Virus record (IMG/VR): IMGVR_UViG_3300024346_000274
Coordinates: 1 to 33,511 of that record
Strand: one strand, 5' to 3'
Origin: a virus
DNA: 33,511 nucleotides
Below, piece after piece: positions 1 to 33,511 of this stretch. The translations under genes and the position numbers were made by a program. Each line of letters opens with the position of its first letter. Within the stretch, counting starts at the first letter, position 1. The notes under the pieces were generated by a model. It was given only the letters and a program-made list of their open reading frames with translations. It made no database searches and was not told the DNA's origin.

Positions 1-431
1 ATTCAGAAAGATTAATTTTTTCAGCAAAATCACAAGAAACTCTTTTCTTCTCAAAAGGAAATTATTCAATTATATCTGATGGTGATTTAAGTATGGATTT
101 TGGGTTCGGTGTTGGACAGTTGGATTTCGGTGGAGATGTAACCCTAACTACTGATAGAAATAGTTCTAATGTTTGGATTAATACTGGAGATGGTCAAATT
201 AGATTAAATACAGATGATAGTGGTAACTCAAAGGGTACTGGTCAGAAAGAACCTTTGGCTAGAGGAGAAACTCTAGTAACCCTCTTATCAGAACTGATAG
301 ATGCTATAACTCAACAAATATATGCAACACCCACAGGTCCTACTGCTATGGGCCCATTAAACGTAGCTTCGTTTAAAAAGATACAAGCTCAACTTGATAC
401 AATTAAATCTACACTAAACTTTACGGAATAA
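1..431 (+). CDS. Baseplate hub / gp5-VgrG-like protein, C-terminal part (5' end outside window)
   Basis: The reading frame is open from base 3 to the stop at 429-431, so this is the tail of a gene that begins before the window. The internal ATG at 93 is not taken as the start. The visible ~142 residues begin with short beta-strand repeats (SERLIFSAK, NYSIISDGDLSMDF, DVTLTTDRNSSNVWI), as in the beta-helical stalk of gp5/VgrG-type hub proteins. An amphipathic helix follows (GETLVTLLSELIDAI), then a PTGPTAMGPLN segment and a final helix. This ending is typical of hub or spike proteins in marine T4-like phages. Such proteins sit at the centre of the baseplate and puncture the cell envelope. The position directly upstream of other baseplate genes fits. 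No lysozyme domain is visible, but the N-terminus is missing. The family assignment is by pattern recognition. Confidence 0.6.
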   Translation, partial: SERLIFSAKSQETLFFSKGNYSIISDGDLSMDFGFGVGQLDFGGDVTLTTDRNSSNVWINTGDGQIRLNTDDSGNSKGTGQKEPLARGETLVTLLSELIDAITQQIYATPTGPTAMGPLNVASFKKIQAQLDTIKSTLNFTE

Positions 432-434
432 ATT

Positions 435-1451
435 ATGTCTTGGAATATGTTCAAAGTAAATATGTTACTATATATGAACAATCCAATAGGAGTTGTATCA
501 CCAGCTCAATATGCAATCAAACTTGCAACTGAATATGATTCATGTATGCGAAGAGGTGGACAGTTAATTGGTAAAGAATCTGTAATGGTTGGAAATTTGG
601 GATTAATGACAACTTTATTAAGTGTTGCACATGCTAAGGCTATTACAAAAACACAACCAGGTAAACATAAGTTCTTAGCAGATGCTGGTAAAGCAGTAGA
701 AGGATATTGGACAGGAGCTACGATGATGCCATTTCCAATATATCCAATCCCAGCACCAGGTTCTATACAAAATTTAATTTTAAATTCTGGTATGGTTACA
801 AATCCCGGTAAATGGCCATCAGTTCCATTTGAAATACCAATGAAATCTTGTTTACCATTTCTTGAAGCATTTGTAATGTTTGCTAAAATACATTTATTTA
901 CTGTTCAAGGAATGTTTATGACAACTTCTTTATATCCATCTGCACCTGCACCAATACCTGCACCTGGTCTAGTAAATTGGCAAGCATACACAATACCAGA
1001 TGTACCTATGTTTGGTATTAGTTTAAATCAAAGTAGTACTACTGAAACACCAACTACTAGTAAATTTAATCCAGATGGTGGAATTACTGCAGAATTAGCT
1101 AATAACGATAGTTTATTACCAATAAATGATAAACCCAAACCTCTTTTTACATATTCTAATCCAAAACAAGAAGGTTTAGATACTACAAATACCGATGATT
1201 TGTTAAACGATGAACTTAGAGATTCTTTAAAAGGTGATTCAGTTTTATCTAGTAAATTAATTAAAATACTAAATAACGAACGTAAAAAAGATTTGACTGG
1301 GTTTGAAAGATTTTATTCTGATGCAATTAAGTCAATTGGTGATTTTAAGAATCTACAACCAGATACAGAGAAGCAATTTAAAAAAAGTTTATCTGAATTA
1401 CAGAACGAATTACAAAAAGAAAAAGATAATTGTTGCGTAGACTGTGATTAA
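435..1451 (+). CDS. Conserved phage virion-type protein, function unknown
   Basis: This 338-residue protein starts three bases after the hub gene stop, so the two are probably co-translated. Residues 1-190 look like a folded domain with several hydrophobic, proline-rich stretches (MPFPIYPIPAPGS, SAPAPIPAPGLVNW) and a YWTGAT motif. Residues from about 195 to 338 are polar and probably flexible, with charged helices near the end. The protein finishes in a cysteine-rich tail, NCCVDCD. No signal peptide is evident. Its position between a hub-like gene and baseplate wedge genes suggests a baseplate or tail component. I do not recognise a named family and assign no biochemical role. The hydrophobic patches could also mean a membrane-contacting component, but no clean transmembrane helix stands out. 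Confidence 0.55.
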   Translation: MSWNMFKVNMLLYMNNPIGVVSPAQYAIKLATEYDSCMRRGGQLIGKESVMVGNLGLMTTLLSVAHAKAITKTQPGKHKFLADAGKAVEGYWTGATMMPFPIYPIPAPGSIQNLILNSGMVTNPGKWPSVPFEIPMKSCLPFLEAFVMFAKIHLFTVQGMFMTTSLYPSAPAPIPAPGLVNWQAYTIPDVPMFGISLNQSSTTETPTTSKFNPDGGITAELANNDSLLPINDKPKPLFTYSNPKQEGLDTTNTDDLLNDELRDSLKGDSVLSSKLIKILNNERKKDLTGFERFYSDAIKSIGDFKNLQPDTEKQFKKSLSELQNELQKEKDNCCVDCD

Positions 1452-1473
1452 AAACCATAAAACTAACAAAGAT

Positions 1474-1482
1474 ATATTTATA
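1474..1482 (+). promoter_or_regulatory. Putative phage late promoter core ATATTTATA
   Basis: The 9-mer ATATTTATA lies in the short gap between two genes, with 25 nt between it and the ATG at 1508. The same 9-mer recurs before six other genes in the window. This copy would drive the long unbroken run of baseplate genes 1508-9260, in which no further copy was found. The role as a -10-like late-promoter element is inferred. Confidence 0.55.
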
Positions 1483-1507
1483 TTAAGATAAAAGAAAATT
1501 TTCAAAA

Positions 1508-2125
1508 ATGAATAACAAACAATTAGTAAAAGTAATAAAAACGTTAGTAGAGGCTGAAGTTGCTAAACAGCACCATAAGTTTCTAACTGAACAGTTTCCT
1601 GCTATACTTAATGAAGCAGTTAAAAATAAAACAAAAACTTCCAAAACAACCACAGTAAAAAAAGTGGTTAATGAGGAGGTAGACCCATTTTCAATAGCAG
1701 ATGAAGTTTTGAGTAATGAAAGAAAATCGGTACCAAAAAAAGTGTTTACAAAAAACGCAATATTAAATGAAGTTTTAAATAACACAAAACCATTTTCTAA
1801 AGAACAAAGAAGTGGTGGACAAGTTGGTAGTGGTGGAGCATCTGTATTAGATTCGCTACCACAACAACAATTGCAAGAAAATACACATATACCATCATAC
1901 GAAGCTGCAGAACCAGATATTGAACAAACAATTAATATGGATTCATCATTAGGAGCAGGTGGAACTTTGGCTATGAAAAGTCAAATGGCACACAAAATGG
2001 GATATGGAAGTGTAGAAGGTTCTAGTTCTAGAAAAGCAGGATTAGGAGTTCAAACAGGTTTACCTGGTTTAGACAGAATTCTGAATAGAGATAATTCTGC
2101 GTTAGTTAAAAAATTTAAAAAATAA
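1508..2125 (+). CDS. Putative virion structural protein, unknown function
   Basis: This 205-residue protein lies just upstream of the gp25-like gene. Residues 1-35 form a probable helix (NKQLVKVIKTLVEAEVAKQ). A long polar, low-complexity middle follows, rich in Lys/Thr/Val and then Gly/Ser/Gln (for example GGQVGSGGASVLDS). The end is short and basic (LDRILNRDNSALVKKFKK). Such a helix, disordered linker, helix layout suits a small tail or baseplate adaptor. The start ATG follows the predicted late promoter core by 25 nt, with only a weak purine-rich stretch in front. No family is recognised. An antisense frame over the first third (1483-1785) is treated as a shadow. Confidence 0.6.
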   Translation: MNNKQLVKVIKTLVEAEVAKQHHKFLTEQFPAILNEAVKNKTKTSKTTTVKKVVNEEVDPFSIADEVLSNERKSVPKKVFTKNAILNEVLNNTKPFSKEQRSGGQVGSGGASVLDSLPQQQLQENTHIPSYEAAEPDIEQTINMDSSLGAGGTLAMKSQMAHKMGYGSVEGSSSRKAGLGVQTGLPGLDRILNRDNSALVKKFKK

Positions 2126-2136
2126 GGAGTTGGTTA

Positions 2137-2565
2137 ATGTCATACGTTTTACCAAAAAGAATAGTAAAAGATACAGATAGTGAATTTGATAACTATGCAT
2201 ATGGTTTTCAATATCCTACTAATGGTGGATTATTATTTGACCCAACGTATGATTTATTTGAAGCAGCTAAAACAAATTTAAGAAATTTATTACTAACACG
2301 AAAGGGTGAACGAATAATGCAACCCGATTTTGGTACTGGATTACATGAGCTTTTGTTTGAACCAATGGATGGTGAATTTGAAAGTGAAATTCAAAAAGTA
2401 ATAATTGAATCGGTTACATATTGGTTACCTTACATTACAATAGAAGAGATAGATATAGAAATGTCTCCTGAAATGAAGGATAGAAACACAGCAAATATGA
2501 GATTAACTTTTAGAGTAGCTAATACAATTGATACCAATGAAGTAACATTTACAGTACAAGGATAA
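2137..2565 (+). CDS. 25: Baseplate wedge subunit, gp25-like
   Basis: This 142-residue protein has the hallmark of the T4 gp25 / GpW-gp25 family. Residues ~48-80 read as a helix ending in LLLTRKGERIMQPDFGTGL and then ELLFEPMD. A C-terminal half follows that is predicted to be alpha/beta and ends in beta strands (RLTFRVANTID, EVTFTVQG). gp25 is a short wedge protein that ties the baseplate inner ring to the sheath; homologues occur in contractile phage tails and type VI secretion systems. The length matches the family (about 130 residues). An AAGGAG-type ribosome binding site precedes the ATG. The gp6-like gene follows seven bases later, as in T4-like genomes. Confidence 0.9.
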   Translation: MSYVLPKRIVKDTDSEFDNYAYGFQYPTNGGLLFDPTYDLFEAAKTNLRNLLLTRKGERIMQPDFGTGLHELLFEPMDGEFESEIQKVIIESVTYWLPYITIEEIDIEMSPEMKDRNTANMRLTFRVANTIDTNEVTFTVQG

Positions 2566-2571
2566 TAGAAT

Positions 2572-4614
2572 ATGGCACTAAATACATCAGATAAAAAAAA
2601 TAAAGGAAGAAGTATTCAGTACTTAAATAAAGATTTCGGGCAATTCCGAAAAAATCTTATTGAGTATGCTAAAACATATTTCCCAACATCCTATTCAGAT
2701 TTTAATGAATCATCACCTGGTATGATGTTTATTGAAATGGCATCTTACTTAGGAGATGTTCTTGGGTATTATATTGATGATACTCTTAAAGAATCAATGA
2801 TTCACTCCGCAGAGGATAGAAGTAACGTTGTTGCCCTTGCAAACTTCTTAGGATATAAACCAAAAGTAACTTCACCTGCACTAACTAAAGTAGCAGTTTA
2901 TCAAATCACTCCAAGTAAACGAAGAGCAAGTGGAAATTTGTATGATGGTGATAATAGATTTGAAATGGATGAAGGATATCTTCTTAGAATAAAAGAAGGA
3001 TTACAATTAGAATCTACAAATGGTACAACTTTTAGAAGTACTGAACTTTTAGATTTTAACGATTCTGAAGATAGAGAAGTAAGTGTATATCAGAGAAATG
3101 CACAACAAGAACCAACTTTTTATTTAGTTAGAAAATATGTTAATGCTATTTCAGCTGAAATTAAATCAGTTAATGTAGCATTTGCTTCACCAAAACAATT
3201 TGATAAAGTTGATTTATCAGATACAAATATTATCTCTATATATGATGTAAGAGATTCTAATGGAAACAAGTGGTATGAAGTTCCATATCTTGCACAAGAA
3301 ATGATTTATACTGATTATCCAAATACAGAACAATTCGATAAAGATTTAGCACAATTTAAAGAATCAGTACCTAGTATTTTAAGAGTAACAAAAACATCAA
3401 GAAGATTTGTTAAACAAATAAATGAAAATAATACAACTTCAATATTATTTGGAGCAGGTAACTCAACATCTTCAGATGAAACTTTTTTACCAACATTTAA
3501 AAATGTAGGATTGGGATTAAATAATTCCATCGATAAGATGGGTGCATCATTTGACCCTGCTAACTTCTTAAAATCAAAATCATATGGACAAGCACCTGCA
3601 AACACAACTTTAACGATTCGTTATTTAATTGGAGGAGGTGTTCCATCAAATGTACCTAAAGGAGATATTAAAAAGATTGAAGCAATTGAATTCGATGAAG
3701 ATATGAGTTTGTTTGATGCAGATGAACTTCAAATGTATGCTACTGTAAAACAATCAGTTGCTGCAGAAAACGAAATTCCTGCAAGTGGTGGACGAGGTGC
3801 AGAAACAATTAATGAAATTAGAGAAAACGCACTTGCACATTTTGGTTCTCAAAATAGAGCAGTAACAAGAAAAGATTACCAAGTAAGAGCTTTAGCATTA
3901 CCTGGAAAATATGGAGGAGTTGCTAAATCATATTGTGCACCCGATGGAGAGTTAGATAACAATTCACCAGGTTCTATATTAAATAATCCAGATACATTAG
4001 AAGAATTTGCAGGAATTGTTCAAAGGATATCTAAAGAAGGACAAACTGAAACAGAAATAAAAACAGAATTACAAAGGTTTTTAGTTGGTAAACAATCAAA
4101 TGTAAATTCAGTTGAAAAAAATAATCCATTTGCTATTAATTTATATCTACTTGGATATGATTCAAACAAAAATTTAACATCAATTAACAAAGCAGTTAAA
4201 GAGAATGTTAAAACATATTTGTCTGAGTACAGAATGTTAACCGATGGTATTAATTTATTAGATGGATTTATCATAAACATTGGTATTGATTTTGAAATAA
4301 TGACATATAATTCATATAATAAAAGAGAAGTACTTTTACAATGTATAACTGAAGTAGAAAACTACTTTAATATTGATGATTGGACTTTTAATACACCAAT
4401 TAATATTTCAGAACTTGAAATAATTATTGCGGGAGTTGAGGGAGTACTTTCAGTTCCAAAATGTGAAATTGTAAATAAATGTGGTGGTGTATATTCTAAA
4501 CACAAGTATAACATTTTATCAGCTACAAAGGGAAAAATGGTTTACCCATCTTTAGACCCATCTATATTTGAATTAAAATATCCTGGTAAGGATATAAAAG
4601 GGAGGGTTGTATAA
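2572..4614 (+). CDS. 6: Baseplate wedge subunit, gp6-like (baseplate J family)
   Basis: This 680-residue protein resembles T4 gp6, a main wedge protein that dimerises around the baseplate inner ring. The N-terminus (about residues 25-100) contains the characteristic stretch with DFNESSPGMMFIEM, then SYLGDVLGYYIDDTL and DRSNVVALANFLGYKP. Past the middle (~420-450) lies another family-typical segment, ALAHFGSQNRAVTRKDYQVR followed by ALPGKYGGVAKS. The C-terminal part is alpha/beta, as in baseplate J proteins. Length is close to that of T4 gp6 (660). It immediately follows gp25, and its stop codon shares one base with the next start (TAATG at 4612-4616), which indicates translational coupling. 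Confidence 0.9.
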   Translation: MALNTSDKKNKGRSIQYLNKDFGQFRKNLIEYAKTYFPTSYSDFNESSPGMMFIEMASYLGDVLGYYIDDTLKESMIHSAEDRSNVVALANFLGYKPKVTSPALTKVAVYQITPSKRRASGNLYDGDNRFEMDEGYLLRIKEGLQLESTNGTTFRSTELLDFNDSEDREVSVYQRNAQQEPTFYLVRKYVNAISAEIKSVNVAFASPKQFDKVDLSDTNIISIYDVRDSNGNKWYEVPYLAQEMIYTDYPNTEQFDKDLAQFKESVPSILRVTKTSRRFVKQINENNTTSILFGAGNSTSSDETFLPTFKNVGLGLNNSIDKMGASFDPANFLKSKSYGQAPANTTLTIRYLIGGGVPSNVPKGDIKKIEAIEFDEDMSLFDADELQMYATVKQSVAAENEIPASGGRGAETINEIRENALAHFGSQNRAVTRKDYQVRALALPGKYGGVAKSYCAPDGELDNNSPGSILNNPDTLEEFAGIVQRISKEGQTETEIKTELQRFLVGKQSNVNSVEKNNPFAINLYLLGYDSNKNLTSINKAVKENVKTYLSEYRMLTDGINLLDGFIINIGIDFEIMTYNSYNKREVLLQCITEVENYFNIDDWTFNTPINISELEIIIAGVEGVLSVPKCEIVNKCGGVYSKHKYNILSATKGKMVYPSLDPSIFELKYPGKDIKGRVV

Positions 4615-5678
4615 TGTACCAATTCGTAACAGCATCTAAAGATGCAAGTATCTATTTACAACAACCCAGTCAAAATACTGGTTTGGATGAAATCTTAGAA
4701 GTTTCTAAAACTTACTATGGAAGTTTAAAAGATATAGCACATTCTGTAATCAAGTTCGAAACAGATTCACTTTCACAATCTATTGCTAGTGGAGAAGTTA
4801 CAATGAGTTCAGCTGAACTAATTCTTAAAGAATGTGAATCTTCTGAGATTCCAATGGACTACACAATATATGCATATGCAGTAACACAATCGTGGGAAAT
4901 GGGTATTGGTACTCGTTTCGATGATATTACAACCGATGGTGTATCTTGGAACTCTGTAATCACAGGACAAGATTGGTTATCACTTGAAGAACATTCATCT
5001 GATACAACTGGTTCATTTAATGGTAAAGGAGGAACTTGGTTCACTGGTTCATTTTCAACACAATCATTTTCATACGAATCATCTGATATACAAATGGATG
5101 TTAAAACAACTATGGATGAATGGGTTGGTGGAACTCTGCCAAATGAGGGATTTATTTTAAAACACGATACATTATTAGAAAATGATACTAATGATTATGG
5201 ACAATTAAAATTCTTTTCAAAAGAAACAAATACAATATACCAACCTAAACTAAGAATTGGTTGGGATGATTCTTCATTTTCTACTGGCTCTTTAACAGAA
5301 CTTACCTCTGATGATATTCATGTAACATTTAAAAGATTAAAGACCAGATACAAGCGTGGAAGTAAACCTACAATCAGAGTTTTCGGAAGAGAAAAATATC
5401 CTCTTAAAACATACACCAATCAATACTCATATACAGATGTATATTTTTTACCATCAACTACATATTATCAGGTAACAGATATATTAACTGGTGAGATACT
5501 CATACCATTTAATAATGATTACACAAAAGTTTCATGTGATTCGAATGGTAATTTCTTTAAATTAGATTTAACAAATTGGGAATATAATAGAGATTACTAT
5601 ATTCAGATTAAAACTATTAGAGATGGTGTTATAGAATATTTTGAAGATAGAGATTTAACTTTTACGATAGAAAAATAA
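4614..5678 (+). CDS. Tail/baseplate protein with DNRLRE-like beta domain
   Basis: This 354-residue protein overlaps the gp6-like stop by one base and has a GGAGG ribosome binding site inside the gp6 end. Residues ~5-210 resemble DNRLRE-type beta-sandwich domains. The start (DASIYLQQPSQNTGLDEILEV) is followed by a KFE strand, a stretch beginning AELILKECESSE, and aromatic strands (YAVTQSWEMG) before a glycine/serine-rich half. The C-terminal ~110 residues form a second beta-rich region (RVFGREKYPLKTY, YYIQIKTIRDG). DNRLRE-like domains are often adhesive or carbohydrate-facing. In this gene position the protein is probably part of the baseplate periphery or a fibre connector. The domain call is by eye and moderate; the virion role is inferred from context. 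Confidence 0.6.
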   Translation: MYQFVTASKDASIYLQQPSQNTGLDEILEVSKTYYGSLKDIAHSVIKFETDSLSQSIASGEVTMSSAELILKECESSEIPMDYTIYAYAVTQSWEMGIGTRFDDITTDGVSWNSVITGQDWLSLEEHSSDTTGSFNGKGGTWFTGSFSTQSFSYESSDIQMDVKTTMDEWVGGTLPNEGFILKHDTLLENDTNDYGQLKFFSKETNTIYQPKLRIGWDDSSFSTGSLTELTSDDIHVTFKRLKTRYKRGSKPTIRVFGREKYPLKTYTNQYSYTDVYFLPSTTYYQVTDILTGEILIPFNNDYTKVSCDSNGNFFKLDLTNWEYNRDYYIQIKTIRDGVIEYFEDRDLTFTIEK

Positions 5679-5679
5679 A

Positions 5680-6990
5680 ATGGCTTTAGATAATAGATTT
5701 AGATTTGATGAATTGGTAAAAGATGGTTCAAAAGCAATCATCTCCGAAGATGCCACATCTAAAACCCACACCTTTGTTGATGGGGCATCTACTATTGTCT
5801 CTGCTTCTGCAGATGTACCATTTGAACACATCAAGGGTGAACGAGATGGTGAAGTAGCTTCATATATAGAAAAACCCGCATATACTGAAGAGCAATTAAA
5901 GAAAGCAATCGATGTTAATATCGATGAATTAGTAGGACCTCCTTTAAAAGATAAACCAGATGTAGTTCCGAGACCTGTATATGATGAATTACAAGATAAG
6001 TTTGAACAAGCTTTAGAAGATTTAGAAAAGGCTCAAGCAGTAATATCAGAATTACAAGGTAAGGTTGCAACCTTAACCGCGGAATTACAAGCAGCACTAA
6101 TTGAAAACGATTCACTTAAAGTTCAGAAAGCAGTGGTAGATAATCAATTTCAACAATCAACAGAAAGATACAAAGAACAAACTAGTAAGTTAACTCTTGC
6201 AGTAATTAAATCAACCAAAGAAGCAAATGAACGAGTTAAGTTAAATGGACAAGTAGAGGGATTGGTTGCTCAAAAAGATGTTTTAAGACAACAGATGCTT
6301 TCATTAAGACAGTTGATTACTGGATTAAAAGGACAGGTGGATGCTGGGATAGAATCTTTAAAAATCCAAACAGATGCAGCCAAAGCTCAAAGAGAAGCAG
6401 CAGCTGCAGCAGCTGAAGCTCAACGATTAGCTTTACAAAACCAACAAGAAGCATTAGAATCACAACTATCAGGTCAAGCAGCGGAAACCGCAGCAGCTGC
6501 AGCAGGTTTAGGCCCACTAAGTGATAACCAATCATATTATGGAGTTAAACAAGATGGACCAGGTAGTGGACCTAACGATATAGAATGGGTAACATCGGTA
6601 GATAATCCACAGCCAGGAAAATGTGGTAAACTAACAATACAAAACTTAAAAGATAGTGGAGCTAAGATTACTCAAGTTTCAATAGCAGTTACCGGTCAAT
6701 TTACTACCCAACGTGGTCAAACTAATTATGGCCCATTAGGATTTGGAAGTGATAATGGAATACCCTCAAAATCAAAAAGTGTATCAATTAATAAAGGTTC
6801 TAAAACCGAAATTAAAATGTACATGAATAAAAAAATAGGTGGTAGAAATAAACCAGAACCAGATAAGTCCAACTTTTTAAACAAGGCTCAAGATTACAAA
6901 GGTAATTTTGTTATATCAATAAAATATGATGATGGTACTACTGCAAAATCTGATAGTTTAAGTTGGCATATAAGAAAGAATAAAGGGTAA
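5680..6990 (+). CDS. Coiled-coil tail protein with C-terminal beta domain
   Basis: This 436-residue protein starts one base after the previous stop. Residues 1-95 are polar, residues ~98-275 form a long predicted coiled coil (for example FEQALEDLEKAQAVISELQ, KVATLTAELQ, KDVLRQQMLSLRQLITG) with alanine-rich ends, and residues ~285-436 look like a beta domain with alternating strands (KITQVSIAVTGQF, GNFVISIKYDD). This rod-plus-head layout fits a trimeric or dimeric fibre-like spacer on the baseplate. It lies between the DNRLRE-like and Hint-bearing genes in the same run. The alanine-rich segment gives many antisense leucine-rich frames, which are shadows. No named family is recognised. Confidence 0.6.
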   Translation: MALDNRFRFDELVKDGSKAIISEDATSKTHTFVDGASTIVSASADVPFEHIKGERDGEVASYIEKPAYTEEQLKKAIDVNIDELVGPPLKDKPDVVPRPVYDELQDKFEQALEDLEKAQAVISELQGKVATLTAELQAALIENDSLKVQKAVVDNQFQQSTERYKEQTSKLTLAVIKSTKEANERVKLNGQVEGLVAQKDVLRQQMLSLRQLITGLKGQVDAGIESLKIQTDAAKAQREAAAAAAEAQRLALQNQQEALESQLSGQAAETAAAAAGLGPLSDNQSYYGVKQDGPGSGPNDIEWVTSVDNPQPGKCGKLTIQNLKDSGAKITQVSIAVTGQFTTQRGQTNYGPLGFGSDNGIPSKSKSVSINKGSKTEIKMYMNKKIGGRNKPEPDKSNFLNKAQDYKGNFVISIKYDDGTTAKSDSLSWHIRKNKG

Positions 6991-6992
6991 GA

Positions 6993-9260
6993 ATGGCTAT
7001 AAAAGAATTTAAAAATATAGAAGAAAAAAAGGGCTATCGAGTTGAGAAAAAAGATAGAGAAATCTTCGAACGCGAAGTTCGTAGAGGTATCTTTGGTATT
7101 GATGTAGGTGATATCATTGAGTTTATTGTATATGATGCTTCAGATAATCCTCTTCCTCAAGAATCAGCAAATGGTAAAACTGTTAGATATGTTTCTTATA
7201 CAGATACAAATATTCAGAAATATTTTAGTAAAGTAAATCAAACTAAATTTAATGTTAAAAGAAATGGTGCTGAAGAATTCTTTGTTGATATTGAAAAATT
7301 AATAAAAGAGGCGGGATATTCACAAGGAATATTTAAAACATCTGTATCTTTACTCAATAGAAGATTGGGTTCAGAAGAACGTAAATTTGATAAAGCATGG
7401 ATACATGAAATATCACCATCAAGAACTGAAGTAAGAGTTTTACCAGTAATAGATGAGCAAACAGGTCATCCAAATTCTGATTTAGATATACGATACAATA
7501 CCTTTACAAGTGGTGAAGATTTTGCAGCTGATGTTCTTCAGTTCTTAGATGAATTTTCAGCACAATTTGATATAACAGCAGTTTTAAAAAAAATGTTGGC
7601 TTTAAGAGGTAAAGTTGCAGCTGGTGAAGGATACATAAAACTAATTGAAAAAGAATTTAAAATAGATAATTTTGAAAGATGGTTATCTCTTGTAAAAATA
7701 TCCTTTGATAAATCATTAGACCATTACAGAAATAATCGATATTCAAATATTTTAGAACAAGATAAGTTTGGACAATCTACTGGTGACTCATTTGGTATTA
7801 ACTTTAATTCTAAAGGAATTATAAGTCAACTTTGTGATATTGGAGAACAATGTGTAAATTATCATTTACCAAATCAAGAAATTAGGTCAGAAACTAGAAG
7901 GTCTAATACTCAACAAAAAACTTTAGATGATGTTGGTAAAATTTTACAAACTGTAAAATCAGATGGAGAATTCTTAGCAGAATCACCAACTGAAAAGAAA
8001 CCAGCAATAAGGGGATGTAGAGACCCTAAAGCAACAAATTATAATCCGGCTGCAACTGTGGATGATATATGTAAATATACGGTAACGGTAACTAAACATA
8101 GGAAAATTCCTATACCACCACCACCTCCACCACCAATACCACCGCCAAGACCAAATCCACCTGCTCCATCTGGAGGGTCTCCAAGACCAAAACCCGCGGC
8201 AACAAATTATTCGATAAGTGCATCTCCAATTGAAGGTCAACCATCTCCAAAAAATGGTAGGCTTATACAACAATTTAGAATACAAGCATCTCCATCGGAT
8301 ATTAAAAAATTTGGTGCAAATGCAAAACAGGCTAGAATTACAGGACTTCCATCATGGGCAACAATAACTGTTTCTGAAAGAAATCTTGGATATAGTAGTG
8401 GAAATTGTTTATTACGAGTACGTGTGCTTAAAAATACTGGAGCTGCTAGAAGTGGAACTGTTTCGTTCTCATCAAATTTACCGGGAAATCCAACAACATC
8501 AGTAACTATTTCACAAGCAGGAACTGCAGCGGCACCAGCTCCTAAACCACAACCACAGCCCAAACCAAAACCACCAAAAAAACTTATAGATGAAATAGAT
8601 TTACCTGATATGCTTAATAATTCACTTGCCTTTACAGTAAACGAATTATCATCAGCTGAAGGAATAGCACGTAGTGGATTTTCTGCTTACAATTCTCCAG
8701 CATATTCTGGAGAACCAATGGGTGCGTTACTATCAGGATGTTTAGTTGGAAATACTCAAATAGAAATGGAAAATGGTACTTTTAAATCAATAAAAGATGT
8801 GTTAATTGGAGATTCGTTAATGGGATTAGATATTAAAACACTTTCTAGTCATTTTGAAGTTGAAGATAATTGGGAAGGTAAAGATATTGAACAGTATGAT
8901 AACAAGCCGTTTAAAGTTCTAAATAAAATCACTATTAGTGATGCAGAGGTGTATTCAATCAACAATGGATTATTAGAGTGTAGTGAGGACCACAAACATT
9001 TAGTTAAACGAGATGATAGTTGGAGGATACGAAATACATTACAACTACAACCTGGTGATATCATGTTAGATAGGGATAAAAATACAATTTTAATCGATAG
9101 TATTATGTTAGATAGACAAGAGGATGTGTATTTAATTAGGTTAGATGGTAAACATACTTATTATGCAAACGGTATATTAACCCACAACATAAAACCAGAC
9201 GGAGGAATTGCTGGATTTAATACTTCATCATTATATGATGGTTCTGGTAGAAGAAGATAA
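6993..9260 (+). CDS. Tail protein with BACON-like and C-terminal Hint (intein-like) domains
   Basis: This 755-residue multi-domain protein starts two bases after the previous stop. Residues 1-330 are a phage structural-type region containing an EISPSRTEVRVLP motif. Residues 341-362 carry a cysteine-bounded DPKATNYNPAAT motif ending DDICKY. Residues 374-391 are polyproline. Residues ~405-510 resemble a BACON domain (LPSWATITVS, RVRVLKNTGAARSGTVSF, TSVTISQAG). A Pro/Lys linker follows. Residues 583-732 form a Hint domain: block A starts at C583 (CLVGNTQIEMENG), block B includes the S664-E-D-H667 motif, and block F/G reads YYANGILTHN with H731-N732. Residue +1 is Ile733, not Cys/Ser/Thr, and only 23 residues follow. 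Protein splicing in the usual sense is therefore unlikely; self-cleavage or a degenerate role is possible. No homing endonuclease insert is seen. Confidence 0.75.
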   Translation: MAIKEFKNIEEKKGYRVEKKDREIFEREVRRGIFGIDVGDIIEFIVYDASDNPLPQESANGKTVRYVSYTDTNIQKYFSKVNQTKFNVKRNGAEEFFVDIEKLIKEAGYSQGIFKTSVSLLNRRLGSEERKFDKAWIHEISPSRTEVRVLPVIDEQTGHPNSDLDIRYNTFTSGEDFAADVLQFLDEFSAQFDITAVLKKMLALRGKVAAGEGYIKLIEKEFKIDNFERWLSLVKISFDKSLDHYRNNRYSNILEQDKFGQSTGDSFGINFNSKGIISQLCDIGEQCVNYHLPNQEIRSETRRSNTQQKTLDDVGKILQTVKSDGEFLAESPTEKKPAIRGCRDPKATNYNPAATVDDICKYTVTVTKHRKIPIPPPPPPPIPPPRPNPPAPSGGSPRPKPAATNYSISASPIEGQPSPKNGRLIQQFRIQASPSDIKKFGANAKQARITGLPSWATITVSERNLGYSSGNCLLRVRVLKNTGAARSGTVSFSSNLPGNPTTSVTISQAGTAAAPAPKPQPQPKPKPPKKLIDEIDLPDMLNNSLAFTVNELSSAEGIARSGFSAYNSPAYSGEPMGALLSGCLVGNTQIEMENGTFKSIKDVLIGDSLMGLDIKTLSSHFEVEDNWEGKDIEQYDNKPFKVLNKITISDAEVYSINNGLLECSEDHKHLVKRDDSWRIRNTLQLQPGDIMLDRDKNTILIDSIMLDRQEDVYLIRLDGKHTYYANGILTHNIKPDGGIAGFNTSSLYDGSGRRR

Positions 9261-9278
9261 AATAAATAATTGAATTAG

Positions 9279-9287
9279 ATATTTATA
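9279..9287 (+). promoter_or_regulatory. Putative phage late promoter core ATATTTATA
   Basis: The 9-mer lies in the 50-nt gap after the Hint-protein gene, preceding the ATG at 9311 by 23 nt. A GGAGAG ribosome binding site lies between the two. It is one of seven identical copies in the window; promoter function is inferred from placement. Confidence 0.55.
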
Positions 9288-9310
9288 TACTAAAGGAGAG
9301 ATAACTTAAA

Positions 9311-12300
9311 ATGGCATTACCAACGTATAAAGCTAAACAACGAGGCGAAATTTCAATTGATGGCCAATATGAATGGACTGGATATAACTGGATTCCAGTA
9401 AGTAGCTTTGGTTCGGGTGGTGTGAACGCCGATACAAGCCGTGCGGTTTCTCAATCATCAGTTGGGTTTCAGAATACTGGTGCCAATTCATTTTACAACA
9501 CAAATAGTGGTTTACCCTATATTGGTGATTTAGGATTAGGTGATTTAAGTGGTTTAAAATTAAATGGTGATGGGTTTCTTAAGATTGACCTGCCACCAAT
9601 TACATTTGCACCTTTGGATATCCAATTTACTCTAAACTTTACAACAAACCCAACTCATAAAAAAGGAATACAATTCTCAGATGGAACTCCAATAGCTTCA
9701 GGTGCTAAATTTAGTTCAAAAGCATTCTTAAGTGGTAAAACTATTGTTGCTAAAGATGGCCAAAAAGCAGCTGAAGTTTATCAAGTTAAAGCTAAACTTG
9801 GAGCTAGTTCTTTAGGATTTGAGCAATATACTATTGATGTTATAAAGAATGGTAGTGTTCAAAAAACAATGACTATGTTGGATGCACAAGCAACATTACA
9901 TTTTACATTCCCTCAAGTTGTAGTAGACCCGCCAGACCCACCATCAACTGATGTTAGTGTACTTATTCAACATGACCTCGCGAGTGGGGTAAGTGCAGTT
10001 GCTAATATAGCAGGAAAAACTCAAACTATAACAGGAACTGGTTCAACAAAGGTTAATGCTTCAAAGGGTGGTGCTTTTAGTGTAACCCCAACAAGTAATA
10101 GTTCGTATAATCATTTATATACTTTATACAGAGAACCGGCTGGAAATCAAATAGGCACAACATCTACTAAAGTTTTCAGTAATACTGTTCAAGATGGTAC
10201 TAATTATAAATTAAAATTTAGTATTTCAAAGGGAGAAATTCCAAAAGACCCACCTGCTGACCCAATACCAGATAATACACCAAAATACAGATATGAAAAA
10301 TATACTGTAACTGAATCTAGAACCTCAGGTGAAGCTGCTCCAGGATATACAAAACCCATATTAACTTTAACCGATGGTAATCAATACACTTTTAACATTG
10401 GTGAAGGTGGTACTACCGTACTTGAAATACCATTTACAACTAAAAATACAGATTGGGTAAATGTTAGAACAAAAGGAACTTCAGTACGAAAAAATAATTT
10501 CAATACTAAGTTAGTTGTAACACCAACTGATTTTGATGGACCGGGTCTTTATCAAGTTTGGTTACAGCCAGATTCTAATATTAATGGTACTGGTGAAGCA
10601 AAACCAATAGCAATATCAGTAGTTCAAAAAGATTTCCTACCGGGACCAGATATTACAACAATTGATTATCCTGAAACTATTTATGGTGAAGATTATCAAG
10701 GATACAATGTAGATTTTGGAGTTAACTGGAACTCTGTAAATACCAACTACGTTAACATATATATTGGTAAAGTATCGGATACTACACGAATAGTAAAAAA
10801 GGGAGCAGCAGTAGGTTCCCAACAATTTAATATTGGTAAAATATTAAAACAAGCAGGTGAATCACTAAATGAAAATTTAGATTGGGTTTATTTTGATTTA
10901 TATTTTATTCCCTATAATACAGAAGGAGATGAATTAGCAGAAGGTAGAGTTGAATCTATTAAGATTGCATTTGATAAAGGTAACTTACAACTTCGTAGAC
11001 CCGATGTAATGCGAGATATCTCAGATGCCATTTGTAATCAATTTGATTCAGATGCATTAGGGCAAGATAATTCTAAATACTTAACTCACTTAATGCACTT
11101 TGGTGATGGTGATAATAAACTTATTGCTACATGGTGTACTGATTATGAAGAATTTTCACAATACGAAGATGTAATTCAGAAGGTTGAAAATGATGAAGGT
11201 GAATTTGTAGACCAAATTGTTCGTAAAAAAACACACGAAGAAGAAACGTTAGTGTTCAAAATGTACGAACCTCTACCGAGAAGTGTACAACCCAACCAAC
11301 AAATTTGGGTATCTAAGATACAATCATTACCTCTCATCGAACAAGTAACTTTAATTAATGAAGAGTTAAAGGAATGTATAGAACTTACACCAGATTTTGG
11401 ACAAAATATATGTGGAGAAAATATTGGATTTCAATTATATGATGATTTAGTTGCAAGTGGTTCCGCTACATCTACTTCTGTAATAAGTGAATTTGTGAGT
11501 GGAAGTGGTCTTTCATTAGATACATTACAAATTTCATTTGCAAGTTCTTCTCAAGAAATTAGTGGTTCTATTCTTATTGATGGTGATACTACATGGGGTT
11601 GGAATAACTTTGTAAAATATTCTTCTGCAGAAGAAAGAGTAAATAATTTTTTATATAAGGTTAAGTTAATAGAATTATATGAAACAAAGGTAGAAGAACT
11701 TCAATCAGGTTCTTATTATACTGGTTCTGCTGGTATGATTAGAGAAATACAAACTAATACAGAAAACATACAACAGGTTAAAACTAACTTTGATGCATTT
11801 GAAAAATTCTTATTTACATCATCTTCTGTTAGTGGATTAACATATCCTGGTGCAGGAACAAATGAAGTTTCTCAATCAACATCAAACGAATCAGTTGATT
11901 GGTATAGTGGAATAATATCATCTGCACAAAATTATGATTTTTATAATAAAGATTATTTAATAAACAACCTACCACAACACGTTCAAGATTCAGAAGAATC
12001 CGAACAGTTTAAGCTATTTTTCAATATGATGGGTCATCACTTTGATGTTCTCTATTCATATACTAAAGCATTAGCAGCAACTAAAAACTTAGAACACAAA
12101 TATGAACTTGGTATTAAAGATACGTTGGTATCTTCCATGCTAAAATCTCTAGGTTGGGATGCTAAAATGGGTAAAAAAGCTCAGGCTCTTTGGGAATATT
12201 CTTTCGGACAAACTTCTGATGGTACTCAAGTATCATCACTAAGTGGTAAGGAAAAACAACAAGAGGTTTGGAGAAGATTATTAAATAACCTACCATATTT

Positions 12301-14497
12301 ACTTAAACACAAAGGGTCTAACAGAGCAGTTAAAGCAGCACTCGCGTGTTATGGTGTACCAACTTCTATGTTAACTATATTAGAATTTGGAGGACCTCAG
12401 TTAAAAGAAGGTGGTGCTACTAAGTTTTCATTTGATGATAGAACTGCTGCAATTAACATTAGTGGTTCTGAATCTGTAATTGTTCCTTGGAAAGAATATA
12501 GTGAAACCTCTGAACACCCACAGGCAGTTGAAATTAGGTTAAATTCCGAACAGAAACAAGACCAAACATTTATTTCATCAAGTGGATGGAATGTTGGTGT
12601 ATCATATAGTAGTGGTAATCAAGGTAAACTTGAATTTCAATATTTAAGTGGTTCTACTATCATGTCCCAATCATCTGAAGTAATTCCATTTTTTAACGAT
12701 GAGTACACTCAAATTGTAATACAACATCTTGCAACTGGTTCATTTGAAATTTATGCAAAAGAAGCATTTAATGAAAGAATTAGGAATGAGGTTTCAATGT
12801 CTGTTTATAATGTACCAACTTCTTCATGGGAATTGGATACTGAATTAACCCTTGGTGGTTCTACAATGAGTGGTTCAATTGATGAATTTAGATATTGGAC
12901 AACTGCATTATCAGAATCACGTATTGATAATCATACATTATTACCAGATGCAATTGATGGTAATCACCATTCATCTTCTACTGAAGATTTAGTTCTTCGT
13001 TTAGATTTTGAATATCCAAAAGATAGAAATGCAGATACTGCTATCAAAAATGTATCTATAAACGAAACATATGATGTTGATTTTGTAACAGCATCTAACT
13101 TTACAACTATTAGTGAGTACCCATATCATTACACAACATATGAAAGAACTGTAACTGCAAATGTTCCTTCAAGTGGTTTTGGTGTTGGTAATAAATTTAG
13201 ATTTGAAACACAAGAAGCCAGTATTCCAACAGAAGATATAACGACTGGATTGAGTCTTTCTTATAGAGAACGTTCAACTAAAAAATCATTAGATACTGCT
13301 CCAATTGATTCAAATAGATTAGGATTATTTTTCTCACCAGTAAAAGAGATTAATATGGATATGTTAAAATCTCTTGGACAGTTTGAATTAGATGATTATA
13401 TTGGTGAACCTGAAGAAAGATATTCTTCTGAATATAGAGATTTAAGAATTCTTAGAAATTATTATTTTGAAAGATATAATATAAATCTTTATGAATATAT
13501 TCAGTTAGTAAGATACATTGACCAATCTTTGTTTGAAACATTAGAATCACTTGTTCCTGCTAGAGCAATTGTATCAAGTGGTTTATTAATTGAACCTCAT
13601 ATGCTTGAAAGAAGTAAGGTACAACATAGAAAACCACAAGCAGTAGATATTGGTAGTAAATTATCTGATGGTAAAATTACTTTAAGAGAAGGTAAGCAAT
13701 TATTATTTGAAGATGTAAAACCACTTGATTTCAAACTAAATCAAAATAAAGATTTAAAAATTGATATTGATGCTAAAAGAATAAATGATGGTTTATTAAG
13801 AAGATTATTACCAAAATTTACTTTTAACAGACGAAGTTTTAATGGAACTATTAGAAGTGTAGGTCCTGCTTTTATTTCTTCTACTGATTTAATGGATGGT
13901 AGAATTACCGATACTCAGTTTATACAAAGATTATTAAGACAACAATTGGCACTTGGTGGACAATCTCAAATTGGAGTAGACCCACGAAATTTACGTAATG
14001 GACTTGCTGGTATATTTGCTAAAAATGGTGTTGCAAACATTACTCGTTTAGATGGAAATGGTACTTTAATAAAAGAAAGAAAACAAGTTTGGATTGTAAC
14101 AGAACAATATACTGAAATAGAAAGACAAGCAATCCCAGGTACTGGTCAATTATCTGCAGATGGTAAACGATGGTTAAAAGAACCATTATATAGAGATATT
14201 ACTGTAACTAAAACAAGACAAGTTGTAGTATTTAATGAAATAGGAGACCCTGCACCAAGTGGAGATAATATATTATCTGCAGTTGCAGCAAATTCGAATG
14301 GCGGAAAACTACCAGGAGGAAATCTTGGAGACAAGTATGGAAAACGTGGATTTCGTTCTTCATCAAGACAAACAGCAAGAACAACCTTGGATAAAAAATC
14401 ACCAGTAGAAACGTTTTGTACTAACCCTAATATTCTTAAAGTTTCAGATACTTCAAGAGGAAAAGGTGAACCAATTTTAGAAGTTGATAGAAAATAA
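9311..14497 (+). CDS. Large tail/baseplate protein with LamG-like domain
   Basis: This 1728-residue protein is preceded by the late promoter core and a GGAGAG site. The first ~600 residues are beta-rich modules joined by proline linkers (around 205-215 and 311-325). Residues ~600-990 are mainly helical and contain an LFFNMMGHHFDVLYSY segment. At ~993-1020 there is a motif resembling P2 gpI-type tail proteins (NLPYLLKHKGSNRAVKAAL, then CYGVP). Residues ~1040-1235 look like a LamG/concanavalin-type sandwich, including GSIDEFRYWTTALSESRI. At ~1413-1440 lies LVPARAIVSSGLLIEPHMLE, a motif I associate with phage tail proteins. The C-terminus is basic. It is probably a peripheral baseplate or fibre-attachment protein with a glycan-facing module. 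Correspondence to T4 gp7 by position is possible but not shown. Confidence 0.65.
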   Translation: MALPTYKAKQRGEISIDGQYEWTGYNWIPVSSFGSGGVNADTSRAVSQSSVGFQNTGANSFYNTNSGLPYIGDLGLGDLSGLKLNGDGFLKIDLPPITFAPLDIQFTLNFTTNPTHKKGIQFSDGTPIASGAKFSSKAFLSGKTIVAKDGQKAAEVYQVKAKLGASSLGFEQYTIDVIKNGSVQKTMTMLDAQATLHFTFPQVVVDPPDPPSTDVSVLIQHDLASGVSAVANIAGKTQTITGTGSTKVNASKGGAFSVTPTSNSSYNHLYTLYREPAGNQIGTTSTKVFSNTVQDGTNYKLKFSISKGEIPKDPPADPIPDNTPKYRYEKYTVTESRTSGEAAPGYTKPILTLTDGNQYTFNIGEGGTTVLEIPFTTKNTDWVNVRTKGTSVRKNNFNTKLVVTPTDFDGPGLYQVWLQPDSNINGTGEAKPIAISVVQKDFLPGPDITTIDYPETIYGEDYQGYNVDFGVNWNSVNTNYVNIYIGKVSDTTRIVKKGAAVGSQQFNIGKILKQAGESLNENLDWVYFDLYFIPYNTEGDELAEGRVESIKIAFDKGNLQLRRPDVMRDISDAICNQFDSDALGQDNSKYLTHLMHFGDGDNKLIATWCTDYEEFSQYEDVIQKVENDEGEFVDQIVRKKTHEEETLVFKMYEPLPRSVQPNQQIWVSKIQSLPLIEQVTLINEELKECIELTPDFGQNICGENIGFQLYDDLVASGSATSTSVISEFVSGSGLSLDTLQISFASSSQEISGSILIDGDTTWGWNNFVKYSSAEERVNNFLYKVKLIELYETKVEELQSGSYYTGSAGMIREIQTNTENIQQVKTNFDAFEKFLFTSSSVSGLTYPGAGTNEVSQSTSNESVDWYSGIISSAQNYDFYNKDYLINNLPQHVQDSEESEQFKLFFNMMGHHFDVLYSYTKALAATKNLEHKYELGIKDTLVSSMLKSLGWDAKMGKKAQALWEYSFGQTSDGTQVSSLSGKEKQQEVWRRLLNNLPYLLKHKGSNRAVKAALACYGVPTSMLTILEFGGPQLKEGGATKFSFDDRTAAINISGSESVIVPWKEYSETSEHPQAVEIRLNSEQKQDQTFISSSGWNVGVSYSSGNQGKLEFQYLSGSTIMSQSSEVIPFFNDEYTQIVIQHLATGSFEIYAKEAFNERIRNEVSMSVYNVPTSSWELDTELTLGGSTMSGSIDEFRYWTTALSESRIDNHTLLPDAIDGNHHSSSTEDLVLRLDFEYPKDRNADTAIKNVSINETYDVDFVTASNFTTISEYPYHYTTYERTVTANVPSSGFGVGNKFRFETQEASIPTEDITTGLSLSYRERSTKKSLDTAPIDSNRLGLFFSPVKEINMDMLKSLGQFELDDYIGEPEERYSSEYRDLRILRNYYFERYNINLYEYIQLVRYIDQSLFETLESLVPARAIVSSGLLIEPHMLERSKVQHRKPQAVDIGSKLSDGKITLREGKQLLFEDVKPLDFKLNQNKDLKIDIDAKRINDGLLRRLLPKFTFNRRSFNGTIRSVGPAFISSTDLMDGRITDTQFIQRLLRQQLALGGQSQIGVDPRNLRNGLAGIFAKNGVANITRLDGNGTLIKERKQVWIVTEQYTEIERQAIPGTGQLSADGKRWLKEPLYRDITVTKTRQVVVFNEIGDPAPSGDNILSAVAANSNGGKLPGGNLGDKYGKRGFRSSSRQTARTTLDKKSPVETFCTNPNILKVSDTSRGKGEPILEVDRK

Positions 14498-14518
14498 AAT
14501 GAATTTTACAAAATACTT

Positions 14519-14527
14519 ATATTTATA
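14519..14527 (+). promoter_or_regulatory. Putative phage late promoter core ATATTTATA
   Basis: The 9-mer lies in the 54-nt gap between the 1728-residue protein gene and the next ATG at 14552, with 24 nt between motif and start. A GAGG ribosome binding site follows it. It is one of seven identical copies. Confidence 0.55.
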
Positions 14528-14551
14528 TATTGAAAACACAGAGGAACAATT

Positions 14552-15181
14552 ATGGCATATTTAGATAACGCAGAAATCACAGTAGATGCAATTCTTACTA
14601 GAAAAGGTAGAGAATTGTTAGCAAACGGTGGTGGTTTAAACATTACAAAGTTCGCATTAGGTGATGATGAGATAGATTACTCATTGTACGAACCAGCACA
14701 TCCAAAGGGTAGTGCTTATTATGATGCAGCAATTAAAGCAATCCCAATTACTGAGGCTTCACCAGATGAAACTCAAGTATTGAAATATAAATTGGTAACG
14801 TTACCAAAAGGAACAAAAAAGATTCCAAAAGTAGAATTTGGTATTCCTTCTGTTTCTGTGAATCAGAATTCTGGTCAAGTATCGTTAACACCAACAACTT
14901 CACCAGCAGGAAATGGCCAAAGTGGATATACTATAATTCTTTCTAATAAGAACGCAGGTTCAATTGTAGGAAGTGGATTAGCAGCAACATCAGGAACAAT
15001 TCCTCTAGCACTTGGTGATGAAATTACAACAACAGCAGCTATTGAAACTGGTATAACATTTACATTTATACCTAATCCAAATATTACTGCAACAATAAAA
15101 ACAACGATTACTGTATATGGTAATGAAACGGGTGGTTCACAAACTATTCCTGTTACAATAACTTATGTACAACCTAAATAA
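14552..15181 (+). CDS. Conserved phage structural protein
   Basis: This 209-residue protein has an N-terminus (MAYLDNAEITVDAILTRKGR followed by ELLANGGGLNITKFALGDDEIDY) of a type I recognise from virion proteins of many marine and T4-like phages. The precise role is not known to me. Residues 1-90 form this conserved domain. Residues ~95-209 are beta-rich and Thr/Ile/Gly-rich, resembling an Ig-like appendage. An adhesive or decorating module may therefore be fused to a baseplate or tail-fibre core. It starts its own transcription unit behind a late promoter core, with a GAGG site, and is followed by the paralogous pair of structural genes. Confidence 0.6.
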   Translation: MAYLDNAEITVDAILTRKGRELLANGGGLNITKFALGDDEIDYSLYEPAHPKGSAYYDAAIKAIPITEASPDETQVLKYKLVTLPKGTKKIPKVEFGIPSVSVNQNSGQVSLTPTTSPAGNGQSGYTIILSNKNAGSIVGSGLAATSGTIPLALGDEITTTAAIETGITFTFIPNPNITATIKTTITVYGNETGGSQTIPVTITYVQPK

Positions 15182-15198
15182 TTAAGGAACTTTAAAAG

Positions 15199-16434
15199 AT
15201 GGCACAAATAACAGGACAAGCGGGAGTAAATTTATCATCTGATTTAGCATCATATCTATCATCACAGAATGGTAATGTAACTTCTGAACAATTATCAGAA
15301 ATCATTAACCAATATTTAAGTGGTGGTGATAAAGTTGCAGCACAAGGTGGAAACCTTTCGACTGGAATCTATAAAAGATTTGGAGAATATGATACTGTAC
15401 AAGGAAAAGTAGAAACTGTAACAACTGGTCTTTGGACTGGTGATACTGGTTCATTAAGTACATTTTTTACCTCATCTGCACAAACAGATGCTAGTACGCA
15501 ATATTACTTAAATGTATATTCAACAGACCCTGCAACTGATGCATCGGCTGAAGTACAATATGCAGTAGCATATGGTAACAAATATGGTAGTGGTTCTGTA
15601 TCATTGGCTAACGATGATTCATCGGTAACTGCAACCAAAGCAACTTACGCTCAATATAGACAAATATTATTAGAACAAGATGATGAATTATTTTCATTTT
15701 CTTCTGCATCTGGAGTATCACATGATTCTGAAGATATTTTTATTATTAACGTAGCTCGTGCTAGATATAAAGAAACTCTTGACCCAGGTAATTTAGAATT
15801 CATTTTAAGTGGTTCTAATGGAGTAAGAAGATTTATTGATGATAGTGGAAAGAAATTTTCAGATACAGTAGGAAAAGCAGGTAGAGTGTTTGATATTGCA
15901 AGTGGTTCTTTAAACTTAGGAACTGAAAATCCATCAACAATTAAAAACTTATACACAAGTGGAGCTGCAGCAGAAGGACAGGGATATGGTAAATTTTATC
16001 CTGATTTAGGAATCATTGTACTTAATCCAGCTGCAATTACAGCAGAGGTTGGAGATGGTTTTGATAGTGGTTCACTTGGAGCTACTGGTCTTTACAAAGG
16101 ATTTGATTATGAAGGAAGAAACCAATACTTACTACATGGTATGATAGAAGGTGGTGGTGATTTCCAAGCAAGAAGAGTAGAAAATCTTTCTACATCTCAT
16201 TACTTTGTAAGAGCACAGAACAGAGAATTCAACTTCTCAAACAACCCAACATTTGTAAGTGGTTCGGATGGTACTTTTAGAGAATCATCTTTTGAAACAA
16301 ATCCTATAACATTTATAACATCAATTGGATTAATGAACGATGCTAATGAAATGTTAGCGGTAGCTAAAACTTCACAACCTATTGAAAAATCTTTCGATAA
16401 AGAAGTACTTATAAAAGTTAAACTTGATTTCTAA
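15199..16434 (+). CDS. Tail structural protein, paralogue 1
   Basis: This 411-residue protein is preceded by an AAGGAA ribosome binding site. Its C-terminal ~220 residues share a pattern with the next gene. First comes a glycine-rich stretch (YGKFYPDLGIIVLNP here, YGNVFYQDGLIAITT there). Then comes EFNFSNNPTF, an FITSIGLMNDANEMLAVAKT block and a final PIEKSFDKEVLIKVKLDF. The N-terminal ~190 residues differ and include YLNVYSTDPATDASAEVQYA. The shared part points to an old tandem duplication. The context suggests a tail or baseplate component; no named T4 equivalent is assigned. A strong intrinsic terminator follows the stop. Confidence 0.6.
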   Translation: MAQITGQAGVNLSSDLASYLSSQNGNVTSEQLSEIINQYLSGGDKVAAQGGNLSTGIYKRFGEYDTVQGKVETVTTGLWTGDTGSLSTFFTSSAQTDASTQYYLNVYSTDPATDASAEVQYAVAYGNKYGSGSVSLANDDSSVTATKATYAQYRQILLEQDDELFSFSSASGVSHDSEDIFIINVARARYKETLDPGNLEFILSGSNGVRRFIDDSGKKFSDTVGKAGRVFDIASGSLNLGTENPSTIKNLYTSGAAAEGQGYGKFYPDLGIIVLNPAAITAEVGDGFDSGSLGATGLYKGFDYEGRNQYLLHGMIEGGGDFQARRVENLSTSHYFVRAQNREFNFSNNPTFVSGSDGTFRESSFETNPITFITSIGLMNDANEMLAVAKTSQPIEKSFDKEVLIKVKLDF

Positions 16435-16454
16435 AAGAGCTTAACCTATAAAAC

Positions 16455-16478
16455 AACCCCACTTCGGTGGGGTTTTTT
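16455..16478 (+). terminator. Intrinsic (rho-independent) terminator
   Basis: There is an 8-bp perfect stem (AACCCCAC at 16455-16462 with GTGGGGTT at 16467-16474) closed by a TTCG tetraloop in the stable C(UUCG)G context. It runs directly into a T run to 16478. It lies 20 nt after the stop of the first paralogue and ahead of the next late promoter core. It is the clearest terminator in the window and separates the 14552-16434 unit from 16511-17806. Confidence 0.92.
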
Positions 16479-16486
16479 GTTTCTAC

Positions 16487-16495
16487 ATATTTATA
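16487..16495 (+). promoter_or_regulatory. Putative phage late promoter core ATATTTATA
   Basis: The 9-mer sits between the terminator and the ATG at 16511, with only 15 nt to the start, the shortest spacing of the set. An AGAGGA ribosome binding site fills the gap. If the motif is a -10 box, the transcript leader is under about 10 nt. Confidence 0.6.
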
Positions 16496-16510
16496 TAGAG
16501 GAATTACACT

Positions 16511-17806
16511 ATGTTAAAAGCAATACCAAAATCAAACGTATCAAATAGACAATTTAAGGTCTATAAACGATATTATGCTTCTCATGCAGATTATCCTGTA
16601 ATGAAATTATATGATAAAGGTTCTGCATATCACACTGGTAGTGGAATGTTTGATTCAGAAGAATTTGAAAGAACAGTAAGTGGTTCAATTACAAGTTCAT
16701 TCCACAAGTATCCAATGTACCAATCAATAAAACACAAATATCTTACTGATAATGGATTGTTAGGTATGTTTGGTAGTATTACAGATATGGGTGATTTTAA
16801 CAACGAAAGAATTGTTGATGAAACCATATTTCTAATACCAGTTAGTCAAAGCAGAGTAGGAGAGGGAATAAAACCATTTTCAGTTAAATTATATTCAGAC
16901 CAACTTAATTCTGGTTCTTTACTTTATGATGATGGATATGGTAATCTTGTAGGAGAAAGAAAAGAATATGGTTTTCTATCTGCAGATTTTGGTTCCTTTG
17001 GTACTGGTTCTTTAAGTAATGGTGGTGATTTAAGTAAGGGAGTTTATTTATATTTAAACGATACATCAGCAACACATTCTATAAAATTAAGTTACGATTT
17101 AGATTTGATGGACCCAGAAATGACTTTAACTCTTGAAGGTGATACTGATATTAGAATTCTTGATAGATGGGATATGTACACTAATGATATTGGTGGAGAA
17201 TATATAACAGGTTCATCTGATATTAGAACACAAGGTAATATTTCTTTTACAGAACAATTAAATTTCTTAGGAACTGATTTGAAACCATTACATTATGGAA
17301 ATGTTTTTTATCAAGATGGTTTAATTGCAATAACCACACATGATGTTCATAATGATATTGAATTGGAAGATGTAACTACATATGATTTGCAGTATCGTTC
17401 AACTAAAACTATACATGAATTAGAGGTTTTATGTCAAGTAGGTGAATGTGAATTTAATTTTTCACAAAACCCATCTGCAGTTGAGGTTAGTTTAACTGAT
17501 TCATATGATTTTGAAACATCTGCTACCGATAATAGACCTTCTGGTGTAAGAAAAATTAAAGAAGTATTAGATATAGACCAAGTGAGTGGGTACACTTCTT
17601 CGTTTGATGGTACTACAACTGGTTCATGGGATGACTATTATTCAAAAGTATTAACAGACCCAACTGGTTCATATTTATCAACATTCGTATCAACAATAGG
17701 TTTATATGATGATAATAATAATTTAGTAGCAACAGCAAAATTACCCAAACCGATAAAGAATTATCCTGATATGGATATCAATTTTATCGTTAGAATTGAT
17801 TTATAA
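16511..17806 (+). CDS. Tail structural protein, paralogue 2
   Basis: This 431-residue protein shows C-terminal similarity to the preceding protein (YGNVFYQDGLIAITT, ECEFNFSQNPS, FVSTIGLYDDNNNLVATAKL, then a PI...VRIDL ending). Between EFNFSQNPS and FVSTIGL it has an insertion of about 70 residues relative to paralogue 1. It has its own N-terminal domain with MKLYDKGSAYHTGSGMF and a LYDDGYGNLVG segment. It is transcribed separately, with a terminator upstream and its own late promoter core 15 nt before the ATG. It is probably a tail, baseplate or neck component that is made in a different amount from its paralogue. No specific family name is claimed. Confidence 0.6.
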   Translation: MLKAIPKSNVSNRQFKVYKRYYASHADYPVMKLYDKGSAYHTGSGMFDSEEFERTVSGSITSSFHKYPMYQSIKHKYLTDNGLLGMFGSITDMGDFNNERIVDETIFLIPVSQSRVGEGIKPFSVKLYSDQLNSGSLLYDDGYGNLVGERKEYGFLSADFGSFGTGSLSNGGDLSKGVYLYLNDTSATHSIKLSYDLDLMDPEMTLTLEGDTDIRILDRWDMYTNDIGGEYITGSSDIRTQGNISFTEQLNFLGTDLKPLHYGNVFYQDGLIAITTHDVHNDIELEDVTTYDLQYRSTKTIHELEVLCQVGECEFNFSQNPSAVEVSLTDSYDFETSATDNRPSGVRKIKEVLDIDQVSGYTSSFDGTTTGSWDDYYSKVLTDPTGSYLSTFVSTIGLYDDNNNLVATAKLPKPIKNYPDMDINFIVRIDL

Positions 17807-17807
17807 C

Positions 17808-17816
17808 ATATTTATA
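17808..17816 (+). promoter_or_regulatory. Putative phage late promoter core ATATTTATA
   Basis: The 9-mer begins two bases after the stop of the previous gene and precedes the ATG at 17839 by 22 nt, with an AAGGAA site between them. It would drive the small-protein, sulfotransferase-like and GIY-YIG-like genes. Confidence 0.55.
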
Positions 17817-17838
17817 GTAAATAACAAGGAACAACATT

Positions 17839-18057
17839 ATGGCTTCAATAAAAGACTTATATGACAAATCGGAATTTTCTAAATTCCCACAAGGTACTAA
17901 ACTAGATAAAACACCTATCGAAAAAGATGGTGGTCTAGACCTTTCTGCAGATGAAAAAAAGTTGGAAAAAGCTCGTGGTTATAAACTTGGTGCCAATACA
18001 ACTGGCGGTAAAGGATATACTACTAGTAAAAAATATTCTGATTCAGAATTATCATAA
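17839..18057 (+). CDS. Small unknown phage protein
   Basis: This 72-residue protein has its own late promoter core and AAGGAA ribosome binding site. The sequence is hydrophilic and Lys/Asp/Gly-rich (SIKDLYDKSEFSKFPQGTKL, then LSADEKKLEKARGYKLGANT). It contains no cysteine and no hydrophobic segment. The late promoter suggests a virion or assembly role. No family is recognised. Confidence 0.6.
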   Translation: MASIKDLYDKSEFSKFPQGTKLDKTPIEKDGGLDLSADEKKLEKARGYKLGANTTGGKGYTTSKKYSDSELS

Positions 18058-18068
18058 ACCAATCTTAT

Positions 18069-18641
18069 TTGAGTTTACTAATAAACCGTTTTAATAAATG
18101 GGGATTTATTCATATACCTAAGACTGGAGGAACTTCATTGAACTCTGTTTTAAAAAACCAACAAGGTACTGAATTTGTTTCTAAATCTCACAACCACATA
18201 GGTAAATTTGAGAACATAAAAGATTACTATATATTTTGTATAGTTAGAAATCCTTTTACTCGATTTGCTTCTGCCTATTATCACTATTGTAGAGATAATG
18301 GATTTTCTAGTGTTAGAAAGTTTATTGATTCTATTTTCGAACACGATTATCTATACTTTCCCCAAAGCTATTTTACAACTAACGGAAGTTCATCTGATAA
18401 AAAGGTGAGTTTCATCGGTAGATATGAAAACTATGTAAAAGATGTAAATCATATTTTTCAAAATATAAAAGTACAAGAATCACTACCGCACTTAAATCGT
18501 AATTCAATCTACGATAAACACCCACAGTTAAATCAAGAATCTTTTTACAAACATATGTATCAAGAAGAGTGGATGAAAGATTGGGTACGAGAGAGGTACA
18601 AAAATGATTTCAAAATTTTTAACTATGACATGGACATATAA
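18069..18641 (+). CDS. Sulfotransferase-like protein (PAPS-dependent type)
   Basis: This 190-residue protein has the two classic PAPS-binding motifs of the sulfotransferase fold. The 5'-phosphosulfate loop is at residues 15-25 (HIPKTGGTSLN), and the 3'-phosphate motif is at 59-71 (VRNPFTRFASAYY). Family-typical FIGRYEN at 115-121 and a C-terminal YKNDFKIFNYD also match the Sulfotransfer_2 type. Such enzymes move a sulfate group from PAPS to a sugar or other acceptor; the acceptor here is unknown. The length is short for the family but includes both cofactor motifs. No ATG fits: the frame opens at TTG 18069, just ahead of the conserved core, with no clear ribosome binding site, so the exact start is uncertain. 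It sits 11 nt after a small late gene and overlaps the next gene. Confidence 0.8.
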   Translation: MSLLINRFNKWGFIHIPKTGGTSLNSVLKNQQGTEFVSKSHNHIGKFENIKDYYIFCIVRNPFTRFASAYYHYCRDNGFSSVRKFIDSIFEHDYLYFPQSYFTTNGSSSDKKVSFIGRYENYVKDVNHIFQNIKVQESLPHLNRNSIYDKHPQLNQESFYKHMYQEEWMKDWVRERYKNDFKIFNYDMDI

Positions 18642-19104
18642 CGGAAAATGCATAACAGAAGTATCAGATATGCCAGAAGGTGTATTTGGTTTTATATATA
18701 AAATTACAAATGGTAAAACAAATGAGTTTTACATTGGTAAAAAACAAGTAGTTTCAGTTAGAAAACGAAAGTTTGGTAAAAAAGAAACTGCTGCTCTTAC
18801 TGATAAGAGAATGAAGAAATATGAAATGGTAACCAAAGAATCTGATTGGTTAGAATATCGTTCTTCTAATAAAGTAGTAAAAGAATGGTTTGATAATAAT
18901 GATAAAGCTTTGAATGAAGATAGGAGAAGTGATATTAATGACCAACTTGAACTAAGAATATTGAGATTTTGTTCAAATAAGAAATCTCTTACCTATTATG
19001 AACTACAAGAACAATTTTCTCACGATGTATTAGCAAATGAGTTATCACTTAATGATAACTTATTAGGAAAGTTTTTCAGAAAAGATTTGGATATTACAGA
19101 ATAA
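18604..19104 (+). CDS. GIY-YIG-like nuclease domain protein
   Basis: This protein has 166 residues if started at ATG 18604, which has a GAGAGG site 7 nt upstream. A second ATG at 18625 (start MTWTYNGKCI) has no such site but fits the usual start of the related phage proteins. The region around residues 29-50 (GFIYKITN, then FYIGKKQ) matches the first part of a GIY-YIG domain, with the GIY tract as FIY and YIG intact. Basic residues follow. The remaining part is helical and charged. GIY-YIG proteins are usually metal-dependent DNA nucleases, and phage forms include homing (Seg-like) enzymes. The distal catalytic Glu/Asn cannot be placed with confidence. The start overlaps the sulfotransferase gene by 38 nt (17 nt from the second ATG). 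Confidence 0.65.
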   Translation: MISKFLTMTWTYNGKCITEVSDMPEGVFGFIYKITNGKTNEFYIGKKQVVSVRKRKFGKKETAALTDKRMKKYEMVTKESDWLEYRSSNKVVKEWFDNNDKALNEDRRSDINDQLELRILRFCSNKKSLTYYELQEQFSHDVLANELSLNDNLLGKFFRKDLDITE

Positions 19105-19117
19105 TTTCGTATATTAG
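19086..19117 (+). promoter_or_regulatory. Bacteroidetes-type promoter, copy 1 (degenerate)
   Basis: A TTTG at 19086-19089 and TATATTAG at 19110-19117 are separated by 20 nt. The second element deviates at one position from the Bacteroidetes -7 consensus TAnnTTTG. The site overlaps the 3' end of the GIY-YIG-like gene. It is a duplicate, offset by 71 nt, of the better promoter at 19157-19188. Confidence 0.5.
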
Positions 19118-19156
19118 TACATAAAATAATATAACAAAAAAAAACTTCATTAATTA

Positions 19157-19188
19157 TTTGGATAATTCAAAATAATTTCGTATCTTTG
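19157..19188 (+). promoter_or_regulatory. Bacteroidetes-type promoter, copy 2 (consensus)
   Basis: TTTG at 19157-19160 and TATCTTTG at 19181-19188, spaced by 20 nt, match the Bacteroidetes sigma consensus TTTG/TTG-N~20-TAnnTTTG. The box ends 22 nt before the primase ATG at 19211, giving a short leader without an obvious Shine-Dalgarno sequence, as is common in that phylum. It probably drives the primase, SGNH and SbcD-SbcC operon early in infection using host RNA polymerase. Confidence 0.7.
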
Positions 19189-19210
19189 TAACGAGTTAAA
19201 TCGTATAATT

Positions 19211-20152
19211 ATGCTCTCACACCACGATAAACAGAATGTAGTAAACATATTAGATGATATCTTAGGACCTGGTACATCCATGAAAAACGATGAACAAGCC
19301 CATTATTGTCCTTTTTGTCATCATCACAAGAAAAAGTTACAGATAAACCTTCAGACACAACAATGGCACTGTTGGGTATGTGATGCGAAAGGTAAGCGTA
19401 TTCAAAGGTTATTAAAAAGATTACACGTAGATTCTTATAAGTTAAAAAAAATATATGAGATTTATGGTGATGATTATGTTGTGTATAGTAATAATACCGA
19501 AGAAGAAAAGGTAGAGTTAAGGTTACCAAATGAGTTTCAATCACTTCTAACAGAACCAAAGGGTATTAACCCATTGTTCGGAAAGGTGAAAGAATATGCA
19601 AGAAAACGAGGTATTAGCGAAGGGGATATTAAACGCTATAATATTGGTTATTGTGACTCTGGTCATTACGCCAATCGTATTATTATTCCAAGTTATGATA
19701 ACAATAATAGACTCAATTACTTCATCGCACGTTCTGTATTCGATGAAGAAAAGTTTAAGTATAAGAATCCGCCGGTTTCTAAAAATGTTATAATGTTCGA
19801 AAACCAAATAAATTGGAACGAACCAATTACTTTAGTAGAGGGAGTATTTGATGCGATGGCTGTGAAGCGAAACGCAATCCCACTACTTGGTAAATTTGTA
19901 CCAAAAACTTTAAATGATACTATATATAAAAAAGAAGTTAAAGGTATCAATATTTTATTGGATGAAGATGCACAAGAACAAGCACTACGATATACAGTTC
20001 AATATCAAAATCAAGGAATTACTACAAAAAACATTAAACCCACAGATAAGGATGCATCTGATATGGGGTTCTCTGAAGTGAACACTAAATTAAAAGAATC
20101 CGAGCAAACACAATTTGTTGATATTATTTCACAAAAATTATCAAGTTTATGA
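19211..20152 (+). CDS. DNA primase, DnaG-type (zinc finger plus TOPRIM)
   Basis: This 313-residue protein has an N-terminal zinc-binding domain with C33-P-F-C36 and C54-W-V-C57. A primase catalytic core follows. The TOPRIM domain has E210 in LVEGVFDAMA and the acidic pair at D251-E252-D253 (LLDEDA), with a closing KDASDMG motif. The protein would lay down RNA primers for lagging-strand synthesis, like T4 gp61 (342 residues). The sequence ends soon after the TOPRIM domain, so any helicase-interacting domain is minimal or absent. It opens an operon: its stop overlaps the next ATG (ATGA at 20149-20152). It is the first gene after the tandem host-type promoters. Confidence 0.88.
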   Translation: MLSHHDKQNVVNILDDILGPGTSMKNDEQAHYCPFCHHHKKKLQINLQTQQWHCWVCDAKGKRIQRLLKRLHVDSYKLKKIYEIYGDDYVVYSNNTEEEKVELRLPNEFQSLLTEPKGINPLFGKVKEYARKRGISEGDIKRYNIGYCDSGHYANRIIIPSYDNNNRLNYFIARSVFDEEKFKYKNPPVSKNVIMFENQINWNEPITLVEGVFDAMAVKRNAIPLLGKFVPKTLNDTIYKKEVKGINILLDEDAQEQALRYTVQYQNQGITTKNIKPTDKDASDMGFSEVNTKLKESEQTQFVDIISQKLSSL

Positions 20153-20928
20153 ATAGATTAGTTGCCTATGGGTGTTCTTGGACAGAAGGAGAAGGTTCAG
20201 ATGTTTCAATAGAAAAATTCCTATCCCCTAATGAAAAAAGAGTATTTAGAAATGAAAATTCTTGGCCAAGTGTTTTAGCAAATAAATTAAATATACCAAA
20301 TACACTCAATAGAGGTGTTAGTGGTAATTCAAATAGAAAGATGTTTAATGATATTATTAAAGATATTGAAAATGGTAATGTAACATCCTCCGACTTTGTT
20401 TCTATAATGTTTTCATCATCCTTAAGAGATTACGTACCATATCTACCAGATGGCGAATGGGTATCTTGGTCTGTAAAACATTTATTAGAAACACCAGATA
20501 GGTTTTATGATTCATATGATGAACATGGACACTCTTCTACTTTTAATGAATTTTTATCCAACTATAAAAAGTTTTTTATTACAGATTTATTTAATCAAGA
20601 TTATTACAATCTAACAAATCAAAATTACATAATATTTTTACAAAAATTACTTAATCATTACAACATAAAATATATTATGATGGAATCTTTTGAAAAAATG
20701 GTACAACCCCCATTAAAAAACGATTATTTAAAGTTAATTGATACAGTACCAATATTTGGTAATTTAAAAACTACTTTTAGAGAAATATTAAACAAATTAG
20801 ATAGAAATGATATTTGGGAGCACGTTGAAAGATATGATACTCGTGCAACACAACATCCCAATAAAGAAGGCTATAAAATAATAGCAGATGAACTTTATCA
20901 ATTCATCAACAAAAACAATATTTTATGA
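20149..20928 (+). CDS. SGNH/GDSL hydrolase-like protein
   Basis: This 259-residue protein has the signs of the SGNH hydrolase fold: an N-terminal strand leading to a possible nucleophile at S10 (VAYGCSWTEGEG, in place of GDS), a block-II-like NRGVSGNSN at 54-62, and a C-terminal block with H236 (TQHPNKEGYKIIADEL). The Asp usually three residues before this His is absent (Ala233), so the triad is not canonical. Such enzymes are esterases or acyl-sugar deacetylases. Here the substrate is unknown and the protein may be non-catalytic. It is translationally coupled on both sides by ATGA overlaps (20149-20152 and 20925-20928), between a primase and a recombination nuclease, an unexpected place for an esterase. 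Confidence 0.65.
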   Translation: MNRLVAYGCSWTEGEGSDVSIEKFLSPNEKRVFRNENSWPSVLANKLNIPNTLNRGVSGNSNRKMFNDIIKDIENGNVTSSDFVSIMFSSSLRDYVPYLPDGEWVSWSVKHLLETPDRFYDSYDEHGHSSTFNEFLSNYKKFFITDLFNQDYYNLTNQNYIIFLQKLLNHYNIKYIMMESFEKMVQPPLKNDYLKLIDTVPIFGNLKTTFREILNKLDRNDIWEHVERYDTRATQHPNKEGYKIIADELYQFINKNNIL

Positions 20929-23900
20929 TAATAAATAAGGTTTACCACCTTGCAGATTTACACATTAGAAATCTACAAAGACACAAAGAATACAGACTGG
21001 TATTCAAAAAATTCCTAAAAAAAGTTAAAGAAGATAAAATTGAGGATTCCCTCATTTATATTGCAGGTGATATTGCTCATGCTAAAACTGAGATGTCACC
21101 CGAACTTGTACACGAAATAAGTTGGTTTCTCACCGAGTGTGCTAAGTTAAGAGAAACTGTGTTAATCACAGGTAACCACGATTGTAACTTAAATAATTCC
21201 CACAGACTTGACGTACTCACACCTATTATCGAAAATCTTAACAACGATAGAATTCATTATCTTCGTGATACTGGTGTCTATAATATCCATAACCTTACTT
21301 TTGTTGTCTATTCTATATTGGATGACAAGGAAAATTGGCCTAAAGGAGATACCGTTGATGGAGAAAATACAATCTGTCTATTTCATGGACCGGTAAACAA
21401 AGCTCAAACAGATATTGGCTATACTGTTTCCTCTAACTCATTCCAAGTGGATATGTTCGATGGATTTGATATGGCTATGTTGGGTGATATTCATAAACGA
21501 CAAACATTCGGTGAGGGATATGAACATATTGCTTATGCTGGTTCTATGGTTCAACAGAATCATGGAGAGTTATTAGAGAAACATGGTTATCTAATTTGGG
21601 ATATTCCTACAAGAACATTTACAGAACACCACCTACACAACGATTATGGGTTCTTAACAGTTGATGTGGTTGATGGTAAGATACCTCAATGGGTATATGA
21701 TGAAGTTGGTACTAAACTTCCAAAGTATCCAAGGTTACGTTTAAGATTTACAAGAACCGAAGCTTCTGATATGAAACTTCGTATTACTGAATTAAAAAAA
21801 TTATTCAAAGTTGCTGAAGTTACTGTAACAAGAACCGATACAATTGGCCAATTAAAAACAAATACAAAAATAAATCAAAACATTGTTGGTGATGTTAAGG
21901 ATGAAACTTTTCAAAATTCTTTAATTAGAGATTACTTGGAAAGACAATATCTACTAGAATCAGATGAACTAGATAAGATAACAGAAATCAACAAAGAATT
22001 AAATACTCAAATAGATACATCAGATGTAGCGGGTAACATTCTATGGACTCCTAAAATATTTGAGTTCTCTAATATGTTTTCCTATGGTGAAGATAACCTA
22101 ATCAGATTCGATAAAGCACAAGGTATCGTTGGTATCTTTGCTCCCAATGCTAGTGGTAAATCTTCTATGTGGGATGCACTATCTTTCTGTATCTACGATA
22201 AAACTTCAAGAACTAATGTTTCTAAGAACATTATGAACAATAGAAAAGAAAACTTTTATTGTAAATTTCATTTTGAGATTGATGATGTAGATTATTACAT
22301 CGAGAGAACTGCTAAATGGACAAGAAAGAAAACTAACCTCAAAGTAGATGTAAACTTCTGGAAAGAAGATGCTGGGGTAGTAGAATCACTTAATGGTGAA
22401 CAACGTAGAGAAACCAATAAGAATATTGAAAAGTATTTAGGTAAATTTGAAGATTTTGTTCTTACCGCTCTTTCACTACAAGGAAACAACGCACTCTTTA
22501 TAGATAAATCACAAAGTGAACGTAAGGAAATCCTTTCTCAATTTATTGGAGTAGATATCTTTGATAAACTATATCAAAAGGCATCGGATGAGAATAGGGA
22601 TAATGCAACACTTATCAGAAAATTTAAGAGTGATGATTTTACTCAAAAATTAGCAGACATAGGTGAACAACTTAAAACCGACAAAAATGAATATAAACTT
22701 TTAGAAATATCTCAAAAAGCATTAAAAGAAGAAGATGAGATTCTTAATAGACAGATTATTAAGTTAAATGAGAAGATAGTAAAGTTAAATTCCGATAGTG
22801 GGGTTTCAATCGAAGAGTTGGAAAAAAGATTAGAAAACCTCGAAACGAAGATAGAAGGCCTCGAAACCACAAAGGGTTCGTTACAAGAAAGAATTACTCA
22901 TAGAGAAGAGTTACAAATTACATTAGATGAAATTCTTGATAAATTCGATGAAGAAGATTTAGAGGATGGTATTAATAAATTAAAAGATTCAAAAGATAAA
23001 TTAAGAGATGTTGAATCTACAATTGATAAAGTCAACATTAAGAAAGATTCTTTATATGAAAGAAAAGACCACTTAGATAAGCACAAATATAACGAAGAAT
23101 GTGATATTTGTATGGAAAACTCAGAAACCATTTTACAACAAAAGGAAAAGGTAGAAGGTGATATATCTCAATATCAAGAATTGTTTAATGAAAACGATAG
23201 AGTAAGATTACAGTTAATGTTGGTGATTGATTCGTTAAAGAAATATGAAGATGAGTGGTCTAAATATGAAGATGCTAAAGATAAAGAGAATAAATTAGAT
23301 AGAGAACTTTCTCAACTTATTAACAAGTTATCAACAACAGAAACCGAAGAAATTAGGTTAGATACACAGGTTACACAACAAAAGCAACTTATTGATGAGT
23401 ATTATAAGAATGAAAAACAAATCAAATCAAACAAAGAAATTAGAGAATCAATTACTTTAGTTAGAAAAAAACAATCATCTACAAAAGAAGAGTTGCGAAG
23501 AATTAATAATGATATCTTAAAATTAAATGGTAAAGTTTCTGCTTTACAAAATCAAAAAGAAACCATTGAAGATAGGGTATCTGAGGTTAAAGAGTTAGAA
23601 TCTCAATCTAAATTATTTGACTTTTACTTAAACGCTCTTGGCAGAGATGGTGTGTCATATGAGTTGATTGAAAAATCACTACCAATGATTGAGGGTGAAG
23701 TAAATAACATCTTAGCACAAATTGTTGATTTTGGAATGCAGTTAGAAATTGATGGTAGAAACATTAATGCTTATTTAGTGTATGGAGACCAGAGATGGAG
23801 TTTAGAAATGTGTAGTGGAATGGAAAGATTCATTAGTGGATTAGCAATTCGAGTTGCACTTATAAATGTATGTAACCTTCCTAGACCCAATTTCCTCGTT

Positions 23901-24083
23901 ATAGATGAAGGATTTGGTACTTTGGATAGTGAGAACTTGCAATCCCTTTTTATGTTGTTTACATACCTTAAAACTCAGTTTGATTTCGTAATGATTATCT
24001 CACACATAGATTCTATGAGAGATGTAGTAGATGGTCTAATTGAGATTAAGAAAGAAAATGGATTTTCACAAGTAAAATTTTAA
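20925..24083 (+). CDS. Single-chain Mre11-Rad50 / SbcD-SbcC (gp47-gp46) fusion
   Basis: This is one uninterrupted 1052-residue frame. Residues 1-~340 are a Mre11/SbcD/gp47 metallophosphoesterase with D11-L-H13, GDIAH (48-52), GNHD (83-86), FHG (153-155) and GDIH (187-190), all metal-ligand motifs in order. Residues ~375-1052 are a Rad50/SbcC/gp46 ATPase with Walker A APNASGKSS (406-414), a Q-loop region SLQGNN (517-522), long coiled coils (~575-900) broken by a zinc hook C726-D-I-C729, signature CSGMERF (963-969), Walker B FLVIDEGFGTLD (990-1001) and H-loop ISH (1025-1027). The complex processes DNA ends for recombination and replication. Total length is near T4 gp47 plus gp46 (339+560) with somewhat longer coils, so both halves appear complete. 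It ends the primase operon and overlaps the convergent RHH gene by 4 nt. Confidence 0.93.
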   Translation: MIINKVYHLADLHIRNLQRHKEYRLVFKKFLKKVKEDKIEDSLIYIAGDIAHAKTEMSPELVHEISWFLTECAKLRETVLITGNHDCNLNNSHRLDVLTPIIENLNNDRIHYLRDTGVYNIHNLTFVVYSILDDKENWPKGDTVDGENTICLFHGPVNKAQTDIGYTVSSNSFQVDMFDGFDMAMLGDIHKRQTFGEGYEHIAYAGSMVQQNHGELLEKHGYLIWDIPTRTFTEHHLHNDYGFLTVDVVDGKIPQWVYDEVGTKLPKYPRLRLRFTRTEASDMKLRITELKKLFKVAEVTVTRTDTIGQLKTNTKINQNIVGDVKDETFQNSLIRDYLERQYLLESDELDKITEINKELNTQIDTSDVAGNILWTPKIFEFSNMFSYGEDNLIRFDKAQGIVGIFAPNASGKSSMWDALSFCIYDKTSRTNVSKNIMNNRKENFYCKFHFEIDDVDYYIERTAKWTRKKTNLKVDVNFWKEDAGVVESLNGEQRRETNKNIEKYLGKFEDFVLTALSLQGNNALFIDKSQSERKEILSQFIGVDIFDKLYQKASDENRDNATLIRKFKSDDFTQKLADIGEQLKTDKNEYKLLEISQKALKEEDEILNRQIIKLNEKIVKLNSDSGVSIEELEKRLENLETKIEGLETTKGSLQERITHREELQITLDEILDKFDEEDLEDGINKLKDSKDKLRDVESTIDKVNIKKDSLYERKDHLDKHKYNEECDICMENSETILQQKEKVEGDISQYQELFNENDRVRLQLMLVIDSLKKYEDEWSKYEDAKDKENKLDRELSQLINKLSTTETEEIRLDTQVTQQKQLIDEYYKNEKQIKSNKEIRESITLVRKKQSSTKEELRRINNDILKLNGKVSALQNQKETIEDRVSEVKELESQSKLFDFYLNALGRDGVSYELIEKSLPMIEGEVNNILAQIVDFGMQLEIDGRNINAYLVYGDQRWSLEMCSGMERFISGLAIRVALINVCNLPRPNFLVIDEGFGTLDSENLQSLFMLFTYLKTQFDFVMIISHIDSMRDVVDGLIEIKKENGFSQVKF

Positions 24084-24241
24084 GATTCAACCCTTAATAT
24101 ATTTTTAGGTTTAGGTGTACCAACTTTTTGTTTAATAAGGTTTTCAACTAACCCACTTAATTTATACCCATGTTCCTTGCAATACCCTTGTAAAAGTTCA
24201 TGGGTTTCTTTTTTTATCTGTATTGTGGTATATTTTCTCAT
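24080..24241 (-). CDS. Ribbon-helix-helix-like small DNA-binding protein
   Basis: This is a 53-residue minus-strand gene. It begins MRKYTTIQIKKETHELLQGY, continues CKEHGYKLSGLVENLIKQK and ends with a short basic tail. The pattern of an N-terminal beta strand (TTIQI), helix 1 (ETHELLQGYCKEHG), a KLSG turn and helix 2 (LVENLIKQK) is the Arc/MetJ/CopG-type ribbon-helix-helix fold. That fold binds DNA as a dimer and usually represses nearby promoters, often its own. An ATATTTATA core lies 26 nt upstream on the minus strand, as for the plus-strand late genes. The stop overlaps the end of the SbcD-SbcC gene by 4 nt (convergent). Targets are unknown. Confidence 0.78.
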   Translation of the reverse strand: MRKYTTIQIKKETHELLQGYCKEHGYKLSGLVENLIKQKVGTPKPKNILRVES

Positions 24242-24267
24242 TCTATAACTTTCTATTGTTTTCTATA

Positions 24268-24276
24268 TATAAATAT
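24268..24276 (-). promoter_or_regulatory. Putative phage late promoter core ATATTTATA, minus strand
   Basis: Read on the minus strand this is the same 9-mer as before six plus-strand genes, 26 nt before the RHH start at 24241. On the plus strand it reads TATAAATAT. It is divergent from the copy at 24296-24304, which starts 20 nt away. Confidence 0.55.
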
Positions 24277-24295
24277 TCAATAACTATTTTCAACC

Positions 24296-24304
24296 ATATT
24301 TATA
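24296..24304 (+). promoter_or_regulatory. Putative phage late promoter core ATATTTATA
   Basis: The 9-mer precedes the ATG at 24327 of the giant fibre gene by 22 nt, with a TAGGAA ribosome binding site between them. Together with 24268-24276 it forms a divergent promoter pair. Confidence 0.55.
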
Positions 24305-24326
24305 GAAGTAATAATAGGAATTCTAT

Positions 24327-27300
24327 ATGGCGTGTATAATAAAAGTTGGTAATAAATTTGAAAACCTTAGTGGTTATAATACATATATAACCGATAAAGA
24401 CCCAAATTCTCAATATTTTAGAGTAAACAAATTCGCAGATACATTCACCGCGGGTAAAAATTTATTCTTAATGGAAGGTTCTGAGTGTCTAAAGGAATCA
24501 ACAGAACTTAGAATAGAAATAGTAGATGCTGATGGTGATACTCTTTACGTAGAACCAGGTCGTGGGGTACCCGATTATTATGAAGGAAATTCTATCGTAC
24601 TATCTTCACACGTTTATGAAAAAACTCCAGTTGGTCCTGCTAAGATTACTATTCTTGGTGAATTAAGAGATTATTTTGATGAAGATGGAATCAAAAGACC
24701 AATCCCTTCAGATTGGGAAGGTGCGTATAATGTCAAGTGGGAAAAAGAGTTTTACATTAATAAAAACGAATCAAACAAAACTCCTGTAATATTTTATAAA
24801 AGACCTGAGATTACTATTGAAGAAGTAGAATCTACAATCGTAGAACAAACCTTTTCAACAATTACACAAACTGGTCAAGTTATTGGTAGAGCAGAAAATC
24901 CTCCAAGGGGAACTGATTTGAATACTTGGAGAGCAGGAACTCTTTATAGGTTAGAAAAAAGTGGTGGTGCTGGTTTCAAATCATCCATGGATGAAAATAT
25001 TATCAGTATTCCATCTTTGGAATATGAAGGACGTGTAAAGGAAGTAATAAGTAGTAATGCTTTATTAGTTGATAGACCATTTATAGATTCTGATAATAAA
25101 GTTATCGATAATTTAGCAGATTTGGATTATTCAATATCATTTACTGATTTTGGGAATAGAACATCTAATAATTCTGCCGTTACCGCATCATTTGGTAGAA
25201 TAAAACTTTCTAGATTAGATACGTTTACTGGTAATGTTGATAAGTTAAAGGTATTTAAAAAATCTCGTTCAGATGTTGGTGATTATAAATTTTCAGATGA
25301 AATTAAAATTGTAGCAGGAAACTTATTAAGAGACCCGCTTATACCTGGGTCTGATTTGGATGGTGGATTTGGTAGATTAACTGAATCAAATGTTGAAACT
25401 TATTGGCAAACCTCATCAATACAAATTAGTGGTTCTGATTCAACAATATCAGCTGATGATGATGATTTGTTTGAATCTATAAAAATAAACGTTCCATCAA
25501 GTAGCCTTGCAACTGATACTGTTGATTTGGTAACTAACACTATTTTTGATATTTACGATGATGTTGATTATGAATTAAACTTTAGAACTTTAGTTAGTGG
25601 TGCATTTGAAGATGTCATACCAGGTGAAGTAACTGTTGTTTCACAATCATATGCAAGAACATATTATTACAAATATGACCCATCTAAATTAACTTTATTT
25701 GAACCAACTTATGTTTCTGAAAGTTCCTATACTGAATTGGATGCACCTAATTCACAAAGTGTAGATTTAACCAAACCATTGGTTTATGATAATAGTAGAG
25801 TTTCTTTTTATAATACTCCACAAAATTTAACTGGTTCAGTTTATACATCTATACCAAGTGGATATGCATATACCCATTCACATGATACAACACTAACCTT
25901 TGATACAACAAGTGGTGATTGGGGAACTAATTCAAGAGTACAGAGTGATTCAGATAATAAAACAAATATTGTTGCTACATCTGGTTCTTTCTGTGGAAAT
26001 TTTAATTTAGTAGTTTGGTTAGATAGTGGTTCATATGAATTACCAACGGGTGGTTCACCAACTGATGTAAGAACTTACATTGAAACATTTGATTCAGCAT
26101 CAGTTAGAATAGCAGTATTATCTTTTGAGAATATAGATACAGATGCTAAATTTTACTATAAACATAGTGCTACTACATTAGATGAATTAGATTCTTTTAG
26201 AACATCTACCGAGTATTCTTTAGAAAATATTGATACTAATGATTATAATGATAGTTCAGTCGTATCAACTTTTAATACCGGTTCTCAAACTATAATAAAC
26301 TACAATGATGGTGGTCATCACTATGTTCATATAGATTATAGAACTTTAAGAAATATAGAACCATTAAATGCTGATTTGGTTACTGTAAAGAGATTAGATT
26401 CTCTTAATGGTGATATTTTATATGGAACTTCTTATGATATAAATTCAATAAACTTTGAAACAGGTGATATTGAATTTTCACACAATTCAACAGATTCCAC
26501 AATAAGTGGTGTGTTGGCTTTAGAAAATGGTCAGGCCGTTCTTACAATAGGAAGTGATACAGATACTGGTTATATAGTAGAGTTGGATTTTCAACGTGGT
26601 ATAATGGTATTTGTTGGTGAAATTGATTTCACAGAATTAGTTCCCGCACAACGTTCATATGATTTATATGATTTATTTGATTTAAGTGGTTCAAATTGGA
26701 TTTCAACGGGTTCTACTGAATTATTTGTACCAAGGGTACCACCAAGAGGTGGGGATTATTTGTATTCAGATAATGGGTATCCATACTCATCAACCACGTT
26801 TAGTGATAGAAATTTTTTAACAACTGAATTTACATCGCCATCATCATCTGATGATAATTTTACAAAACCGCTAGAAATTCCTTATATTTTCAGAAATGAT
26901 GATGATATTATTGAAAATGTATATGTAGAAGATTCAGACCAAATTTATGTAGTTTCTTCAGTTTCATCATCAAGTGATATAGATAATACAAATTACATAT
27001 ATGACCAAGATGTTGTATTTACTGGTTGGTTCTATACTGGTTCTTTAAGTGGTAGTATTTATGTAGATGAATCTCAAGATAGCAATACAAACAACGTATC
27101 CTTACCAACATATAATTCTCTAATAACCTCACATACACCAATTTCATCATCAATAGGTGAGTTTAATATTGTTTTATTAACTGATAGTGGTTCATCAGCG
27201 ATACCTACAAATACAGGTTCGGTTGAGTTCCAAGTAGAATATTATCAATCTGCTTCACAAGAATTAAGAGCTGCAATTGCATTAAGAAATGTAGAAACAG

Positions 27301-30300
27301 ATGCAATGTTCTTTTATAATAATTCTGCAACATCTCAATCAGTATTAGAATCTTATTCTGGCAGTACAAACATTATTTTAGATTCAATAGATAGTGGAGA
27401 TTTTAATAATACTGAACTTTGGTTCTTATCAACTGGTTCTCAAGCAATCTTTGATTTGGAATCTGGTAGTAATTCTCATTTCATTTATATTGATTACAGA
27501 ACAAATAGAAATTCTGAACCATTAAATGCAGATTTAAATGAAATAACTGCAATATCTCAAGTTGGTACAAATAATTTCTTACCATTAAAAGCAAGAGAAG
27601 TATTTCCACTTTCTGGTAGTACCGATATTACAGGTTCAGTAACATCAACCGATTATTATACATCACAATTACCACTTGTTGCTGGAAATCATTTATATAC
27701 TCTTTCCGATTATCCATTTGTTCCAGCACCAGCAAGTGATGGAACTTATGTTACAGATGATGTAGACCCAACAACAGATGTAACAATACCAGATACACTA
27801 TTTGAAATTCCTTATGTTTTTGATACTGTTGATGGTAAAATAGAAAATGTATATGTAAAAGAGTTTGATGATATTTATACTGCATCATCTGATAATGGAA
27901 CTGGTATAACAACCTTTACAGACCCACCAGTTTTTGTTTCACAATCATTAAAAGCAGCTGATACAATTATTCCAAAAACCATATCAGCATTTATTACAGG
28001 TTCATATCCAAGTGGCGGATTAGATTACCCATTCAATGAACCTTTAGTAACCTTTACTGCAAATTCTGAATTTAATTCAAGACAACAAATACAACATTTA
28101 TTTACCATGCCATATTCGGGTTCAGGTAAATTAGGATTTGCATTTAGAGGTGATGGGTGGCAAGTTTCTAAAGTTGATTTTAAACCATCACAAGATGCAG
28201 CATTTTCACCAAAAGTTTTTGATGTATTTGATGAACAAAATAGAACATTACCAGTTGAAACATTTGATTACAAGTTTGAACTTTATGATGTAAATAACAA
28301 CTATGTACCAGTTGAGTTGTTTGCAAGTAAAGAATTTAGTGGTGGTAATAAAGTAAGTGATGAAGTAATAAAATTATTAACATTTGAATCAGATAGAACT
28401 GCGTTTAGGTTTTATAGTGGTTCACTTGCTAATCCATCATTTCAACAAATTAAATTTAATTTTTCAAAAACTAACGCTCTATCGGGTTCAATTACATTTG
28501 AATCTTCTGCGTATGATAGGGATGGTAATTATATAGACCCAAGTTCTTATACTGGAGATTATCCTGGTGGGTTAACGAGTGTAACTAGTAATAACGCATT
28601 ACTTACTATTGCAAGCTTTAGTGGTAGTGATTCATCATATGAGGTAAGTTCAATTGTTTATACGTCATCGGTGGATAACGTGGAAGAATATGAAACAATT
28701 TTCAGATTAGAAGATGGTCAACCTGTTGCTGATTTAATTGTTAATAACGATAGAACTGTTATGACATTTAATCAAGCAAATGGTATTGAGGACCCAACTG
28801 AACAGATATCAACAATAACAGTAAAAAGAAAAAATTTAGAATCAACCACAGAAGTAATTACCGCTAATTCTGCATCAGTTGTTGGTTCTGCTCCACCTCT
28901 AACACTTTTATCAGATAATACAACGACTGGTATAGCAACTTATTTTGTTAGTGGGTCATCTCTAAACTTACAGAGTGGTTCTCTAACGTATTCATTTACA
29001 TCATCGGATGAATTTGGTGTACAAGTTGATAACTCAACCACAGTAACCCCAATATCGTTTTTAGGGGGAGTTGTATTGTATCTATCAAATGAAAGAGGAG
29101 TTTTACCTGCGTTTGCAAGTGGAATAATTCCATCTGCATCTTTTTCATACACAAGTGGTTCAACAAAACTTTATGTTAATGGTGACCAAATAGATTACAA
29201 TAATAGTGGTGGAAATAATACTTACAAAATTACTGGTGTAACTGGTTCTGGTATTACTCCAAATGAAGTAGCACCAACAACCAACAATTATGGTGGTATT
29301 CCTGGTACAATGCCAGAAGAATCATCATCATTGGAGATAAATATACAATATACTGATTCAAGTGGTGAGTTTTATGATTTTGGCAGAGAAGCAAACTTTA
29401 ATATTGTAAGGGAGGGTGAACAAGGACAACCAGGTCTTGAAGGTTCCAATGGACCGGGTCTTGTGTTTACAGGTCAATGGACTGGAAGTAGAGATTATAC
29501 TAGAACAACTGGTTCTCTTGCTAGAGCAGATGCTGCATTACAAAATAATGAATTCTATTTAGCTATTTCATCGAGTGGACCAAGTTCAGCAGAAGGTGCA
29601 ATAAGTCCAGCAGATGATACTTCATCTCTTTATTGGGAAGCCCTTGGAACGGCATCAAGATTTGTTGCTGCAGAGTTAGCAATATTTGCAGAATCTTATG
29701 TACAGAACAATATAAATGTTGGAACAAACAATAGTGGTTCAGCATCAGCAGCAAATATTACAATCGCTGGTGGAACTAACTATCCTTATATTTCAATTGA
29801 CCAAGGAGCAACAACAGGTACTCAAGGATATAATGTTGGTAATGGTATTTTCTTAGGTATTAATGGAAATACTGGTACTGGTTCGTTCTCAATAGAAAGT
29901 GGATTAACAAATAATGAATTAACTTGGGATGGTGATACTTTAAATATTCGTGGTAATATAACAGTTACAAATACTGAGGATTATATCACACCAACCGATA
30001 CTGGTTCAATGTTAGATGGATATACTCAAGATGCGAATACATCATCTTTACAAAATCCATCAGAATACTCATTTGGTTCAGTATTTTCTTTAGCATCTGC
30101 ATCTGCAGTTACTGGTCTTAACCTTACCGCAGATTATTTAGGATACTATGATGGTTCTGCGTTTGATTCTTATATGGATAGTAGTGGAAACTTTTATCTA
30201 GGAGGAGATAGTGGAGCATTACAATGGGATGGTAGTAATTTAGTTATTTCAGGTGCTATTAGTATAACAAATACTTCTGATTTTGCACCAACAAATGCTG

Positions 30301-32051
30301 AAGCTAATGATTCAAGTCAAGATAATCCATCAAATTATGATTTTGGACCTGATGCTTCATTTGATTTAAGTACAGTAGGAACTCCAACAACTAATGGATT
30401 ATACCTTGGTTCTGATAAACTTGGTTTTTATAATAGTGGTTGGAAAACCTACATGGATAATAGTGGTAACTTTTATCTCGGTGGTACGAGTGGAGCACTT
30501 ACATGGGATGGTTCTTCTTTAGCGATTGAAGGTGATATAACAGTTACCAATACTTCTGATTTTGCACCAACAGATGCTGAAGCTAATGATTCAAATCAAG
30601 ACAACCCATCTTCATATTCATTTGGTGGAAGTGGATTTACACTAGCAACAAATACAGCAAATACTGGACTAAATTTAACTTCTGAATATCTTGGATACCA
30701 CGATGGTACTGATTTTCAAACCTACATGGATAATAGTGGTAACTTTTATCTTGGTGGAACTGGAGGTAAGTTAACATGGAATGGTAGTGTATTAGATATT
30801 GAGGGTAAGGTAAAAGCAACTTCAGGTGAATTCACAGGTACAGTTACTGCTGGACAAGGTCAAATATCAAATTTTGTAATTGATGCTGATAGTTTAGAAA
30901 CAACCGATGGGTCATTTTTATTAAATACTTCTGAATCTGGAAGTATAATTTTTCAAGAAGGAGGAAACCTTAAAATAAAAATAAGTAATACTGGAGAGTT
31001 AACACCAAACACCACTTTTACTACCCCAACAGTACAACAACAAACTTGGGTTGGTCAAGGTAGTTCAACAGAAACTGCCAACTCTGCATATGCATATGTA
31101 TCCTTTTATGATGGTACTACTGAGATGAGTTCAGCTCAATATAGTAGTTTACCTGAAATTTCAACCACAAGTGACGTAAATAATTTCCCTGCTACATTTA
31201 CCGCAACCGTACAAACCCCAACTGGTGGTAAATATATTGATAGTACTACGAGTGGTTGGAGTGGAACTCCGAGTTCTCATAATCTACAAGTGTACTTAGT
31301 AGTTCGATTATATGAAGGTACTTCTAATAGTCTTGGAAGTCAAATTGGAGAAAAAACTATATTTGCAGAAGCATATTCAAATACAAATTCTGCTAGTACA
31401 AATGGTGTCATGGGTAGTAATCCGGTGTCATTTTCAACAACAATTAATGGAGGTTCTTATTATAGAATACTAACAGGTACTAAAAATAGACAAGGTGCTG
31501 CTTATGGTGGGACTCTATCATCTACTGGTTACTTAAACTCAACGTTTTATAATCCAGGTATAAGCGATTTTAGTGTTTCTGTTACGGATCCTGGTAGTAA
31601 CCCTTTTACTGAAATAACACAAGGTGGATTTCAAGTTGTTACAAGTAATACTAAAGCAGTATTAGTTAATACCGATACAACAGGAGATGCATTATCGATT
31701 ACTGGTTCACTATCAGCAACTGGTAACATTACTGCATTTTCAACATCAGATGAAAGATTAAAAGAAAACATAATACCAATACCACTTGCTCTTGATAAAG
31801 TAAATGAGTTAAATGGTGTTACCTTTGATTGGAAAGGTGGATATGAAGATGTTCATCAATTTAAAGGTGAGGATATTGGAGTTATAGCACAAGAGGTAGA
31901 AAAAGTAATTCCTCATATTACAAACATAAATAAACAAAATGGATATTATGGGGTAAGATATGAAAAAATAACTCCATTACTTATTGAAGCAATAAAAGAA
32001 CTTTCACAGAAAGTAAATGATTTAGAAAATGAAATTAAAAGGTTAAAGTAA
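24327..32051 (+). CDS. Giant tail fibre/adhesin with C-terminal S74 chaperone domain
   Basis: This is a 2574-residue protein. Residues ~1-170 are an N-terminal domain, probably for virion attachment. Residues ~555-880 and ~940-1190 are two diverged copies of one long module (shared blocks: GNFNLVVWLDSGS / GEFNIVLLTDSGS; DYRTLRNIEPLNADL / DYRTNRNSEPLNADL; IENVYV). Residues 1697-1711 are five Gly-X-Y collagen-like triplets, followed by a CBM-like module ending YWEALG (~1712-1776). Residues ~1870-2170 carry tandem repeats with SGNFYLGG and TNTSDFAP. The end is an intramolecular chaperone of the Peptidase_S74 family: S2474-DERLKENI, a DIGVIAQEVEKVIP block and a closing coiled coil. Such domains trimerise the fibre and then cut themselves off before the serine. 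The protein is probably the host receptor-binding fibre, with a late promoter core in front. Confidence 0.88.
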   Translation: MACIIKVGNKFENLSGYNTYITDKDPNSQYFRVNKFADTFTAGKNLFLMEGSECLKESTELRIEIVDADGDTLYVEPGRGVPDYYEGNSIVLSSHVYEKTPVGPAKITILGELRDYFDEDGIKRPIPSDWEGAYNVKWEKEFYINKNESNKTPVIFYKRPEITIEEVESTIVEQTFSTITQTGQVIGRAENPPRGTDLNTWRAGTLYRLEKSGGAGFKSSMDENIISIPSLEYEGRVKEVISSNALLVDRPFIDSDNKVIDNLADLDYSISFTDFGNRTSNNSAVTASFGRIKLSRLDTFTGNVDKLKVFKKSRSDVGDYKFSDEIKIVAGNLLRDPLIPGSDLDGGFGRLTESNVETYWQTSSIQISGSDSTISADDDDLFESIKINVPSSSLATDTVDLVTNTIFDIYDDVDYELNFRTLVSGAFEDVIPGEVTVVSQSYARTYYYKYDPSKLTLFEPTYVSESSYTELDAPNSQSVDLTKPLVYDNSRVSFYNTPQNLTGSVYTSIPSGYAYTHSHDTTLTFDTTSGDWGTNSRVQSDSDNKTNIVATSGSFCGNFNLVVWLDSGSYELPTGGSPTDVRTYIETFDSASVRIAVLSFENIDTDAKFYYKHSATTLDELDSFRTSTEYSLENIDTNDYNDSSVVSTFNTGSQTIINYNDGGHHYVHIDYRTLRNIEPLNADLVTVKRLDSLNGDILYGTSYDINSINFETGDIEFSHNSTDSTISGVLALENGQAVLTIGSDTDTGYIVELDFQRGIMVFVGEIDFTELVPAQRSYDLYDLFDLSGSNWISTGSTELFVPRVPPRGGDYLYSDNGYPYSSTTFSDRNFLTTEFTSPSSSDDNFTKPLEIPYIFRNDDDIIENVYVEDSDQIYVVSSVSSSSDIDNTNYIYDQDVVFTGWFYTGSLSGSIYVDESQDSNTNNVSLPTYNSLITSHTPISSSIGEFNIVLLTDSGSSAIPTNTGSVEFQVEYYQSASQELRAAIALRNVETDAMFFYNNSATSQSVLESYSGSTNIILDSIDSGDFNNTELWFLSTGSQAIFDLESGSNSHFIYIDYRTNRNSEPLNADLNEITAISQVGTNNFLPLKAREVFPLSGSTDITGSVTSTDYYTSQLPLVAGNHLYTLSDYPFVPAPASDGTYVTDDVDPTTDVTIPDTLFEIPYVFDTVDGKIENVYVKEFDDIYTASSDNGTGITTFTDPPVFVSQSLKAADTIIPKTISAFITGSYPSGGLDYPFNEPLVTFTANSEFNSRQQIQHLFTMPYSGSGKLGFAFRGDGWQVSKVDFKPSQDAAFSPKVFDVFDEQNRTLPVETFDYKFELYDVNNNYVPVELFASKEFSGGNKVSDEVIKLLTFESDRTAFRFYSGSLANPSFQQIKFNFSKTNALSGSITFESSAYDRDGNYIDPSSYTGDYPGGLTSVTSNNALLTIASFSGSDSSYEVSSIVYTSSVDNVEEYETIFRLEDGQPVADLIVNNDRTVMTFNQANGIEDPTEQISTITVKRKNLESTTEVITANSASVVGSAPPLTLLSDNTTTGIATYFVSGSSLNLQSGSLTYSFTSSDEFGVQVDNSTTVTPISFLGGVVLYLSNERGVLPAFASGIIPSASFSYTSGSTKLYVNGDQIDYNNSGGNNTYKITGVTGSGITPNEVAPTTNNYGGIPGTMPEESSSLEINIQYTDSSGEFYDFGREANFNIVREGEQGQPGLEGSNGPGLVFTGQWTGSRDYTRTTGSLARADAALQNNEFYLAISSSGPSSAEGAISPADDTSSLYWEALGTASRFVAAELAIFAESYVQNNINVGTNNSGSASAANITIAGGTNYPYISIDQGATTGTQGYNVGNGIFLGINGNTGTGSFSIESGLTNNELTWDGDTLNIRGNITVTNTEDYITPTDTGSMLDGYTQDANTSSLQNPSEYSFGSVFSLASASAVTGLNLTADYLGYYDGSAFDSYMDSSGNFYLGGDSGALQWDGSNLVISGAISITNTSDFAPTNAEANDSSQDNPSNYDFGPDASFDLSTVGTPTTNGLYLGSDKLGFYNSGWKTYMDNSGNFYLGGTSGALTWDGSSLAIEGDITVTNTSDFAPTDAEANDSNQDNPSSYSFGGSGFTLATNTANTGLNLTSEYLGYHDGTDFQTYMDNSGNFYLGGTGGKLTWNGSVLDIEGKVKATSGEFTGTVTAGQGQISNFVIDADSLETTDGSFLLNTSESGSIIFQEGGNLKIKISNTGELTPNTTFTTPTVQQQTWVGQGSSTETANSAYAYVSFYDGTTEMSSAQYSSLPEISTTSDVNNFPATFTATVQTPTGGKYIDSTTSGWSGTPSSHNLQVYLVVRLYEGTSNSLGSQIGEKTIFAEAYSNTNSASTNGVMGSNPVSFSTTINGGSYYRILTGTKNRQGAAYGGTLSSTGYLNSTFYNPGISDFSVSVTDPGSNPFTEITQGGFQVVTSNTKAVLVNTDTTGDALSITGSLSATGNITAFSTSDERLKENIIPIPLALDKVNELNGVTFDWKGGYEDVHQFKGEDIGVIAQEVEKVIPHITNINKQNGYYGVRYEKITPLLIEAIKELSQKVNDLENEIKRLK
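25980..27900 (+). repeat. Diverged internal duplication in the giant fibre
   Basis: Two coding modules, roughly 25980-26960 and 27150-27890, share a series of protein blocks in the same order: a DSGS strand, a T-DAKFYY / T-DAMFFY block, LENIDTNDYND / LDSIDSGDFNN, IDYRT-RN-EPLNADL, and IPY-F...IENVYV. Nucleotide identity looks low, so the duplication is old. Confidence 0.7.
29900..30830 (+). repeat. Tandem coding repeats in the giant fibre
   Basis: The region holds about three and a half copies of a ~90-100-residue unit whose landmarks are L-G-Y/F-Y, YMDxSGNFYLGG, a LTWDGSxLxI strand and ITVTNTSDFAPTxAEAND. Two copies share an exact 34-nt stretch (30445-30478 and 30718-30751, offset 273 nt), which implies recent duplication or gene conversion. 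The earliest copy lacks the SGNFYLGG part and the last lacks the TNTSDF part. Confidence 0.8.
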
Positions 32052-32052
32052 T

Positions 32053-33511
32053 ATGCCATTACCTGCAGAAAATCAACCAATATCATTTGAAGATATTAAT
32101 ACCGAACTTGGTAATAGTGCTCAGGCTACATTAGATTTGGAATCTGCCTCTGTATCCTTTGAACTTACTGCACCACATGGTATGAATGAACTTGCGGGAT
32201 TATCTTTTAACACCTTTACATACGAAACAGCAAATGTTTATAATTTTAATGTAGTTGGAAATGGTACTGTTACTGCACCAGTTGCAACAATAGGAACAAT
32301 TACATCAAGAGTTTATAGTAGTGGATATAATAGTGGTACAAATAAATATCCAATAGTTGGAACTAGTACTGAAAGAAGTGTTGTTGTAACTGTACAAGCA
32401 CCAGCAACTGGTTACAGTAATAATGGTGCATCGGTAACTGGTACTGAAACTGATACTCAACCAGACCAAAACTTTAGTTTTGCTGATAGTGGTGTTACTT
32501 CAGGTGATGTACTTATTAATGCGAATGGTAGTGTTAGTGTTACTGTTGATGAAGGTACATTCTTATCTTCAGACCCAAGTTCATTCACACCAATAGATAC
32601 AGAAACAACTAATAATACAGTAGAGATTACAATTAGTGTTCCTGGTGGGTATGCAAATACAGGTGGTACTGTTTCTCAAACATTTACAAATATAACTCAA
32701 CTAGCTGCAGTACGAACACTTCAACTTGCAACAAGTGATTCAATCCCATCGGGTGAAGATACGTTTGTTACATTGACAATTAATGATGTTAACTTTAGTG
32801 ATACTTCTTGGACTCTTGCAGCAGATGGAACACCTACTTTGGGAAGTCCTTCACTATCATCAACAAGTGGTACTGGTGATGCGACTGTAAATCTTACGTT
32901 TAGTGCAAACTCAAGTGGAGGTTCACGAACTGGTACGTTTACAGTTTCTGAATCAGGAGGTAATTCCGCTAGTGTAACTATTACACAAGGAAGTTTTACA
33001 TTAAATCCACCAACTGTATCATTGAGTTCATTTGCATCTGATTTTGTATATAACGATACTACAACGTTCCAAACATTAACTGGTACTATTACTGGTGGTG
33101 GAACTCCTACTTCTATAACATTCTTCGCAAACTCATCGGATTTCGAATTTGTACAAACCGATTCGGATGTGGTCGTAACTGGTGGTGGTGGTATTAATAC
33201 TGGAACTGTAAATAGTGGAGCACTTACACAAACTTCATTTACAATTGGTGTAAGACCAACAACAACTAACAATGGTGGAGCAGATAAAACAGTAGATGTT
33301 CTATTCACTGCTACAAAAACAAACCATGGTCAAAACCAAGCTTCAGCAACTGCTACTCAAGAATATTATGTTGCTCCGGTAACATGGAGTGCAACCCCAT
33401 CCTCATTTACTGGTGCTGATAGATTTAATACGGCGGGTGAAACTCAGTATATAACTCTTAGTACATCAGTAGCTTGGACAGCAGCTGTAACTGGTACTGG
33501 TTTTAGTTTAA
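32053..33511 (+). CDS. BACON/Ig-like tail protein, N-terminal part (runs off window)
   Basis: The frame is open from the ATG at 32053, one base after the fibre stop, to the end of the window, giving 486 codons with no stop. The N-terminus (MPLPAENQPISFEDINTELG) resembles the start of many phage tail-fibre proteins. The rest is Thr/Ser/Gly-rich beta modules. One around residues 215-315 resembles BACON repeats: WTLAADG, an ATVNLTFSANSSGGSRTGTF strand pair and a closing SVTITQG. Another opens near residue 440 (VTWSATPSSF) with VAWTAAVTG. It is probably a fibre or adhesin built on repeated carbohydrate- or surface-binding modules, sharing the late transcript of the giant fibre. The antisense frame at 32721-33308 is a shadow. 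Confidence 0.72.
   Translation, partial: MPLPAENQPISFEDINTELGNSAQATLDLESASVSFELTAPHGMNELAGLSFNTFTYETANVYNFNVVGNGTVTAPVATIGTITSRVYSSGYNSGTNKYPIVGTSTERSVVVTVQAPATGYSNNGASVTGTETDTQPDQNFSFADSGVTSGDVLINANGSVSVTVDEGTFLSSDPSSFTPIDTETTNNTVEITISVPGGYANTGGTVSQTFTNITQLAAVRTLQLATSDSIPSGEDTFVTLTINDVNFSDTSWTLAADGTPTLGSPSLSSTSGTGDATVNLTFSANSSGGSRTGTFTVSESGGNSASVTITQGSFTLNPPTVSLSSFASDFVYNDTTTFQTLTGTITGGGTPTSITFFANSSDFEFVQTDSDVVVTGGGGINTGTVNSGALTQTSFTIGVRPTTTNNGGADKTVDVLFTATKTNHGQNQASATATQEYYVAPVTWSATPSSFTGADRFNTAGETQYITLSTSVAWTAAVTGTGFSL

Follow-up and report, generated by a model that had tools for sequence, protein, structure and literature searches.

The window considered here is the whole stretch of 33,511 nucleotides of the IMG/VR virus record IMGVR_UViG_3300024346_000274. 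The open reading frame at positions 6993-9260, for which 16 orthologues were aligned, encodes a 755-aa protein of the tail/baseplate region that bears a Hint domain; this gene and all of its features described below lie on the plus strand. Just upstream are a gp25-like gene (GPW_gp25, E 7.7e-15) and a gp6-like baseplate wedge gene (phrog_219, E 1e-22); downstream lies the gene for a 1728-aa protein that matches LamG weakly. The protein begins with a conserved region (approximately residues 1-375; 6993-8117), which the orthologue alignment shows to be common to Hint-bearing and Hint-less orthologues, and it contains a BACON domain at residues 453-509 (8349-8519; PF13004, E 2.7e-6) flanked by proline-rich linkers. 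The protein has no meaningful match in PHROGs or PADLOC, and a tblastn search of named phages with its N-terminal 566 aa returned no match. The full-length AlphaFold model has a pLDDT of 43 and is usable for the BACON part only.

Several other genes of the window deserve mention. A 2574-aa protein (24327-32051), likely a tail fibre, ends in a strong Peptidase_S74 domain (E 8e-16). At 18069-19104, the end of a sulfotransferase-like ORF is overlapped by an ORF for a SegE-type GIY-YIG endonuclease, both ahead of a primase-like gene; in Microcystis phage Mel-JY01 (L005), a GIY-YIG gene likewise stands in front of a primase-like gene. A 195-aa ORF on the minus strand (32721-33308), without a Pfam match, ends the otherwise plus-strand gene block.

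The Hint domain spans the 150 aa from Cys583 to Asn732 (8739-9188). The initial annotation of this DNA had proposed a domain of about 150 residues with an intact C583, an SEDH block B and an HN block G, and every element of this proposal is borne out: sequence comparison, by profile, fold and homologues, confirms residues 583-732 as a Hint domain above chance, and the alignment contains the block B motif S664-E-D-H667 (8982-8993) and the block G motif T730-H731-N732 (9180-9188). The absence of an endonuclease also holds, as 150 aa leave no room for one. The same is true of the Ile said to follow Asn732 with only 23 residues beyond. The +1 codon, ATA (9189-9191), encodes the non-nucleophilic Ile733, the +2 codon, AAA (9192-9194), encodes Lys734, and the C-terminal tail I733-R755 (23 aa, IKPDGGIAGFNTSSLYDGSGRRR; 9189-9257) is closed by a stop codon at 9258-9260.

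The profile matches of the window Hint are weak to all Hint families and consistent with intein/Hint profiles. TIGR01443 (intein_Cterm) matches with 19.1 bits against a curated cut-off of 15.6, and PF14890 matches all eight members of the window family, with a best E of 5.6e-5; scores stay below the Pfam family cut-offs. In addition, tblastn with the window Hint returned phage Hint domains and inteins with E down to 1e-7. When the shallow, low-confidence AlphaFold model of the Hint (pLDDT 51), whose quality does not extend to active-site geometry, was compared with the PDB by Foldseek, every listed row belonged to the HINT superfamily, and the top five were bacterial-intein-like (BIL) entries (2lwy, 6y75 and 6tmm among them) with E of approximately 1e-5. 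VIA-align of the same model likewise gave HINT entries throughout, with Z up to 7.9, and did not favour BILs over inteins. Two motif positions depart from the usual pattern: where class-1 inteins have Asp in block F (VYD), the window has Leu714, with Leu in all eight alleles, and Ser replaces the block B Thr. These two substitutions could slow the N-S shift.

The window family comprises the window protein and seven further alleles at the same place in orthologues on other viral contigs (L027, L028, L031, L032, L033, L035 and L045); a near-identical copy on one viral contig (99.98% over 20 kb) was left out as a non-independent allele. The Hint is exactly 150 aa long in all eight, without indels, and the seven others are 60-69% identical to that of the window. 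C1, S82, H85, H149 and N150 are invariant throughout. By itself, this conservation of the catalytic residues is weak (P 0.024), because 60 of the 150 residues are invariant within the family. The predicted N-terminal scissile junction, Gly582-Cys583 in the window (8736-8741), has Gly at -1 in 8/8 alleles, preceded by another Gly in seven of them and by Ser in the window. On the other side of the domain, the +1 residue is I in the window and Y, R, A, Y, F, N and Y in the other alleles, never C, S or T, while +2 is Lys in all eight. The tails are 23 (window), 11, 35, 32, 85, 84, 24 and 6 aa long. Only one Hint was found per Hint-bearing contig, and no second Hint or split partner was detected in the same contigs. 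A profile of the eight alleles gave no match in bacterial and archaeal genomes.

The position of the window family among viral Hints was revealed by profile-profile comparison, which joins it to a second viral Hint family (E 7e-16) and to the C-terminal Hint of phage NCTB (hhalign E 1e-10). The viral survey covered 142 loci, including the added L002 and L035, of which 55 are non-redundant at 90%. All 55 have Cys1 and all 55 have the terminal His-Asn; an apparent Cys1 exception in L084, a BACON-type protein with a C-terminal Hint like that of the window, arises from an alignment start inside GGGGGC-HLAGEI. The +1 residue is Lys in 46, Y in two, A in two, and V, F, I, R or N in one each; the count of 0/55 for C/S/T shows the uniformity of this lineage and not of all phage Hints, because the seeds of the survey lacked C/S/T at +1. 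More distant Hints of Erwinia jumbo phages have Thr there. Pairwise identity falls to 19%, and exactly ten alignment columns are invariant over the 55 Hints. C1, H85, H155 and N156 (alignment columns) are all among these ten, for which the chance P is approximately 8e-6.

The Lys+1 Hints fall into two families. Proteins of the first, approximately 440 aa long, read VDSYDGNSAAL-C...THN-KGGN and have an fn3-like C-terminal part; those of the second, approximately 578 aa long, read NTINQPDF-C...SHN-KGTT. The two share about 38% Hint identity, with Lys at +1 in 46/46 and Gly at +2 in 45/46 members. Most loci of L046-L056, L062-L117 and L148-L207, all on viral contigs, carry Lys+1 Hints in virion-like proteins, and a tail-sheath-like gene, recognised by eye, adjoins the Lys+1 Hint gene in L050 and L052. 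No Hint-less homologues of the Lys+1 proteins were found in named phages, and 12 viral records show the Hint-bearing place only. Another survey member, L126:1198-3489, encodes a tail-fibre-type protein with a long collagen-like repeat and a C-terminal Hint ending in HN-RKLSQFE. With the wider profile, bacterial and archaeal genomes gave two PT-HINT-like matches only (L214 and L215). Taken together, the comparisons suggest that the window Hint belongs to a large viral group in phage structural proteins that is apparently undescribed; in the open literature searched, outside which most subscription papers lie, no description of non-splicing Hint domains in phage tail proteins was found.

Comparison of the alleles indicates that the Hint of the window family is under purifying selection: pairwise NG86 dN/dS between alleles is approximately 0.17-0.40, ratios that are rough because some dS values exceed 1. 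The codons of C1, H85 and N150 change synonymously between alleles, and that of N150 synonymously only. This bears on whether the Hint is an inactive domain that serves as a structural cap or linker module only. The lost block F Asp, the low profile scores and the absence of the cassette from some orthologues would all be in keeping with such a role, which is nonetheless very unlikely, given that the ten columns invariant over 55 diverse viral Hints include the catalytic residues and that the N150 codon tolerates synonymous changes alone.

The host-protein C-terminus that carries the Hint is a variable region, exchanged between near-identical phages. L027 and L028 share 98.4% identity in the N-terminal 375 aa and only 69.3% in the Hint. 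At the DNA level the identity is for the most part 85-100% as far as approximately position 7500 (L027 coordinates), apart from one 100-base block at 62%, drops to 53-75% across the linker, Hint and tail, and returns to 92-100% from the gene end onward. Conversely, L035 has the most diverged N-terminus, yet its Hint is 79% identical to that of L027. Near-identical N-termini with diverged Hints in one pair and similar Hints in the other imply that the Hint with its tail is an exchanged cassette. The tail protein can do without the cassette, as Hint-less orthologues exist; the C-termini of these are unrelated in the alignment of 16 orthologues, where allele sampling is limited and no seamless Hint-less (empty-site) allele was found.

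Phage inteins are usually regarded as parasitic elements in genes for replication, packaging or nucleotide metabolism, and a decayed selfish mini-intein that has lost its +1 residue would also present a phage Hint fold without an endonuclease. The same searches do return ordinary phage inteins. Such an origin appears extremely unlikely, since the Hint sits in a variable C-terminus and not in a conserved enzyme site, the Hint-less orthologues show no precise empty site, and the +1 position is non-nucleophilic throughout a family that is under purifying selection. One of the ordinary inteins met in the searches concerns Salicola phage SCTP-2, whose protein 204 (L003:4930-6900), annotated as hypothetical, is apparently a UvsX/RecA-like recombinase with two inteins, both with Ser at +1. 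As a relative of the window Hint, this match was rejected, because both domains are ordinary inteins with +1 Ser in a UvsX/RecA-like protein.

In Hint chemistry, C1 and the block B His make the N-terminal (thio)ester, and the His-Asn pair cyclises the terminal Asn; the nucleophile for normal splicing is a Cys, Ser or Thr at +1. Without that residue, BIL domains yield predominantly cleaved products (PMC7664689; PMC7765530). The proposal that the window domain is of BIL type and cleaves where an intein would splice is supported by the comparison, in which the catalytic residues are invariant and +1 is never C, S or T (8 alleles, 55 relatives). We favour the view, with a probability of about 0.62, that this segment is an A-type BIL-like autoprocessing Hint that forms a cleavable cassette at the C-terminus of a phage tail protein. 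The window Hint is probably active in cleavage, and cleavage at both ends appears to fit the pattern of conservation best. Use of the thioester alone, as in Hedgehog proteins, is disfavoured because the His-Asn would then be free to drift, yet it is conserved. Selection for splicing to the tail is disfavoured because +1 and the tail should then be conserved, yet they vary.

Some splicing might occur all the same at low efficiency, joining residues 1-582 to the 23-aa tail and making the Hint a removable spacer. Every splicing block is present except +1, and some A-type BILs can splice (PMC5874633). We regard this as quite unlikely here: the tails are unconserved, range from 6 to 85 aa and are mostly unrelated in sequence, so there is no evident spliced product for selection to act on, and no aligned orthologue carries the spliced sequence without a Hint.

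Under the autoprocessing reading, Cys583 would attack the Gly582 carbonyl after folding and form a thioester at Gly582-Cys583. The Gly582 thioester would then be hydrolysed or taken by an outside nucleophile, while Asn732 would cyclise independently and cut the chain before Ile733. The predicted main products are the tail protein 1-582 (64.4 kDa), the Hint 583-732 (17.3 kDa) and a 23-residue peptide 733-755 (2.4 kDa); little or no spliced protein, which would weigh 66.8 kDa, is expected. By analogy with the shedding of S74 chaperones, the likely use would be tail-protein maturation, with the C-terminal piece removed after folding or assembly. If active, the Hint would give phage tails a further way of self-processing during maturation, alongside the S74 chaperones. 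For the study of phage inteins, this lineage represents a standing, exchangeable part of virion proteins, in which the cutting residues are kept and the residue for normal splicing is absent throughout. Gly-Cys Hints that halt at the thioester are also useful for protein ligation.

Beyond what had been annotated initially, the comparisons point to an exchanged cassette, a large phage family and a conserved Lys at +2 (or +1). Outside the Hint domain itself, no feature is kept more strictly than this Lys, which stands at +1 in two families and at +2 in the window family. Lying beside the Asn, it may aid Asn cyclisation, hold the strand, or take the acyl group to give an isopeptide bond. In the last case, the Lys would stand in place of Cys/Ser/Thr and its side-chain amine would take the thioester, yielding an isopeptide-branched or cross-linked virion protein by lysine-based splicing or ligation, an outcome that we consider rather improbable. 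More generally, the Gly582 thioester could be attacked by the amine of Lys734 (+2; +1 elsewhere), or by a Lys or the N-terminus of another virion or cell-surface protein, so that an amide or isopeptide bond would form and no free C-terminus would remain. Such capture is in line with Lys at +2 in 8/8 alleles though +1 varies freely, with Lys at +1 in every one of the 46 non-redundant members of two families sharing only about 38% identity, and with the Gly-rich -1 context of the C-terminal Hints (window family, NCTB and L084). On the other hand, the Lys may do no more than help the Asn to cyclise, pack against the domain or be inherited from an ancestor, and it is missing from NCTB, where Ala and Pro stand at +1 and +2, and from L084, where Val and Glu do. 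We also know of no Hint in which a Lys side chain serves as the +1 nucleophile, which counts against capture. Judging by the title of reference 16 in PMC7664689, BILs have been reported to ligate without any nucleophilic side chain. On balance, thioester capture seems unlikely. The strict Lys at +1/+2 makes a new ligation chemistry directly testable.

The tails beyond the Hint differ from one allele to another. The window tail is clearly related to that of L035, with GFNTSSLY in both, and probably related to the L032 linker that leads into S74 (shuffle P 0.003). The L032 and L033 tails are related to each other through S74, and a homology test found the remaining allele tails mutually unrelated. 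Peptidase_S74 (chaperone of endosialidase) matches the L033 tail at 24.2 against the Pfam cut-off of 22, and the L032 tail at 18.5, just under it. At L032:8239-8493 and L033:8227-8478, a Hint, a short linker and a Peptidase_S74 domain with SDRRLK follow one another as predicted tandem self-processing modules; S and K in this motif have the spacing of known S74 sites. In these two alleles, cleavage at C1 would shed the S74 domain because it sits beyond the Hint, and shedding by N-terminal cleavage would in turn point to post-folding maturation. By analogy, this suggests a role of the Hint in tail maturation.

Several known systems were considered and set aside. A splicing intein does not fit, since C/S/T at +1 is missing in 8/8 alleles, no seamless Hint-less allele was found in the limited allele sample and the Hint-less C-termini are unrelated. 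The B-type BIL has all intein motifs except the C-terminal His-Asn, which is present in all viral Hints surveyed. The Hedgehog Hog domain has a sterol-recognition region and no C-terminal cleavage, whereas here the tail is short and the His-Asn conserved. The pretoxin HINT (PF07591, PT-HINT) is alike in that a large modular protein carries a Hint at its C-terminal junction, and the cellular matches L214 and L215 are PT-HINT-like; however, the window Hint scores 19.5 bits against a cut-off of 27.7, and no toxin domain follows it, the window tail being 23 aa long and the longest tail of the family being S74.

Other systems share part of the architecture. The Peptidase_S74 intramolecular chaperone (PF13884) is likewise a self-cleaving C-terminal module of tail fibres, and immediately follows the Hint in L032 and L033, but it has another fold and chemistry (Ser/Lys) and is absent from the window protein. 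The large intein domain protein of phage NCTB (LT598654, L002) has, at the very C-terminus of a tail-region protein, a (Gly)6-Cys Hint that closes with His-Asn, followed by a 7-aa tail with Ala at +1; it differs in its unrelated host protein (Calx-beta) and in having no Lys at +1 or +2. Similarly, a collagen-like virion structural protein of Alexandravirus-type Erwinia, Dickeya and Yersinia jumbo phages (phrog_38766; L004, L036 and L057-L061) has a C-terminal SGC/TGC Hint and, after it, a 10-aa tail, but this tail, TDIVAKAEK, is conserved and the +1 position holds Thr, or Val in the Yersinia phage. The Tetrahymena BUBL1 locus encodes BIL2 (6tmm, 6y75), which ranks with the best PDB matches both in the sequence-profile search (E 5e-4) and in the fold comparison, although it comes from a eukaryotic locus and another host protein, with an overall identity of approximately 20%.

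A close parallel is provided by the A-type BIL domains (Amitai et al. 2003; Dassa et al. 2004, as cited in PMC7765530 and PMC5874633). The window Hint differs from these in residing in a phage structural protein, in the block F change from Asp to Leu and in the invariant Lys at +2 (+1 in the sister families), and its sequence gives no more than weak scores against BILs. What the two have in common is a Hint fold of approximately 150 aa with Cys1, a His-Asn end, no +1 nucleophile, no endonuclease and a location in a variable region of a surface-type protein. The window family thus combines the HINT fold, Cys1, the block B His, His-Asn, the lack of an endonuclease and a free +1, and in these sequence features the window Hint agrees with the A-type BILs.
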